From Beggiatoa leptomitoformis (GTDB lineage Bacteria; Pseudomonadota; Gammaproteobacteria; Beggiatoales; Beggiatoaceae): a stretch of DNA of 64,000 bases. The notes beneath the pieces were generated by a model. It was not told where the DNA came from, did not search any database, and saw only the letters and a list, made by a program, of their open reading frames with translations. Location of the stretch: contig NZ_CP012373.2 of assembly GCF_001305575.3 (NCBI RefSeq), positions 2,800,261 to 2,864,260 of the forward strand, written 5' to 3'. Positions 1 through 64,000 of this stretch are shown here, piece by piece (positions within the stretch are counted from its first letter, which is position 1; the number at the start of each line of letters is the position of its first letter). Position numbers and translations under genes: made by a program.

Positions 1-2816
1 TGCGTATATTGAGCAAACCAGTGTTGTACTTCGTCAATATAGTTTTGTGCAACTTCTATTACCGCGCCTAATTCCTCGCTAAATAAAACGGCTAAAACAT
101 CAGGACTTAATCCATCTAGTTGAATATCAATCCCTTTATGGCTAGCAAACATCATTTCGCACAAGGTTGTTAGCAGGCCACCATCAGAGCGGTCGTGATA
201 AGCCAGTAATTTATTTTGTTGGTTTAATATTTGAATAGCATAGAAAAAATCTTTTAAATCTTTGGGGTTATCTAGCGTTGGCACGACATCGCCAAGTTGT
301 TGGTAAACTTGAGTTAAGATAGAACCGCCTAAACGGTTTTTTCCTTGACCTAAGTCTATGTATAGCAAAAAACTATTTTCAGCACGTAAAACAGGCGTGA
401 GGGTTTTGTGAATATTATTCACGCGGGCAAATGCAGAAACGATAAGGGACAAGGGAGCGGTAACTGCTTTGTCATCCCACACGGTGTGCATAGACAATGA
501 ATCTTTGCCTACAGGGATTGCTAGCCCTAAAGCGGGACATAAATCTAAGGCAACGGATTGTACTGTGTCGAACAATGCGGCATCTTCCCCCGCTTGTCCA
601 CAAGCAGCCATCCAGTTGGCGGATAAGACAATATCGCTAAAATCGGCAATTGCAGCAGCGGCAAGATTGGTGATAGCTTCGCCCACGGCCATGCGTCCTG
701 ATGCGGGCGCGTCTAATACCGCTAATGGTGTGCGCTCGCCCATTGCCATCGCTTCGCCTGTAATCCCTTGAAAACTGCTGGCAGTCACTGCGCAGTCAGC
801 AACAGGGACTTGCCACGCGCCAACCATTTGGTCACGGGTGACCAATCCGCCAACCGAGCGGTCACCAATGGTAATTAAAAAGTTTTTATTGGCTACGGTA
901 GGATGACGTAGCACCCGCAATGCGGCTGTTTCTAAGGTAAAATAAGGGTCATCAATTTTAAAAGGGCTACCCACAGGTTGCACACGCTGGACATCCCGAC
1001 GCATTTTTGGCGGTTTACCCAGTAAAACGGATAAAGGCATGTCGATAATGGCTTCTTGCGCTTTTAACAATTGTAATTGTCGTTGTGTCGTTGCCTTGCC
1101 TAATACGGCAAAAGGACAACGTTCCCGCTCGCAAAACTGTGTAAATAGGGCTAGTTGTTCGGGGGCGATGGCTAACACATAGCGTTCTTGTGCTTCATTA
1201 CTCCATAATTCCATGGGTGATAATGACGGGTCGGCAGTAGGTATGGCATTTAAATCAAAAATTGCCCCTTTTTCGCTGTCATTGACTAGCTCAGGAAAGG
1301 CATTTGAGAGACCACCCGCGCCAACATCGTGAATGGAAATAATGGGATTTTGCGCGCCTAAACTCCAACAGGCATCAATCACTTCTTGACAGCGGCGTTG
1401 CATTTCAGGATTACCCCGTTGTACGGAGGCAAAATCTAAATCCGCGCTGCTGTGTCCTGACGACACGGAAGAAGCCGCGCCCCCGCCTAAACCGATGAGC
1501 ATGGCAGCACCGCCGAGCGCAATCAGTAAGCTATCCGCAGGAATTTCATGTTTTTGCACGTGTTCCGCACGAATACTACCCACTCCACCCGCTATCATAA
1601 TTGGTTTGTGATAACCGCGTCGTTTACCGTTGACGGTTTGTTCAAAACTGCGGAAATAGCCGCAAATAGCAGGTCTGCCGAATTCGTTATTAAACGCACT
1701 CGCCCCTAATGGGGCTTCTAGCATGATTTGCAACGCGGTAGCGAGTCGTTGCGGTGTGCCGTATTCGGTTTCGTAAATTTGTGGCGCATCGGGAATATGT
1801 AGGTGTGAAACAGAAAAACCTGTAAGTCCTGCTTTTGGTTTTGAACCACGCCCTGTTGCGCCTTCATCACGAATTTCTCCGCCCGACCCTGTCGCAGCAC
1901 CGGGAAAAGGAGAGATTGCTGTTGGGTGGTTATGGGTTTCCACCTTCATTAAAATCCCTGTTTCTTCAGTTGTATAGCCATACTCATGTGTTTGTGCATT
2001 GCTAAAAAAACGCGGTATCGTAAACCCTGCTAACACCGCAGCGTTATCACTGTATGCGGATAATACTTTTCCGGGATGTTGTTGATGTGTGTAGCGTATC
2101 ATCTTGAATAGTGTCTGGGTTTGAGTTTGTCCGTCGATAACCCAGTCAGCATTAAAAATTTTGTGGCGACAGTGTTCTGAATTCGCTTGTGCGAACATCA
2201 TCAATTCAACATCGGTAGGATTGCGCTTTAAACTATTAAAACTGGTGTATAAATAATCTATTTCGTCTTCGGACAGGGCTAAACCTTGCGTTTTATTTGC
2301 TGTCGCTAACGCGCTCCGCCCTTCGGTTAGTAGGGGAATGACGCGCAAATGACGCGGTTCAGCAGTTTTAAACAGTTGTTCTGCCTCATTCAGTGTAAAT
2401 ATAACGGTTTCTGTCATGCGGTCATGTAGTAAAGGCATGAGTTGTTCAAGCTGTTCATGCGTTAGCGCATCGCTTGCGTTGACTGTCCAAACTAACCCGC
2501 GCTCAATGCGTTTAATACACGATAAACCACAAATAGCCATGATTTCAGTGGCTTTACTAGACCAAGGTGAAATAGTGCCTAAACGAGGAATAACAATAAG
2601 TTGTTGACCTGTTGGCAATATGGGCCGTGTTTTAGGTTGTCCGTGTAACAGTTGTTGTAAATGCTGGGTTTCATCGTTGGTTAAGGAACGAGAGCAGTCG
2701 AGCAAGTACAGGTAATTTGCTTGAATGGTTTGTAACGTGGGGAGAAAAGCACGTGCGGTATGCCGTAATTTTTCGCAGCGGAAAGGAGAAAGCGCGGAAT
2801 CACCCGTATAAAACAT
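1..2816 (-). CDS. purL: Phosphoribosylformylglycinamidine synthase, large single-chain type (3' end outside window)
   Basis: Catalyses the ATP- and glutamine-dependent conversion of FGAR to FGAM in purine synthesis in the cytoplasm. The reading frame is open from the ATG at 2816 to the window edge, giving 938 codons; the single-chain enzyme is usually about 1290 residues, so the C-terminal glutamine amidotransferase domain lies beyond position 1. Visible hallmarks are the [11 protein letters not shown] segment, the [20 protein letters not shown] nucleotide-binding stretch and a second synthetase half containing [11 protein letters not shown]. The N-terminal PurS-like part is also present ([13 protein letters not shown] onward). 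It is transcribed away from bcp, with a 153-bp gap holding a small hairpin. No frameshift is seen in the visible part. Identity is essentially certain; only the C-terminal domain cannot be judged. Confidence 0.97.
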
Positions 2817-2934
2817 GGTCGCCTCTTGGTTTAGCGTGTAAATAGGGTATTTTAGCAGAATTGGCTAGGCGGTTTCTTGGGTTTGAATCGCGCGTTGTGT
2901 GGATTAGGGGTTGTGGAGAATGTAGTAGGAGATG

Positions 2935-2971
2935 AACCTACTAGGCTTTGAAAACCTAGTAGGTTTTTTTT
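2935..2971. repeat. Hairpin repeat, AACCTGCTAGG family, copy 1
   Basis: An 11-bp perfect inverted repeat (AACCTACTAGG at 2935-2945, its complement at 2955-2965) is followed on the plus strand by a T-run at 2964-2971. It lies directly after the bcp stop codon. On the strand bcp uses, no T-run follows the stem, so it is a poor intrinsic terminator in that direction. It is better seen as one member of a dispersed family whose other members lie near 10.6, 16.4, 29.1 and 42.2 kb. Confidence 0.75.
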
Positions 2972-3437
2972 AAGCGAGTTTATCTAAAGCGGCTAGTACG
3001 GTTTGTACATGGTCGGGTACTTTTACTTTGCGCCATTCGTAACGTAAAATACCTTCTTTATCAAAGATAAAGGTGCTACGCTCAATACCACGCACTTGTT
3101 TTCCATACATGTTTTTGGGTTTTACAATATCAAAGACATTACATAAAGTTTCTTCTTCATCCGCCAGTAAATCAAATGGGAATTCGTACTTTGATTTGAA
3201 TTTCTCGTGTTTTTTAACACTGTCGCGGGAAACACCCAAAATTAATGCGTTTTTGGCTTGAAACGCGGCAAAATGGTCGCGGAAATCTTGCCCTTCTTGT
3301 GTGCAACCGGGTGTGTCATCACGGGGATAAAAATATAAAACCAGCACTTGTCCGCGACAGTCGGGTAAATGAATAGTTTTATCACCTGTCGCAGGTAGGC
3401 TTACAGGGGGTAGGCTCTCTCCAATCACGAGTGGCAT
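2970..3437 (-). CDS. bcp: Thioredoxin-dependent peroxiredoxin, BCP/PrxQ type
   Basis: Reduces hydrogen peroxide and organic hydroperoxides in the cytoplasm. It has 155 residues, the usual length. The active-site segment PRDDTPGCTQEG places the peroxidatic cysteine at C45. In E. coli BCP a resolving cysteine sits five residues later (C50); here position 50 is glutamine. C27 and C99 are the only other cysteines I see. The enzyme may therefore work as a 1-Cys form or use a different resolving residue. The start is supported by AAGGAAA ahead of the ATG. It lies 14 bp after gcvR, the same order as in E. coli, so the two are probably co-transcribed. Confidence 0.95.
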   Translation of the reverse strand: MPLVIGESLPPVSLPATGDKTIHLPDCRGQVLVLYFYPRDDTPGCTQEGQDFRDHFAAFQAKNALILGVSRDSVKKHEKFKSKYEFPFDLLADEEETLCNVFDIVKPKNMYGKQVRGIERSTFIFDKEGILRYEWRKVKVPDHVQTVLAALDKLA

Positions 3438-3451
3438 GGTATTTCCTTATG

Positions 3452-3973
3452 TTATTTAATAGGTTCCATTACAGCGTCTAGGTTCATTTCATCCGCTAAA
3501 TCAAAAAAATCACCGCGTAGATTACTGATAATAATTGTATTCGGTACGTGAATACGTAGTGTGAGAGATAACATGAGTGTATCTAGTTGGGCGATGGTGT
3601 AGGTGTGGCTGTTGATGTCTTCAATACTCACCTCTGCATCAGAAAAGAAGCGCACTATATTGGGCAAAATTTCTGGGTTATAAATTGAAATAACTTCAAT
3701 CATGTAGGGGAGGTGGTTGGTTGATTTTGGAAGTGTTTCTGAGCGTTGAACTAGAAAAGTAAATCCAAGTTGTTCTTGTAGGCGAGGGAGTTGGTTTTCT
3801 ATTTTTGCAATGGCATTCCATGTGCCTGAAATAGAGAGTAGTAGGCTGATTTTATCGCCAAGTGCAGATAGGCGTACTTCTTCAATACCGCCACCACTGT
3901 CGACAAGGGCTCGAGTGAGTTGCTTAACAATCTGGGGTTTATGTGGCGCGATGGCACAAATCACAAGTTGCAT
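3452..3973 (-). CDS. gcvR: Glycine cleavage system regulator GcvR-like, two ACT domains
   Basis: The 173-residue protein has two ACT-like modules, about residues 1-80 and 90-170, with the GcvR-style opening MQLVICAIAPHKPQIVKQLT and a second module starting YMIEVISIYNPEILPNIVRFF. In E. coli, GcvR binds GcvA and represses the glycine cleavage operon when glycine is low; whether GcvA exists here cannot be seen. It lies 14 bp upstream of bcp, matching the E. coli gcvR-bcp arrangement, which supports the assignment over a generic ACT protein. No strong ribosome binding site is seen ahead of the start. No DNA-binding domain is present, as expected for a protein acting through a partner. Confidence 0.85.
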   Translation of the reverse strand: MQLVICAIAPHKPQIVKQLTRALVDSGGGIEEVRLSALGDKISLLLSISGTWNAIAKIENQLPRLQEQLGFTFLVQRSETLPKSTNHLPYMIEVISIYNPEILPNIVRFFSDAEVSIEDINSHTYTIAQLDTLMLSLTLRIHVPNTIIISNLRGDFFDLADEMNLDAVMEPIK

Positions 3974-4031
3974 GAAGGTCTATTTTTTGGTTAGGTTAGA
4001 AAAAAGTGTTGCTTAGTATCTACTGGCAAAA

Positions 4032-5519
4032 TTACATTTGATAACGGGTTTTGGATTGTTTGATTTGGTTAATCAAATGTTCCTTGAGTAGAAATACGCC
4101 CCCTTCTAGGCTGACGGGGTAGCTGTCTGGGTTGTTTAGGCGTTTAAAGTTTTCAGGATAGCGTTGCAATTGTTGTTGTAAATGTTGGCGAATTTGCTCA
4201 AGGGTGTTATCCGTTATGGTTGCTTTCCCGTGACGCATGACGGGTACGAGTAGGTCTTCATAAGCGACTTCTGGACTGATTTTTAGTAATTTTTGGGTAT
4301 CATTGATGTTGACAAGAACGGGGGTTTGGGTGGGTGGTTGTAGGATATCGTACAGCATATCGCCTAGAAAAAAACCTTGGTCATTGTAAAACCGTCGTAC
4401 TTGTAGAATGGCGGGATTGGTGGTTTTTATCGTTTGTTCGGAAACTTTAATTCGATAATCCCAGATTCCTTGCGGGGTTTTGATGGCGGTGAGTTTGTAA
4501 ACGCCACCGAGTGCGGGTTCGTCGTAGCTGGTCACTAGTTTTGTACCAACTCCCCATGCGTTGATTGCCGCGCCGCGATTTTTTAGGTCTTGAATGGTGT
4601 ATTCGTCTAGGTCGTTGCTTGCCACAATGAGTGCATCGGGAAAGCCTGCTTGGTCAAGTAAACGGCGGGCATGTTGGCTTAGGCTGAGTAAATCACCTGA
4701 ATCAAGGCGAATACCTGCCATTTCATGTCCTTGTTGGCGTAATTTTATGCCAATTTGGATGGCATTTTGTACTCCTTGTAGGGTGTCGTAGGTGTCGACG
4801 AGAAAAATGCAGTTGTTAGGTAACACATCGGCGTAGGTTTGAAAGGCTTCTAGTTCTTCAGGAAATACCATTACCCAACTGTGGGCATGTGTGCCTTTAA
4901 CGGGAATATTGTAGAGTTTTCCTGCTAATACGTTGGATGTGCCAACACATCCGCCAATATAGGCAGCACGGCTGGCACTGATACCGCCGTCAATGCCTTG
5001 TGCGCGACGTAAACCGAATTCTAGCACTATATCGCCTGCTGCTGCTTGGCAGACCCGCGCGGCTTTGGTTGCAATCAGTGTTTGATAGTTGACAATGGTT
5101 AGTAGTGCTGTTTCTAGCAGTTGGCATTGAATCAGTGAACCTTGTACGCGCAATAGGGGTTGATGGGGAAAAACGAGTGTCCCTTCAGGAATTGCATCAA
5201 TGTTGCAGGTAAAACGTAGTTGGTGTAAGTAGTCTAAAAAATCTTTTTCAAATAGGGGTTTGCCGTCATTACCTGTAATGCTTGCAAGGTAGGTAATATC
5301 ATCTGCGGTAAAGTGTAGTTGTTCAATCAATTCTAGCGCGTTGTTTAAGCCTGCACTAACGGTGTAGCCCCCTTGATAGGGTGGTTTACGAAAGAATAGG
5401 CTAAAAACAACTTCTTGGTCTTGTCGCCCCGTTTTCCAATAGCCATACGCCATGGTTAATTGGTATAAGTCTGTGAGTAAGGCTAGCGAGTGTCCATAGA
5501 GTTGTTGCAGATGATTCAT
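4032..5519 (-). CDS. pncB: Nicotinate phosphoribosyltransferase
   Basis: Converts nicotinate and PRPP to nicotinate mononucleotide in the Preiss-Handler NAD salvage route, with ATP hydrolysis. It has 495 residues, the longer bacterial form. Recognisable parts are LTDLYQLTMAYGYWKTG near the N-terminus, the FGLRRAQG substrate-binding region, the GTHAHSWVM segment containing the catalytic histidine region, and the LDSGDL phosphate-binding motif. The start ATG is preceded by CAGG. It lies 69 bp downstream of nadK on the same strand, so salvage entry (PncB) and NADP formation (NadK) are likely transcribed together. No truncation is seen. Confidence 0.95.
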   Translation of the reverse strand: MNHLQQLYGHSLALLTDLYQLTMAYGYWKTGRQDQEVVFSLFFRKPPYQGGYTVSAGLNNALELIEQLHFTADDITYLASITGNDGKPLFEKDFLDYLHQLRFTCNIDAIPEGTLVFPHQPLLRVQGSLIQCQLLETALLTIVNYQTLIATKAARVCQAAAGDIVLEFGLRRAQGIDGGISASRAAYIGGCVGTSNVLAGKLYNIPVKGTHAHSWVMVFPEELEAFQTYADVLPNNCIFLVDTYDTLQGVQNAIQIGIKLRQQGHEMAGIRLDSGDLLSLSQHARRLLDQAGFPDALIVASNDLDEYTIQDLKNRGAAINAWGVGTKLVTSYDEPALGGVYKLTAIKTPQGIWDYRIKVSEQTIKTTNPAILQVRRFYNDQGFFLGDMLYDILQPPTQTPVLVNINDTQKLLKISPEVAYEDLLVPVMRHGKATITDNTLEQIRQHLQQQLQRYPENFKRLNNPDSYPVSLEGGVFLLKEHLINQIKQSKTRYQM

Positions 5520-5588
5520 AGTATTACCTGTGGTGATTAGAACTTACACAATGTTGATAGTTCCTATCTTTAGTAAAGGCGATGAGTA

Positions 5589-6458
5589 CTATACGGCTTT
5601 TCCCCAATCCAGTTTCTCACGTAATGTTGAATAGTGGTCATGCCCTTGTGGGTGAATCAGGCGGATTGATTGGCGTTTTTCAATGACAATTAAATCACCA
5701 GGAATAACTTGTTGACATAATACGCCGTCGCAAGAAAGTTGGGCTTGTCCTGTTTGATTGTCTGCAATGGTAATCGCGATACAACTATCGCCATCAATTA
5801 CTAGGGGGCGATTGCTCAGGGTATGCGGGCAAATAGACACGAGTAGTAGTGCGTTTAAAGAAGGATGAACAATAGGTCCTCCGCCCGATAGTGCATAAGC
5901 CGTTGAGCCTGTTGGGGTGGAAACGACTAGGCCGTCAGAGCGTTGTCGACTCATAAAATGCCCATTGATGGTGGTTTCAAAGGTCAGCATGTGGGTCATA
6001 TTCCAGCGGTGAATAACCATGTCATTCAGTGCATTAGAGTGTGACAGACAGCGTCCTTCTCGATAAACTTCTGCATAAATTAAGAAGCGATCTTCTTCTA
6101 AAAACGCACCGCCTAGAATTTCATCCAAATAGTGTTCCATCTGGTCGGGTGATATATCTGTAAGAAAGCCTAAACGGCCTAAATTAATCCCAAGAATAGA
6201 CACATCATGTTTGGCTAGTAATCGCGCCGCTTGTAGTAGTGTGCCATCACCACCGATGACAATAATCAAATCACAACGAATTCCTAGTGCTTCTGTATTG
6301 GCGGCAATGCTAAAGTCACCACTGGATAATAAACGCGCGCTAGGTGCGTCGATAACGATTTCTAATGAACGAGCGGTGAGATAACTTATTAATCTTTCAA
6401 GTGTATCTTTAACTCGCGTATCACCCCGTTTGGCGATAAGTCCTATACTGTTAAACAT
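5589..6458 (-). CDS. nadK: NAD kinase
   Basis: Phosphorylates NAD to NADP in the cytoplasm. It shows the family signatures GGDGTLLQAARL (the GGDG nucleotide site), ND at the start of NDMVIHRW (usually NE), and the glycine-rich STPTGSTAYALSGGGPIV loop. The frame is open to 6488, but I choose the ATG at 6458 (MFNSIGLIAKRGD), because AGGA sits 8 bp ahead of it and the NAD kinase fold begins there. That gives 289 residues, the normal size. It lies upstream of pncB on the same strand, and a 17-bp perfect palindrome sits just upstream of the gene. Confidence 0.95.
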   Translation of the reverse strand: MFNSIGLIAKRGDTRVKDTLERLISYLTARSLEIVIDAPSARLLSSGDFSIAANTEALGIRCDLIIVIGGDGTLLQAARLLAKHDVSILGINLGRLGFLTDISPDQMEHYLDEILGGAFLEEDRFLIYAEVYREGRCLSHSNALNDMVIHRWNMTHMLTFETTINGHFMSRQRSDGLVVSTPTGSTAYALSGGGPIVHPSLNALLLVSICPHTLSNRPLVIDGDSCIAITIADNQTGQAQLSCDGVLCQQVIPGDLIVIEKRQSIRLIHPQGHDHYSTLREKLDWGKAV

Positions 6459-6502
6459 AAGTATCCTGTTGTTTAAGTGCTTAGGCATATCATTTATTAA
6501 TC

Positions 6503-6556
6503 AAACCTTAGCCCCTAAATCCCAGTGTTAAAACAGAGGTTTAGGGGCTAAGGTTT
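6503..6556. repeat. Perfect 17-bp inverted repeat upstream of nadK
   Basis: AAACCTTAGCCCCTAAA at 6503-6519 is exactly complementary to 6540-6556, with a 20-nt loop. It stands between the 3' end of the SpoIIE phosphatase gene and nadK, both on the minus strand. No clear T-run follows on the minus strand (GATTAATAAAT). It may be a hairpin terminator or attenuator, an mRNA-stabilising element, or a mobile repeat. Confidence 0.7.
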
Positions 6557-6696
6557 ATGTAATAAATAATATATTCAATCTGGCATAGCCATTTCTTGGA
6601 ATGTACATCATGGTTTTCCGTACAATTATAGGGTATTCATGCAATTTCTAGGGATGGTATTTATTGATTGCACCATGAATATCTTATTAAATATAG

Positions 6697-9327
6697 TTAT
6701 TTATGCTTCATAACGAGTAGCGTAATATCGTCAAATACACGATGTGTTGCTATGTGTTGTTTTACATCAGCAACAATCTGTTGACAGATTTCTGTCGCGT
6801 TTAATTGTCTAATGTTTTTGATTAACATTGCTAAGCGAGCCGTACCGTAAAGTTCGCCTGCAACATTTTCTGCTTCTGTAACACCATCCGTATAAAAAAC
6901 AACAATATCATCTTTAAATAATGTAACAGGATGTTTTTCTACAAAAGATTCAATATTCTCTTCTAATCCAATGGGAAAGCCTAAATCTAATGTATCTATT
7001 GTTTCTAACGTACCATCCGCACGAACAATAATTACTTCTTCATGTTGCCCAGAAATAGTTAAAACCCCTTGTTTATAATCCGCTAATAAGAGGGTCGACA
7101 TTTGTTCTGACCCCATGCGTTTTACATTATGATAAATCGTGCGATTAATGGTATTTAAAAATTTGATGGGGTCTAATTCTTGATGTTCCACTAATGTTCG
7201 GATGGCGGTTTGTAACATTAACATGACGACACCGCTTTCTAAACCATGCCCCGTTACATCACCCACCCCAATTTTTAAACCCTCTTTATGGAGCAACACA
7301 TCGTAGTAATCCCCGCCAACTTCTTGACAAGGTTCCATAAATCCTGCAACGTCTAAATCAGGAATCTGTGCTAATTCAAGTAGTTTTGGCGTGAGCATCG
7401 CTTGCAATTTTTGTGTAACGGCAAGTTCTGCACCCATACGTGTATTTTCACTTTGTAATTGTTTATTTAAGGTAGTGATTTCTGCATTTGCAGCGGTTAG
7501 TGCAATAGTACGCTCTTCAATTTTTGTTTCTAGTTCAAGCACTAAGTCTTGTATTTGTTCCGACATATTATTAAAGGCAAAGGCTAACTGCCCAAATTCA
7601 TCATCTTCTTCAATATAAATTCGATAGCCTAAATGGTTGTTAGTAAAGGCTTGTGTCCCACCAATAAGCGCGTAGATTTTGCGAGTGAAATTATTTGCAA
7701 TCAACACCGCAACAATAATGACCATTCCTAACAAAATTACGGCAATTAGCCCAACCTCAATAGCGGTTCGATGCACTTGTGCTAACGCTTGTTCTTCGCG
7801 TGTTTCGATAAATTCGTGCATGGTCTGATTCTGTTGCGCTAACATGGTATCAATGCTGTGTTTCGTTTGATATGTTGCATCATGAAACTCATCCCAATTA
7901 GCTCCAAACGACACAAGACCAAAGCCGCGCTTTGTTTTACCATATTGTCCTGTAAAATAAGGAATTGCTGCTGCTGTGGTTAATTTCCAAACACCCGCCC
8001 AAAAAATCACAAAAGACCCATATCCGCCTTCGTTAATACTTTGAAACCAGCCATGACATTGTGGTGCTTTATTCAAGTAGCGACAATCTAAGGCAACTTC
8101 CCCCCGTTGTCGTTGTTCAATGCTCAGTTCATTGTGCGTATGCTGATTATTAAACGTGGGATAGTGGGCTAAAAAATCATCAAGCGAGGTAATTCCTGAG
8201 TGTTGCCACTCCAGCATTGTTTCTTGCGTTATCCATGGTGGTACACGTTTGCCTGTTTGCGGGTTAAAGCCGACAATAAAATAATCACGTGCATGAGAGA
8301 TACACCGCCCTAAATAGTCCCACATAAACGCATAGTTACCAGTACTCGCATCTGAAATATTACGCATAAAATGCTCATCTGGCATGATGTAATCGGTAAA
8401 TTCACTTAAATGACGATGGTCTAAGGCTAAGGTTATATAGCCTATTTTTTCAGTTGCATGATAAACAGGGGTAACAAAGCGAATAATGCCTTCAAAAGGT
8501 TTACCAACAGGGTTTTCTATTCCTGCATAAGCAAATTTTTCAGGTTCAAACGGAATACCCGCTTTTTGTGCCGCTTCTGGGCTGAATGTACCGATAACGG
8601 GTGACGGACGGTATTCACCAATAACATCAGATACGTAAATTTCACCCTGTTTTAAGGCTTGTGCGTCGTTGAAATAGGTTTCTGCTTTACAGTAGGTTTG
8701 TTCAGAATGGGCAATATTTTTTAATGTCTTGTCTATGGTAGAAACTTTGTACTGTTCTTGCCCTTGTAAATCATAGAAAGTAATTTCTTTATACAATGGA
8801 ATTCGTTGTTTTTTATAGGGTGGAATAGTTTTTTTGCTAAATTCGCGTTTATTTTCGTCTAAAATGGTGGTGGGGGGGCTAACACTGGTTTCAACAGGTG
8901 CGTCACTTACCCATTTTTTAGTCGTTGTATCAAAATGGTAGGATTCATGCGTGGTGATATTGCGGGTATTAAGCTGTTGAAATTGTTCTAGGACAGTTTG
9001 ATTAAGGGGTAGGCTTGCGAGGGTTAATAAGTCATTGTCGCGTTCATAAAGAAATTGTGCAACTTCTTGGGCTATTTTAACCGTCATTTGTTCAAGTGCG
9101 ACTTGTGATTTATGGTCTAAAGCGATAATGCTATCTTCAACGGCAATATTGGCCGTTTCTTTAATAATGGATTCTGTTTTAGTTAATAAGGCTTGTCCAT
9201 TTTGTTTAAATGTCTCACCCAGTTGATACGTGGAGTAGGTTGCAATAAACGCAATGATAATTAAAGGAACGACCTTTAAAACAATAAACGTTAAAATCAG
9301 TTTCTTTTTAATTTTCATGTTGAACAT
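6697..9327 (-). CDS. Membrane sensor with HAMP and SpoIIE/RsbU serine phosphatase
   Basis: The 876-residue protein is predicted to sense an extracytoplasmic signal and dephosphorylate a cytoplasmic anti-sigma-antagonist-like partner. In order it has a transmembrane segment (about 10-30), a long periplasmic Cache-like region, a second membrane segment (about 524-545), a HAMP domain (to about 598), a coiled coil, and a SpoIIE/PP2C-type domain (about 660-876). Metal-binding acidic residues are visible in GGDYYD (D673), GDVTGHG (D690), YTDGVTE (D814) and FDD (D866, D867). Partner-switching phosphatases usually act on STAS proteins; a STAS gene lies at 28.5 kb, but pairing is only a guess. No neighbouring kinase or sigma factor is seen. 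Start choice between M1 and M4 is open, as neither has a clear ribosome site. Confidence 0.9.
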   Translation of the reverse strand: MFNMKIKKKLILTFIVLKVVPLIIIAFIATYSTYQLGETFKQNGQALLTKTESIIKETANIAVEDSIIALDHKSQVALEQMTVKIAQEVAQFLYERDNDLLTLASLPLNQTVLEQFQQLNTRNITTHESYHFDTTTKKWVSDAPVETSVSPPTTILDENKREFSKKTIPPYKKQRIPLYKEITFYDLQGQEQYKVSTIDKTLKNIAHSEQTYCKAETYFNDAQALKQGEIYVSDVIGEYRPSPVIGTFSPEAAQKAGIPFEPEKFAYAGIENPVGKPFEGIIRFVTPVYHATEKIGYITLALDHRHLSEFTDYIMPDEHFMRNISDASTGNYAFMWDYLGRCISHARDYFIVGFNPQTGKRVPPWITQETMLEWQHSGITSLDDFLAHYPTFNNQHTHNELSIEQRQRGEVALDCRYLNKAPQCHGWFQSINEGGYGSFVIFWAGVWKLTTAAAIPYFTGQYGKTKRGFGLVSFGANWDEFHDATYQTKHSIDTMLAQQNQTMHEFIETREEQALAQVHRTAIEVGLIAVILLGMVIIVAVLIANNFTRKIYALIGGTQAFTNNHLGYRIYIEEDDEFGQLAFAFNNMSEQIQDLVLELETKIEERTIALTAANAEITTLNKQLQSENTRMGAELAVTQKLQAMLTPKLLELAQIPDLDVAGFMEPCQEVGGDYYDVLLHKEGLKIGVGDVTGHGLESGVVMLMLQTAIRTLVEHQELDPIKFLNTINRTIYHNVKRMGSEQMSTLLLADYKQGVLTISGQHEEVIIVRADGTLETIDTLDLGFPIGLEENIESFVEKHPVTLFKDDIVVFYTDGVTEAENVAGELYGTARLAMLIKNIRQLNATEICQQIVADVKQHIATHRVFDDITLLVMKHK

Positions 9328-9509
9328 GACAACGTTATTTTAATAGGTTAGTAAATTAGTCGGTTTTATTGCAGTGCAGTGTACAGGATTGATAAACTAT
9401 CAGCAATAAAAACTATTTTATCAAAAACTTAAATACAATATATTTTTTTAAACTGATTTATAGACAGGGATTAGGTGTCATTTTTTTCTTAACCTATTTT
9501 TGGTAGTGC

Positions 9510-10598
9510 TAACGCGAGTACGGCGAGATAACTGGTATAAAACAGAGGATTAATGATAAAAGTTGAATAAAAGCGGAATGGAAGAAATAAAAAGTTGTAC
9601 CTAAAGGAAAAGTAGGAATAATGGAACATCACCAAACGCCTACCACCCCTTTCCAAAGGTACAACCATGTATATGATAACAATCCTGTTCTGCTCAATCG
9701 ACGACTTTTGTAAATGGTTTATGCCGTTATGGGAACAACAGTTGTTAGAAGAAGGAAACCCCAAGAAAAGTCAGCGAGATGGGACAATGTCAGCGTCGGA
9801 AGTGATGACCTTACTCGTGTTGTTTCATCAATCTAATCAACGTCATTTCAAAGGATTTTATACCCACTATGTTCCGCATGTTCTCGGGGGAGCGTTTCCG
9901 AAACGGGTCAGTTATCAACGATTTGTTGAGTTAGCCCAGTCACGCTCAGTGCTTACTTGCACAGTCGGCGGGTAAACGCTCGCGGGATTGCCTTCATTGA
10001 CTCTACACCCTTGAAAGTTTGCCACAATCGGCGAATTTCACAACATAAAACCTTTGCAAACCTCGCACAACGGGGGAAGAACTCCATTGGCTGGTATTTT
10101 GGGTTTAAATTGCATTTAGTCATTGATGATAAAGGGGAATTAATCTATTTTTTCTCACCGCCGCGAATTTTGATGACCGCAAGGGCTTAAGGGCGATGAC
10201 GCAATTTATTCAAGGTAAGTTATATGGCGACAAGGGCTATATTTCTAAGGCATTAAAGGCTACTTTGAAAACGCAAGGCATTGAATTAATCACAGGTGTC
10301 CGCAAAAACATGAAGAAAGAGCCGCTCAGTGAATTTGATACGATAATGCTAAAAAAACGTTCCTTGATAGAAACCGTCATCGGTCAGCTTAAATCATTCA
10401 CTCAGATTGAACATACCCAACATCGCAGTGTTTTGGGGTTTATGGTTAATGTCGTTGCGGGGCTTATTGCCTATACTTGGAAGCTCCATAAGCCTTCTTT
10501 GATGTTTCGTATCAATCCTAAACTTGATGAGAGCTTCCCTTTGCTAAACCCTTCTCAACCTCTTTTTATTTAAGCCCTTTTTCGTCGTACTCGCGTTA
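9510..10598 (+). mobile_element. IS982-family insertion sequence, degenerate full-length copy
   Basis: Terminal inverted repeats are TAACGCGAGTACGGCGA (9510-9526) and the complement of TAACGCGAGTACGACGA (10582-10598), 16 of 17 matching. The 1089-bp element encodes an IS982-type transposase that is frameshifted at least twice. The flanks (TAGTG ahead of the left end, GTTTAAAT after the right end) do not show a convincing target duplication. A deleted copy in the same orientation lies at 13795-14064. Confidence 0.85.
9667..10573 (+). pseudogene. IS982 transposase, frameshifted
   Basis: The coding sequence is split over three frames. 9667-about 9950 encodes the N-terminal part (MYMITILFCSIDDFCKWF onward), about 9957-10150 the middle part containing FIDSTPLKVC, and about 10150-10573 the C-terminal part (LTAANFDDRKGL, YGDKGY and RSLIETVIGQLK). 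The three DDE residues are thus all still encoded (D in FIDS, D in YGDKGY, E in LIETV) but cannot be joined without two frameshifts, one near 9950 and one in the T-run near 10145. IS982 transposases are normally about 290-300 residues in one frame, so this one is very probably inactive unless rescued by programmed shifting, for which I see no signal at the first site. Confidence 0.88.
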
Positions 10599-10622
10599 GT
10601 TTAAATTAGGATTTAGACAAAA

Positions 10623-10656
10623 AAACCTGCTAGATTTTAAAAATCCAGCAGGTTTT
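10623..10656 (-). terminator. Hairpin repeat copy 2, terminator of the caspase gene
   Basis: AACCTGCTAGATTTT and AATCCAGCAGGTT form a near-perfect stem. On the minus strand AGCAGG is followed by seven T residues, so this is a good intrinsic terminator for the caspase gene ending at 10698. A shorter T-run on the plus strand makes it usable from the IS side too. It belongs to the AACCTGCTAGG hairpin family. Confidence 0.8.
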
Positions 10657-10697
10657 TACTTTATTTATAAGGTATTACCGAGCTTAGGTTTAATCCT

Positions 10698-13502
10698 TTA
10701 AGGTTGAGCAATAAAAAAGTTTGGTACTGCTTCAGGTTTTACCATAATAGGCGTTTGTGTTCCGTCACTCAGTTTTTTAACCCGTTGTGTAATATACATA
10801 TCTAGTTCACTGAGGGATATTTTTCTGTCGCCATCATAATCAGCTAGTCCTTGCAAACCGTCTAATATCGCTTTTGTAAAAACACCATGTCCTAACTCTT
10901 CAATTTCTACAGAAGTTTGTCTGCCTGTAGATGCGGTAAAAACGACGATACCATTTTCTGCATCAGCAAGTTCATTACTTAACTGATTAACATCTCCAGC
11001 CTTTATTCCCTTATTACTCATGACCTGTCCTGCATGACAAGAATCTAAGAATAAAATACGTTTACCTGCTGTTGTGGACAGTGTGTCGCGGATATCATTT
11101 CTTGTGATACCTGTTGTTTTTAAATCCGTTAGTTGTGCATTTTGAGGAAGGAAGTAATAACGTCCGTTTGTATCTTTAATCCCATGTCCTGACAAGAATA
11201 TGATTGCTGTATCGCGCGAGGTCGTTTGGGTTTCAATCCATGTTAAACCCTGTGTAATCTCATCCCGTAATGGATTTATTAGTAACTTAACATTGACCTT
11301 TTTATATAACTTTCCTTCTTGTGCCTGTATTGCTTGTGCAAATGCGTTAGCATCATTATCTGCAAATCTTAATGAGGTGAGATTTGTATCTTGGTATTGA
11401 TTAACCCCTACAACTAGCACATATAAATCTGGTTTTAATAAATCTTGTCTTGTTTCTCCTGACCATTTTAAGGAGACTGATGCAGGCAGAGATTTACCAT
11501 TTTTATTACTTGCTAAAAGAGATAAAGTCACGTCGTGAGGTGGTAATTTTATAGTTTGTTGATGTTCACTATTAAGCTCATTAGCGAGACTGGTATCTGT
11601 TTTGATGCCATCTATATAAGCAATAACAGCTGTCGGTGTATCGGCTGTTGTTGAACGAATACGGTAATGAATTTCTAAGTCTGTTTCACGAAAACTATCG
11701 CCAGTATTGGGGTAGAGTAACTCGACAACAGGTGGAAGGCTTTGCTCCAGTGTTTTTTCAATAGGTTTCTGTTTTTCAGGGGTTTGGGCTAAGGCTTTTT
11801 CAATATCTAAGGTTTTGGATAACGTTGTAATGAGTTCAGGTCGATAATACTTCTCTCTAAACTGTCCCATCTCAAAAAAATCAGCTTCTTGGTCTGCGCC
11901 TTTATTTACATGCCAACCGACTAAACTTTCTCCGCCTGCGGAAGCGGCATAATAGCCTTGTGGTGTCCAAACAACCCAGCGTTTTTTATCTGCATGAGGA
12001 AAAAAAGCCAGTAATTCCTTACCATCGCTGAGACGATACCAGCGTATTGTTCCATCAGCAAACGCCGCAACCGCTAAACCATTGTCGGTTATGTTAACGC
12101 CCCATGTTATGCTGGGGGCAGATTTTGCCCAAATTTGCTCGCCTTGTGCGTCAAAATACCGCAAGTACCAACTTGTCCCTAATAAAAAATGTTGCGCATT
12201 GGGTGCAATGGCAAGACTGCGAGACCTTTCATATTCTCTTAAAGACAAGGCTTTACCATTGAGGGTGGGATTGGTTTGATTGAACCAGTTTTCAATGTTT
12301 AGGCTTTTGCTGTCCGTATTTGGTGCTTTAAGCGTCTTGCTGACAGTTTCGCTTAAGGTGAAATCACGGAGGGAAAATGCTGAGGGGGATACGCCACCAT
12401 ATTTATAAGCAAAACCCACTTGTAAACCATCAGGCGCGACACGGAATTGTGTTCCTATATCCCGAAAATCTGCCAGCTCGTTGTCTTGGCGGGCGAGGGA
12501 TTTGCCTTTTTTATCTAAGAGCACTAAAGCAGGGTCTGCTGACCCCACCAGCAAGCGGTTATCGGATAAACTGCGTAAATCCGTGAGGGTATCAAATACA
12601 TCTATTGAGACGATTTGCCGTTTGCCTGTTCCGCCTTGTTGCCACTGGATGAAGGGGTATTGCCCTTGAGACTGATAAAGCCCCCCTGCATACAGCGTTT
12701 GTCCATCGCTTGACCATGCAGTTTTATTTAAATCCCCGTTATAAATCCCCGCAGTATCCACTGAATGTATAAGACTTAAATCCCGTCCTGACACCACAGT
12801 GACGGCGGTGGAATCATTAAACCCCACCGCAATCCGTTGTCCATCAGGGCTGAAACGTGCGCTAATAGGTTCTTTTCCGCCTGTGATGGCTTGCTTGTGT
12901 CGCAAGTGATAATCAGTATCGTATAAGCGGAGGTAGCCATCCCAACAACTACTCAGTAACCGTCCTGTAGGGTCAAATTCTACCCAGTAGCTATTTGCCC
13001 CATAATCATTATCTTCGGCTATCAATTGCGGGCTGGGTGTGGTGAGTTGATACACCCGTATGCCTCCAGCCACTAAAGCAACCGCTAAATATTGCCCATC
13101 AGCGGAAAAAGCCAGATGAGCAATCACATTGGGTAACCCTGTGAGGCGGGTTAATAATTTGCCTGTTGCGCGGTTGAAGAGGTAGATATCATTATCTTTA
13201 CTCCATCCCCCTGTTGCCACTTGTTGCCCATCGGGGGAAATCGCCACTGCATATAATTTCCCTTCATTGCCCTCACCTATCGGGGGACGTAAAACCCGCT
13301 CTAGGGTTAAAGCGGGTAATTGCCACACCCGCACGGTTTTATCATCAGAAGCCGTAACTGCAAAGCGTTCTTGTGCATCGATGTCGATGCGTATTATCGG
13401 CGCGCTGTGTAGGGTGAGATTGGGGCGGAGTATTGGCTCGCTGGGTGGTGCGGCATGGCTGGCAATGCTGAATAACAGTAAGAGAAAGGCAAATAAGCGC
13501 AT
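10698..13502 (-). CDS. Secreted WD40-repeat caspase-family protease (orthocaspase) with EF-hand loop
   Basis: The 934-residue protein begins with a signal peptide (MRLFAFLLLLFSIASHA). A beta-propeller of WD40-like repeats fills about residues 25-520 (VTASDDKTVRVW, VAISPDGQQVATGG and similar). A linker precedes a peptidase C14 domain (about 692-930). The catalytic dyad is visible: H773 in FLSGHG and C822 in LDSCHAG. Late in the domain D888-Y-D-G-D-R-K-I-S-L-S-E899 matches a canonical 12-residue EF-hand calcium loop. Bacterial caspase homologues usually cleave after Arg or Lys and some need calcium; cleavage specificity here is unknown. The gene lies between a full and a deleted IS982 copy in direct orientation. 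Its coding sequence is intact. The signal peptide implies a periplasmic or exported role rather than cytoplasmic cell-death signalling. Confidence 0.9.
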   Translation of the reverse strand: MRLFAFLLLLFSIASHAAPPSEPILRPNLTLHSAPIIRIDIDAQERFAVTASDDKTVRVWQLPALTLERVLRPPIGEGNEGKLYAVAISPDGQQVATGGWSKDNDIYLFNRATGKLLTRLTGLPNVIAHLAFSADGQYLAVALVAGGIRVYQLTTPSPQLIAEDNDYGANSYWVEFDPTGRLLSSCWDGYLRLYDTDYHLRHKQAITGGKEPISARFSPDGQRIAVGFNDSTAVTVVSGRDLSLIHSVDTAGIYNGDLNKTAWSSDGQTLYAGGLYQSQGQYPFIQWQQGGTGKRQIVSIDVFDTLTDLRSLSDNRLLVGSADPALVLLDKKGKSLARQDNELADFRDIGTQFRVAPDGLQVGFAYKYGGVSPSAFSLRDFTLSETVSKTLKAPNTDSKSLNIENWFNQTNPTLNGKALSLREYERSRSLAIAPNAQHFLLGTSWYLRYFDAQGEQIWAKSAPSITWGVNITDNGLAVAAFADGTIRWYRLSDGKELLAFFPHADKKRWVVWTPQGYYAASAGGESLVGWHVNKGADQEADFFEMGQFREKYYRPELITTLSKTLDIEKALAQTPEKQKPIEKTLEQSLPPVVELLYPNTGDSFRETDLEIHYRIRSTTADTPTAVIAYIDGIKTDTSLANELNSEHQQTIKLPPHDVTLSLLASNKNGKSLPASVSLKWSGETRQDLLKPDLYVLVVGVNQYQDTNLTSLRFADNDANAFAQAIQAQEGKLYKKVNVKLLINPLRDEITQGLTWIETQTTSRDTAIIFLSGHGIKDTNGRYYFLPQNAQLTDLKTTGITRNDIRDTLSTTAGKRILFLDSCHAGQVMSNKGIKAGDVNQLSNELADAENGIVVFTASTGRQTSVEIEELGHGVFTKAILDGLQGLADYDGDRKISLSELDMYITQRVKKLSDGTQTPIMVKPEAVPNFFIAQP

Positions 13503-13794
13503 AGGAAAATTCCTTGTCTGATTTTAAGTTATATAGTTGACGGGATTATCATAATTTAAAAGCATTAAAAGATTAATGGGGATATTGCAAAAGGGTTGAT
13601 TAGAGCAGAGACCTACTAATCTGAGTTCGTTCGGCGAGTTTCTTTTAAAAAAGACAACAGCTTGTTTGAATCAGAATTTTCAGAATTAACAGGATTTAAA
13701 ACCCTTAAACCAAGAAACTAATGCAAATCACGCTTTTTAATTCTGCTAATTCTGAAAATTCTGTGAATTCTGATTCAGACAAAAAAAGACCTAC
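13503..13794. repeat. Gene-free stretch with inverted pair of TGAATCAG-family repeats
   Basis: A repeat reading TTTGAATCAGAATTTTCAG starts at about 13665, and an inverted relative ends at about 13780 (TTCTGAAAATTCTG then TGAATTCTGATTCAGAC). Together they could fold into a long hairpin. Related single copies occur near 45.35 and 51.6 kb. No plausible coding sequence or promoter is seen elsewhere in the stretch, which leads from the caspase gene start to the deleted IS982 derivative. Confidence 0.65.
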
Positions 13795-14064
13795 TAACGC
13801 GAGTACGGCGAGATAACTGGTATAAAACAGAGGATTAATGATAAAAGTTGAATAAAAGCGGAATGGAAGAAATAAAAAGTTGTACCTAAAGGAAAAGAAG
13901 GAATAATGGAACATCACCAAACGTCCACCCCCCTTTCCAAAGGTACAACCATGGATATGATAACAATCCTGTTCTGCTCAATCCTAAACTTGATGAGAGC
14001 TTTCATTTGTTAAATCCTTCTCAACCTGTTTTTATTTAAGCCCTTTTTCGTCGTACTCGCGTAA
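13795..14064 (+). mobile_element. 270-bp MITE-like internal deletion derivative of the IS982 element
   Basis: The left 189 bp match the left end of the IS at 9510 and the right 80 bp match its right end. The join is at TCAATC (13978-13983), a hexamer present at both deletion borders in the full copy (9694-9699 and 10512-10517). Both terminal repeats are retained, with one change at the right end. It encodes nothing useful but could be moved in trans by an active IS982 transposase. Confidence 0.88.
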
Positions 14065-14293
14065 ATGTAATTTATAAAATGGTTATCATAGAAATAACCA
14101 AAGTCATGACAACTTCTGTGGAAATCATGCCCAACACGGTGGCTAATATTTAGCACTACCCTATTTTTAAGCGATGTTATCCGTTTTTAAAAATTATCTG
14201 AATCAGGATAATTACTGGAATTTAAAGGCGATATAATCAATTTATTGCAAAAACCATTTTTCTCTTAACCCATTGTTACAAGCAATTCACTCT

Positions 14294-16210
14294 TCAGTAC
14301 TTGGGTGATTGTAGTAATACGGGTAAGTAACTTTGTAAGTCTTCAGGGGAGTTGGGTAAACCACCCCGTCCAACTAAGACAAAACTGCTTACTTGGTCAT
14401 CTGAGCGGGCAGCACAACGTTGTTGAATAAGGTCAACGGCATCTAAAAAAGTAACTGGTAATGTTGTGATAGTGACTGTCGGGATGTCAATTTGTACGCG
14501 CCCATTTGTACCCGCTTCTGAGCTGGCTGTAATTTCACTTCCTAATGATTCTAAGGGTAAATCAGTGATAATGAGGATTGATCCTCCATTCCCCGCTTTG
14601 GCGTTTGCGATGATTTTACTGTCTGTAAGATAGAATAAATGTGGGTTGCTGATGGCTAAATTTCCGCCATTGCCCGTTCCCCCGCTCACCGTCGCGCTGA
14701 TTTCGCTGGTATTCATGGTTACTGTTTGACGAACATTAAGAATAATATTGCCACCATTTGCTTGTTCGGCTTTACTGGAAATGGTGCTGTTTTGTAAGCT
14801 CAGTTGGTTGGTATTGATGTTTATCGAACCCGCATTGCCTGTGCCACGACTGTCCGCCAAGATGGAAGTATCACTGTCTAATTGCAGTCGGTCTGTGACA
14901 TTGAGTGTAATATTGCCGCCTTGTCCTGTCCCTAGGGTACTGTTATCAATCCGTGTGTTGCGTCCTGTTAAGGTTAAATTACGGGCGTTGACAATAACCC
15001 GTCCTGCATCTCCCGCTAATCCATCGGCTTGTTCCGAGCGTGCTTGAATACTGCTGGTTGGTGAGAGTAATCCCGCTACGCTGGTGAGATTAAAGTTTTT
15101 TGCAATGGTTAGGGTAATATCGCCGCCTTGTCCCGCACCATAGGTGGTGGTGCTGATAGTGCTGTTACTCATGTCTAAACAGTCTGCCCATAGGCTGATA
15201 TTGCCTGCATCGCCTGCTTGTGCATTGGTGCTGCGAGAGGTGGTGAATATATTGCTGTTAGAAAGTGTGGCTTGTTGTTTAACTTGTATGTTGACGTTGC
15301 CACCTTGGGCGGTGTCTAAGGTGCGACTGTCTATGTTGGCATTGGTCATGGTTAAGGTATTTGTTTCTATCGAAACGACACCGCCATCTTGTTTAGAGAC
15401 GTTGGCAATAATATCGCTGTCTGTTAATTCAAATTGTTCACTGCGAATGTAAATACTGCCCCCGCCTTCTGTGCCAACGTCAAGGGTAGAGTTGTTGAGC
15501 AAGCGGATAGTGCCTGCGGCGATTAATTCATCGGCGGTGGGAATGAGTTGGTTATTGAATGCAACGGATTGTAATATAAGTGTTCCAGAAGGTGCAGATA
15601 GTTGTGTAGCATTGAGGTTAATGGCGTGTGCGGATAGGTAAAGGGTTTTACCATCAGCGGTATCTAATAGGCTATTTTGTAAATCAATCACTGCGGGTTG
15701 GCGGGTATTGAGAAAACCAAACGCGCTAGGGTTTGCACTAGAAAGAATGCTGTCATATTGTAGGCTACTATAAAATACGCCATTTTCCCCAAGATATAGT
15801 TCACTGGCTGTGCTGATAACGACATCGCCCGTGGTATTTAAAACTGCATTAGGACCAAAGATAAACCCGCTATCGTTGAGGAGAAATAAATTGGCATTGG
15901 GGATATTGTTGTAAATTGTGCCGTCAATAGAGGAGCGTTCGCCACCTGTGATGCGGGTAATGACGTTTTCAATAGACGCATTGCCTGTGAAATGTACGCT
16001 TTCTTCTTTATTTAAATTAAATGTATCAAAGCTGTGAAAAAGGTTGTGTCCTACTTGTTGCCCCATATCAGCAGAGATTTCTATATTTGTGCCTGTAAGG
16101 GTATCGTTACGTCCTAAAGAGCCGTCTAAAATCACTTCAGCATGAACGACCGTTTTTAGTAAAAGGAATAGGCTAAAAGACAGGCCATTGAAAAAATAAT
16201 GAATTGTCAT
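14294..16210 (-). CDS. Filamentous haemagglutinin N-terminal (TPS) domain exoprotein
   Basis: The 638-residue protein has a hydrophobic export signal (about 1-24), then a two-partner-secretion domain (about 25-260) with the typical FDTFNLNKEESVHFTG and ANLFLLNDSGFIFGPNA segments. A parallel beta-helix built from repeats of the GGNI/GSIxI type follows (about 260-570). The C-terminal segment with LIQQRCAARSDDQVSSF and GRGGLPNSPEDL is the ending common to cyanobacterial and Beggiatoa-like FHA exoproteins. It is expected to be secreted by a TpsB outer-membrane transporter and to act as adhesin or structural surface protein. No TpsB gene lies in the window, so the partner must be elsewhere. The start has no clear ribosome site. 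Confidence 0.88.
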   Translation of the reverse strand: MTIHYFFNGLSFSLFLLLKTVVHAEVILDGSLGRNDTLTGTNIEISADMGQQVGHNLFHSFDTFNLNKEESVHFTGNASIENVITRITGGERSSIDGTIYNNIPNANLFLLNDSGFIFGPNAVLNTTGDVVISTASELYLGENGVFYSSLQYDSILSSANPSAFGFLNTRQPAVIDLQNSLLDTADGKTLYLSAHAINLNATQLSAPSGTLILQSVAFNNQLIPTADELIAAGTIRLLNNSTLDVGTEGGGSIYIRSEQFELTDSDIIANVSKQDGGVVSIETNTLTMTNANIDSRTLDTAQGGNVNIQVKQQATLSNSNIFTTSRSTNAQAGDAGNISLWADCLDMSNSTISTTTYGAGQGGDITLTIAKNFNLTSVAGLLSPTSSIQARSEQADGLAGDAGRVIVNARNLTLTGRNTRIDNSTLGTGQGGNITLNVTDRLQLDSDTSILADSRGTGNAGSININTNQLSLQNSTISSKAEQANGGNIILNVRQTVTMNTSEISATVSGGTGNGGNLAISNPHLFYLTDSKIIANAKAGNGGSILIITDLPLESLGSEITASSEAGTNGRVQIDIPTVTITTLPVTFLDAVDLIQQRCAARSDDQVSSFVLVGRGGLPNSPEDLQSYLPVLLQSPKY

Positions 16211-16368
16211 GAGGCAGGTTATCGTTGATAGGCGTTATTATTTTATGCTTGGCTATTACAGACTACTGCCAGAAAGTTGTGGAGCTTGTAAAGATTCTGT
16301 TGGTTAAAAAAGGCTTGTCATGTTAGTGAGTGTTTTAGTCTGTCGTCAAGTGAACGAGATGATTAGGG

Positions 16369-16392
16369 GGAATCATACGCAAAAATGATTCC
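16369..16392. promoter_or_regulatory. Inverted repeat GGAATCAT in FHA upstream region
   Basis: GGAATCAT (16369-16376) and ATGATTCC (16385-16392) are perfect arms with an 8-nt spacer. The pair lies upstream of the FHA exoprotein start and downstream of the alpha-E gene. It may be an operator for the exoprotein gene or merely a hairpin; no promoter boxes are convincing next to it. Confidence 0.35.
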
Positions 16393-16405
16393 ATGATTAT
16401 TGCGG

Positions 16406-16440
16406 TAAAACCCATCAGGTATTAAAAACCTGATAGGTTT
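16406..16440 (-). terminator. Hairpin repeat copy 3 after the alpha-E gene
   Basis: AAACCCATCAGGT pairs with ACCTGATAGGTTT with one mismatch across an ATTAAAA loop. It lies 12 bp beyond the alpha-E stop codon and on the minus strand is followed by GGGTTTTACC. It is a probable terminator of the transglutaminase cluster and a member of the dispersed hairpin family. Confidence 0.6.
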
Positions 16441-16451
16441 ATGAAGGCGAA

Positions 16452-17432
16452 CTAAGCAACTTGGGTTTGGCTTTGGCTTTGTGTTGCGCTCGCATTAAGA
16501 CCGAAATAAGTGGCTGAAATTTGGTCGTGAACGCCTGCTAAACCAATTTGTAGTTCATCAATAAATTCGTGTAAGCCTGAATGGGCAAGCGTGTAAACAT
16601 CAGCGGATTGTATTTGACGTTGAATGCGTGCGAGTGTGCGTAAGGGCATGTCATTTTTGGGTAAATTGTTGAGATAGCCTTCTACCATGCGCAAGCAGTA
16701 ACGCACTGCACGAGGAAATTCTTCATCTTGTAAGAGGAATTTCAACACATCTGAGCCTTTTACACCTAAACGGACATGTTGGCGATACATTTGGTAAGCG
16801 GTTAAGGATTTTAACACACTGACCCACTGGATATTTTGAAAAGGGGTTAGGTTGAGATTAGAATCATCGCCTTGTTTAGGCAGTAGATTGGCGGCGCGCA
16901 CATCTAAAATGCGTGTGGTCATGTCGGCACGTTCTAAATATAAGCCTGTGCGTAAAAAACTGTAGGCTTCGCCACGACTCATCGTCCCTGTGGAAAGTCC
17001 TGTTAGCAGTTGACAACCTGTAATTACTTCTTTTAGTACTTCAAAACGATTATTTTTTGTAACCCCTTTTTCTACCCGCATTTTTATAGACAAGTACAGA
17101 TTATTGAGATGTTCCCATAAGTCGTTTGGTACGACATCGCGGGTTGTACGCATATTTTCACGCGCGGAGTTAAGACTGCTGAGAATGGAGCTAGGGTTAT
17201 GGGTATCACTGATTAAAAACTTGCTGACATTACGCTCGTTGGCTTCTTTATATTGTTCATAAAACAGGCTTTCACTGCCTGTAATGGTCAATAAAGGATG
17301 CCAGCCAGTGGTCATATTTTTAGGTAAATCGAGTAATAAATTACTGGTGACAATGACAAGGCGAGCCGTGTCTTCAACCCGTTCAATATAACGCCCTGAC
17401 CAATATACGGTATTTGCGACTCTGGATAACAT
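16452..17432 (-). CDS. Alpha-E domain protein (DUF403)
   Basis: The 326-residue, largely alpha-helical protein opens with MLSRVANTVYWSGRYIERVEDTARL, the signature of the alpha-E family. The biochemical function is unknown; comparative genomics places it with circularly permuted ATP-grasp ligases and transglutaminase-like proteases in a predicted peptide synthesis or modification system. It begins 2 bp after the ATP-grasp stop codon, so the two are certainly translated from one message. The glutamine-rich tail (SQSQTQ) looks unstructured. It is the last gene of the operon; a hairpin follows. Confidence 0.93.
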   Translation of the reverse strand: MLSRVANTVYWSGRYIERVEDTARLVIVTSNLLLDLPKNMTTGWHPLLTITGSESLFYEQYKEANERNVSKFLISDTHNPSSILSSLNSARENMRTTRDVVPNDLWEHLNNLYLSIKMRVEKGVTKNNRFEVLKEVITGCQLLTGLSTGTMSRGEAYSFLRTGLYLERADMTTRILDVRAANLLPKQGDDSNLNLTPFQNIQWVSVLKSLTAYQMYRQHVRLGVKGSDVLKFLLQDEEFPRAVRYCLRMVEGYLNNLPKNDMPLRTLARIQRQIQSADVYTLAHSGLHEFIDELQIGLAGVHDQISATYFGLNASATQSQSQTQVA

Positions 17433-17434
17433 GT

Positions 17435-18889
17435 TTATTTACCCTCCATATCAACAATCCAAGTATCTTTACTGCCACCCCCTTGGGAGGAGTTGACAAC
17501 TAGCGAACCTTTACGCAGGGCAACCCGTGTTAATCCGCCCGTTGTGACGTAGGTTGAAGTGCTGGAAAGAATAAAAGGGCGCAAGTCCACATGACGGGGT
17601 TCAACTTGGTTATCACCACATAATGTTGGTGTGGTGGATAAACTAAGGGCGGGCTGGGCAATGTAGTTGCGGGGGTCTTTTTTAACGTATTCAGCAAATT
17701 GTTTACGTTCTTTGGCGGTAGAATGTGGCCCTACTAACATTCCATAACCACCTGATTCATTTGCAGGTTTGACAACTAGTTTTTCTAAGTTCGCTAGAAC
17801 ATAACTCAGTTGTTTGGTTTCCATACAACGATAAGTTTCTACGTTGGGAATAATGGCCTCTTCATCCAAGTAGTATTTAATAATGTCTGGAACGTAGGAA
17901 TACACCACTTTATCATCCGCAACCCCTGCACCGGGTGCATTTGCCAGTGCGACATTGCCTTTTTTCCAAGCACGTAACAGTCCTTTTACACCAAGAATAG
18001 AGTCAGGGCTAAAGGCTTCTGGGTCTAAAAATAGGTCATCAATCCGACGATAAATGACATCAACACGTTTTAAACCTTCAATGTTGCGCATGTAAACACA
18101 GTCATCATCACCGACCACTAAATCCGTACCCTCGACTAATTCAGCCCCCATGTTTTGCGCGAGATAGGCATGTTCAAAGTAGGCGGAGTTATACATACCG
18201 GGGGTTAACACGACAACTTGTGGATAATCTAAGGGGCGTGGAGAAATCGATGCAAGCATGTCATAAAGTTTTGACGGGTAGTCATCTACGGGCAGAATTG
18301 TTTGATTTTCAAATAACTCTGGCAGGATGCGCTTCATAACAGAGCGATTTTCTAGCATATAAGACACACCAGATGGAACGCGCAAATTGTCTTCTAACAC
18401 ATACATAGTGCCATCTTTATCGCGGACTAAATCGCTCCCACAGATGTGCGCCCACACGTTTAAAGGGGGCGATACACCGACGCATTGTTCCCGAAAATTC
18501 TTTGAGTTTTTTAATAATTCGGCAGGAAAACGTTTGTCTTTGATAATTTTTTGTTCATGATATAAATCATCAATAAACATATTTAACGCAGTAACCCGTT
18601 GTTTTAAACCTGCTTCTGTTTTATCCCACTCTTGTTTAGGAATAATACGGGGGATTAAATCAAATGGCCATGCACGATCTATTGTCGTGCCTTCAAAATA
18701 CACCGTAAATGTAATGCCCATCACGACAATTGCCAACTCTGCGGCATTTTTACGTTCCTTAATGTCGTCTTCTGTCAAGCTACTTAAATATTTACATAGC
18801 TCTGCTGCTGCAGAACGAGGCACGCCTTGATTGTCAATTAACTCATCATAAAAGTGCTGAGTTTGATAAGTGTCCCAATTAATAGACAT
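17435..18889 (-). CDS. Circularly permuted type 2 ATP-grasp protein (DUF404/DUF407)
   Basis: At 484 residues it is the usual length for the family. Visible family blocks are RIIPKQEWDKTEAGLKQRV, the DGTMYVLEDNLRVPSGVSYML segment and VVKPANESGGYGMLVGP, where the ATP-binding lysine and glycine-rich loop sit. Predicted to form an amide or peptide bond using ATP; the substrate is unknown. AGGAGA precedes the start. It lies 77 bp after the transglutaminase gene and 2 bp before the alpha-E gene, the classic three-gene set. Confidence 0.94.
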   Translation of the reverse strand: MSINWDTYQTQHFYDELIDNQGVPRSAAAELCKYLSSLTEDDIKERKNAAELAIVVMGITFTVYFEGTTIDRAWPFDLIPRIIPKQEWDKTEAGLKQRVTALNMFIDDLYHEQKIIKDKRFPAELLKNSKNFREQCVGVSPPLNVWAHICGSDLVRDKDGTMYVLEDNLRVPSGVSYMLENRSVMKRILPELFENQTILPVDDYPSKLYDMLASISPRPLDYPQVVVLTPGMYNSAYFEHAYLAQNMGAELVEGTDLVVGDDDCVYMRNIEGLKRVDVIYRRIDDLFLDPEAFSPDSILGVKGLLRAWKKGNVALANAPGAGVADDKVVYSYVPDIIKYYLDEEAIIPNVETYRCMETKQLSYVLANLEKLVVKPANESGGYGMLVGPHSTAKERKQFAEYVKKDPRNYIAQPALSLSTTPTLCGDNQVEPRHVDLRPFILSSTSTYVTTGGLTRVALRKGSLVVNSSQGGGSKDTWIVDMEGK

Positions 18890-18966
18890 TGTATTTATCT
18901 CCTGTCATGTTGCGTAGTATTGCCCAACTCAACCATTCCATGTGCTTTAAGCGATTTGTTTAAACA

Positions 18967-19857
18967 CTACGCTTCTATTTTTTCCACATCTACAGCAACC
19001 GTTAGCATGTGATCCCCTCCCCCAAAAATAACCCCCTTTAAGGGTGTAACATCACTATAATCACGTCCCCAAGCTGTGGTGATATGTTGATTGATTGGGA
19101 TTTGATCATTGGTTGGATCAAAATCAATCCAACCTAATTCAGGCACATAAACAGCTAACCACGCATGAGACGCATCACTCCCTTGTAACTTTACTTGTCC
19201 GGGGGGAGGAAGGGTTTCTAGGTAGCCACTGACATAACGGGCAGCCAGTCCTAATGAGCGTAAACAACCAATCATCAGATGTGCAAAATCCTGACAAACA
19301 CCACGTTTATGCTCTAACACCTCTAAAATAGGTGTCACAATGGTTGTAAAATTGGGGTCATATTTGAATTCGGTAAAAACGCGATGCATTAAATCTAAAC
19401 AGGCTTCTAAAATGGGGCGATTGGGGAAAAAAGACACCTCAGCAAACGCTTTTAACAAGTGGTGTACAGTTACAAAAGGGGAATCTAATAAATACTCACG
19501 TGCTTCAATGGTAGCGGCTTGTAATATTTGGCGGTCTTGTAATAAATCACGCACTGTTTCCCATGGTGGCGAGTTGCGTGCGGTTTCAAGTTCAAAAGGC
19601 TGTTGATTAATGTCTATTTCACTCACCGCCGTTACAGTTAAGACTTTATGAGGTGATTGAATCGCAAAGTAGCTAACAGAATTTCCAAAGTAATCAACAT
19701 GCTCATACTGAACAGCAGGCGTTGGTTTTACTGACAGCTTACTTTTAGAGCAGGTTTGATAAAGCGAGCTACGCGGGGCAAGATGGGCTTCGTTGTGGCA
19801 TAAAGACACAGGCGCGTTGTAACTATAAAGTGTTTTATGCGTGACGCGATACTTCAT
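18967..19857 (-). CDS. Transglutaminase-like cysteine protease family protein
   Basis: The 296-residue protein has the bacterial transglutaminase N-terminal beta region (MKYRVTHKTLYSYNAPVSLCHNEAHLAPR) followed by the papain-fold catalytic core. The triad is visible as C188 (RGVCQDFAHL), H231 (DASHAWLAVY) and D247 (DFDPTN). Members of this cluster type are thought to cleave or cross-link peptides made by the neighbouring ATP-grasp enzyme. No signal peptide is seen, so it should be cytoplasmic. It is the first gene of the three-gene operon and is divergent from the EF-hand gene across a 397-bp gap. Confidence 0.93.
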   Translation of the reverse strand: MKYRVTHKTLYSYNAPVSLCHNEAHLAPRSSLYQTCSKSKLSVKPTPAVQYEHVDYFGNSVSYFAIQSPHKVLTVTAVSEIDINQQPFELETARNSPPWETVRDLLQDRQILQAATIEAREYLLDSPFVTVHHLLKAFAEVSFFPNRPILEACLDLMHRVFTEFKYDPNFTTIVTPILEVLEHKRGVCQDFAHLMIGCLRSLGLAARYVSGYLETLPPPGQVKLQGSDASHAWLAVYVPELGWIDFDPTNDQIPINQHITTAWGRDYSDVTPLKGVIFGGGDHMLTVAVDVEKIEA

Positions 19858-20254
19858 TGGCGATTCCTTGCAAAACAGCGAAAGCGTGTAGATGAGAGAA
19901 TATTACCTTAAGCCTTGCTAAGTTTGAATGTACTTTTTTGAATAAAACATTAAAGTAAATAATTTGAATGCTAAGTAACAATATTCTTAAAACATGAAAC
20001 TTGCTCAGAATCTCTAAGAGGCGACTGGATTTACTCTTAAATTAAATGGGAGATAGTGATAAAACCGTAAGAATAGAAAAGATTCCCCCTATTTAATCAT
20101 GTTCCTCACAACAAATCTTTACTGTTTACTGGTCTTTTTCGTTTTAATCGTATCAAAAAAATTTAATGCAACGGTTTTTTAAATGGCGTGACGTATAAGC
20201 TAGAGAATACCCTGTTATGTATTCTCATACATTCACTTTGAATAAGGAGTTTCC
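19858..20254. other. Divergent intergenic region, transglutaminase operon / EF-hand gene
   Basis: Nearly 400 bp without a gene between two divergent transcription units, so it must hold promoters for both. The only clear structure is an 8-bp perfect inverted repeat at 20203-20226 close to the EF-hand start. TATAAG at about 20194 could be a -10 box for the EF-hand gene; I see no convincing -35. No small RNA or riboswitch fold is recognised. Confidence 0.4.
20203..20226 (+). promoter_or_regulatory. Inverted repeat ahead of EF-hand gene
   Basis: GAGAATAC (20203-20210) and GTATTCTC (20219-20226) are perfect arms separated by 8 nt. The repeat ends 28 bp before the start codon. It may be an operator for a dimeric regulator or a leader hairpin; the AAGGAG ribosome site lies just after it. 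Confidence 0.45.
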
Positions 20255-20581
20255 ATGAAACGCACCATTTTATCCGCTGTTGCTGTTATGACTGTCTTAA
20301 CCGCCAATGTCGCTTTTGCAGGTGACCGTCCTGAACGTACCCCCCCTTCTCCTGAAAAAATAAAAGAGATGAAGACGGCTATGTTCAAAAAGATAGACAG
20401 CAATAGTGATGGCTCTATTTCTAAAGAGGAATTAGAAGCCGCACCTATACCTAAACATGCAGATGAACAGAAGGTGGAAAAACGCCGCGAAATGGCGTTT
20501 GAAAAATTGGATACCAACAGTGACGGTTCCATTTCTTTAGAAGAATTTTTGGCGGCAGAACACCCCAAAAAACCCATGTAA
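20255..20581 (+). CDS. Small periplasmic EF-hand calcium-binding protein
   Basis: The 108-residue protein has a signal peptide likely cleaved after AFA (residue 22) and two canonical EF-hand loops. The first is D48-x-N50-x-D52-G-S54-I-x-x-x-E59, the second D86-x-N88-x-D90-G-S92-I-x-x-x-E97. Both keep every calcium ligand, so it should bind calcium in the periplasm, as buffer or sensor. AAGGAG stands 7 bp ahead of the ATG. A strong hairpin with a T-rich tail follows at 20631. It stands alone, divergent from the transglutaminase operon; the partner protein is unknown. Confidence 0.9.
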   Translation: MKRTILSAVAVMTVLTANVAFAGDRPERTPPSPEKIKEMKTAMFKKIDSNSDGSISKEELEAAPIPKHADEQKVEKRREMAFEKLDTNSDGSISLEEFLAAEHPKKPM

Positions 20582-20630
20582 GGAACATTTACCCGTATTA
20601 TGTCATGGATGACAAACTTGGTGTAAAACG

Positions 20631-20656
20631 ATAGGTGTGGATTTATCCACACCTAT
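20631..20656 (+). terminator. Terminator of EF-hand gene
   Basis: ATAGGTGTGGAT (20631-20642) is exactly complementary to ATCCACACCTAT (20645-20656); the tail TTCTATTGCTTTTT is T-rich. It lies about 50 bp after the stop codon, and lies between convergent genes. A related stem occurs at 25850-25879. Confidence 0.75.
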
Positions 20657-20828
20657 TTCTATTGCTTTTTCCTTAACGGCGTAAATGCTAAAAAACAGAT
20701 TATGAGCAAAAATAACGCAAAGAGACCAAACAGAAAGATAAGCCAAACCCCTTTTTATTAAAAACGAAGAGGGTACTTAACAAAGCTTTATATGCTAATT
20801 GGTGCAAATGACTTCGCACCAAAGCACG

Positions 20829-21356
20829 TTATAACCCGTTTAAATACGGCGCGTCCGCATCTTTTTGAGATAATATTGGTTTGGAAATAGGCCATGTAAT
20901 CCCAATGTCTGGGTCATCCCAACGTAAGCTAGCTTCATCTTTAGGATGATAGTATTCCGTGCATTTATAATGAAAATCTGCAGTGTCTGACAACACACAA
21001 AACCCATGCGCAAAGCCTGCGGGAACATAAAATTGATGGTGATTATCTGCGGTTAAAATTGCCCCAACCCATTTTTTATATGTCGGTGAGTCTTTGCGGA
21101 TATCAACGGCTACATCAAACACAATACCTTTTGTAACATAAACTAATTTTCCTTGTGGATGTTCACGTTGAAAATGTAGCCCACGTAAAACGTTTTTTGC
21201 AGAATGCGAGTGATTATCTTGCACAAAACGTTCTGTTACGCCTGCGTCTATGTAACGTTGTTGATTGTAGCTTTCTAAAAAAAAGCCCCGTTCATCGCCA
21301 AATACGCGCGGTTCTATTAATAACACTTCAGGAATAGCGGTTTTTATCACTTTCAT
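20829..21356 (-). CDS. rfbC: dTDP-4-dehydrorhamnose 3,5-epimerase
   Basis: Third step of dTDP-L-rhamnose synthesis: double epimerisation of dTDP-4-keto-6-deoxyglucose. The 175-residue cupin carries the family motifs RGLHFQREHPQGKLV, with the catalytic histidine at H61, and HQFYVPAGFAHGF. It is 2 bp downstream of rfbA, giving the order rfbB-rfbA-rfbC on the minus strand. The product is the rhamnose donor for surface polysaccharide. The fourth gene, rfbD, is not here but at 32494. Confidence 0.96.
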   Translation of the reverse strand: MKVIKTAIPEVLLIEPRVFGDERGFFLESYNQQRYIDAGVTERFVQDNHSHSAKNVLRGLHFQREHPQGKLVYVTKGIVFDVAVDIRKDSPTYKKWVGAILTADNHHQFYVPAGFAHGFCVLSDTADFHYKCTEYYHPKDEASLRWDDPDIGITWPISKPILSQKDADAPYLNGL

Positions 21357-21358
21357 AA

Positions 21359-22237
21359 TTAAGCAATTTCATGTTGAAGAATAAAGTTTAAATATTGTCC
21401 GTAACTGCTTTTGCTCAGTGGTTTTGCCAATTCCGCCAATTGTTCTGCGGTAATGTATCCTTTACGCCACGCAATTTCTTCAGGACAAGCGATTTTTAAC
21501 CCTTGACGTTTTTCTAAGGTTTGTACAAACGTTGCTGCTTCTAATAAAGATTCATGTGTTCCCGTGTCCAGCCAAGCCATACCACGTCCAAATCGTTCTA
21601 CTTTTAGCGTATTACGTTGTAAATAGATATTGTTGACATCGGTAATTTCTAACTCACCACGTGGCGAAGGTTTTAATGTGGCAGCAATATCGACAACTTG
21701 GTTGTCATAAAAATATAAACCTGTGACAGCGTAGCGGGATTTAGGCTGTTTGGGTTTTTCTTCCAAGCTAATGGCGTTGCCATGTTTGTCAAATTCAACC
21801 ACACCATAACGTTCAGGGTCATGTACGGGATAAGCAAATACGGTTGCGCCCTGTGTTTGTTGGGCTGCGTTGGTGATTTGTTTTTGAAAATCGTGTCCGT
21901 AAAAAATATTATCGCCTAATACTAATGCGCAATTATCTTGTCCAATAAAAGATTTACCAATGATAAAAGCTTGGGCGAGTCCGTCAGGCGAAGGTTGCAC
22001 TGCATAGTTGATATGTATGCCCCATTGTGAGCCGTCACCTAACAGTTGTTCAAAACGGGGTGTGTCTTGCGGGGTAGAAATTAATAATATGTCGCGAACG
22101 CCCGCTAACATCAAGGTTGTTAGTGGGTAATAAACCATTGGTTTATCATAAATTGGTAACAATTGTTTTGAAACAGCTTGGGTAATGGGATGTAAGCGTG
22201 TGCCAGACCCACCCGCGAGAATGATACCTTTCATCAT
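21359..22237 (-). CDS. rfbA: Glucose-1-phosphate thymidylyltransferase
   Basis: First step of dTDP-L-rhamnose synthesis: dTTP plus glucose-1-phosphate gives dTDP-glucose. At 292 residues it is the standard length. The nucleotide-binding signature [11 protein letters not shown], the [17 protein letters not shown] segment and the metal-binding GDNIFYG are all present. It lies 51 bp after rfbB and 2 bp before rfbC. Such enzymes are usually feedback-inhibited by dTDP-rhamnose. Confidence 0.97.
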
Positions 22238-22288
22238 GGTTATTTATATCTTTTATTGAAGGATAGAATTGCCTCTATTTTAGCAGAT

Positions 22289-23341
22289 TTAGCCAAGTCC
22301 TAGACGTTCTCCGCGATAGCTACCATCGCGCACCCGTTGCCACCAGTCTGGATTGTCTAAATACCATTGAACGGTTTTGCGTAGCCCTGTTGCGAAGGTT
22401 TCTGCTGGTATCCAGCCCAGTGTCTCTTTAATTTTATTGGCATCAATGGCGTAACGTAAATCATGACCCGGGCGGTCAGTAACGTATTTAATCAGTTGTT
22501 TGTGGGGTTTATGAGGGGAGTTAGGGCATAATTCGTCGAGTAAGGCACAAATGAGGAGAACAACATCGATATTTTTTTGCTCATTATGCCCCCCAATATT
22601 ATAGGTTTCACCAATTTTGCCATCGGTTAGAACCAAGCAGAGCGCGCGAGCGTGGTCATCAACATAAAGCCAATCGCGAATATTCTCGCCCTTACCATAA
22701 ACGGGTAGGGGTTTACCTTCCAATCCATTGAGTATCATTAACGGGATAAGTTTTTCAGGGAATTGATAACCCCCGTAGTTGTTTGAACAATTCGTGGTCA
22801 CAACAGGTAAGCCAAAAGTATGATGCCATGCACGCACCAAATGGTCGGAAGAGGCTTTACTGGCAGAGTAGGGGGAATTAGGCTGGTAGGCAGTGGTTTC
22901 AGTAAATAATCCCGCTTCTCCTAAGCTACCATAGACTTCATCGGTGGATACATGATGGAAGCGAAAACGCGCTTTTTTATCACTTTCTAAACTGTTCCAA
23001 TATTGTCGTGTCGCTTCTAATAAAGTGTAAGTGCCAACAATATTTGTTTGAATAAAATCAGCAGGACCATCAATAGAGCGGTCAACATGCGATTCTGCCG
23101 CTAAGTGCATGATGGCATCAGGTTGATATTGTGCTAAGAGGGTTTGCAGACCTGCATGGTCACAAATATCCAGTTGCACAAATTGATAACGTGGATTGTC
23201 AGCAATGCTCACGAGGGAGTCTAAATTGCCTGCATAAGTCAGTTTATCTAAGTTTAAAACATGGTGTTGGGTGTTATGAATAAGGTGGCGGATAACCGCA
23301 GAGCCGATAAAGCCCGCACCGCCAGTGATGATGAGTTTCAT
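22289..23341 (-). CDS. rfbB: dTDP-glucose 4,6-dehydratase
   Basis: Second step of dTDP-L-rhamnose synthesis: NAD-dependent conversion of dTDP-glucose to the 4-keto-6-deoxy sugar. The 350-residue extended SDR enzyme has the [13 protein letters not shown] Rossmann loop, the HVSTDEVYG active-site stretch and the YSASKAS catalytic Tyr-Lys pair. It is the first gene of the rfbBAC operon. The upstream gap to the OmpA-like gene contains that gene's terminator. Confidence 0.97.
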
Positions 23342-23384
23342 GCGCCTGCCTCACTGATTTCGGTTAGAAAAATTACGCCCACTA

Positions 23385-23424
23385 AAAACGAAAAATGCGA
23401 TGTTTCCCAAAGGAAACACCGCAT
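23385..23424 (-). terminator. Intrinsic terminator of the OmpA-like gene
   Basis: On the minus strand ATGCGGTGTTTCC pairs with GGAAACATCGCAT with one mismatch and a four-base loop, followed by TTTTTCGTTTTT. It lies about 40 bp after the OmpA-like stop codon and upstream of rfbB, so it separates the two transcription units. Confidence 0.85.
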
Positions 23425-23463
23425 ATAACCAGTTAGTTACTGGTAAACCATCATCAAACTAAC

Positions 23464-24393
23464 TTAGTTTGTTGAGTGTGTGGTTCTAATTTCGATTTCC
23501 ACACGACGGTTCTTCGCACGACCTTCTGCTGTCTTATTGTCAGCAATTGGCTTGAGCTCGCCTTCACCCTTCATCTTCACTTTAGCAGCAGGTACGCCTT
23601 TGCTCACTAAGTAGTCTGCCGCAGACTTGGCACGACGTTCAGATAAGGTTTGGTTGTACTTGTCAGAACCAACGCTGTCAGTATGACCTGTGACACCGAT
23701 ATCATAGACATAAGTAATGTCTTTGACGATATTGGCAGCAATCTTGTCTAAGGTTGCTTTACCTTGAGGGGTTAAGTCGGCTTTATTGAACGCGAAGGTA
23801 ACATCACCACCTAAGATTTCAACCGTTCTGCCAGAAACAGCGGGACATCCGTCTGCGTCAACAGAAGTACCGCGTGGAGTACCGGGACATTTGTCACGAT
23901 AATCTGGCACGCCGTCATGGTCGGAATCAATCGGACACCCGATTCTATCCCCTTGTTCTTGAGGAGGATTCTTCGCATCACCCCAGACACCTTCGGCAAT
24001 TTCTGCTGAGGTGTTAGTGGGGCATAAGTCCATAAAGTCAGGCACAGTGTCGCGGTCTGTATCTAAAGGACATCCTTTTGCATCCACACCCTTAGCTTTT
24101 TGCTCAGGGGTCAGGCTTTCAACCACTAATGTCACATTACCTGGATAAATATAAAGGTGAGGACATTGTGTAGATTGCAGTTTGTCACCGCATTCTTTGG
24201 CGTTGAGGTTAGGCACATTGGGTGAATTGGGTGTAATCACACAATCCCCTGTCCCTGACATAACGGGTGTACCTTGACCACTCATCAAACGATAAGTTCT
24301 TTCATCTTCAGCGGCTTGAGTGGAAAATGCGGAGGACAACAACGCCCCTGCCACCATTCCGACTAAGACTTTACGAGCAGAGATATCTACCAT
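23464..24393 (-). CDS. OmpA-family outer-membrane/peptidoglycan-binding lipoprotein-like protein with TSP3 repeats
   Basis: The 309-residue protein has a signal peptide (about 1-28, ending in STQAAED). A middle region carries thrombospondin type 3-like acidic repeats (DTDRDTVPDFMDLCP, DSDHDGVPDYRDKCPGTP), which bind calcium in relatives. The C-terminal OmpA domain (about 200-305) has GHTDSVGSDKYNQTLSERRA and NRRVEIEI, the peptidoglycan-binding signature. There is no N-terminal eight-strand barrel, so it is probably a periplasmic or surface-linked anchor rather than a porin. It is a single transcription unit with its own terminator and a 458-bp upstream region. Confidence 0.93.
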   Translation of the reverse strand: MVDISARKVLVGMVAGALLSSAFSTQAAEDERTYRLMSGQGTPVMSGTGDCVITPNSPNVPNLNAKECGDKLQSTQCPHLYIYPGNVTLVVESLTPEQKAKGVDAKGCPLDTDRDTVPDFMDLCPTNTSAEIAEGVWGDAKNPPQEQGDRIGCPIDSDHDGVPDYRDKCPGTPRGTSVDADGCPAVSGRTVEILGGDVTFAFNKADLTPQGKATLDKIAANIVKDITYVYDIGVTGHTDSVGSDKYNQTLSERRAKSAADYLVSKGVPAAKVKMKGEGELKPIADNKTAEGRAKNRRVEIEIRTTHSTN

Positions 24394-24852
24394 GGATAAT
24401 TTCCCTTACTGTTACGAGATAACAAAAAATATAAAAAAACGTTGAGCAACCAAACACCACCAGACTATTTCATTTAATCAGCCAGTATTTCTCACTGTCA
24501 TGCGAAGTAAGCCTACTAAAGATAGCAACTTTACACTACAGTTTGTTGTAGCAATTAAACAACACAACAAGACGGCGCGCCCGTGATTTTGTGTGTAATG
24601 CTTTCTACAGTTAATTTAGCCTTTGCTAAAAACAACTGTTTAGGCAGAGAGTTGTTGTAATTTTGCGCACTTTAGTATGACTTTTCGCTACACTAGCAGT
24701 AGATATTACAACATGTGGAATTCTAACAACAAGCCAGTATAGAGTCTAGCATTAACAAAAGCTATTATTCTCACCACGAGAATAGACAAGGTGAGTAATA
24801 GGTACATTATTTTGCGTGAAAAATTTGGTAACGGTAGGTATATAATAAAGTT
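24394..24852. other. Long upstream region of the OmpA-like gene
   Basis: 459 bp without a gene, between grxC and the OmpA-like gene, both on the minus strand. A hairpin TATTCTC-accac-GAGAATA at 24766-24784 lies about 70 bp downstream of grxC and may end its transcript, although no long T-run follows. The rest probably contains the OmpA promoter and a long leader. I recognise no RNA motif or small gene. Confidence 0.4.
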
Positions 24853-25110
24853 TTAATCTGCTTTTAATAATTCGTCTAGTTTACCAGCAACTTCTAATGC
24901 GACGAGGTCATCGTAGCCACCCACATGATATTCACCAATAAAAATTTGTGGCACAGTACGCCGTTGCGTGAGTTCTATCATTTTTTGCATTTGCTCGCGA
25001 TCATGATCAATCAGGATTTTTTCTACTTGCACCCCTTTTTGATTTAATAAACGCTCTGCCATCATGCAATAAGGACAAATACGGGTACTATACATACGAA
25101 CCGCGGGCAT
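24853..25110 (-). CDS. grxC: Glutaredoxin 3
   Basis: Glutathione-dependent disulfide reductase of the cytoplasm. The 85-residue protein has the dithiol active site CPYC near residue 12-15 (MYSTRICPYCMMAERLL), the TVPQIFIG cis-proline segment and the HVGGYDDL glutathione-binding motif. Length and motifs fit GrxC. It stands alone between an unexplained upstream region and the OmpA-like gene. A glutathione synthetase gene is present at 36273, so the thiol it needs can be made. Confidence 0.96.
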   Translation of the reverse strand: MPAVRMYSTRICPYCMMAERLLNQKGVQVEKILIDHDREQMQKMIELTQRRTVPQIFIGEYHVGGYDDLVALEVAGKLDELLKAD

Positions 25111-25518
25111 TTTATAACTCCAAACCTATTAAACAACGATAAATAATGACAATATTTTTCTGCAAAAACAATAAAAGCGCGTGTTCTAAAGTGCTTTTGC
25201 GTTCAAGGTTAGACAGGTATTCATCAGATTGCAAGCGTTTTTATGGGAGTCTAACGTGTAAGAAACATTTGTTACATAAATAGCTTTTTATAATTCTTAA
25301 TCCTTACATTGCAATGCAATATTTTTTGAACCTCTTACAAAAAGACGATAAAACGGCTTACCAAGATTATCAAGAACAATGTTATCCATTAAATTTATTC
25401 ATGACTAACTGCTATAAGTATTTACACTTATAAATGTTGCGCTGCAACAAAAATACGCTATACTATTTTCTAATAGAGAGTTAGTCAAGAATTAATCAAG
25501 CTATTATGGAGGCTTGTT
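25111..25518. promoter_or_regulatory. Intergenic region with promoter and two inverted repeats ahead of a small regulator-like gene
   Basis: 408 bp between divergent grxC and the 77-residue gene. TATAAGT (25413-25419) and ACTTATA (25426-25432) are perfect arms with a 6-bp spacer. TGTTGC (25435-25440) and GCAACA (25444-25449) form a second perfect repeat. The latter overlaps a plausible -35 (TTGCGC, 25437) spaced 16 bp from TATACT (25459-25464). This layout suggests a repressed promoter for the downstream gene. A 39-codon open frame at 25314-25433 lacks a ribosome site and is not called. Confidence 0.5.
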
Positions 25519-25752
25519 ATGATACAAACAAAACGCAACAAACCCCTGTTAAGTTTATCGGAATTGGCACAAAGAGCAGGTAAGCCGCATATCACAATGC
25601 GCGCTGTTTTAAAAGTTGAAGGCTTTTTGCACAGTTGTCGAGATGAATCAGGAAAACCACGGGAAATCGTCACCGATAAGGGACGACAATTTGGAATGCT
25701 GGTGAATGGTGAAGTTTTTTGGACACCACAAGTGATAGAACGCTTGCACTAA
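25519..25752 (+). CDS. Small basic protein, possible winged-helix regulator
   Basis: A 77-residue protein I do not recognise. It is basic, with a segment LSELAQRAGKPHITMRAVLKVEGFL that could form helix-turn-helix, followed by REIVTDKGRQFGMLVNGEVFWTPQVIERL. The latter resembles the G..-W-..V...L ending of phage antirepressor/KilA-C-like winged helices. GGAGG precedes the ATG at good spacing. Two inverted repeats sit at the probable promoter, consistent with autoregulation. No toxin, integrase or phage neighbour is present. The coding potential is good; the function is a guess. Confidence 0.6.
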   Translation: MIQTKRNKPLLSLSELAQRAGKPHITMRAVLKVEGFLHSCRDESGKPREIVTDKGRQFGMLVNGEVFWTPQVIERLH

Positions 25753-25849
25753 CACATTCTTGTTGAATATCTTTTAAAGAGATTGTCAGTTTTTGAAATT
25801 GACCTCCTCAGATAAATTAAAGATATTTCAATTTATTCCCTTCACAAGC

Positions 25850-25879
25850 GCGTAGGTGTGAATGTGTTCACACCTACGC
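25850..25879. terminator. Bidirectional hairpin between the small regulator-like gene and ccoG
   Basis: GCGTAGGTGTGAA (25850-25862) is exactly complementary to 25867-25879 with a TGTG loop. It lies between convergent genes. T-tracts after the stem are weak on both strands. Its core TAGGTGTG is shared with the EF-hand terminator at 20631. Confidence 0.6.
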
Positions 25880-25912
25880 TACTTTACACACAGTCTTTGC
25901 AAGCTTTATAGA

Positions 25913-27337
25913 CTAGTGTTTTACAACCAATGGACCTAAAAACCGTGCATCTTCTGTTACAGTCCAATCTGCATGGTCTTGAGTTGTCATAGTAAACTCT
26001 ATTGTATTACTTTGTAAGGGAATATTTTCTCGAGCGACATTCACCCGTACAGGTAAATCTAAAACCGAACCACTTTCTACTTCAATCACTTTCTTGTCGG
26101 TCTCAAATTGCGCACCTTCTAACCCACTGACAGTAATTGTATAAATATGCGGATGTACATCTTTATTGATGAGTTTCAGCATATAAACGTTTTGTATGAG
26201 CCCTTCATTATTTTCTCGATACAGAACATTACGGTCACGCAACACATCTAATTGTAAGGGTTGACGGATAGAAATCGAGTAAATCAATAACCCAAATAAA
26301 ATCATTAACAGCGTGCCATATACAAAGATACGTGGTCTGAGAATACGCGAAGGTTTTCCGTTAATTGCGTTGTCGGTCGTGTAACGGATTAACCCTTTGG
26401 GATAATCCATTTTTTCCATTACATCATCACAAACGTCTATACAGGCCGAACAGCCAATACATTGATATTGCAACCCATCCCGAATATCTATTCCTGTCGG
26501 ACAGACCTGCACGCACATAGTGCAATTAATACATTCACCTAAATTCTTTGTTTGATAATCCTCACCTTTTCTCCGCGCGCCACGTGGTTCGCCGCGTTGG
26601 TTATCATAAGCAATAATCAATGTATCTTTGTCAAACATAGCACTTTGAAACCGTGCATAGGGACACATGTAAATACAGACCTGCTCACGCATAAACCCTG
26701 CATTACCATAAGTTGCAAAGCTATAAAAGAAAAACCAAAATGTTTCCCATCCTGATAAGTTAAATGGAATCATATTGTTGGTAAGTTCTCGAATAGGGGT
26801 AAAATAACCAACAAAGGTGAAACCCGTTATTAAAGAAAAGACTATCCATAATCCGTGTTTGCTCGCTTTTACCCGTAATTTATGCAGAGAAAAAGGCTCT
26901 TTATCCAACTTCATTTGTTTTGCACGGTCGCCTTCAACGAGATGTTCTATCCACAAAAAAGTTTCTGTCCAAACCGTTTGCGGACAAGCATATCCACACC
27001 AAAGCCGTCCTGCTAATGTGGTAAAGAAAAATAAACTAAAGCCAGCAATAATAAGAAGAAAGGCAAGATAAATAAAATCTTGTGGCCAAAAAACCCAACC
27101 AAAAATATAAAATTGACGTGCGGGTAAGTCAAAAAGAACTGCTTGCCGTCCATCCCACTGTAGCCAAGGAAATATGTAATAAATTCCTAATAATGCTAAA
27201 ACACTGGTGATGCGAAGACTCGCAAATAAGCCATGCACTTGACGAGGATAAATCTTCTGCCGTTTGGCATATAAGCCTTGCTGTACTTCATCAAGGGGGA
27301 TAGCTTGGGTGTTTTTAATCTTGTTTTCTGCATTCAT
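25913..27337 (-). CDS. ccoG: Cytochrome c oxidase accessory protein CcoG (FixG/RdxA family)
   Basis: The 474-residue inner-membrane iron-sulfur protein is needed, in relatives, to reduce copper for assembly of cbb3-type cytochrome oxidase. It has several transmembrane segments (about 40-60, 85-110, 160-185, 195-220, 340-360), a GYACPQTVW segment and two 4Fe-4S motifs in CINCTMCVQVCPTGID and CIGCSACIDVCD. A C-terminal Ig-like FixG domain follows (YMLKLINKDVHPHIY). No ccoNOQP genes or FixI/CopA-type ATPase lie nearby, although these often neighbour it, so the oxidase must be encoded elsewhere. It is convergent with the 77-residue gene. Confidence 0.95.
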   Translation of the reverse strand: MNAENKIKNTQAIPLDEVQQGLYAKRQKIYPRQVHGLFASLRITSVLALLGIYYIFPWLQWDGRQAVLFDLPARQFYIFGWVFWPQDFIYLAFLLIIAGFSLFFFTTLAGRLWCGYACPQTVWTETFLWIEHLVEGDRAKQMKLDKEPFSLHKLRVKASKHGLWIVFSLITGFTFVGYFTPIRELTNNMIPFNLSGWETFWFFFYSFATYGNAGFMREQVCIYMCPYARFQSAMFDKDTLIIAYDNQRGEPRGARRKGEDYQTKNLGECINCTMCVQVCPTGIDIRDGLQYQCIGCSACIDVCDDVMEKMDYPKGLIRYTTDNAINGKPSRILRPRIFVYGTLLMILFGLLIYSISIRQPLQLDVLRDRNVLYRENNEGLIQNVYMLKLINKDVHPHIYTITVSGLEGAQFETDKKVIEVESGSVLDLPVRVNVARENIPLQSNTIEFTMTTQDHADWTVTEDARFLGPLVVKH

Positions 27338-27460
27338 GGTTATTCCTGCTTATTGCCAAAAGTCGTAACAATACCAGTCAAGCAAATACAATACCAATCA
27401 ATTTTATAAAAAATAAACAATAGGTTAGGCATTAAAAATGCGTTATTTACTTTTTCAAGT

Positions 27461-27493
27461 CACGAAATATCGTGATAGTTATGATATTTCGTG
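27461..27493 (-). terminator. Hairpin after hyfC
   Basis: CACGAAATATC (27461-27471) is exactly complementary to GATATTTCGTG (27483-27493), 11-nt loop. It begins 7 bp after the hyfC-like stop codon. On the minus strand the tail ACTTGAAAAAG lacks a T-run, so it may stabilise the 3' end or terminate weakly. Confidence 0.6.
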
Positions 27494-27499
27494 AGTAGT

Positions 27500-28453
27500 T
27501 TAGCCCACTTCGACAATAACGTGACTTAACATACCAAGCAGACAAAGGAGGAAGGCAAAACTGAGATAATCAGGCGCGCGAAATAAGCGTAATTTGGCCA
27601 ATAACGTTTCAGAAATAGCGAGTACTGCACCTAATGTGGCAAGTTTTAAGGTGATGGTTAATCCACTCCACAAAAATGCCTGCAAACTAAATTCACGTGC
27701 AATTCCCCAAGGGAAAAACAGGTTAGCAATTAATACCATATAAATCATTAGTTTTGTTTGATGCGCCCATTCAATCAAGGCTAAATGTCGACCACTGTAT
27801 TCTAAAATCATGGCTTCATGCACCATTGTTAATTCCAAGTGTGTTGCAGGATTATCAATTGGAATTCTCCCCGTTTCTGCAATGGCGACCATCATCAAAC
27901 CCAATAATACAAAAAAGAAAGATGGACGCAACACTAACCCATCGGACAGAATAAAATCTATGGTTGTAGAAATATTTGTTGTAGAAGCTGTCATTGCTAA
28001 GGTAAAGACAGCCATCAGCATTGCAGGTTCTGTGAGTGAAGATAATGTCATTTCCCGTGACGCGCCCATGCCGCCAAAAGCGGTGCCAATATCCATCGCG
28101 GCCAATGCCATAAAAAAACGGGCCAGCGCAAAAAAACCAACTAGAACAATAACATCAGCCAGTGCTGCTGTAGGTAAATCCGTTGCCAACAAGGGAACAA
28201 CGCCTGCGGCTAAAACCGTCGTTCCAAACACAATATAAGGTGCGGCACGAAATATCCATGAGGCTTGTTCAGCAACAATCGATTCTTTGCGAAACAATTT
28301 ATATAAATCACGATAAGGTTGCCATAAAACAGGTGGTTTACGGTTTTGTAACAAACACTTATTTGCCTTAATCCAGCCTAATAATAAAGGAGCAAACGCA
28401 ATAAACAAAAGGGTTTGTAAACCTGCAATAAACCAAGTGAGGACATCAAACAT
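27500..28453 (-). CDS. Complex-I-like membrane subunit, HyfC/HycD (NuoH) family, orphan
   Basis: A polytopic membrane protein of 317 residues from the ATG at 28453, which I prefer to the upstream start at 28492 because AGGAAA lies just ahead and the text then begins MFDVLTWFIAGLQTLLF as in relatives. Family segments include PPVLWQPYRDLYKLFRKES and AMDIGTAFGGMGASREMTLSSLTEPAML, the quinone/hydrogenase-module contact region of NuoH/HyfC. In formate hydrogenlyase-type complexes HyfC works with HyfB, E, F, G and I. None of them is in this window, so the subunit is alone. The next gene upstream is a STAS protein 84 bp away, possibly in the same transcript. Confidence 0.9.
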   Translation of the reverse strand: MFDVLTWFIAGLQTLLFIAFAPLLLGWIKANKCLLQNRKPPVLWQPYRDLYKLFRKESIVAEQASWIFRAAPYIVFGTTVLAAGVVPLLATDLPTAALADVIVLVGFFALARFFMALAAMDIGTAFGGMGASREMTLSSLTEPAMLMAVFTLAMTASTTNISTTIDFILSDGLVLRPSFFFVLLGLMMVAIAETGRIPIDNPATHLELTMVHEAMILEYSGRHLALIEWAHQTKLMIYMVLIANLFFPWGIAREFSLQAFLWSGLTITLKLATLGAVLAISETLLAKLRLFRAPDYLSFAFLLCLLGMLSHVIVEVG

Positions 28454-28536
28454 ATATTTCCTGTAATGGTTAAATAGACAAGCGAGTAGCACGCTACCAA
28501 CAAAAATGATGATTCGTATTTAAAAAAGGAGGAACT

Positions 28537-28893
28537 TCAACTGGAAACGGCAGGCACAAGTTGCCCCTCTAAATTAGGCATTAAGCGTTGTAAGTTATTA
28601 AATAACATTTCATGCCACGTCACATCCTCATAACCTAACATACATAAGCGCGGGGTTTTTTTATCACGGGTTTCTATGATGAAACGGGTTAACGTATTAA
28701 TACCAGAGCTATTTAGCATTTTCAGCTCGCGTAAATCTAACGTCAACTGTTCTGTATTATCCGCAACTGCCCTTAATAGATGCAAAACGCCTTCATATTC
28801 TTTTGAGCCACCCAGCATCAAAATACCTTGAAATACAATGGTCGCGCTATCTACCTCGTAGCGAATGCAATAGTCTTTTGCTTTAATTTCCAT
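28537..28893 (-). CDS. STAS-like regulator, slr1659 type
   Basis: The 118-residue protein has the slr1659-family layout: MEIKAKDYCIRYEVDSATIVFQGILMLGGSKEY, then LTLDLRELKMLNSSGINTL, where the serine pair after N corresponds to the phosphorylatable site of anti-sigma-factor antagonists. It probably takes part in kinase/phosphatase partner switching in the cytoplasm. A SpoIIE phosphatase is encoded about 20 kb away (6697-9327). The start codon lies at the very edge of a 158-bp repeat that recurs at 31626-31782, so its promoter region has been duplicated. The hyfC-like gene follows. Confidence 0.85.
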   Translation of the reverse strand: MEIKAKDYCIRYEVDSATIVFQGILMLGGSKEYEGVLHLLRAVADNTEQLTLDLRELKMLNSSGINTLTRFIIETRDKKTPRLCMLGYEDVTWHEMLFNNLQRLMPNLEGQLVPAVSS

Positions 28894-29049
28894 GTTATAT
28901 CAGTATCATTGTAGGTAAAGACGGGTTAATAATACTGCAAATTCAGCAATAACAGCAGGTCTCTTAGCAGAAAGAATGTTACTTTAATGTGGTTTTTCTA
29001 TTTTAGAAAAAAATATTGACAGAGTTAATTTGTGTTCTACAGAACAGCG
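28892..29049. repeat. 158-bp direct repeat, copy 1 (upstream of STAS gene)
   Basis: From 28892 to 29035 this matches 31626-31769 at 143 of 144 positions (A/G at 29023/31757), then continues with one inserted base and two further changes to 29049. It starts inside the ATG of the STAS gene. It contains TTGACA at 29016-29021, but the -10 that works in copy 2 (TAGAAT) is here CAGAAC with one extra spacer base, so the outward promoter looks dead. Confidence 0.95.
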
Positions 29050-29078
29050 AGAGTGGATAAATCATTTTCTATAACAAC

Positions 29079-29109
29079 AACCTGCTAGGTTTTGAAAACT
29101 TAGCAGTTT
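29079..29109 (-). terminator. Hairpin repeat copy 4 after the LamG/PKD gene
   Basis: AACCTGCTAGGTTTT pairs with GAAAACTTAGCAGTTT with two mismatches. It begins 7 bp beyond the stop codon; on the minus strand TTGTTGTTATAG follows. It is a likely terminator and a member of the dispersed hairpin family. Confidence 0.65.
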
Positions 29110-29115
29110 GTTGTT

Positions 29116-31581
29116 TTAACGTGCGTCGTACACGTCAAAGATTAAAGAATTTGAACGTTGGGTGAAGTCAACGTTGTAAGTGGTTGTTCCGACTTTGGTA
29201 CACGGGACATTTAATATGCCAGTGTAAGTTGCTAAACAACTGTCTTTGAAATTATGCGGTTTCAAGGTTAACGGATTGAGTTCAAAACCTAATTGTAAGG
29301 GGTTTAATTGTGTCAATTCTACCGCGTAAATTTGAGAACCTAAGGGGGTTGGAACGCTCACGCAGGGAACGCATAATTGACCTGTTTCAAGTGAGAAACT
29401 GGCTTGGCAATTTGTGATGGTTGAATTAGTACAACTTGCTAGCGCGTTATTTCCTTGAATATAAATGTTTTTTACGGATTGAGAAGTTGCACCTTTGTCG
29501 TCGGTGACGGTTAAGGTAATCGCATAATCGCCCGCTTTTTCAAAGGTAAAAGTCGCGGTTTTTCCACTCTTCATTTGTCCATCTGAACTTAGCCATTCAT
29601 AACGTTGGATTGTTCCATCTGGATCATTAGAAGAACTCGCATCAACATTCACCGTTGATGGGTTTGAATTTGAACTGCTAAAGATTGCAACGGGCGGTTG
29701 GTTTATTTTAGTTTCTGTGGTTTCGTAAAGTTGCTTTATTTCTGCATCGGTTAATGCTCGATTGTAAATGCGAATGTCATCTATTGAACCGTTAAAAAAT
29801 CTCCATAAATTACCTTGTTTATTATCTGCACCAATAATTAGTGGATTAGTAGATTGTACAATACTCCCTCCCCTAGAATCATAACTAACTAATTTTCCAT
29901 TAATATATAATTTTCCTCCTCCATTTGAGGAATGACTAAATATTGTATTAACCCACTTATTTGTTGTTAATACTGTTGGTGTATTTGGAACGTCGGTATT
30001 ACAATATCGATTCGTTGCTCCAGCAATGGTATTATTACTACCTAAAGCAAGTGCATAAGTGTCTTGATTTATTGGATTAGTGCTATTTGGACAATTAAAA
30101 AACCATTTTGTTACAATACTTTCTATATTTTCTAAATTTGAAGAAATGGGTTTAAGACTATCTTTATATATCCAAACAGATATACTCATATCGTTAAATC
30201 CACTCAACTCAGGTTTGCTATTTACTCGAATATAACTTGTAGAACCATCAAATGAAAATGCAGAATTTTTATTATTAAATCTATCTTCAATTGGTGTTAC
30301 CCCATACATTACTCCATCATTCCCTTTTCCACTTTCATCTAACGCATTTGCATTAAATGGATAATACGCGACTAACCCATCGGCGGGATTAGGTAACAAA
30401 ACGTTTTTATCGTAAGCCTGTAAATTAAGGAGTGCTTGATGAGCTTTTTGAGAACAATTGCTCAAATCATTCCAACACAATTCACCGATTTGACGAATAC
30501 TTTCAGCCTCCATTTCTAATGCCACAGACAAATCTTTTATTTGCTGTTGTCGAGCCGTTGATAACGATAAATTCAACAAATTTAAGGCGTTTTGCCTATC
30601 AGCTAATAATTCTTTGTATGTGTTAGATAATTTCACACGCAAGGCTTCTATTTCAGGCGTGACTTCATTTGGCAAACTCGGTACATCAGGAATGTATTCA
30701 TACGGACAATTTTTATAATCAGTAACGGTGGGGTTTTCCCTAACGCCTGTAATGAAATCATCACTCGCCACATAATTCGCCACACCATCTAACGCCGCTG
30801 TGCACGCCGCTAAATTATCTAAAGAACAACTAAAGACCGTTCCGCCTAAAATTCGACCCAGTTGCTCGACATTTCCTCCCTTTTGAATGGCTTCAATGCG
30901 TAATGTTCCATTCTTACGGGTTGTTTCAGAGAGTTTGCTCACTTCCGCACTAAAACCACCCGAGAACGGTTTGCAACAAATCTTCAAATTGGCAATCCCC
31001 AACGATGCACCCGCTTTGAACTCGTTCTTATGGTATTCAGAAGTAAAGTCAAAATCCATTTTAACTGAGATATTTGCTCCTTTAGTTGTTTGGCAAACAT
31101 ACTGGTTTCCACAATAACGTTTGAAACCACAAGCATCATTACGGTATCTTAACCCTGTTGCATTCAAAGGATTCACTGAATCTAAAGTCGCATCGGCTGT
31201 ACCAAAAGAAACGTCGTATTCTAAAACAAACGATTGTGAAAATTGGGTTTCTCTAAACACCTTTTCATACGACGCATTGGCTTTTGCGGTGAAGACAAAA
31301 TAAGAAGCATTTGCTTCTCCTTTCACGACAAATTGCTCAAAAATATCATTAAAGCTAGAAATCACCCGACTATTAATAGTTGCTGTGCTTGTTCCAATAA
31401 AATTCTCGGTTGTGTTCAAACACGCAACTTGTTTTAATGTATTACGATCCACATCCGAACCCCACGCCAATTTTGGCACTAAGTTGTTATCAGGACGTGG
31501 CAAATTATCTAATTCTGGACAAATTGCTTGCACCATATTTGAAAGCATCAAGAAACTTAATACTGCTGCTTTGTAAAACAT
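29116..31581 (-). CDS. Large secreted protein with LamG and PKD domains and a possible pore-forming-like N-terminal region
   Basis: The 821-residue protein starts with a signal peptide (about 1-19, ending MVQA). Residues 20-300 form a cysteine-rich region I do not firmly recognise. It has SEYHKNEFKAGASLGIANLK, then TRKNGTLRIEAIQKGGNVEQ and ANYVASDDFITGVRENPTV, an order resembling the second half of MACPF/perforin-like domains. A coiled coil (about 305-370) leads to a LamG lectin-like domain (402-622, DGLVAYYPFNANALDESGKG) and a PKD domain (629-710, YEWLSSDGQM and GDYAITLTVTDDKGA). The C-terminal 100 residues are unassigned. AGGAGG precedes the start. The gene is bracketed by 158-bp direct repeats, so it looks like a late insertion. 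Extracellular or surface location is likely; the function is unknown. Confidence 0.8.
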   Translation of the reverse strand: MFYKAAVLSFLMLSNMVQAICPELDNLPRPDNNLVPKLAWGSDVDRNTLKQVACLNTTENFIGTSTATINSRVISSFNDIFEQFVVKGEANASYFVFTAKANASYEKVFRETQFSQSFVLEYDVSFGTADATLDSVNPLNATGLRYRNDACGFKRYCGNQYVCQTTKGANISVKMDFDFTSEYHKNEFKAGASLGIANLKICCKPFSGGFSAEVSKLSETTRKNGTLRIEAIQKGGNVEQLGRILGGTVFSCSLDNLAACTAALDGVANYVASDDFITGVRENPTVTDYKNCPYEYIPDVPSLPNEVTPEIEALRVKLSNTYKELLADRQNALNLLNLSLSTARQQQIKDLSVALEMEAESIRQIGELCWNDLSNCSQKAHQALLNLQAYDKNVLLPNPADGLVAYYPFNANALDESGKGNDGVMYGVTPIEDRFNNKNSAFSFDGSTSYIRVNSKPELSGFNDMSISVWIYKDSLKPISSNLENIESIVTKWFFNCPNSTNPINQDTYALALGSNNTIAGATNRYCNTDVPNTPTVLTTNKWVNTIFSHSSNGGGKLYINGKLVSYDSRGGSIVQSTNPLIIGADNKQGNLWRFFNGSIDDIRIYNRALTDAEIKQLYETTETKINQPPVAIFSSSNSNPSTVNVDASSSNDPDGTIQRYEWLSSDGQMKSGKTATFTFEKAGDYAITLTVTDDKGATSQSVKNIYIQGNNALASCTNSTITNCQASFSLETGQLCVPCVSVPTPLGSQIYAVELTQLNPLQLGFELNPLTLKPHNFKDSCLATYTGILNVPCTKVGTTTYNVDFTQRSNSLIFDVYDAR

Positions 31582-31625
31582 AGCAACCTCCTAACTCAAA
31601 AGAAAATAAAAAACTTACTAACTTA

Positions 31626-31782
31626 ATGTTATATCAGTATCATTGTAGGTAAAGACGGGTTAATAATACTGCAAATTCAGCAATAACAGCAGGTCTCTTA
31701 GCAGAAAGAATGTTACTTTAATGTGGTTTTTCTATTTTAGAAAAAAATATTGACAGGGTTAATTTGTGTCTATAGAATAGCG
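31626..31782. repeat. 158-bp direct repeat, copy 2 (between LamG gene and tRNA-Asn)
   Basis: Near-identical to 28892-29049. Its distal part holds the plus-strand promoter of the tRNA-Asn gene (TTGACA-17-TAGAAT), while its minus-strand side faces the LamG/PKD gene and probably supplies the same leader or promoter that copy 1 supplies to the STAS gene. Confidence 0.95.
31750..31778 (+). promoter_or_regulatory. Sigma-70 promoter of tRNA-Asn
   Basis: TTGACA (31750-31755), a 17-bp spacer and TAGAAT (31773-31778) fit a strong sigma-70 promoter. The following AGCGTGC is a GC-rich discriminator as found at stable-RNA promoters. A start near 31785 would leave a leader of about 47 nt before the tRNA. 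Confidence 0.75.
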
Positions 31783-31831
31783 TGCTTTATAGCAGTTGAT
31801 TAATGTCGATTTAGTTCACAGTTTAAAAAAT

Positions 31832-31906
31832 TCCCCGGTAGCTCAGCGGCAGAGCAAGTGGCTGTTAACCACTGGGTCGGCGGTTCGAACCCGTCCCGGG
31901 GAGCCA
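31832..31906 (+). tRNA. tRNA-Asn (GTT)
   Basis: A 75-nt cloverleaf with encoded CCA. The acceptor stem TCCCCGG pairs with CCGGGGA, the D-arm is GCTCAGCGGCAGAGC, the anticodon loop CTGTTAA gives anticodon GTT, and the T-arm is GGGTCGGCGGTTCGAACCC in outline, with TTCGAAC conserved. It is a single tRNA. I searched the flanks by eye for a second copy of the 3' end that would mark an integrated element and found none. Confidence 0.97.
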
Positions 31907-32133
31907 ATTCTCCTTAAGTACCTCAGATAGACTACAAAACAATTTGTAATCGCTTGTATTAAAAAGCGGTTTTAGTTTGAAGCCTGTAGTTATTTTCAAT
32001 TTCAATTCCTGTCAGAAACATCAATAAAACTGTATTTGCTCAAGTAAGGTTTTCGTCCTTTATTCCTTAATTTTTAGGATGAATCGCTGATGACTTTGTC
32101 ATGTCTGACGTTTCCACCTGTTGCAATAAACGT

Positions 32134-32415
32134 TTAACGTAAATTTCTAATATACCGCAACTCTGGGCTGTCTTTCACAAATTGGGTGATTGTATTTAAT
32201 ATACTGTTTTTCGCCCATGCTAATTCTTTGCAATAGCTCTTACTCTTTGTTCTGCATATATATCCCCATATTTTGATAGACGCGTTAATTTTATCTAAGC
32301 ATTGATAAATTACTGTCCGTGAAAAGACGAGATGTTCATTTAAGCTCGCAGTAGATATGCGTTTTTGCGGGTAACGGTCTTTGTAGTGATGCTTCTGATT
32401 CAGACAGTTGCGCAT
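32134..32415 (-). CDS. Hypothetical protein, 93 residues
   Basis: I do not recognise this short, basic protein (MRNCLNQKHHYKDRYPQKRI onward, ending SPELRYIRNLR). It is rich in Lys, Arg, Asn and Ile and has a segment ISTASLNEHLVFSRTVIYQCLDKI that could be a helix-turn-helix. It might be a remnant of a transposase or other mobile gene beside the tRNA. No good ribosome site is seen. The 31907-32133 stretch between it and the tRNA holds nothing I recognise. Chance open frame is a real alternative. Confidence 0.35.
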   Translation of the reverse strand: MRNCLNQKHHYKDRYPQKRISTASLNEHLVFSRTVIYQCLDKINASIKIWGYICRTKSKSYCKELAWAKNSILNTITQFVKDSPELRYIRNLR

Positions 32416-32493
32416 TATCTTATTTCTAAGCTCGTCATGGCTGAAACGATGTTAATAAAAAAATGGCGAATTGTATCGCCATGTTATTACCGA

Positions 32494-33396
32494 TTATTTC
32501 CCTGCATCTAAGCATAAGGTTAGCGCGTTTTCCCAATCGGGTAAGCGAATGCCAAACGTTTGTGCAAGTTTGGAATTACATAAGGTTGAGTAGGTAGGAC
32601 GTTTGGCGGGCGTAGGGTAGGCACTGGTCGGTATGGGTTCTAGCGTGGGTTGTTTTTCTGCATGGGCTAAAATGGCTTGGGCGAAGCGGTACCATGTTGT
32701 ATTTCCACCACATGTCATGTGATAAATACCCGCTAATTCGGTTAAATCTAGTTGTAAGCGAGGGGATAGGCTTTGGGCTAATATTTGGGTGCTTGCTTCG
32801 GCAATAGAACGGCTCCATGTTGGCGCGCCACGTTGGTCATCAACAACACGCAGTAAATCTCTTTCACCAGCAAGGCGTTGCATGGTTAATAAAAAATTTT
32901 TGCCCCGCATTCCATAAACCCATGCTGTCCGAAAAATAAAATAGTGTCCGCCTATGGCTTGAATGGCTTGTTCACCTTTTAGTTTGGTTGCACCGTAAAC
33001 ACTGACGGGATTGGTGGTATCTGTTTCTTTATAAGGATATTTATTTGTACCATCAAAAACGTAGTCTGTAGAGTAATGTACAAATAGGGCATTTAAACGT
33101 TTGGCCGTTTCTGCTAATACTGCGGGGGCCGTGCTGTTGATTTGTTCGGCGAGTTCTGGTTCTGATTCCGCTTTATCAACAGCCGTGTAGGCGGCAGCAT
33201 TAAGAATGATGTGGGGTTTAACCGTTTCTACAACACGACGAATTGAATCCGTATTGGCTAAGTCTATGCACAATTGGGGATTTTCGTGTACACGTTTTGC
33301 TGTTGTGACTTTGCCCAGTGATTGGGCGCAACGTAATAATTCCCAACCGACTTGTCCTTCTGGTGCAATGAGTAAAATCCGACGAGTGTCTGACAT
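32494..33396 (-). CDS. rfbD: dTDP-4-dehydrorhamnose reductase
   Basis: Final step of dTDP-L-rhamnose synthesis: NADPH-dependent reduction of the 4-keto group. The 300-residue SDR enzyme shows the GQVGWELLRC nucleotide loop, VHYSTDYVFDG and the YGATKLKGE catalytic Tyr-Lys pair. It is separated from rfbBAC by about 9 kb that includes the repeat-bracketed LamG gene, the tRNA and unrelated genes. It lies 84 bp after the AmrS gene on the same strand. Together with rfbBAC the window encodes the whole pathway. Confidence 0.95.
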   Translation of the reverse strand: MSDTRRILLIAPEGQVGWELLRCAQSLGKVTTAKRVHENPQLCIDLANTDSIRRVVETVKPHIILNAAAYTAVDKAESEPELAEQINSTAPAVLAETAKRLNALFVHYSTDYVFDGTNKYPYKETDTTNPVSVYGATKLKGEQAIQAIGGHYFIFRTAWVYGMRGKNFLLTMQRLAGERDLLRVVDDQRGAPTWSRSIAEASTQILAQSLSPRLQLDLTELAGIYHMTCGGNTTWYRFAQAILAHAEKQPTLEPIPTSAYPTPAKRPTYSTLCNSKLAQTFGIRLPDWENALTLCLDAGK

Positions 33397-33480
33397 GAAA
33401 CCATCCTTTATAGTAAGTAATACGGTAGTGTTTCATTGTAAAACTTATTTATAGCTTGGAACATTCAGACAGCGAATTTT

Positions 33481-34593
33481 CTAGGATGCATTTTTACAGG
33501 CAGTAAAATCGTGTAGGTGAACAGGTACTCGTTTCGCACCCCATTTACCCATTTTGTCTGTGAATACACCCGCACAGCGTGTTCCGCAAGTCGCACAGTG
33601 TCCATCTGCAGTCAGTCCCCATGCAGTCAGGACAAACCAATCGCGTCCAATTAATTCTTGTCCGCAATGATGACAGTAAGTACTCCCGCCTGTGTGGTCA
33701 TGCACGTTACCTGTGTAAACGTGGCGAATACCCGCTTCTTTTGCAATTTGTCTAGCAGTGGTTAGGGTGCTACTGGGTGTATAGGGTTTATCTAACATTT
33801 TCCAGCTAGGATGAAATGCAGTGAAATGTAAGGGAACATCCACCCCTAAATTATCCACAATCCAATGGCACATTGCGGCAATTTCGGCAGGTGAATCATT
33901 TTCTTCAGGAATGAGTAAATTGGTTATTTCAAACCATACTTGGGTTTCGTGTTTGAGATAGCACAAGGTATCAAGTACTGGTTGTAAATGTCCGCCTACA
34001 ATTTTGTGGTAAAAATCTTCACTAAAGGCTTTTAAGTCTATATTGGCCGCGTCAATGTAACGGTAAAATTCGCGACGAGGTTCATCATTCATATAACCCG
34101 CAGTAACAGCAACCGTTTTTAAACCCTCTGCATGACACGCTTGTGCCACGTCTATGGCATATTCCATAAAAATCACGGGGTCATTATACGTAAACGCAAC
34201 ACTACTACAGCCCAGTTGTTTGGCAACTTGGGCAATCGTGGTTGGAGAGGCATAATCTGCAAGGGTGTCAACTTCTCTGGATTTGGTAATATCCCAGTTT
34301 TGGCAAAATTTGCAGGCAAGATTACAACCTGCTGTCCCAAAAGATAAAATTGGCGTACCGGGTAAAAAGTGATTTAGCGGTTTTTTTTCTATGGGGTCTA
34401 TGCAATAACCGCTAGAGCGTCCATAGGTTGTCAGGACAATTTGATGGTCTTTATTTGCTCTGACAAAACATAATCCTTGTTGTCCCGCTTTTAGTTTACA
34501 GGCGCGTGGACACACATCACATTGTACGCGCCCATCTTCTAGCGTATGCCAGTATCTTGTAGGAACGATGCTTGGAATATTCATCGTATTCAT
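33481..34593 (-). CDS. amrS: AmmeMemoRadiSam system radical SAM enzyme
   Basis: The 370-residue protein has the radical SAM cluster motif in AGCNLACKFCQNWDI. It also has an N-terminal CDVCPRACKLKAGQQGLCFVR cysteine group and a C-terminal zinc-ribbon-like region (YCHHCGQELIG and CATCGTRCAG). This matches AmrS, which in other organisms occurs with AMMECR1 (AmrA) and Memo-like (AmrB) proteins in a system of unknown reaction. AmrA and AmrB are not in this window. The ATG at 34593 is kept although M4 is also possible. rfbD follows at 84 bp. Confidence 0.93.
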   Translation of the reverse strand: MNTMNIPSIVPTRYWHTLEDGRVQCDVCPRACKLKAGQQGLCFVRANKDHQIVLTTYGRSSGYCIDPIEKKPLNHFLPGTPILSFGTAGCNLACKFCQNWDITKSREVDTLADYASPTTIAQVAKQLGCSSVAFTYNDPVIFMEYAIDVAQACHAEGLKTVAVTAGYMNDEPRREFYRYIDAANIDLKAFSEDFYHKIVGGHLQPVLDTLCYLKHETQVWFEITNLLIPEENDSPAEIAAMCHWIVDNLGVDVPLHFTAFHPSWKMLDKPYTPSSTLTTARQIAKEAGIRHVYTGNVHDHTGGSTYCHHCGQELIGRDWFVLTAWGLTADGHCATCGTRCAGVFTDKMGKWGAKRVPVHLHDFTACKNAS

Positions 34594-34719
34594 TATAGGG
34601 ACTCCTCACAGTCTTCCTCATTTAGGGACAACATTTAGCTTTTGTTTATCATCATAGTTAGCTTTTTATGTTGTGATAACACAGATTTAATACTTTCCTA
34701 AAAAATACTTAATGTATGA

Positions 34720-36054
34720 TTAAAACTGTTGAATAACGTCGCGTAGTCGTTGACATATTTCATCAATATGCGATTTTTCCGCAATTAAAGCAGGGGCGAT
34801 AATACCCGCATCACCTGTAGTTTTGAGGTGCATACCTGCCCAAAATAGGCGTTTTTGTAATTCTGCTCCACGCAGACCCACACTTTCCGCAGGTGCAAGG
34901 TCAAAACTCGCCATCATGCCATACCCGCGAATATCCGTAATAATGGGTAAGTCTCGCAAACTATTAAAGACAGTTGTTAAAAAATAGGCTGATAGATTGC
35001 CCGCCCGTTCAAATAAATTTTCTTGTTGATAAATATCTAGGGCTGCATGAGCAGCAGCACAGGCTAAGGGATGTCCTGAATAGGTGTAGCCATGAAAAAA
35101 CTCCATTGCCCCTGCAGGCGCATGATTAATAATCGTGTCGTGAATCTCTCGCTTCACCGCAACCGCCCCCATTGGCACTGCGCCATTTGTCAGGGCTTTA
35201 GCTAAGGTCATCATATCGGGTTTTACCCCAAAGCTATCCGTGCCAAAAGCGTTGCCTGTGCGTCCAAATCCTGTAATCACTTCATCAAAAATTAATAAAA
35301 TGCTGTGTTGGTCGCAAATTTCGCGCAACCGTTCCAAATATCCTTTGGGTGGCACTAATGTGCCTGTAGAACCTGCAATCGGTTCAACCACGCAAGCGGC
35401 AATATTTTCTGCACCGTATAACGTTACAAAGCGTTGCAAGTCTTCAGCCAGTTCTTTGCCCTGTTCGGGTTGTCCTAGCGTAAATTTATTGTCGGCTAAC
35501 CAAGTATGTCGTAAGTGGGCAACTTGTGCTAAACCAACCCCGCCATAAATTCGCCGATTGTTTGTCATTCCACCTAATGCGGTTCCCCCAATATTCACGC
35601 CATGATAAGCCCGTTCCCGACTAATAAACCGTTGACGTGTGCCTTGTCCTTTAGCCTGAAAATAGGCGATGGCTATTTTAATCGCGGTATCTATAGATTC
35701 TGACCCCGAATTAGTAAAAAAAATTCTATCCAATCCACTGGGTAAAATCGTGGCTAACTTTTCCGCTAGCGTAAACGATGTGGGGTGTGCTGACTGAAAA
35801 TGTGGCACATAATCTAGGGTTTGCGCCTGTTGGCTAATTGCCGCAGCAATCTCTGGACGACAATGCCCCGCAGCACAACAAAACAAGCCCGCAGAAGCAT
35901 CTAAAATCGGTTGTCCTGCTTGACTCCAATAATACATTCCCGAGGCTTTAACCATTAAACGCGGGTTCGCTTTAAAATCCCGATTAGGCGTAAAGGGCAT
36001 CCAATGATTATCAAGGGTGATAGGTTTATTTGTGGGTGGTATCTCTTGTTTCAT
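34720..36054 (-). CDS. Class III aminotransferase, omega-amino acid:pyruvate type
   Basis: The 444-residue PLP-dependent enzyme has the class III signatures FTNSGSESIDTAIKIA (phosphate binding), LLIFDEVITGFGRTG (aspartate that contacts the PLP nitrogen) and MTLAKALTNG, where the PLP lysine lies. The opening DNHWMPFTPNRDFKANPRLM is typical of beta-alanine/omega-amino acid:pyruvate aminotransferases. It transfers an amino group from an omega-amino acid or amine to pyruvate; the true donor is not known. It is divergent from gshB. Confidence 0.9.
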   Translation of the reverse strand: MKQEIPPTNKPITLDNHWMPFTPNRDFKANPRLMVKASGMYYWSQAGQPILDASAGLFCCAAGHCRPEIAAAISQQAQTLDYVPHFQSAHPTSFTLAEKLATILPSGLDRIFFTNSGSESIDTAIKIAIAYFQAKGQGTRQRFISRERAYHGVNIGGTALGGMTNNRRIYGGVGLAQVAHLRHTWLADNKFTLGQPEQGKELAEDLQRFVTLYGAENIAACVVEPIAGSTGTLVPPKGYLERLREICDQHSILLIFDEVITGFGRTGNAFGTDSFGVKPDMMTLAKALTNGAVPMGAVAVKREIHDTIINHAPAGAMEFFHGYTYSGHPLACAAAHAALDIYQQENLFERAGNLSAYFLTTVFNSLRDLPIITDIRGYGMMASFDLAPAESVGLRGAELQKRLFWAGMHLKTTGDAGIIAPALIAEKSHIDEICQRLRDVIQQF

Positions 36055-36272
36055 TCAGTTATTCCTGTTGTGAATAGTAAACGTCAACCATAACTATAAG
36101 GCTTGTTTACAGTGTAGCTGGTGTTTGGGATAACACCGTACTTGCCTGTATTTACCCACGGTTGACGATGGATAGAATTCAAATCAATACATTAACAATA
36201 GCATAGCTTAACTAGCTGAAAAATTTAATGAAAAACCAGTTAATCGTTTACACAACAAAAGGAAAACAAACC

Positions 36273-37223
36273 ATGTCCGCATTCAATCTTGGCATTGTGA
36301 TGGACCCGATTGCCAGTATTAAAACGTATAAAGACAGTAGTTTTGCCATGTTACTCGCTGCCCAACAACGGGGTTGGACACTTTGGTACATGGAAATGCA
36401 GGATTTATGGTTACGTGATGGTATTGCTTACGCAACCATGCGTCGTGTGCAAGTCCGCGACAATAAAACCGATTGGTTCAGCTTAGAAACGGCTGAAACC
36501 CGCCCGTTGCACAGCTTATCTGCAATCTTAATGCGAAAAGACCCGCCATTTGATTTGGAATATATCGTTGCAACGTACATTTTAGAACAAGCAGAACAAC
36601 GTGGTACGCTAATTGTCAATCGTCCACAAGGGCTGCGCGATGCGAATGAGAAGGCTTATACCGCATGGTTTCCACACTGTTGTCCACCCACTTTAATGAC
36701 ACGCAGTGCAGCGAAAATTCGCGAGTTTTTGCAAGAACATGGCGAAATTATTTTAAAACCGTTAGATGGTATGGGGGGAATGTCTATTTTTCGGGTTGCA
36801 CAAGGTGATATGAATTTATCGGTCATTATTGAGACATTAACCGCGCGTGAAAGCCGTTATTGCATGGTGCAACGATTTATCCCTGAGATTACACAAGGAG
36901 ATAAACGCATTTTATTAATTAATGGTGAACCCGTGCCGTATGCCCTAGCACGCATTCCTGCACAAGGGGAAAGCCGTGGTAATTTAGCCGCAGGCGCAAC
37001 AGGGGTTGCACAACCGCTAACCGCACGCGACCGTTGGATTTGTCAGCAAGTAGGTTCAACACTACGAGAAAAAGGGTTTTTATTTGTGGGGTTAGATGTT
37101 ATTGGCGATTATTTAACCGAGATTAATGTGACAAGTCCGACAGGGATACGTGAATTAAATAATGCCTATGGATTAGATATAGCAGGGCAGCTAATGGACG
37201 CAATAATGACACAGCTTGGATAG
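36273..37223 (+). CDS. gshB: Glutathione synthetase
   Basis: Joins gamma-glutamylcysteine and glycine with ATP in the cytoplasm. An ATG exists at 36228, but I choose 36273 because AAGGAAA lies ahead of it and the protein then begins MSAFNLGIVMDPIASIKTYKDSSFAMLL, colinear with E. coli GshB. It has 316 residues, the normal length. ATP-grasp elements are visible (ILKPLDGMGGMSIFRV, GDKRILLINGEPVPYALAR, NVTSPTGIRELN). It is a single gene, divergent from the aminotransferase, followed by a CGGATA hairpin. A glutaredoxin (24853) uses the product. Confidence 0.96.
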   Translation: MSAFNLGIVMDPIASIKTYKDSSFAMLLAAQQRGWTLWYMEMQDLWLRDGIAYATMRRVQVRDNKTDWFSLETAETRPLHSLSAILMRKDPPFDLEYIVATYILEQAEQRGTLIVNRPQGLRDANEKAYTAWFPHCCPPTLMTRSAAKIREFLQEHGEIILKPLDGMGGMSIFRVAQGDMNLSVIIETLTARESRYCMVQRFIPEITQGDKRILLINGEPVPYALARIPAQGESRGNLAAGATGVAQPLTARDRWICQQVGSTLREKGFLFVGLDVIGDYLTEINVTSPTGIRELNNAYGLDIAGQLMDAIMTQLG

Positions 37224-37242
37224 TATTATTACAAATATATAG

Positions 37243-37273
37243 CGGATACAACCCTGTGAATCGGTGGTATCCG
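37243..37273. repeat. CGGATA/TATCCG hairpin repeat, copy 1
   Basis: CGGATACAACC pairs with GGTGGTATCCG with one mismatch and a 9-nt loop. It follows gshB by about 20 bp. The plus-strand tail is A-rich, so it is not a classic terminator. A related hairpin lies at 51621-51651. Confidence 0.6.
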
Positions 37274-37364
37274 TAAAAAACTTTTGTTCGTTTCAATATT
37301 ATTTGAATCATGATAGTCACTATTAGTAATTTAAATTGGTAATTTTTTTTAAAACGCATAAACT

Positions 37365-37382
37365 AGAGTGAACGCTCACTCT
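37365..37382 (+). promoter_or_regulatory. Palindromic operator ahead of the TetR-RND operon
   Basis: AGAGTGAACGCTCACTCT has 7-bp perfect arms around ACGC. It ends 17 bp before the TetR start codon. Operators of this form are bound by AcrR/TetR-type repressors, so autorepression of the regulator and control of the efflux genes is likely. It may overlap the transcription start. Confidence 0.8.
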
Positions 37383-37399
37383 GTTTTACAAGGAATCAC

Positions 37400-37972
37400 A
37401 TGGATGATAAACGCTGTTTAATTTTAGATGCTACCCGTCAATTGATTGTTAATCATGGGTTACATGGGACTAGCATGAATATGATAGTAAAAGCCTCTGG
37501 TGTACCCATGGGAACAATTTATCGTTACTTTAAAGATAAAGAGACGTTAATTAATGAATTGCACCGAGAATTAATTGGTCATATCGCTAAAGTGATTTGT
37601 AAAGGGCTAAATGAGACGGAATCGCTCCGTCAACAATTAGAGCAGTTAATTAATAACATTATTGATTGTAATGAAGTTTATCCCGACCGTTTTTTGACTA
37701 AAGCCATCTTAGACATGGTGCCTAGACCTGAAGATGAGGAAAAAGCCCTACTTGAGAAAATTTTTCAGCCCGTTTTGAGCTTTGCATTACGCGGTATCGA
37801 ACAAGGTGTATTTAAGCCTTTGCCTGTAGATGTGTTATTGAGTTTAGGATTAGGTCCTGTTGAGTGGCATTTTCATGTACATAAACGTAATTTGCACGGA
37901 TTAACCCCAAAACAACGCGCCCTGTTTATTCAAGCCTGTTGGGACGCAATGACTTTAGAAGATAAACGTTAA
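37400..37972 (+). CDS. TetR/AcrR-family transcriptional repressor of the efflux operon
   Basis: The 190-residue protein has the TetR N-terminal HTH (about 5-50) with GTSMNMIVKASGVPMGTIYRYFKDKETL, then a helical ligand-binding region. It is first in an operon with the membrane-fusion and RND genes (17 bp to the next start), and a palindrome lies just upstream. It should dissociate from that operator on binding a pump substrate. AAGGA precedes the start. The ligand is unknown. Confidence 0.93.
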   Translation: MDDKRCLILDATRQLIVNHGLHGTSMNMIVKASGVPMGTIYRYFKDKETLINELHRELIGHIAKVICKGLNETESLRQQLEQLINNIIDCNEVYPDRFLTKAILDMVPRPEDEEKALLEKIFQPVLSFALRGIEQGVFKPLPVDVLLSLGLGPVEWHFHVHKRNLHGLTPKQRALFIQACWDAMTLEDKR

Positions 37973-37989
37973 AACTAAGGATTATTAAT

Positions 37990-39111
37990 ATGATACGTTG
38001 GTTTTTTGCGGTAATTATTTTATCAATTTTACTATTTGGTTCAATTTTTGGTTTCAATACGTTTAAGAATCAAAAAATTGCCGAATTTATGGCGAACATG
38101 CCCGAACCCGAATTGCCCGTTGAAGTGTTAGAAGTGAGTTCTCAAACATGGCAACCTGCTATTCAATCCATTGGTTATATAGAACCTTATGAAGGGGTTA
38201 ATGTTACCACCTCAGTCGCAGGAATGGTTAAAGAAATCCATTTTGAATCAGGGGATAAGGTAAAAAAAGGTCAATTACTGGTTTCACTGGATTCTAGCGT
38301 TGAACGGGCAAATTTAAACGCGGCAGAAGCACGCTTGTCCGCTGCTAAAAATACATGGTCACGAAATCAGAAAGTTTATGAACGCAAATTGATTTCCTCT
38401 GAAGCGGTGGAAGAAGTTGAATCTGCTTATAAAGTTGCCGTGGCTGAGGTTGCCAGTTTACAAGCGACCATTGAACGCTTAGAAGTTAAAGCACCCTTTT
38501 CAGGACAAATGGGCATTCGCCAAGTGCAATTAGGGCAATATTTACAACCGGGAAATGTTATCGCCAATTTAGAAAGCAATGATGAAATGCGGGTGCGGTT
38601 TATTATTCCACAAAAATATCTACCAGAAATCCGCCTTAATATGCTGATTGAATTACGCACCGATGTTTATCCAGAACAAGCTTTTAGTGGCACATTAAAC
38701 GCCATTGAACCCTCTGTAGATAAAGAAAGCGGCATCATTCAATTACAAGCTAAACTCCCCAATCCTGAGCAAAAATTACGCAGTGGGATGTATGCCACCA
38801 TTACCATTTGGCAAACAACACAAGCGAATAGCATCGTTGTCCCCCAGCAAGCAATTAATTTTACCTTATATGGCGAAATGGTCTATGTGGTGACTAAAAA
38901 ACAAGAAGCGGACAATAAAACCGTTTTACGTGTTAATCAGAAAGAGGTGACTGTCGGAGAACGGCGCGGTGACGATGCCGTGATTTTAACAGGGTTACAA
39001 ACGGGGGATTTACTCGTTACCTCTGGACAAGTGCGTTTGGATAATGGCGCAAAGGTTAAAATCGTAACCAATGATTTTGTTAAAAAAAATCAGCCTATTC
39101 CTGTTGAGTGA
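37990..39111 (+). CDS. RND efflux pump periplasmic adaptor (membrane fusion protein)
   Basis: The 373-residue adaptor has an N-terminal membrane anchor (about 4-22), then biotinyl-lipoyl halves (VNVTTSVAGMVKEIHFESGDKVKKGQLL) flanking an alpha-helical hairpin (about 95-155), and beta-barrel and membrane-proximal domains. It links the inner-membrane RND pump to an outer-membrane channel. Its stop codon overlaps a possible GTG start of the pump gene by 4 bases, showing tight coupling. No tolC-like gene follows, so an outside TolC must be used. Confidence 0.95.
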   Translation: MIRWFFAVIILSILLFGSIFGFNTFKNQKIAEFMANMPEPELPVEVLEVSSQTWQPAIQSIGYIEPYEGVNVTTSVAGMVKEIHFESGDKVKKGQLLVSLDSSVERANLNAAEARLSAAKNTWSRNQKVYERKLISSEAVEEVESAYKVAVAEVASLQATIERLEVKAPFSGQMGIRQVQLGQYLQPGNVIANLESNDEMRVRFIIPQKYLPEIRLNMLIELRTDVYPEQAFSGTLNAIEPSVDKESGIIQLQAKLPNPEQKLRSGMYATITIWQTTQANSIVVPQQAINFTLYGEMVYVVTKKQEADNKTVLRVNQKEVTVGERRGDDAVILTGLQTGDLLVTSGQVRLDNGAKVKIVTNDFVKKNQPIPVE

Positions 39112-39119
39112 GTGATGTC

Positions 39120-42100
39120 ATGACTTTTACAGACCCTTTTATTCAACGTCCTATCATGGCGATAGCCTTGAGTTTTTTAGTCTTAATTTTAGGATTACAA
39201 GCGGTTTTTAAATTACAAGTTCGCGAATATCCTGAAATGACGAATACCGACATTATCGTTTCTACGAGCTATTACGGTGCGCCTGCAGAGGTAATTCAAG
39301 GTTTTATCACCCAACCATTGCAACAAGCGGTTGCTGAAGCGGACAAAATCGACTTTTTAGAATCTAGCAGTCGACTGGGAAGCAGTACAATTACTGCCCA
39401 CATGAAAGTGGGAACTGACCCGAATGCAGCCTTAGCAGAAATCATGGCGAAGGTGAATAGTGTTAATTCACAATTGCCTCAAGAAGCAGAAAACCCCTCG
39501 ATTTCTAGCAAAACAGGGTCAAATACGGCTTTGATGTACCTTAGTTTTTTTAGTGAACGCCTATCCACCGCGCACATTGGGGATTATTTAAAACGGAATG
39601 TGCAAAACCAACTGCTCTCTGTAGAAGGGGTTTCAACGGCTAATGTTCTCGCCCCCGCGCTGTCTATTCGTATTTGGTTAGACCCTAAAGCAATGGCAAC
39701 GCACAATTTAACGACCAATGAAATTAATACTATCCTCGCTAACAATAATTACCGTTCTGCACCGGGTCAAGTCAAAAGTCGTTATTTTCAATATACTATT
39801 CAAGTTGATACCGATTTAAATGATATTGAAGCCTTTAAACAGATGATTGTTGCACAACGGACAGAAGGGGTTATTCGGCTACGTGATATTGCAAAGGTTG
39901 AATTATCTTCTGTCCGCGAGGCGGTTAAATCACGGATAGGTGGCATTAATGCCGTCGTGATTGCGATTGAATCCACGCCAACCGCCAATCCATTAGATGT
40001 TGCCAAACGAGTGACCAAAAAACTCGCAGAAATTGAACGCAATTTAGCAGCGGGCATCAAGATGGAAATCAGCTACGATGCAACGGAATATATTGAAGCC
40101 TCGATTTATGAAGTCTTGCGCACGATTGGCGAAGCAGGTCTGATTGTTATTTTGGTAATTTTCTTATTCATGGGGTCATTCCGTGCGATGTTAATTCCCA
40201 TCGTTACCATCCCCTTTTCCTTGATTGGCGTTTGTCTTGCCATGCAAATGCTGGGTTTTTCCATTAACCTACTCACATTACTAGCAATGGTCTTAGCCAT
40301 TGGATTAGTTGTTGATGATGCTATTGTAGTGGTGGAAAACGTAGAACGTCATTTACAAATGGGCAAAACCCCTTTTGCTGCTGCAATCGTTGGCACACGT
40401 GAAATTGCAGTTCCTGTTATCAGTATGACAATTGCGCTCGCCGCAGTTTATTCACCCATCGCCTTACTCGACGGGGTAACTGGCACACTCTTCAAAGAAT
40501 TTGCCTTAACCCTAGCGGGTGCGGTGGTTGTGTCTGGCATGGTCGCGCTCACCTTATCGCCTGCAATGTGTTCACTGATTTTAAAACATAGCGAACATGC
40601 CAGTCGTTTTGAACTGGGCGTGCAATCCACAATGGGGCGTGTTGAACGCGGTTACGGATACCTATTGGACAGAACACTCGCGCATCGTTCAGCCATTCTG
40701 CTCTTTGCCTTCATCGTGATGGGTTCGTTAATCTTCCTCTTTCCCATTATTCCCTCAGAGCTTGCACCCAACGAGGAAAAAGGTGCATTTTTAGGGATTG
40801 CAACAGCACCTAGTAGTGCAAATTTAGACTTTATCGATGCGAATTTAACCGAAATTGGCAAACGCGCCAATCAAATCAATGGTATTCGTAATACCTTAAG
40901 TCTATCAGGTATGCCGAGTACTAATAATGGATTAGCCGTTATGCTCAGCGCGCCATGGGAACAACGGGAAAACAGTGAAAAACAAATGATAGCGTTACTC
41001 ACTGATAAGGTTAAAGATATTGCAGGCGTGAATATGGCAGCATTTCCCCTGCCCGCCTTACCCGGTGGTGGTAGTGGATTGCCTATTCAAATGGTGATTA
41101 AAAGCACTGCTGATTATGAAACGATGATGAAAGTCGCGCTAGAACTGCAAGAAAAAGCCAATGCCAGCCATTTATTCATTTTTAACGACTTGGATATTAA
41201 ATTTGATACCGCGACGATTAAAATGCACATTAATCGTGACAAAGCAGGTAGTTATGGTATTACGATGGCAGAAATCGCCAACACCTTATCCACCCTTGTA
41301 GGCGATGGGCGTGTTAATTACATCAATCGGGATGGACGCAGTTATGAAGTAGTTCCCCAAGTCATACGCACCGACCGCCTAACCCCTGAAGCATTAGGCT
41401 CATATTACCTACGCACAGCATCAGGACAACAAATTCCATTATCAGAACTGGTTAGCCTGAAAGTACGGGGTGAACCCTCATCACTGATTCAAATGGACCA
41501 AGCCAACGCCATTACTTTAGGGGGTGTTCCCATGCCCACAACCACCGTTGGCAATGTACTCACCTTTTTAACCACCGAAGCCGATAAAATTTTACCATCC
41601 GGTTTTAGCTATGATTTTAAAGGCCCTTCCCGCCAATACATGCAAGAGGGTTCATCCCTGTATATCACGTTTATCCTTGCATTAGCGATTATTTTCCTTG
41701 TCTTAGCCATACAATTTGAAAGCTGGCGCGACCCTTTAGTCATTATGGTTTCTGTGCCACTGGCTTTATGTGGCGCGTTATTGGTGATGGCTTGGGGTGT
41801 TGCAAGTTTAAATATCTACACCCAGATTGGTTTAATTACCCTGATTGGCTTAATTACCAAACATGGGATTTTAATGTGTGAAGTGGCGAAAGAAAGACAA
41901 CTATATTTACAAGAAAGCAAAATGGATGCGATTCAACACGCCGCCCGAATTCGCTTACGTCCTATTTTAATGACTGTTATTGCGATGGTTTCTGGCGTTA
42001 TTCCCTTACTTTATGCAGCAGGTCCCGGTGCAGCAGCACGTTTTAGCATTGGGATTGTCATTTTCTCTGGTTTATCAATAGGAACATTATTTACTTTATT

Positions 42101-42209
42101 CGTATTACCCACCGTTTATAGCTTTTTGGGTGAAACGCATAAACCATTACCCATTTATAAAGAACCTGTTAGCTTAGATAAAGAAGAAGTAACCGTTTCG
42201 ACAATATAA
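39120..42209 (+). CDS. RND-family multidrug efflux transporter, AcrB/MexF-like
   Basis: The inner-membrane proton-drug antiporter is about 1030 residues, the normal length, with two six-helix halves and two large periplasmic loops. I prefer the ATG at 39120 (MTFTDPFIQRPIMAIAL), matching the conserved HAE1 beginning; a GTG at 39108 that overlaps the adaptor stop would add four residues. The proton-relay pair is visible in GLVVDDAIVVVENVERH. LAIQFESWRDPLVIM and GLITKHGILMCEVAKE are typical HAE1 segments. Substrate range cannot be read from the sequence. A hairpin repeat and an intrinsic terminator follow. Confidence 0.95.
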   Translation: MTFTDPFIQRPIMAIALSFLVLILGLQAVFKLQVREYPEMTNTDIIVSTSYYGAPAEVIQGFITQPLQQAVAEADKIDFLESSSRLGSSTITAHMKVGTDPNAALAEIMAKVNSVNSQLPQEAENPSISSKTGSNTALMYLSFFSERLSTAHIGDYLKRNVQNQLLSVEGVSTANVLAPALSIRIWLDPKAMATHNLTTNEINTILANNNYRSAPGQVKSRYFQYTIQVDTDLNDIEAFKQMIVAQRTEGVIRLRDIAKVELSSVREAVKSRIGGINAVVIAIESTPTANPLDVAKRVTKKLAEIERNLAAGIKMEISYDATEYIEASIYEVLRTIGEAGLIVILVIFLFMGSFRAMLIPIVTIPFSLIGVCLAMQMLGFSINLLTLLAMVLAIGLVVDDAIVVVENVERHLQMGKTPFAAAIVGTREIAVPVISMTIALAAVYSPIALLDGVTGTLFKEFALTLAGAVVVSGMVALTLSPAMCSLILKHSEHASRFELGVQSTMGRVERGYGYLLDRTLAHRSAILLFAFIVMGSLIFLFPIIPSELAPNEEKGAFLGIATAPSSANLDFIDANLTEIGKRANQINGIRNTLSLSGMPSTNNGLAVMLSAPWEQRENSEKQMIALLTDKVKDIAGVNMAAFPLPALPGGGSGLPIQMVIKSTADYETMMKVALELQEKANASHLFIFNDLDIKFDTATIKMHINRDKAGSYGITMAEIANTLSTLVGDGRVNYINRDGRSYEVVPQVIRTDRLTPEALGSYYLRTASGQQIPLSELVSLKVRGEPSSLIQMDQANAITLGGVPMPTTTVGNVLTFLTTEADKILPSGFSYDFKGPSRQYMQEGSSLYITFILALAIIFLVLAIQFESWRDPLVIMVSVPLALCGALLVMAWGVASLNIYTQIGLITLIGLITKHGILMCEVAKERQLYLQESKMDAIQHAARIRLRPILMTVIAMVSGVIPLLYAAGPGAAARFSIGIVIFSGLSIGTLFTLFVLPTVYSFLGETHKPLPIYKEPVSLDKEEVTVSTI

Positions 42210-42220
42210 CATCCACATCA

Positions 42221-42253
42221 GACTTGTTAGATTTCAAGAGTCTAGCAAGTCTT
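42221..42253 (+). repeat. Hairpin repeat copy 5 after the RND gene
   Basis: AGACTTGTTAGA pairs with TCTAGCAAGTCT with one mismatch. It starts 12 bp after the stop codon and shares the AACCTGCTAGG family layout. No T-run follows, so termination is more likely at the next hairpin. Confidence 0.6.
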
Positions 42254-42337
42254 AAATACGCTAGTCAGATATATAGTAACCATAGTGCTAAAAACTAAGT
42301 ATTTATTCTTTTAAATATCCACGACTAAACAGCAAAC

Positions 42338-42369
42338 TTCCCCCTATTCCTAAAGCGGGGGAATTTTTC
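42338..42369 (+). terminator. Intrinsic terminator of the efflux operon
   Basis: TTCCCCC (42338-42344) and GGGGGAA (42357-42363) form a GC-rich stem followed directly by five T residues. It lies 130 bp after the RND stop codon. The opposite strand is not followed by a T-run. Confidence 0.75.
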
Positions 42370-42421
42370 CCCGCTACGCCATTGCTGTCAATTTTTCCAA
42401 TCTTAATGCAGACCATCAATC

Positions 42422-45118
42422 TCAAACGGCTTCCAAATCAAAAGCAGCAGCAATCAGAGCCTTGGTGTAAGGTTGTTGTGGATGGGTAAAAATAGTATTT
42501 GTCGCACCTTGTTCAACGACTTGCCCTGCTTTCATAACCATAATTTCATCACTTAACGCTCGAATCACCGCTAAATCATGGCTGATAAAAATATAAGCCA
42601 ATTGATAACGCGCCTGTAAATCACGCAACAAATCAATAATCTGTGCTTGCACCGAGCGGTCTAATGCTGAAGTCGGCTCGTCTAAAATCACTAATTTGGG
42701 TTTTAAAACCATTGCCCGCGCAATTGCAACCCGTTGACGTTGGCCACCCGAAAACTCATGCGGATAACGGTGACGTGTATCAGGGTCTAAACCAACCTCT
42801 TGTAATACTTTAATAATCAACTGCTCACGTTCTGCGACATTGCCACCAATTTGGTGAACTTCCAACCCCTCGCCAATGATTTGTCCTATGGATAAACGCG
42901 GGCTTAAACTACTAAAGGGGTCTTGAAAAACAATTTGCATGGCACAGCGTAAGGGACGCAACTCAGCGGTAGATAATCCTTGAATTTCATTATTTTGAAA
43001 GCGGATAATGCCCTGACTTTTTTCTAAGCGTAATAATGCCAACCCTAACGTTGTTTTACCCGAACCACTTTCGCCAACAATGCCCAACGTTTGCCCTGCT
43101 TTAACCCGTAGCGAAACACCATCCACCGCTTTAATATAATCAGTTGTGCGTTGTAAGATGCCTTGTTTGAGCGGAAACCAGACTTTTATTTGTTCTGCAC
43201 TCAGAATTTCTGGTGCATTAGGTAACATCGCAATGGCTTTGCCACTGGGTTTTGCATTCAACAAGCGTTGTGAATAAGGATGTTGGGGATTAGCAAAAAA
43301 ATTTTCTGTTTCAGCGGCTTCTACTAATTCACCCTGTTGCATCACACAGACGCGGTCGGCAAATTTGCGCACAATGCTCAAATCATGGGTGATAAACAGC
43401 ATTGCCATCTGCAAATTCTGCTGTAACTGCTTAAGTAACTGAAGAATTTGTGCTTGAATCGTCACATCTAGCGCAGTCGTTGGTTCATCCGCGATTAAAA
43501 TATCGGGTTCATTCGCTAAGGCCATCGCAATCATCACCCGTTGCCGTTGTCCACCCGATAATTGATGCGGATAAGCATTTAACCGTTTTTCAGCATCAGG
43601 CAAACCAACCAACGCGAGCAACTCTAAAATGCGGGTATGTGCCTGAGCCACACTCATTTTTTTGTGTAAAAACAACACTTCCCCAATTTGCTGGCGAATG
43701 GTATGCAGGGGATTTAATGAAGTCATCGGTTCTTGAAAAATAATACTGATACGATTACCACGAATATTCCGAATCATGGCAGGAGATGCACCTAATAGTG
43801 CTTGTTGCCGAAAGTAAATATTGCCCGTTGGATGCGAGGCGAGCGGATAGGGAAGCAGTTGCAAAATCGATAATGCAGTGACAGATTTCCCCGAACCACT
43901 TTCACCAACAATCGCCAATGTTTCGCCTTTATTCAAGTGAAAACTTACCCCCTTTACGGCAAGATGAGCTACACCCGATTGATGAAATGCAACGGATAAA
44001 TCATGGACCGCTAATAAGTTATCATTATTAATCAAGCTATCTTGATGCAGATGCGCTTGTTCACCGTTAGGAAGGGAAGGCAGTTTGGTGGTGTTTTTAC
44101 GAGGGTCAAAGGCATCACGCACGGCTTCCCCTACAAAAATTAACAAGCTCAACATGAGGGCTAAAACAACAAACGCAGTAATTCCCAACCATGGTGCTTG
44201 TAAATTATTCCGTCCTTGCAACAAAAGCTCCCCTAAAGAAGGTGAGCCAACAGGTAAGCCAAAGCCCAAAAAATCTAATGCGGTTAAGGTTGTTACTGAA
44301 CCGCTCATAATAAATGGAAGCATCGTCAACGTTGCAACCATCGCATTAGGCAGGGTATGACGAAGCATAATCGTGGTATTGCCTACCCCTAATGCTTTTG
44401 CTGCTCGAATATAATCAAAATTTCGCGCCCGTAAAAATTCTGCCCGTACCACACCCACTAAAGACATCCAACTGAATAATAACATAATAATTAATAGCCA
44501 CCAGAAATTAGGCTCTATCACGCTAGCGAGAATAATTAAAATGTATAAAGTTGGCATACTCGACCAAATTTCGATAAATCGTTGTGACAATAAATCTATC
44601 CAACCACCGAAATAGCCTTGCACTGCGCCTGCTGCAATTCCTATAACCGAGCTAAGAACCGTTAAAATTAAGCCAAATAAAACGGAAATCCGAAATCCAT
44701 AAATTAAGCGCGCTAAAACATCGCGTCCTTGGTCGTCTGTGCCTAACCAATTTTCTTGGCTAGGCGCGGAAGGGGCGGGGGTGGGTAAATTATAATTGAT
44801 GGTATCGTAACTATAAGGAATTAAAGTATTTAGCATCCAGCCATGTGCATTAATAAGGGCTTGCACTGTAGGGTCGCGATAATTTGCAGGCAGGGGTAAA
44901 TCACCACCGAATTGTTCTTCAGTATAATCATATAGTTGTGGAAAATACCAAGCCTCGTTATATTTTATAATCAGTGGTTTATCGTTAGCGATTAATTCAG
45001 CAAATAGGGTAACAAAAAATAGGAGCAGGAACAGCCATAATGACCACACTCCGCGACGATTTGCGAAAAAATTACGTAAACGACGTTGATTTAGCGGAGA
45101 TAGTTGCATAAGTGCCAT
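42422..45118 (-). CDS. Fused peptide ABC transporter: YejE-like permease joined to YejF-like double ATPase
   Basis: One 898-residue frame carries what are normally two proteins. Residues about 1-345 are an OppC/YejE-type permease ([20 protein letters not shown], then the membrane helices with [16 protein letters not shown]). A short linker (about 345-372) leads to two ATPase halves. The first has [10 protein letters not shown] and LSGGQRQR, the second [11 protein letters not shown] and FSGGQRQR. The sum of E. coli YejE (341) and YejF (529) is close to this length, so nothing is missing. The system imports oligopeptides, including microcin C in E. coli. The yejA and yejB partners are not adjacent. 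No stop or frameshift separates the modules. Confidence 0.92.
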
Positions 45119-45559
45119 AGTTGCTTTGGTCTATAAGATTTGGTTTATTTTTCTGAGGGGATAACTCAATAAAAAAGATGTTTTAATTCAATCGCTTTTT
45201 AAGTAGTCCCATTGTTTTAAAACACATCAAATAACTGGCTAATTGATGCAACGGTAATGCCGTTTATCAGTGCGTTAAGGACGGTACTAACCATTATCTT
45301 AGTGCTAAATGAGTCAGAATAAGTCATTTTTCTGATGAGAGACTGCCTGAATCAGGATTTTCAGAATTATCAAGGTCATCACTTTTATACCAACTAACAC
45401 TGAAACGCCCGATTTACATAACAATTATGTTTATTCTTTCCTGTTTAGCACCGCCATCTGTCTTATTCTAACCATTTTTATCAGTTTAAATAGACCTTAC
45501 CCTAACAAAATAACCCTACCAAGTGGTATTAAATTTGCTTTAGAATGAGCGACAAATAA
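45119..45559. other. Divergent intergenic region with one TGAATCAG repeat
   Basis: 441 bp between the divergent ABC transporter and cyclase-like genes. A copy of the dispersed repeat (CCTGAATCAGGATTTTCAG) starts at about 45352. The region is otherwise AT-rich with no recognisable gene, RNA or strong promoter pair. Confidence 0.5.
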
Positions 45560-47899
45560 TTGCCTGTCCGCCACCATTCAGGAATGCTCAATTCCACTCG
45601 TTTTTTTAATAAATATTTCACCTCGTCGAGCGCGTCAACCGCGCAGTTCTCGCTGCAACCGTTGCGTTTTTCGCCGATTAGTTTTGCTCGCCTGCCAAAA
45701 GGTATTGATAACGTTCATATTGATGTGCAACTAGGCGCAAATTTTGTTGCTATTTGTCAAGATTCTATTTACACCCTGTTATTAGAACGTACCAATACAA
45801 AACGTCGTTTTACTGACAAACCTTCTGAAACTGCCCGCCGTAAATTATCTGCTTTGCATGATAGTTATGCCGATATTTTGCAAATCACTATCCATCGTTG
45901 TAAACAGCATAAACAATTAGATTTATTACAATTATTTGAAGTTGCCGTTATTAAATTCATTATAAAACAAGTTGCGGATAAAGCTGAACAAGTCATGCAA
46001 GAAATGAAAAATGTATTACTCAGCAGCAACGGACAAAGTAGTGCAACCGATACGTATGATAGAACCGTATGGATGTCAAAAAACTATAATCGCTTATTAC
46101 AAAAAGTAACATCAGAAGTTATAGAACAAATTCAACGCGCTGAAACAGGAAACGGACAACAATTAAAAATTTCGTTACTTGGTATTACGTGGTCAATTCC
46201 ACCTGATATGTTGTCGAATCCTTTACTACAAAGTCCTGATGCACATGATTTAGAAATGTTAATGGATTATTACGTTTTACTCTCGCAAGATACAGATAGT
46301 ATTTATGGATTTAATCGATTAAGTGAAATATTAGATACAACCCTCGATAAAATTGCACAATTATTCCGCTTTGATGAAGTCAGCACCAATGACCATGTAA
46401 CGGGTTCTGCGATTCCCTCCCACTTAGATAATGACCTTACCTTAACTTTTTCATGGCGTGATGTACCTGATAATATTCGTTTATTATTTGATAGCGAGCA
46501 TACTCACCAAAGTTTAACCGATAGTCAGCTAGAACCCGCAGAAAAACTTTATTTAAAAAATTGTTTACGATTACAAGAAAAATCCTTGCAATTATTAATC
46601 GATATACTGAATCAGTATCATATTATTCCACATATTTTAGCGGCTTATGAAACCCTACGGTTATATGAACATTATGCACACCTGATTAAGCCTTATTTGC
46701 TCTACCAAGCAATTTGTGGCGATGCGTCTATTGACGAGGTTTGGTATAAACTCAAACTCAGTGAAAAAGTACGTCCTTTACGTCGTCTGGGTGATAAACC
46801 ATTATCAGTTAATGCGCTGGTAGAAACCCAGAAAAATATTCGTAAAATGGCAAAAAACCCACCCCCTGCCGTTTTATACCGCTTTGTTAAAGATTTTTGC
46901 ACTTATCGACGCGACTTAAAGTATCGTCATCTATTGCAACAAGCAATGGAACAAGTTAATTTTATTAGTAACCCTAATGACTTACACTTATCAAAGACCA
47001 ATGGTATTTTACATTCATTTTTTGAACAAGCTGAACTAACTGATGAAGAAGATGTTATTAAATGTCATGTTATCCTTAAAGCCGATTTGCGCGGTTCAAC
47101 CACGATTACCAGCGAATTACGCAAGCGCGGTTTAAATCCTGCTACGCATTTTAGTCGAACTTTTTTTAATCCAATTCGGCAATTATTAGAAGAATACGGT
47201 GCGGAAAAGGTTTTTATCGAAGGCGATGCGATTATTCTCAGTTTATTTGATTATCACAATAAACCAGCCAGTTGGTTCTCTGTCGCACGTGCTTGTGGGT
47301 TAGCGCGCAGTATGTTGGCTGTGGTTGATGAACAAAACCAATTTTGTCGACAACACGGGCTACCTATTTTAGAACTGGGTATTGGGATTTGTTACGCAGA
47401 AGACGCACCCGATTTTTTATACGATGGTGAACAACGAATTATGATTTCCCCCGCTATTGGAGATGCAGATAGACTCTCTTCTTGCTCGTGGAAATTACGC
47501 CAACGTTACGGACGACTCAATTTATTAACGCGGGTCTTGGTCTTTCAACAACCTGAAACTGATAAGTTTAAAGGCGAAAAAGGCATGACCACCTTTCGCT
47601 ATAATTTAAATGGGATTGAATTGGATATCGAAGGCTTTAAAAAATTACAAACAGAAATTGCATTACGTAAGTTTAATATTCAATTACCGGGCGATAATTA
47701 TAAAACCACGTTTTATGCGGGATATTACAAAAATATGCAAGGACAAACCTTAGATGTGGTTGTCAGAGAAGGCTGGGTGCGATTATGGCAAGAAGAAAAT
47801 ACGGATTATCCACTCACCAAACAACGTTATTATGAAGTTTTGACACATAAAAAAATTTTACAAACCATACAAAATGCGTTACAAAAATCGCCTACGTAA
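45560..47899 (+). CDS. Protein with divergent class III nucleotide cyclase-like domain
   Basis: The 779-residue protein has an unrecognised, mostly helical N-terminal region (about 1-500) and a class III cyclase-like domain (about 500-680). The two metal-binding aspartates of the fold appear to be kept: D509 in ADLRGST and D556 in IEGDAIILSLF. GIGICYAEDAP and ISPAIGDADRLSS match later conserved blocks. The substrate-selecting residues cannot be assigned with confidence, so cAMP, cGMP or no activity are all open. The frame opens with TTG at 45560; the ATG at 45584 (MLNSTRFFNKYF) is a reasonable alternative start, but its AGGA is too close to be sure. dusA follows at 45 bp. Confidence 0.78.
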   Translation: MPVRHHSGMLNSTRFFNKYFTSSSASTAQFSLQPLRFSPISFARLPKGIDNVHIDVQLGANFVAICQDSIYTLLLERTNTKRRFTDKPSETARRKLSALHDSYADILQITIHRCKQHKQLDLLQLFEVAVIKFIIKQVADKAEQVMQEMKNVLLSSNGQSSATDTYDRTVWMSKNYNRLLQKVTSEVIEQIQRAETGNGQQLKISLLGITWSIPPDMLSNPLLQSPDAHDLEMLMDYYVLLSQDTDSIYGFNRLSEILDTTLDKIAQLFRFDEVSTNDHVTGSAIPSHLDNDLTLTFSWRDVPDNIRLLFDSEHTHQSLTDSQLEPAEKLYLKNCLRLQEKSLQLLIDILNQYHIIPHILAAYETLRLYEHYAHLIKPYLLYQAICGDASIDEVWYKLKLSEKVRPLRRLGDKPLSVNALVETQKNIRKMAKNPPPAVLYRFVKDFCTYRRDLKYRHLLQQAMEQVNFISNPNDLHLSKTNGILHSFFEQAELTDEEDVIKCHVILKADLRGSTTITSELRKRGLNPATHFSRTFFNPIRQLLEEYGAEKVFIEGDAIILSLFDYHNKPASWFSVARACGLARSMLAVVDEQNQFCRQHGLPILELGIGICYAEDAPDFLYDGEQRIMISPAIGDADRLSSCSWKLRQRYGRLNLLTRVLVFQQPETDKFKGEKGMTTFRYNLNGIELDIEGFKKLQTEIALRKFNIQLPGDNYKTTFYAGYYKNMQGQTLDVVVREGWVRLWQEENTDYPLTKQRYYEVLTHKKILQTIQNALQKSPT

Positions 47900-47944
47900 G
47901 TGCAAATTTATCCCCATACTCTTTGACCTCATTAAAAAATCGCT

Positions 47945-48943
47945 ATGCTAAATCGTCTTGTTGCCGTTGCCCCAATGTTAGATTGGACAGACAGGCATGA
48001 CCGCTACTTTTTACGTCTGATTTCTCCCTCTGTCTTGTTATACAGCGAAATGGTAACAACTGGCGCGATTCTATATGGCGACCGTGACCGCTTTCTTCGC
48101 TTTCATCCCGCAGAATATCCCGTTGCATTACAACTGGGTGGGAGCGACCCTCATGCACTGGCGGAATGTGCAAAAATTGCTGAAGCCTATGGTTATGCAG
48201 AAATTAATTTAAATGTTGGCTGTCCTAGTGACCGTGTACAATCAGGACAATTTGGCGCGTGTTTAATGGCTACGCCCGCATTGGTTGCCGATTGCGTTGC
48301 TAGTATGCGCTCAGCGGTTAAAATTCCTGTTACGGTTAAATCGCGTATAGGTATTGACGACTTAGACAGTTATGAACACTTAACCAATTTTATTCAAGTC
48401 GTTGCAAAAGCAGGTTGTGACACCTTTATTGTTCATGCTCGTAAAGCATGGCTGACGGGTTTAAGCCCTAAAGAAAATCGGGATATTCCCCCTTTACGTT
48501 ACGATATTGTCCACCGCTTAAAAGCTGATTTTCCCCATTTGACGATTATTATCAATGGTGGACTAAAAACTATTGCAGATATTGAACAACAATTGCAAGT
48601 TGTTAATGGGGTCATGATAGGACGTGAAGCCTATCAAAATCCTTATTTATTAGCCGAGATAGAACAACGCTTTTTTAATTCCGCTTATCGTAAACCCACG
48701 CGCTACACCATTGTGGAACAAATGATTCCTTATATTACAGATGAATTAGACAGCGGGCGGGCATATTTATCAAATATTACACGTCATCTATTTGGCTTAT
48801 TTCAAGGTGAATGTGGCGCAAAACAGTGGCGACGTTATTTAAGCGAACACGCCCCCAAACGACCAGCGGATGCCCATGTTGTGCGTCAAGCCCTTATCGC
48901 TGTGGAAAAAATTCGTACAACTTTACAAGAGGCAGGTTGCTGA
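47945..48943 (+). CDS. dusA: tRNA-dihydrouridine synthase A
   Basis: The FMN enzyme reduces uridines in the D-loop of tRNA (positions 20/20a in E. coli). At 332 residues it has the DusA opening [17 protein letters not shown], the catalytic cysteine C93 in [19 protein letters not shown] and the [15 protein letters not shown] segment characteristic of DusA rather than DusB or DusC. A ProQ-like gene starts right after its stop codon, so they are probably co-transcribed. Confidence 0.96.
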
Positions 48944-48945
48944 AA

Positions 48946-49680
48946 ATGGAAGAATCAACACAATCAAGTTTATTAACCAAAGATAAAACCCTAGCAGCCT
49001 TAGATTTTTTACGAAACCGTTTCCCTAATACTTTTTTTCCCATAGGACAAATAAAATACGCCCTTGCCGTTGGCATTCGTCAAGAGATTAATGCTTGTTT
49101 AAAACATCCTGATGGTACTAATGATTTGCCCGAAAACCTCAGTTTTAAACGCATCAGTGCGGCCATTTGTTTGTATTGTCATCATCCTGATTACCAAATC
49201 TTGATTAAAACAGCAGGGGTAAAGCGAGTTGATTTAAATGGAAATATCATCGGGGAAGTGACTGAAGAGCAGGCTCAATCGTTTAAAGACCGTCGCAACG
49301 CAAAACCGCAAACGACACACGCTAATCTGCTTAATGAACCTCTCAATGCAAAAAAGTACATGGCAGTTATTCCTGTGCGTAGTGTGAAAGTGACAATTCC
49401 CATTTTATCGTCCAATTTACCGCATAATTTACGTTTACCCAGTAAAACGCCAGAAACAAACTGGAAAATTGAATTAGCCAATCCAAAGGGCGCGCCGTTG
49501 ACCATTACGGCACAAACCACCAGTAAAGCGCATCAGCGTATGTTAAAAACCGTACAAGATTACGAAACCAGTGGGAAAGAAGCTTGGATATTGTTGCAGG
49601 CTACCTTACTGAGTAATCACGTGCTTAAAGCACCCCAGTTATTAGTTGTGGAGAAAAAAGAGAAAGGACAAACAGGTTAA
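48946..49680 (+). CDS. ProQ/FinO-family RNA-binding protein
   Basis: The 244-residue protein uses the ATG at 48946, two bases after the dusA stop codon; the longer frame upstream just overlaps dusA. Residues about 10-115 form a ProQ/FinO domain (LAALDFLRNRFPNTFFP, KYALAVGIRQEINACL, RISAAICLYCHHPDYQ and GVKRVDLNG), which binds structured small RNAs and mRNA 3' ends. The C-terminal 120 residues have a second beta-rich segment (YMAVIPVRSVKVTIPIL) I do not recognise, unlike the short Tudor-like tail of E. coli ProQ. Post-transcriptional regulation is the likely role. Confidence 0.88.
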   Translation: MEESTQSSLLTKDKTLAALDFLRNRFPNTFFPIGQIKYALAVGIRQEINACLKHPDGTNDLPENLSFKRISAAICLYCHHPDYQILIKTAGVKRVDLNGNIIGEVTEEQAQSFKDRRNAKPQTTHANLLNEPLNAKKYMAVIPVRSVKVTIPILSSNLPHNLRLPSKTPETNWKIELANPKGAPLTITAQTTSKAHQRMLKTVQDYETSGKEAWILLQATLLSNHVLKAPQLLVVEKKEKGQTG

Positions 49681-49719
49681 TTTAAGAGGAATATTTTGTT
49701 CAGCCATCGTAGGGGAATT

Positions 49720-49748
49720 CGGTGCATCTTTCGCACGATGATGCACCG
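49720..49748. repeat. Hairpin CGGTGCATC after proQ-like gene
   Basis: CGGTGCATC (49720-49728) is complementary to GATGCACCG (49740-49748), 11-nt loop. No T-run follows. It may be a weak terminator or another small repeat. The rest of the 254-bp gap to the LysE gene shows nothing clear. Confidence 0.5.
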
Positions 49749-49934
49749 CTTCGCTGAAACCGCTACCATTTTAATTTTTAAAAAATAATGGGTAGTGTCA
49801 AACAAAAAAAAGATAAAGCCTATCATTATTTATCTGTACTTCTTTAGAGCTATCCAATAATTTACTGTACCCGCTACGCTATTTCATCTCAATTCGCAAT
49901 TTGTGCGCGACATGAAGCCATTTTAAAAAAGTTA

Positions 49935-50555
49935 TTAACGATTGATTTGTGTCATTAATAAACCCGCACCGATTAATACGCCACCAAATAAACGATTTTG
50001 TAGTTTTATAAAACGTGGGTCATGTAATAAATGGCGCAAGGTGTTTGCCATCAAAACGTAAGCAAACATAATAATGCTATCTAATACAACCATTGTGATA
50101 CCTAATATACTGAATTGTAATAGTTGTGAGCGGTGTAAATCGACAAATTGTGGTAATAATGCGGCTAAAAAAACGATTGATTTCGGATTGGTCAAATTTA
50201 CAAACAATCCTTGTAAAAAAATCTTTAGGGGCCGACTATTCGCAGTTAGCACTGTATCCATTTGAATATGTACGGGTTCACACCATTTTTGTATTCCTAA
50301 ATAAAGTAGATAAATAACCCCGCTCCATTTAATAACGCTAAACATATTTGCTGAGGCTGCCATAATTGCGCCAATACCAAAGGCAACTAATAGCAAATAA
50401 ATCAATAGACTTAACTCCATACCCACAATACCATAAAGCGTATTACGAACACCGTAACTCATAGCACTACTCATCACAAAGACGACACCTGCACCGGGTG
50501 ATAGACTTAACACCAAACACGCAAGAAAGTATGCTACCCATATTTCTAACGCCAT
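49935..50555 (-). CDS. LysE/RhtB-family amino acid exporter
   Basis: The 206-residue inner-membrane protein has about six hydrophobic segments and the RhtB-type opening MALEIWVAYFLACLVLSLSPGAGVVFVMSSAMSYGVRNTL. It probably exports a homoserine-lactone-like compound or a neutral or basic amino acid; the substrate cannot be told. FVNLTNPKSIVFLAALLPQF is a conserved family segment. It is divergent from the SDR gene at 50627. Confidence 0.9.
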   Translation of the reverse strand: MALEIWVAYFLACLVLSLSPGAGVVFVMSSAMSYGVRNTLYGIVGMELSLLIYLLLVAFGIGAIMAASANMFSVIKWSGVIYLLYLGIQKWCEPVHIQMDTVLTANSRPLKIFLQGLFVNLTNPKSIVFLAALLPQFVDLHRSQLLQFSILGITMVVLDSIIMFAYVLMANTLRHLLHDPRFIKLQNRLFGGVLIGAGLLMTQINR

Positions 50556-50626
50556 ATTATTGACTCCATCAGTGCGAAAAAAACTCTGTAATATGGGACA
50601 TTATGTAAACAACAAGGGATTTATAA

Positions 50627-51505
50627 ATGCAAGATATATTTATTGTGGGTTGTGGCTATGTCGGATTACGTCTCGCACAAACGGTATTAGCGGAAGATGA
50701 GGAATGTGCGGTAATGGCGTTAGTCCGTTCAACGGAGAGCAATCGACGTTTGCAAGAAGCGGATATTATGACAGTTCCCGGTGATTTAGACCGTCCTAGC
50801 TTTTTAACGGAATTACCCACTGAACAAACCATTCTGTATTATTTCGCCCCGCCCCCTGCGACAGGAATAACTGACCCGCGTATTACGCATTTATTAAATG
50901 CCTTTAGTCCCACTGAATTACCTGCAAAAATTGTTTATATCAGCACAACAGGGGTTTATGGAGATTGTGGGGGGGATTGGGTTACTGAAGCACGTCCAAC
51001 CAATCCACAAACCGACCGCGCTCGTCGTCGAGTAGATGCAGAAAATACATTAACACAGTGGTGTGATAAGCAAAAAATACCGCTGGTTATTTTGCGGGTT
51101 GCGGGTATTTATGGCGCAGGACGGTTGCCCATTGAACGTTTAAAACAAAAAACGCCTGTATTAGCGGAGGCGTTATCCCCATTTAGCAATCGAATACATG
51201 TTGATGATTTAGTAGAAGTCTGTTTGATAGCGGGGGATAGTGATGTAACAGGGATTTTTAACGTGACTGACGGAAATCCAACCACAATGACCGATTATTT
51301 TAATCATGTTGCTGATGCGTTGAAATTACCGCGTCCTCCTGTTGTAGATAAAGCAGCGGCACAAACTGAACTCAGCACAGAAATGTTGAGTTATTTAGCC
51401 GAATCTAAACGGATTAGTAATGAGAAAATGCGGACTGTTTTAGAAGTTGAGTTGTTTTATCCTGATTTAAAGAGCGGTTTACAACAATGTCTGGAAGAAA
51501 TGTAA
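50627..51505 (+). CDS. NAD(P)-dependent epimerase/dehydratase-like SDR protein (YeeZ type)
   Basis: The 292-residue protein has an N-terminal Rossmann loop, IFIVGCGYVGLRLAQ, and an atypical extended-SDR layout with YISTTGVYGDCGGDWVTE and RVAGIYGAGRLP. It lacks a clear YxxxK active site: ARRRVDAENTL occupies the place where the lysine would follow. Similar YeeZ proteins have no proven reaction. AAGGGA precedes the ATG. It is a single gene. Confidence 0.85.
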   Translation: MQDIFIVGCGYVGLRLAQTVLAEDEECAVMALVRSTESNRRLQEADIMTVPGDLDRPSFLTELPTEQTILYYFAPPPATGITDPRITHLLNAFSPTELPAKIVYISTTGVYGDCGGDWVTEARPTNPQTDRARRRVDAENTLTQWCDKQKIPLVILRVAGIYGAGRLPIERLKQKTPVLAEALSPFSNRIHVDDLVEVCLIAGDSDVTGIFNVTDGNPTTMTDYFNHVADALKLPRPPVVDKAAAQTELSTEMLSYLAESKRISNEKMRTVLEVELFYPDLKSGLQQCLEEM

Positions 51506-51761
51506 GTAACTATTCGATTTAGTCGCGTCAAAACTTACAGATAGCGGGACATAAAAGCATTTATTTTTCTGCCGTTACATTCTGGTCATTCTGAAAATAT
51601 TGATTCAGACAGTCTTTAAACGGATAACACTGGTTGACATGGTGGTATCCGTGCGACTCATGCAAGTGTTGTTTTTCCTGTCTTTATACGCCAAGAGTCC
51701 CGACCCAGACTGTCCTTACTATAATTTTACAAATCAGTCTATTTTCTGACACCTTATTTAC
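51506..51761. repeat. Intergenic region with TGAATCAG and CGGATA repeats
   Basis: Two different repeat elements lie side by side between convergent genes. A reverse copy of the TGAATCAG family (TCTGAAAATATTGATTCAGAC) spans about 51592-51612 and is split here as TCTGAAAA and GATTCAGAC. A CGGATAACAC / GTGGTATCCG hairpin (51621-51651) is related to 37243-37273. No gene is seen. Confidence 0.55.
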
Positions 51762-52394
51762 TTAAGCAGATAATCCGATAACCTTTTGTATATAAGTATC
51801 TTCCTTCAGTTGTTGTAACATAAAGGCAGCGACATCTGCGCGGGCAATAGCCTTGCCTGAAAAGTTTTTATCTTCGCTAAAACCAATATGATATTGTCCT
51901 GTTTGTTTACCATTGGTTAATCTGGCAGGGCGAATAATCACCCATTTTTTTAATCCACTGTCTTTAATTTCTTGTTCTTGTAGCACTTTATCGGCATAAG
52001 CATGGCGGATGAATAATGGCAATATAAGGTTGCGAAAGAAAAAACCTGTTTGTGGCAGGCTATCGCCAACCCCTAATGATGATTCACAAATAAGACGGCT
52101 TAGTGCAAAGCGTTTCATTGCCGCGCAAATATTGTGTGTGCCTCTGGATAAAACGCTTGTTCCCTTTATGTTTTTTGTCCCTAAAGTGCATAAAACAGCA
52201 TCTTGTCCGCGCACTGCATTTTCAACATCAAAATAGTTCAGCACGTCACCTTCTAAAATGCGGATATTACTGTTTGACTTATGGATTTTTGCATGGTGTT
52301 GTAGCACCGTGACATGATGCCCTGCTGTTACTGCTTGGGCAACCAAACATCTTCCTGTTCCACCACTTGCCCCAAAAATTACAATATTCATCAC
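51762..52394 (-). CDS. NAD(P)H-binding atypical SDR oxidoreductase
   Basis: The 210-residue protein opens with MMNIVIFGASGGTGRCLVAQAV, the NAD(P)-binding loop of the atypical SDR5/NmrA-like group, and has VLCTLGTKNIKG and VIIRPARLTNG as in flavin-reductase-like relatives. The reaction is unknown. No linked gene suggests a pathway; it is convergent with the YeeZ-like gene. Confidence 0.85.
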   Translation of the reverse strand: MMNIVIFGASGGTGRCLVAQAVTAGHHVTVLQHHAKIHKSNSNIRILEGDVLNYFDVENAVRGQDAVLCTLGTKNIKGTSVLSRGTHNICAAMKRFALSRLICESSLGVGDSLPQTGFFFRNLILPLFIRHAYADKVLQEQEIKDSGLKKWVIIRPARLTNGKQTGQYHIGFSEDKNFSGKAIARADVAAFMLQQLKEDTYIQKVIGLSA

Positions 52395-52559
52395 TATTTC
52401 CTTTACGATTGGTCTAATCGCTTTTCAACTAACTAAACCGAAGATAAATTATTTAACTAACCTGAAAAAAGTCAATTTTGTGAAGGACTAAGGTATAATA
52501 TAACGAATCCTTCTTGTTTCAAGGTTATATCTCTCTTTTCTATCTAATTATCCATCATC

Positions 52560-53060
52560 ATGAGCGTTTCTTACCTTTTTCCTGACGACACGGTTTTATT
52601 CGGTCAGAACATTCCCCCTGAAATCGATTTATTATTACAACAAGCCGTTAAAGCCTATGATAATACAGAGGAATCTGAGAAATTATTGTGGCAAGCACAA
52701 GCCCTAGACCCTGAACAGCTTGAAGTATATATCGCCCTGTATAAATTCTATTTTTATAAATACCGTCTGGCTGATGCACAGCGCGTTGCAGAATTATCCC
52801 TTGAGATGTGCGCAAAAGTAGGTGGATTTGAAGCCGATTGGACGCAATTAACTATTAATTCAGCCGATTGGTCTAATCCAGAGGGCGCGGAACGTATTTA
52901 TTTATATACGTTAAAAGCCTTGAGTTTTATCCGTTTACGTCAGCTTAATCTTGAGGGTGCAGAGCAGGTATTAACCAAGTTGCAAGAATTAGACCCCTTA
53001 GACCAAGTAGGGAGTTCTGTATTGCGGGATGTCGCCGCCAGTTTTACGACAACTGATTAA
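52560..53060 (+). CDS. TPR-like small protein upstream of the PLP decarboxylase
   Basis: The 166-residue, acidic, helical protein contains at least two helix pairs that look like degenerate tetratricopeptide repeats (SEKLLWQAQALDPEQLEVY and AEQVLTKLQELDPLDQVGS). No catalytic motif or signal peptide is seen. It ends 5 bp before the histidine-decarboxylase-like gene and is certainly in the same operon, suggesting a scaffold or assembly role. Function is otherwise unknown. Confidence 0.8.
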   Translation: MSVSYLFPDDTVLFGQNIPPEIDLLLQQAVKAYDNTEESEKLLWQAQALDPEQLEVYIALYKFYFYKYRLADAQRVAELSLEMCAKVGGFEADWTQLTINSADWSNPEGAERIYLYTLKALSFIRLRQLNLEGAEQVLTKLQELDPLDQVGSSVLRDVAASFTTTD

Positions 53061-53065
53061 TTTGT

Positions 53066-54175
53066 ATGTCTTTCTCTGATTTAATGGTGACACGTCGTTT
53101 ACAAGCATTTGTTGAGCAAGTGATAGCGTCACCAACCCCATTGGGTTATCCATTAAATTCGCAATTGGATATTACCCCGTTACAAGCCTTGTTGACCTTG
53201 CCTTTACATAATGTTGGTGACCCGTGGTCAGACCACAGTCGTAGGCATCCTAGTCATGAGTTTGAGCGGGAAGTATTGCGTTTTATTGCGGATATTTATC
53301 AGTTTCCTACCACAGAGACCTTATCAGGTTATGTGACATCGGGGGGAACAGAGGGAAATTTATATGGGTTGTACATGGGGCGAGAGGCTTATCCTGATGG
53401 CATTTTGTATTATTCTGCTGACAGTCATTATTCCATCAGCAAAAGCGCGCGCTTGTTAAAATTACCGTCTTGTGTTGTTCCCTCTCAAGCACAGGGTGAA
53501 TTGGACTATAAAGCGTTGGCGGCGTGTTTATCCGCTGAACATCCTGCCATTATCGTGCTTAATATTGGTACAACGATGAAGGGGGCAATTGATGATATAG
53601 AAAAAGTGTTGGTCGTTTTACAGGAAAAAAAGATTCAACATTTTTATATACATTGTGATGCTGCTTTATTTGGCATGATATTGCCCTTTATTCCACACGC
53701 GACTTACCCCTTATTCACACAGCCAATTGATAGCTTATCTATTTCTGGACATAAATTTTTAGGGTCGCCCATGCCCTGTGGGATTGTATTATGTCGGGCA
53801 AAGGCGACTGCGAGAATAGCACAACCAATTGCTTATATAGACACGTTAGATAGTACATTATCAGGTTGTCGTAATGGACATACGCCTTTGATTTTATGGT
53901 ATGCCTTGCATACAAAAGGTCATGCGGGTTTACAAGCAGAGGTTCAACAGTGTTTAGCAAACGCCCTTTATTTAGAACGACAGTTGCAAGCCTTTTCCTA
54001 TCCTTTTTTACGTAATCCCCATTCTATTATTGTGTTATTTAAAAAACCTGCAAAAGCAATTATTGATAAATGGCAACTTGCTGTTGAGGGCGACTGGGCG
54101 CATGTAGTGGTAATGCAACAAGTGACAAGTACCGTCATTGATGCTTTTTTACAAGATTTATTGGGTGCGGGATAA
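53066..54175 (+). CDS. hdc: PLP-dependent histidine decarboxylase family protein
   Basis: The 369-residue group II decarboxylase is of the histidine decarboxylase type. TSGGTEGNLYGLYMGRE, YYSADSHYSISKSARLL (H121 stacks on PLP), HCDAALFG (D198) and SISGHKFLGSPMPCG (K230 Schiff base) are all present. It would make histamine and CO2 from histidine, though some relatives act on serine or other amino acids, so the substrate is an inference. The gene is coupled to the upstream TPR-like gene and lies 175 bp before the GlxB-like gene on the same strand. Confidence 0.88.
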   Translation: MSFSDLMVTRRLQAFVEQVIASPTPLGYPLNSQLDITPLQALLTLPLHNVGDPWSDHSRRHPSHEFEREVLRFIADIYQFPTTETLSGYVTSGGTEGNLYGLYMGREAYPDGILYYSADSHYSISKSARLLKLPSCVVPSQAQGELDYKALAACLSAEHPAIIVLNIGTTMKGAIDDIEKVLVVLQEKKIQHFYIHCDAALFGMILPFIPHATYPLFTQPIDSLSISGHKFLGSPMPCGIVLCRAKATARIAQPIAYIDTLDSTLSGCRNGHTPLILWYALHTKGHAGLQAEVQQCLANALYLERQLQAFSYPFLRNPHSIIVLFKKPAKAIIDKWQLAVEGDWAHVVVMQQVTSTVIDAFLQDLLGAG

Positions 54176-54350
54176 CATCCAAATTGTCAGTATTCATTAA
54201 CCCGTTAGAAATACGCTTAATTATTATTCAAATAGCTTATCTCGTGCATAAACGGTGTAACTCTTGCTTATTAAGGTTATATCAACGTAATTGTGTGACA
54301 TCATGTCTTAATATGATGACAGTTTAACGCTATGGGAGCATCTAAAACGC

Positions 54351-55250
54351 ATGTGTGGCATTGTTGGCTTATTTACGAAAAATGCACGGCTTGAACCACA
54401 ACTTGGTGCTTTACTCTCTGCGATGCTCGTCGATATGGGTGAGCGTGGTTCGGATAGTACGGGAGTGGCTATTTATAAAGACCAAGTTTCACAACCTGCG
54501 ATGAAATTAACCCTCTTTCATCCTGCAACAAATTATGATTGGACTCGATTAGGCGAAATTGTTACCAAAAATTTTGGCGGTAAAGTAAATCTGTCTATCC
54601 GTACTAACCATGCGATTATTACTGTGATGGAACAATTAGATGTGATAAAGCGGTGGATGCATCAACAATTTCCTGATGTCCGTTTGATGAGTGCGGGCGA
54701 TACGATAGAAATTTATAAAGAAATTGGTACTGCCGCTGATTTTGTGGAACATTTTAATCTACATGAATTACATGGCACTCATGCACTGGGACACACACGG
54801 ATGGCAACTGAAAGTGCTGTCACCACAGAACATGCACATCCGTTTTCTACGGGATTGGATTTGTGTCTGGTACATAATGGTTCATTATCTAATCATAATC
54901 GGTTGCGCCAACAATTACAGCGTAAAGGGATTGAGTTTGAAACAGATAATGATAGCGAAGTTGCCGCAGGCTATTTAACGTGGCAATTGTCACAAGGTGC
55001 AACCTTAGACCAAGCCTTAGAATCTGCTTTAAAAGATATTGATGGTTTTTATACGTTTGCAATTGGTACTCGAGATGGCTTTGCGGTATTGCGTGACCCG
55101 ATTGCGTGTAAACCTGCGGTGATGGCGGAAACCGATGATTGGGTTGCTGTCGCCTCAGAATTTCGAACAATCGCCCATTTACCCAATGCAGAAAATGCGC
55201 GCATTTGGGAACCTGCTCCCGCAACTATTTATAGTTGGCATAGAACCTAA
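54351..55250 (+). CDS. glxB: Class II glutamine amidotransferase, GlxB/MgsA-like
   Basis: The 299-residue N-terminal nucleophile amidotransferase begins MCGIVGLF with the catalytic C2 exposed after Met removal. GHTRMATESAVTTEHAHPF and CLVHNGSLSNHNRL are the glutamine-binding loops. It matches the separate amidotransferase subunit of split glutamate synthase-like enzymes (GlxB) and of N-methylglutamate synthase (MgsA). It should release ammonia from glutamine for a partner. The GXGXG subunit follows at 14 bp; the FMN subunit that would use the ammonia is not here. Confidence 0.9.
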   Translation: MCGIVGLFTKNARLEPQLGALLSAMLVDMGERGSDSTGVAIYKDQVSQPAMKLTLFHPATNYDWTRLGEIVTKNFGGKVNLSIRTNHAIITVMEQLDVIKRWMHQQFPDVRLMSAGDTIEIYKEIGTAADFVEHFNLHELHGTHALGHTRMATESAVTTEHAHPFSTGLDLCLVHNGSLSNHNRLRQQLQRKGIEFETDNDSEVAAGYLTWQLSQGATLDQALESALKDIDGFYTFAIGTRDGFAVLRDPIACKPAVMAETDDWVAVASEFRTIAHLPNAENARIWEPAPATIYSWHRT

Positions 55251-55264
55251 AGAGAAAAATAATT

Positions 55265-55951
55265 ATGTTATTGATTGATTTAGATGAAAGTAGCATTCGT
55301 CAATTGAACCAACAATTACATCAGCCAACCGCCGCTAATGAGTCTTGGCAAATTAAAAATCCACGCGGTAAACATAATATTGCGGTTGGTATGATGACCC
55401 CTGCGACTATTCAGATTGATGGGCATGTGGGCTATTATTGCGGGGGAATGAATCAATTAGCGACATTACAAATTAATGGAAATGCGGGTTCTGGTGTTGC
55501 AGAAAATATTATGTCGGGACGGATACAGGTTAAAGGCAGTGCTTCTCAATATGCGGCCGCATCTGGACAGGGTGGCTTGGTCGTGATTGAAGGCGATGCT
55601 AGTTCACGCTGTGGTATCTCTATGAAAGGGGTTAATATTGTTGTGGGTGGCTCTGTAGGACACATGAGTGCCTTTTTAGCGCAGAAAGGCTGTTTAGTCA
55701 TTTGCGGAGATGCGGGTGATAATTTAGGTGATTCTTTATACGAAGCGGTTATTTACGTGCGTGGTACAGTGAGTAGTTTAGGTGCAGGGTGTGTGGAAAA
55801 AGAAATGAAAACTCAGCATATTACACAAGTAGATACGTTACTAAAACAAGCAGGCATCAGTGCTGACCCAATGACCTTTCGCCGTTATGGTTCTACACGT
55901 GAACATTATTACTTTCATAGTATGCACCTTAAAGAAACGGTATCAGGTTAA
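55265..55951 (+). CDS. glxC: GXGXG-domain protein, GlxC/MgsB-like
   Basis: The 228-residue protein is a right-handed beta-helix of the GXGXG (glutamate synthase alpha C-terminal) type: VGYYCGGMNQLATLQINGNA, GVAENIMSGRIQVKGSASQ, GGLVVIEGDASSRCGISMKG and LGDSLYEAVIYVRG. The ending FRRYGSTREHY is that of GlxC/MgsB. It normally holds the ternary glutamate-synthase-like complex together. It is the last plus-strand gene; the next gene (AbrB-like) is convergent, so no glxD/mgsC follows. Confidence 0.92.
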   Translation: MLLIDLDESSIRQLNQQLHQPTAANESWQIKNPRGKHNIAVGMMTPATIQIDGHVGYYCGGMNQLATLQINGNAGSGVAENIMSGRIQVKGSASQYAAASGQGGLVVIEGDASSRCGISMKGVNIVVGGSVGHMSAFLAQKGCLVICGDAGDNLGDSLYEAVIYVRGTVSSLGAGCVEKEMKTQHITQVDTLLKQAGISADPMTFRRYGSTREHYYFHSMHLKETVSG

Positions 55952-56020
55952 ATTATTAATATACTTCAGGTGTTAAGTTGTTATCGATAATATTTGCTAC
56001 GCGACGATTAGCACCATAAT

Positions 56021-57079
56021 TTATGATTTATCAATAATCACTGGGTTTTTACGTCGCCAGACAGCAATTATTAAAGGGATAATCATCATCACCAGCATTA
56101 AACGAAGCAGTTGATGTACAGAGACAAAAGCAGGGTCTAATTGTAACCATAATGCAATCAGCATTAATTCAGTACCACCTCCCGGTGCAAAAGCAAAGAC
56201 GAGGCTAATAAATGCAATTCCTGTTATCAGGTGTAAAACCCCCGCAAAAATTAACGTAATCCCCATAGAAATAAACACCATCCCTAATCCCATTTTTAAT
56301 AAATGTAATGCCTTTAGCCACGCAAACCCTGCAAAACGACAACCGATAGATGAGCCGATAACCAGTTGGGTAATAATCATTAAACCACTGGGCGGTTTTG
56401 CGGTTGTTAATAAACTGATGTGAACAAGCGCGCTGAGAACAAGCGGATAAAAGAGCATTGCCGCAGGGGCTTGAAAGCGCAGAGCCAATAAAAAACCTAA
56501 TACCCCACAAGAAACCAATAGAAATGCGTCATACAACCCCATTATGTTGGTTTTTACGGAAAGGTATTGTGTGGGTACAAAATCAGTCTGTGTAAACCAG
56601 AGTAGTAGCGGTAGGCTTAGGAGGATAACAATCACCCTCAGTGCATGGAACAATGCGACGGCTCTTACATCGGCACGAAGTTGGTCACTGAGTAAAACCA
56701 TTTCGCTCAGTCCACCGGGGACACTCGCAAACCATGCAGAAAGCGTATCCAGTTTTGCGATACGTTGACAGTAATACATCGCGGAAAAAATGATAACAAT
56801 GAGGTAAAGCACGATACAACTTAAGGTTAATAACCATTGTTCGGCTTGTTGTAATAGTTGTAGTGAAAAACTACTACCCAGCATAACGCCTATAACTGCA
56901 AAGGTTATGCTGTTTAATCTTCTGAATATGAGCAGTGGCAATCCTGCCATGCTAAGCAGTAAGGTAAGTGTAAGCGAGCCAAGCAACCAAGGGGCTGGAA
57001 TCGTGAAATGGTTAAAGAGTAAACCGCCCGCTAAACCCAGCGTTAAGGTGAGAAATAACCGCGAAAATTGTGCTATCAA
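56021..57079 (-). CDS. AbrB-family membrane transporter
   Basis: The 352-residue polytopic protein carries two repeated AbrB duplication halves, each with about five membrane helices: ITLGLAGGLLFNHFTIPAPWLLGSL is the start, with FASVPGGLSEMVLLS in the first half and FAFAPGGGTELMLIALWL in the second. Relatives are annotated as AbrB or, wrongly, as ammonia monooxygenase; the substrate is unknown. It begins 34 bp after the hydrolase stop codon, so it is probably third in a REC-hydrolase-transporter operon. Confidence 0.88.
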   Translation of the reverse strand: MIAQFSRLFLTLTLGLAGGLLFNHFTIPAPWLLGSLTLTLLLSMAGLPLLIFRRLNSITFAVIGVMLGSSFSLQLLQQAEQWLLTLSCIVLYLIVIIFSAMYYCQRIAKLDTLSAWFASVPGGLSEMVLLSDQLRADVRAVALFHALRVIVILLSLPLLLWFTQTDFVPTQYLSVKTNIMGLYDAFLLVSCGVLGFLLALRFQAPAAMLFYPLVLSALVHISLLTTAKPPSGLMIITQLVIGSSIGCRFAGFAWLKALHLLKMGLGMVFISMGITLIFAGVLHLITGIAFISLVFAFAPGGGTELMLIALWLQLDPAFVSVHQLLRLMLVMMIIPLIIAVWRRKNPVIIDKS

Positions 57080-57113
57080 GGAAAATACAACTACTTTTTA
57101 TGAAACAATTATT

Positions 57114-58037
57114 TTAAAGGCTGTCAAAATCAACAATTAATCCTTCACGGGCGATATGACAGTTCATAAGCGATTGACGTTCATGTAAAATCTTAACGGC
57201 TGAACGGTGTAGGGTTTCTATTTTGTCATCGTTATAGTTTGGGTCAACGTGGAAAAGATAAAGTTGTTTCACATCGGCATCCGCTGCAAAATTGACAGTA
57301 TCAATATAGCAAGAATGTCCCCAACCGCGTTTTTTATTATAATCTTCAGGGGTATATTGTGCGTCGTGAATAAAAATATTTGCCTCACGAATATATTCTT
57401 GTGCCTTTGCCCGTTCTTCGGCTTGCATCGCCATAATGAGCGCGTGTTCTTGCTCATTCATTTCTTCTTTGCGTGTTTCTATATTTTGGTCAATAAAAGA
57501 CAGTTCGTTGTCTGAAGCATAAATAATGGTTTTACCTTTCACTTCAATGCGATAACCAAATGTACTACCGGGATGATGTACGTTAAAGCTAGTGATTTTA
57601 TAAGGACCATAATTTAATTCATTATTTTCCATATCAATATAGTTAATATTGGCTAACCACATTTCTACTTCTACAGGAAAATAGGGGTCAACCATTTGCC
57701 CTGAAATCCGTTTTTCAATTTCTTTACGATTATCTCCCGGTCCAAAAAAGTTCACTTTCCAGCCAGGTACAAATGCGGGTACAAAAAACGGTAATCCAGA
57801 AATATGGTCCCAGTGGTAGTGGGTTAAAATAATCGTTACTTCACGAATATCTTGCTGTCCCATCAGGGCATTACCCAGCGGTATAATGCCTGTACCCCCA
57901 TCACAAATGAGTAAGTGATTGTCAACGCGCAATTCTACACAGGATGTATTGCCACCAACCCGCAAATGACTGCCAAAAGGTGCGGGGTATGAACCCCTCA
58001 CGCCCCAAAAGCGAATGTAGTTGAGTGAGTTACTCAT
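57114..58037 (-). CDS. Metallo-beta-lactamase-fold hydrolase
   Basis: The 307-residue protein opens RFWGVRGSYPAPFGSHLRVGG and has the metal-binding HxHxDH motif in THYHWDHISG (H73, H75, D77, H78), then HDAQY and GHSC further on. Related proteins are phosphodiesterases or hydrolases of uncertain substrate; a cyclic-nucleotide link is possible but unproven. Its ATG overlaps the response regulator stop codon by 4 bases, so translation is coupled. Confidence 0.9.
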   Translation of the reverse strand: MSNSLNYIRFWGVRGSYPAPFGSHLRVGGNTSCVELRVDNHLLICDGGTGIIPLGNALMGQQDIREVTIILTHYHWDHISGLPFFVPAFVPGWKVNFFGPGDNRKEIEKRISGQMVDPYFPVEVEMWLANINYIDMENNELNYGPYKITSFNVHHPGSTFGYRIEVKGKTIIYASDNELSFIDQNIETRKEEMNEQEHALIMAMQAEERAKAQEYIREANIFIHDAQYTPEDYNKKRGWGHSCYIDTVNFAADADVKQLYLFHVDPNYNDDKIETLHRSAVKILHERQSLMNCHIAREGLIVDFDSL

Positions 58038-58441
58038 TTATTAGTAGCTTCCGTTTTTGTCGGGGGGGTAATGTCAACATATTTACAAACCAAATCACGA
58101 ATTTCCTTAAACCGTAAGGGTTTAATCACAAAATCTAATGCACCCAATTGTTTAGCGATATAGCGGTCTTGCGCATAATCTTTGGAAGTTACCATGATAA
58201 CAAGGGTATTTTTTTGATTTTCTTGGGTACGTAAACGACGGAGAAAAGTCAGCCCATCCATACCAGGCATAATAATATCTAAAAACAATAAATCAGGTGT
58301 ATGCTCTTGTAAATAAGGCATTGCTTCATCAGGCGATTTGAACCCCATAAAATTTATCGCAAGAGGGTCAATGCTGAATTGGTAAAGGGAAATGGAGGTT
58401 GCGCTATCGTCCACTACCACAATAGTTGGTCTTTTTTCTGT
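58034..58441 (-). CDS. Single-domain response regulator (REC only)
   Basis: The receiver domain has the acidic pair in VVVDDSATS, the phospho-acceptor D56 (LFLDIIMPGMDG), the switch threonine/serine in MVTSKD and the lysine in FVIKPL. There is no output domain. I take the ATG at 58441 (135 residues) rather than the GTG at 58489, because the fold starts with MTEKRPTIVVVDDS. It is coupled to the hydrolase gene, which may be its effector or output. No histidine kinase is adjacent. Confidence 0.92.
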   Translation of the reverse strand, partial: TEKRPTIVVVDDSATSISLYQFSIDPLAINFMGFKSPDEAMPYLQEHTPDLLFLDIIMPGMDGLTFLRRLRTQENQKNTLVIMVTSKDYAQDRYIAKQLGALDFVIKPLRFKEIRDLVCKYVDITPPTKTEATNK

Positions 58442-58720
58442 CATGAAGTTAAACCTATCAACTATTAATTTTGGTGCGTCAGTTATCACAGATGAATCGA
58501 ATTAGCTGGCAATCAGTACGCATCATTAACGCAATCTCTTATAAATAAGGTGTTGGTTGCATTTGAATATCGTCAATTGTGGAGAATTCTACTCTATCGT
58601 TTATACAATGTTACCCATTGGTTAATGTATATATTTCTTCACTCACCATTGTTTAACCCTGTTATGTTGAGCTGTTATTTATTTAGGGGTAAATCTTTAC
58701 GGCATTTATGATGTAACCCG

Positions 58721-59983
58721 TTATTGACACGGAATGGTGTTTAGCTTAATCCCTTTGAAGGCAAGATTAAATTCTTTAGTTAAATCACTATGTCCTTGCG
58801 GTATTCTAACATTTAACCAATAACGTGTATCTGTTTCATAACGCTTTTCTAGTTTTGCACTTGTATAACCTTTGTTTTTCAATTCACTAAGCCGTTGTTT
58901 TGCGCTGTTTTCTTCTCGAAAAATTCCAAATGAAATCGCGTTATTATATTTTCCTTCGGTCATGAGAGAAAAATCAATGATACCGCGTTGTTCTAAGCGT
59001 TTCAGTTCATCAAGTGCCATTTGGCGATTTTTTTGCGGTGGGAGAAAAACCCACGTCGACACCGCTTTGTTATCCGCTTGTCGGGTTATCCGCGCACTGT
59101 TTTTTTCTTGTTGGTTAAACCAGCTTGCTGCCATTCTTAGTTTATTTCCATCCGTGTCGGGTCCGACTTGATAGCAATGCTGACTATTTAATGATGCATT
59201 TTCTACAGGGATATTTTTCTTGGTGTCTGCAACAATTGGTTTTATTGTTTTCTCAGGCGTTTTTTCAGGCAATTTTTCGGGGTTTTTTTCAGGCATGGGT
59301 GGTTGTTCGGTATTAACAGGCTTATTTGGTTTGGCTATTTTGGATGTGTCTGGTGTTGGGGAAACAGGTGCAACGGCTGTATTTTTTTCTACGGTTGTTT
59401 TTTCTGCAACAACGGGTACAGCAGGCGAGGTTTTCGCTGTATCAGGTGGTGTTACGGTTTCAGCCAGTAATGTTGGGGCTGTATGGCTTAATGCGACAAC
59501 CGTTGTAGGTGTCGTTTCTGCGGTAGCTACATTGTTTGCTTGCGGTGTTGGTGGCAAAGGCACGGCGGGTAAATTGGGTTGACTTGCATCAACAACGCTT
59601 GTCGCTTTATCGTCGGGTTTTGTTTCTGTGGGTTGTGGATTTGTTTTTACTGCATTGTCTAATATTGGGGTTGCGGTTGCTTGTTGTAACGGTTTTTCGG
59701 ATGGGGGCGTTACAGGGGTTGGTGGCATATTGGTTGTCATCGCGGGGGGGGCGTCCGTGACGGTAGCAACAATAGTTGGTTTGGTTTTCCCTTTAATATT
59801 CGCTGTTCCTGCCTGATACTCACTCAGTAATACCAATTTAGGTAAGCTATTATTTTCTGGCGGTGTAGCATCAGTCTTGAATTGTTGTGGTTGCCAAGGC
59901 AACCAAGTCATCCAATCATATTCTTGTAGCCAAACAAAAAAGGCGAGATTTAACAGCAGGAGTAATAAGGCGAAGACTCTCAT
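58721..59983 (-). CDS. SPOR-domain protein with long proline/threonine-rich linker
   Basis: The 420-residue bitopic membrane protein has a hydrophobic anchor (MRVFALLLLLLNLAFFVWL), a low-complexity Pro/Thr/Lys-rich linker (about 60-275) and a C-terminal SPOR-like domain (about 285-415, CYQVGPDTDGNKLRM, SFGIFREENSAKQRLSELKNKGY). SPOR domains bind denuded peptidoglycan at division sites, and the linker spans the periplasm. Its start overlaps coaX by 4 bases. The birA-coaX-SPOR order is seen in other gammaproteobacteria. A 231-bp gap of no visible content follows. Confidence 0.88.
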   Translation of the reverse strand: MRVFALLLLLLNLAFFVWLQEYDWMTWLPWQPQQFKTDATPPENNSLPKLVLLSEYQAGTANIKGKTKPTIVATVTDAPPAMTTNMPPTPVTPPSEKPLQQATATPILDNAVKTNPQPTETKPDDKATSVVDASQPNLPAVPLPPTPQANNVATAETTPTTVVALSHTAPTLLAETVTPPDTAKTSPAVPVVAEKTTVEKNTAVAPVSPTPDTSKIAKPNKPVNTEQPPMPEKNPEKLPEKTPEKTIKPIVADTKKNIPVENASLNSQHCYQVGPDTDGNKLRMAASWFNQQEKNSARITRQADNKAVSTWVFLPPQKNRQMALDELKRLEQRGIIDFSLMTEGKYNNAISFGIFREENSAKQRLSELKNKGYTSAKLEKRYETDTRYWLNVRIPQGHSDLTKEFNLAFKGIKLNTIPCQ

Positions 59984-60732
59984 TTGTTTTGCATGACCAT
60001 CATGGTTAGCCCTTGTAAGACCAAATCAGGGATATGTTGATAAGGTCGCTGAAGCAAGGGGAGTAAACTGGGTAAACTACCACCTGTTAGCACAAGGCTT
60101 AATGTGCCTAGTGTAGGTTCAAAGCGATTCATAACATAGTCAATCAAGCCCAATACAGCATAAAGCGTTCCGAGTGTAATTCCCTCGTGTGTATCTGTTG
60201 CTAATTTATCACTTTGCAACTGTGATGACAGGGAAATATAAGGTGCAAGTGCGTTGGCATTTTTGGCAAGGGCTTGGTGCATGGTTGTAACACCGGGAAC
60301 AATAATGCCACCTAGATGTTGTCCTTCATGATTTATCATGTCCACCGTGATGGCAGTTCCACAATCAACCACGCATAAATTGCCCATAATAAGATGGTGC
60401 GCACCTATTAGTCCTAACCATCGGTCAACACCTAATTTCTCAGGATGTTGATAGGCATTTTTCACACCTTGTGCCATAGCAGTGCTTTTAACAAAATGTG
60501 GAATGAGTCCCCATTCGTGTTGTGTCCACTGTTGCAATGCTTCAGCCATTTCTTCACCCGCAACGTTTGACACCCAAACAGCCGTAGGCGGATTAAGCGT
60601 ATGCCATGCTTGGTAGAAGGCAGTTGTAATATTTTGTTTATGATAAACACAACGTTGTTGAGTCATTAGCTGGTGATGCTCTAAACTTGCCCACTTTATA
60701 CAGCTATTTCCAATATCTATAAGCAAGTTCAT
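59980..60732 (-). CDS. coaX: Type III pantothenate kinase
   Basis: Phosphorylates pantothenate in the first committed step of coenzyme A synthesis. The 250-residue ASKHA-fold enzyme has LLIDIGNSCIKWA, PEKLGVDRWLGLIGAH, CVVDCGTAITVDMI and GGIIVPGV, all in the right order. It overlaps birA by 4 bases at its start and the SPOR gene by 4 at its end, so the three are translationally coupled. No type I kinase is expected in addition. Needs potassium in relatives. Confidence 0.96.
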   Translation of the reverse strand: MNLLIDIGNSCIKWASLEHHQLMTQQRCVYHKQNITTAFYQAWHTLNPPTAVWVSNVAGEEMAEALQQWTQHEWGLIPHFVKSTAMAQGVKNAYQHPEKLGVDRWLGLIGAHHLIMGNLCVVDCGTAITVDMINHEGQHLGGIIVPGVTTMHQALAKNANALAPYISLSSQLQSDKLATDTHEGITLGTLYAVLGLIDYVMNRFEPTLGTLSLVLTGGSLPSLLPLLQRPYQHIPDLVLQGLTMMVMQNK

Positions 60733-61682
60733 AATCTAACGCTAACATCTCCATATACATAGCGTTGTCGCTGATGGTTGATTTCTAGTAATAACGCGCC
60801 TTGGGCATCTATACCACAGGCTAACCCTTGTATCTGTGTTTGTGGTGTGGTGAGGGTAACTTGTTGTCCCGCCAGTAAATCAAAGGTTTGCCAATCGGCT
60901 AACAGGGGCGATAAACCTGTCTGTGCATACCCTAACAAAAGTGGGGTAATCGTTTCAATCAGGGTAATTGCTAAATGCTGTCGGTCAACAGCGTGTCCCA
61001 TGATAGTTTGTAAATCAACTGGGGACTGGTCAATAATTGGTAAGGATGAGGGCAAGCATACATTCAGTCCTATACCTAATACCATTTCACAGTGTCCTGT
61101 TGGTAAGGGACGGCTTTCTAATAGAATGCCTGCTAATTTACGCCCGCCCCACAGAATATCATTAGGCCATTTAATCCGCAGTCCTGTCGCGCCTTGTTGT
61201 TGTAGTGCGCGGACTATGACAACCGCTACCGCAAGGTTTAAGCCAATCAAATGACTTACGCTTGGATAACGCTGTTTAAATGACAAACAAATACCACTTC
61301 CAAACGGCGAAATCCATGATTTCCCTTGTCGCCCATAGCCATCAGTTTGATAGTCTGCCAAACAGATAGCAATTTTGTGTGGGTCGCCAGTTTGGGCATG
61401 TAAATGACGACTGGTCGAATCAATCACAGCAAAAACTTGTAACAGTTGAATATGTTGGCGAATCATTGGGGATAACGCCGTCCATAATTGCGCCCGCTCT
61501 AATAGAACGGTAGGTACAAGCCATTGATAATCATCTGCCGATTGTTGCAATGGTAAACCATACGTTTGTAGCGCATTCAACATCTCTTGGACTTGACTAG
61601 GTGTTTTTTGTAAAAACAGGGCTAGTTGTTGCAACGAATGGATTTTTCCATCAGCAAGTTGTTGTAATAGCGAATTAAGCAT
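60729..61682 (-). CDS. birA: Biotin--protein ligase and biotin operon repressor
   Basis: Attaches biotin to acetyl-CoA carboxylase and, having an N-terminal HTH (about 1-58, LQQLALFLQKTPSQVQEMLNALQTYG), probably represses biotin synthesis genes. The ligase core has DGYGRQGKSWISPFGSGICLS, the adenylate-binding loop, and GLRIKWPNDILWGGRKLAGIL. It has 317 residues, as in bifunctional BirA. It heads the birA-coaX-SPOR unit, 28 bp after the NTF2-like gene. Confidence 0.95.
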   Translation of the reverse strand: MLNSLLQQLADGKIHSLQQLALFLQKTPSQVQEMLNALQTYGLPLQQSADDYQWLVPTVLLERAQLWTALSPMIRQHIQLLQVFAVIDSTSRHLHAQTGDPHKIAICLADYQTDGYGRQGKSWISPFGSGICLSFKQRYPSVSHLIGLNLAVAVVIVRALQQQGATGLRIKWPNDILWGGRKLAGILLESRPLPTGHCEMVLGIGLNVCLPSSLPIIDQSPVDLQTIMGHAVDRQHLAITLIETITPLLLGYAQTGLSPLLADWQTFDLLAGQQVTLTTPQTQIQGLACGIDAQGALLLEINHQRQRYVYGDVSVRL

Positions 61683-61710
61683 AGTTCACCTAATTAATTC
61701 ATCCGTTGTA

Positions 61711-62196
61711 TTAATGAACAACCCGCTTCGGCAAGGCAGATAACCCTGTATCTTCTATAAAATCAGTGTCTTCATCATCGTCCTCATCATACATATCGAG
61801 GTCTATATCATTTTCAACCGACATGAGTGAAGAATGATGCAGAATAATTTGCCAACTGCCGTTAATTAATTGATAAATATTAGTGGCAATCATAGAAGTA
61901 GAAGGGCGATTACTCCCCACTAAAGAGATATTTTCATACAAGGTATGGATGGCAATATCCCGATTAATATTTTGCTGAATAGGCGTTAATTCAAAGGCTA
62001 AACGTGTACCACTGCTAAAAACCTCACGCCAACCACTCATGACTAATGCACGCCCTTTTAGACAATTACCCATAGGATGGACGCAAGTAATATCGTCAGA
62101 CTCTGCCCAAACCCGTGCCATGTCTGCAAGGTTAGCGGTTTCAAAAGCCTCATAAAAGGCTAATTCTGCTTCTTCAGGGGTTGTATAAACGGGCAT
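61711..62196 (-). CDS. NTF2-like (SnoaL-type) protein of unknown function
   Basis: The 161-residue cone-fold protein has the pattern of YybH/SnoaL-like relatives: EEAELAFYEAFETANLADMARVWAESDDITCVHP, the first helices, then GREVFSSG-type and WQIILHHSSLM strands. Its C-terminal tail is acidic (DIDLDMYDEDDDEDTDF). No catalytic residue set is clear. It lies between tex and birA on the same strand, with a 28-bp gap to birA. Confidence 0.85.
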   Translation of the reverse strand: MPVYTTPEEAELAFYEAFETANLADMARVWAESDDITCVHPMGNCLKGRALVMSGWREVFSSGTRLAFELTPIQQNINRDIAIHTLYENISLVGSNRPSTSMIATNIYQLINGSWQIILHHSSLMSVENDIDLDMYDEDDDEDTDFIEDTGLSALPKRVVH

Positions 62197-62301
62197 AACA
62201 AATTCCTAAACGTTCTTTAAAGGCTTTAAATGTATTATAGACGGCGGTACATAAAAATTGCTGTATATAAACAAACAGGTTTTACCCCCCAATCAATGGC
62301 T

Positions 62302-64000
62302 TTAACGTTTTCGAGCGTTTGCCATTGCCTCTGCTAAGGCAGTACCCAACGCAGTGGGTGGCTGTGCAACGGCTTGTTTAGCAGGTTTTGCGGGTTTACT
62401 GTCTTTTTGAACAGGTTTATGAGCGGGTGCTGTAGGCTTAGTCCGCGAATCGCTGTTCGCACTTTTGGGTTTTTCATCCTTGGGTAAGGATGCACTAATA
62501 GCGGAATCTCGTCCTGAATCATTCAAACGCATGGTTAAAGCCACCCGTTTACGTGCTAAATCAATTTCTAAGACTTTCACTTTAACCACATCACCCGCTT
62601 TAACCACTTCGCGCGGGTCTTTGATAAAGTTATTAGACAGTGCTGAAATATGCACTAATCCATCTTGATGCACGCCAATGTCAACAAATGCACCAAAATT
62701 CGTTACATTTGTTACCACGCCTTCTAGTACCATATCAACTTTTAAATCGGCAAGAGTTTCCACACCTTCTTTAAATTCAGCGGTTTTAAATTCTGGACGT
62801 GGGTCACGTCCCGGTTTTTCTAGCTCGTGTAATATATCGGTAATTGTTGGAATACCAAATTTATCATCTGTGAAGTCCTGTGGTTTTAGATGACGAATAA
62901 ACGGCACATCACCGATTAAATTTTTAACGGGACGACTCGTTTTTGCCACAATGCGTTCAATTACAGGATAGGCTTCAGGGTGAACAGTGGATGCATCTAA
63001 AGGATTTTCACCATTCATCACCCGCAAAAAGCCTGCAGCTTGTTCAAATGTTTTTTCACCAAAACGGGGAATTTTGCGTAACATGTCCCGATTGGTGAAT
63101 GAACCGTGTTCATCACGGAACGCCACAATATTTTTTGCTAAACCTGCGTTTAAGCCAGATACCCGACTGAGTAACGGCACGGATGCGGTATTCACATCAA
63201 CGCCTACAGCATTTACGCAATCCTCGACCACTGCATCTAGGGTGCGGGCAAGTTGTGTTTGATTAACATCATGTTGGTATTGACCAACGCCGATGGATTT
63301 CGGCTCAATTTTTACCAATTCGGCTAATGGGTCTTGTAAGCGACGCGCAATAGAAACTGCACCGCGAATGGTGACATCTAAATCAGGAAATTCATTAGCC
63401 GCTAATTCGGACGCGGAATAAACGGAAGCACCCGCTTCAGACACAACAATTTTAGTCAAGCGCAATTCAGGATGTGCTTTGATTAAATCCATCGCTAAAC
63501 GGTCAGTTTCACGTGAGGCAGTACCATTGCCGATGCTGATTAATTCAACATTATATTTTTCTGCTAGTTTAGCAAGAATTGCCAGTGATTCCGTCCATTG
63601 ATTTTTTGGCGGATGGGGATAAATTGCTGTGTGGTCAACTAATTTACCTGTGTTATCAACAATGGCAACTTTTACCCCTGTCCGTAATCCGGGGTCTAGC
63701 CCCATTGTTGCGCGTTGTCCTGCGGGTGCAGCAAGTAATAGGTCATTTAAATTTTGTGAAAAAACCTTAATCGCTTCTGTTTCAGCCGTTTCACGTAGCC
63801 GCATCAACAGCTCGACATCTAAACTTAAACGAACTTTAAATCGCCATGTCCAACGTACAGTTTCTTGTAACCATTTGTCTGCCATACGGCTTTGGTCAGC
63901 AATTTGGTAATGTTGGGCAATCATCGCTTCACACGCATTTAATTGACGACTAGCGGGCGTGGTCGCTTCTTCCTCTTCAGTTAAGGGGAGGGTTAGTTGT
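62302..64000 (-). CDS. tex: Tex-family RNA-binding transcription accessory protein (5' end outside window)
   Basis: Nucleic-acid-binding protein linked to transcription and stress or toxin gene expression. The frame runs open from the window edge at 64000 through 566 codons; full Tex is about 770 residues, so the N-terminal helical region is cut off. The YqgF-like core ([20 protein letters not shown]), two helix-hairpin-helix segments ([21 protein letters not shown] region and [10 protein letters not shown]) and a C-terminal S1 domain ([22 protein letters not shown]) are visible. The tail is lysine- and alanine-rich. It is followed by an NTF2-like gene 105 bp away. Confidence 0.96.

What the first reader, a model, noticed from the sequence alone, without database searches (positions are those of the whole stretch)
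28892..31782. Near-identical 158-bp repeats bracket the LamG/PKD gene and duplicate the STAS/tRNA-Asn promoter region
28892-29049 and 31626-31782 differ by only a handful of bases and one indel over about 158 bp. Between them lies a single 821-residue secreted protein gene. The inner edge of copy 1 falls inside the STAS start codon. Copy 2 carries an intact tRNA-Asn promoter (TTGACA-17-TAGAAT), while in copy 1 the matching -10 is CAGAAC with an extra base. That pattern fits an insertion of the LamG gene together with a duplication of the original STAS/tRNA-Asn intergenic region. After that, each copy kept only the promoter its neighbour needs. RecA-mediated excision would restore the STAS-tRNA arrangement. 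The insertion history is inference.
Basis: partly seen in the sequence, partly recalled or inferred. Interest (0 to 1): 0.78.

Follow-up and report, generated by a model that had tools for sequence, protein, structure and literature searches.

The report
Mobile pore-protein cassette between duplicated promoters
A single secreted-protein gene, probably a pore-former carrying a sugar-binding domain, sits in this sulfur bacterium between two copies of the switch region it was inserted into; a sister species has the same arrangement with its own version of the repeat, a nearly identical gene and a different sugar-binding domain, so the gene has recently been passed between species.

Summary
The 158-bp direct repeat is real: 28892-29049 and 31626-31782 differ by three substitutions and one indel, the first 131 bp are identical, and the genome holds only these two copies. 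The only same-genus genome held (G001) has the same layout: slr1659/STAS gene, repeat, LamG gene, repeat, tRNA-Asn. There the repeats share 97 identical bp, but the left halves are only 79% alike between species, so the repeats are species-specific. The block between them is the opposite: mostly 96-100% DNA identity and dS 0.04-0.14, against 65-84% for essentially all other sampled shared DNA. Only its LamG lectin domain (core 28% aa identity) and, less so, its PKD domain differ. In both species the tRNA promoter is intact only beside the tRNA. A model of the gene's first 395 residues matches MACPF/CDC pore-forming folds. Best reading: a single-gene cassette exchanged between Beggiatoa species, bracketed by duplicated host promoter DNA made at integration or homogenised since. 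Excision is possible but unobserved; a published comparison of two B. leptomitoformis strains reports no such deletion.

The parts
28892..29049 (.). Repeat copy 1 (STAS side); left half L 28892-28958, right half R 28959-29049
31626..31782 (.). Repeat copy 2 (tRNA-Asn side); L 31626-31692, R 31693-31782; lies upstream of both the LamG gene (minus) and tRNA-Asn (plus)
29050..31625 (-). Cassette between the repeats: terminator hairpin, gene, 5' leader; mostly 96-100% identical to the sister species outside the LamG and PKD domains
29116..31581 (-). 821-aa predicted secreted protein: hydrophobic N-terminus that looks like a signal peptide, MACPF/CDC-like domain, helical stalk, LamG, PKD, conserved C-terminal domain
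   Evidence: signal peptide read by eye, not tested
30664..31491 (-). MACPF/CDC-like region (model residues about 31-306)
   Evidence: AF2 model pLDDT 77; Foldseek hits with E<=0.001 are MACPF/CDC-superfamily structures; VIA-align Z up to 9.8
29798..30280 (-). Divergent block inside the LamG domain: a different allele in the sister species (36-55% DNA identity; core 28% aa identity)
29473..29703 (-). PKD domain, second divergent block (80% DNA identity, dS 0.63)
29073..29115 (.). Hairpin after the LamG stop codon, probable terminator; its stem motif occurs 544 times in G001 and 10 times in this genome
31750..31778 (+). Intact tRNA-Asn promoter TTGACA-17-TAGAAT in copy 2
29016..29045 (+). Decayed counterpart in copy 1: TTGACA-18-CAGAAC (G001: TTGACT-17-TGGAAC)
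28537..28893 (-). STAS-like regulator (slr1659 superfamily); start codon overlaps the left edge of copy 1
   Evidence: NF047705, 130 bits, cut-off 100
31832..31906 (+). tRNA-Asn (GTT)

Best explanation
A single-gene cassette, made of a putative secreted pore-forming lectin with its terminator and leader, was inserted between the slr1659/STAS gene and tRNA-Asn. The host intergenic region ended up on both sides, as when a circularised donor fragment carrying that region integrates by one RecA crossover, or when one end joins by homology and the other by microhomology. Because the region is duplicated, STAS keeps its promoter (copy 1), the tRNA keeps its promoter (copy 2), and the cassette gene uses the leftward promoter of copy 2; the unused tRNA promoter in copy 1 decays. 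The cassette has since moved between Beggiatoa species by recombination. In each genome the repeats are of host type, either because they were made from host DNA at each integration or because recombination between the copies keeps them alike. Shown: the layout, the species-specific repeats, the outlier identity of the cassette, the replaced LamG domain, the STAS codon relic in G001, the promoter decay. Inferred: the integration route, the promoter of the cassette gene, pore formation, and possible loss by RecA recombination.
For: Same layout in G001. Left half of the repeat: 100% within each genome, 79% between. Right half: own copies 97% to each other, G001 copy 1 91% to own, while G001's real tRNA promoter is only 62-70% like any of them, so G001's copy-1 right half travelled with the cassette. 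Identity changes at or near the repeat edges: about 0.88-1.00 from about 29050 to 31600 outside LamG/PKD, but 0.57-0.84 left of copy 1 and 0.59-0.79 across copy 2. Fourfold sites in codons 1-200 match 80/81, against 33/117 in the nearby NADHdh gene. Of 41 kb of sampled shared DNA, only this cassette reaches 95%; the other matches of 86% or more are a mobile-element-like sequence. G001 copy 2 retains the first ~9 STAS codons as a dead reading frame. tRNA promoter decayed in copy 1 of both species. Both genomes encode ComEC (PF03772), consistent with DNA uptake. Integration of circularised DNA by RecA-dependent single crossover is known to leave 109-950-bp direct duplications (PMC3240628).
Against: Only two genomes of the genus were available, and no genome with an empty STAS/tRNA-Asn site was found. 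The direction of transfer is contradictory: the right half of G001 copy 1 looks own-like, whereas the hairpin is of a family abundant in G001. The right-hand junctions differ between species (about 150 bp more in G001), so a single event does not explain everything. ComEC is widespread (10 of 14 control genomes) and does not prove transformability.
Confidence: 0.62

Rival explanations
1. Single ancient insertion in the common ancestor, inherited vertically with both repeats; gene conversion between the repeats in each lineage made them alike within genomes, and only the gene body was later exchanged by homologous recombination.
For: Both species share the left junction apart from a 27-bp gap in the own copy with CG at its ends. 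Copy 1 of both species shares the decayed -10 ending GAAC. Gene conversion alone would explain 100% identity of the left half within genomes.
Against: The orphan, unconstrained right half of G001 copy 1 is 91% identical to the own repeat although STAS and the left half are 73-79% identical; vertical descent would not be expected to keep it so alike. That half probably moved with the cassette.
Confidence: 0.25
2. Phase-variable cassette: recombination between the repeats deletes and restores the gene at useful frequency, giving subpopulations with and without the secreted protein.
For: 131 bp of perfect direct repeat 2.7 kb apart is an adequate RecA substrate (established knowledge); deletion would leave STAS and the tRNA promoter intact (sequence). 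Homogenised repeats in both species suggest continuing recombination.
Against: No excised form seen. Two B. leptomitoformis strains compared genome-wide differ by inserts of 853, 782, 378 and 11 bp only (PMC7356093). Restoration needs an outside donor.
Confidence: 0.07
3. The repeats are regulatory duplications kept by selection so that the STAS gene and the LamG gene are co-regulated; no insertion is involved.
For: Both copies lie directly upstream of leftward genes, STAS and LamG, and each species keeps identical left halves.
Against: The repeat extends over the tRNA promoter, useless in copy 1 and decayed there, and in G001 over STAS codons, useless in copy 2. Selection for a shared regulator site does not need identity over 131 bp.
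Confidence: 0.06

Closest known systems
Minimal mobile elements of Neisseria (Saunders and Snyder 2002; cited in PMC1538595)
   Same: A small gene cassette between conserved genes, without integrase or transposase, exchanged between strains or species presumably by homologous recombination.
   Different: Here the cassette is bracketed by direct duplications of the host intergenic region, and the repeats differ between species. The definition of MMEs used here (conserved flanking genes) is from memory.
Single-crossover (Campbell-type) integration of circularised DNA; homology-facilitated illegitimate recombination (PMC3240628)
   Same: Single crossover of circularised DNA leaves 109-950-bp direct duplications of the homologous locus around the insert.
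   Different: Natural locus; the event itself was not observed, and later conversion or deletions altered the junctions.
MACPF/CDC pore-forming proteins (GNIP1Aa, stonustoxin, perforin-2, perforin, TgPLP1)
   Same: Predicted fold of residues about 31-306 (Foldseek E down to 5.7e-6, VIA-align Z to 9.8); a lectin-type domain follows.
   Different: Only about 7-16% sequence identity; no Pfam MACPF match; pore formation untested.

Membership tests
MACPF/CDC fold | MACPF/CDC core fold | tested here: met
   Foldseek hits with E<=0.001 are MACPF/CDC-superfamily structures; Z up to 9.8 over 237 residues, rmsd 4.8; model pLDDT 77, pTM 0.68, so met at the level of a predicted model
MACPF/CDC fold | Sequence profile match (Pfam MACPF) | tested here: not met
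   No MACPF hit at E<=1 for any of 15 homologues; PDB profile best hit is the Aegerolysin-L pore 9uj0, E 0.0045
MACPF/CDC fold | Oligomeric membrane pore formation | not testable with these tools
   needs a biochemical assay
Minimal mobile element | Gene cassette exchanged by homologous recombination between conserved flanking genes | tested here: inconclusive
   Same flanks and exchanged cassette in two species, but no strain with an alternative cassette or empty site
Integron gene cassette | attC-type recombination site and neighbouring integrase | not tested
   No attC or integrase search was run; long duplicated host DNA at both junctions does not fit
Transposon / insertion sequence | Transposase, terminal inverted repeats and short target duplication | tested here: not met
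   Only one ORF of 80 aa or more starts between the repeats, with no transposase domain; duplication is 158 bp here and 97 bp in G001; single locus in the genome
Site-specific integration at a tRNA gene | Direct repeat of the tRNA 3' end and an integrase | tested here: not met
   Repeat ends 49 bp upstream of the tRNA and includes no tRNA sequence

The most novel reading that the evidence does not exclude
The duplicated intergenic region acts as portable homology arms: a fragment with one repeat at each end can enter any relative that has a single copy of the region, adopt host-type repeats, and be lost again exactly. This would make an integrase-free, self-framing gene cassette that spreads one pore-forming lectin gene among Beggiatoa species while its sugar-binding domain is replaced.
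Probability: 0.25. Interest if true: 0.72.

Novelty: new variant of a known kind. Interest (0 to 1): 0.52.

Why it matters
It gives a case in which the boundary of a recent gene exchange between bacterial species coincides with a duplicated host promoter, showing how a gene can be inserted between two working transcription units without breaking either. It also points to a MACPF-like protein family in Beggiatoaceae that no sequence profile labels, whose lectin domain is the part that varies between species; that would fit selection on target recognition.

Tried and rejected
Dispersed repeat: rejected, only two copies in the genome. Mobile element with transposase: rejected. tRNA-gene integration: rejected, the repeat does not include the tRNA. 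Riboswitch or other known RNA in the repeat: none; only the tRNA and two sub-threshold hits to an animal miRNA family at the hairpin, taken as chance. Plasmid or phage origin: the N-terminal domain has no phage match and three weak plasmid matches at 22-24% identity; one viral-contig scan and one genome-contig scan gave no relative. Repeats flanking LamG relatives in other genera: none of this kind; G010 has a tandem pair sharing a 710-bp stretch at 88%. Empty site in the family: STAS relatives in other genera are not beside tRNA-Asn.

Full report
Observation. The two repeats are at 28892-29049 and 31626-31782. They align over 158 columns with three substitutions and one indel, and the first 131 bp are identical. 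The genome (one contig, 4,265,317 bp) contains no third copy. Between them lies one gene of 821 codons on the minus strand, 29116-31581. To the left is a 118-aa STAS-like protein that matches NCBIfam slr1659 superfamily above its cut-off, followed by an NADHdh-family gene; to the right is tRNA-Asn. The copy edge inside the STAS start codon is the outer one.

Sister species. Among 58 genomes searched, only G001, the single other same-genus genome, has the arrangement. L062 (G001:C2:2020000-2038000) reads, in the opposite orientation, STAS (75% aa), repeat, LamG gene (81% aa overall), repeat, tRNA-Asn. The organism is probably Beggiatoa leptomitoformis and G001 probably B. alba; this rests on genome size and on the two validly named species of the genus (PMC5920184, PMC7356093), not on a name in the data.

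Repeats. In G001 the two copies share 97 bp at 100%, starting 28 bp inside the STAS coding sequence. Split at the point where the G001 copies diverge, the left half (67-69 bp) is 100% identical within each genome and 79% between genomes. In the right half (87-91 bp, tRNA promoter) the own copies are 97% alike, G001 copy 1 is 91% like both own copies, and G001 copy 2, the working tRNA promoter of that species, is only 62-70% like any of the others. So the left halves are species-specific, and the right half of G001 copy 1 goes with the cassette. The G001 copy next to the tRNA contains the first ~9 STAS codons running into an early stop, which shows that the duplicated unit was the STAS/tRNA intergenic region.

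Cassette. Aligning the two loci, identity is about 0.57-0.84 left of copy 1, rises to 0.92-0.98 from about 29000-29050, stays at 0.88-1.00 through the gene except for LamG and PKD, and falls to 0.59-0.79 across copy 2. Codon statistics: dS 0.049 (codons 1-200), 0.143 (201-330), 0.037 (331-398), 0.137 (716-821), against 2.7 in NADHdh and saturation in STAS. In the 41 kb of shared DNA found between samples of the two genomes (464 kb and 418 kb), the only alignments at 86% or more are this cassette (95.8% over 1349 bp) and a mobile-element-like sequence (89-92%). A separate 20-kb search gave 72-82% for its main matches, with scrambled gene order. Recent exchange between lineages is therefore well supported. 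The LamG core (28% aa identity) and, less strongly, PKD (76% aa, dS 0.63) differ; the own LamG domain is as close to one in another genus (G018, 49%) as to that of G001 (47%).

The protein. Pfam finds LamG and PKD only, above its cut-offs together with related lectin and PKD-like models. An alignment of 15 N-terminal homologues from Beggiatoaceae gave an AlphaFold2 model with mean pLDDT 77 and pTM 0.68. Foldseek against the PDB lists MACPF/CDC-superfamily structures at E<=0.001, and VIA-align gives Z up to 9.8 with GNIP1Aa, stonustoxin and perforin-2 over 237-264 residues at rmsd near 4.9. Pfam's MACPF model does not match by sequence. The gene is thus best described as a putative secreted MACPF-like protein with a helical stalk, LamG lectin domain, PKD domain and a conserved C-terminal domain. 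Pore formation is untested.

Promoters. Copy 2 carries TTGACA-17-TAGAAT and G001 copy 2 TTGACA-17-TACAAT. Copy 1 carries TTGACA-18-CAGAAC, and in G001 TTGACT-17-TGGAAC. The tRNA promoter has decayed in copy 1 of both species. The left half, upstream of STAS and of the LamG gene, is kept in both copies, so 'each copy kept only the promoter its neighbour needs' holds only for the tRNA promoter. The leftward promoter itself was not identified with confidence.

Junctions. At the left junction the own copy lacks 27 bp present in G001, with CG at both ends of the gap. At the right junction G001 has about 150 bp more plus the STAS codons, and the own sequence joins at an ATG shared with both sides. 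Small deletions with microhomology would explain both. The extra G001 stretch aligns weakly, but better than any of 2000 shuffles, with the own leader and left half, possibly a decayed donor copy.

Mechanism. RecA-dependent single-crossover integration of circularised DNA leaves direct duplications of 109-950 bp (PMC3240628), which matches the anatomy. Both genomes encode ComEC. Whether the repeats are host-type because each integration copied host DNA, or because gene conversion homogenised older repeats, is not settled; the own-like right half of G001 copy 1 favours lateral entry of a block into G001. The direction of transfer is unresolved because the terminator hairpin belongs to a family with 544 hits in G001 and 10 here, which points the other way. 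Exact loss by recombination between the repeats is possible in principle, but the published comparison of strains D-401 and D-402 lists no such deletion (PMC7356093).

Verdict. Observation confirmed; interpretation partly supported. New variant of a known kind: an integrase-free gene cassette exchanged by recombination, here framed by duplicated host promoter DNA. Interest 0.52.

Noticed in passing
window 30397-31581: N-terminal domain of the LamG gene predicts as a MACPF/CDC fold without any Pfam match; homologues with varied LamG/PKD tails occur across Beggiatoaceae.
   Followed up: partly
window 29073-29115; G001 genome: The hairpin motif AAAACCTAGCAGGTT (up to 1 mismatch) occurs 544 times in G001 (270 forward, 274 reverse), 10 times in this genome, 0-1 in two other genera: apparently an expanded hairpin repeat in G001.
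   Followed up: partly
L062 8346-8501: About 150 bp between the G001 cassette and its repeat copy 2 aligns weakly with the own leader and repeat left half (score 21; 0 of 2000 shuffles reach it): possible decayed third copy.
   Followed up: partly
window 9509-10608 and 13794-14074: Mobile-element-like sequence shared with several G001 sites at 89-92% identity.
   Followed up: no
L064 9187-9891 and 11665-12356: G010 has two LamG/MACPF-like genes in tandem whose 3' ends share 710 bp at 88%, another sign of local duplication in this family.
   Followed up: no
L095 7614-8335 and 9266-10011: 746-bp direct repeat at 93.7% identity in this genome, not examined.
   Followed up: no
window 28537-28893: The STAS-like gene is one of about six slr1659-type paralogues listed in each of the two genomes.
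   Followed up: no
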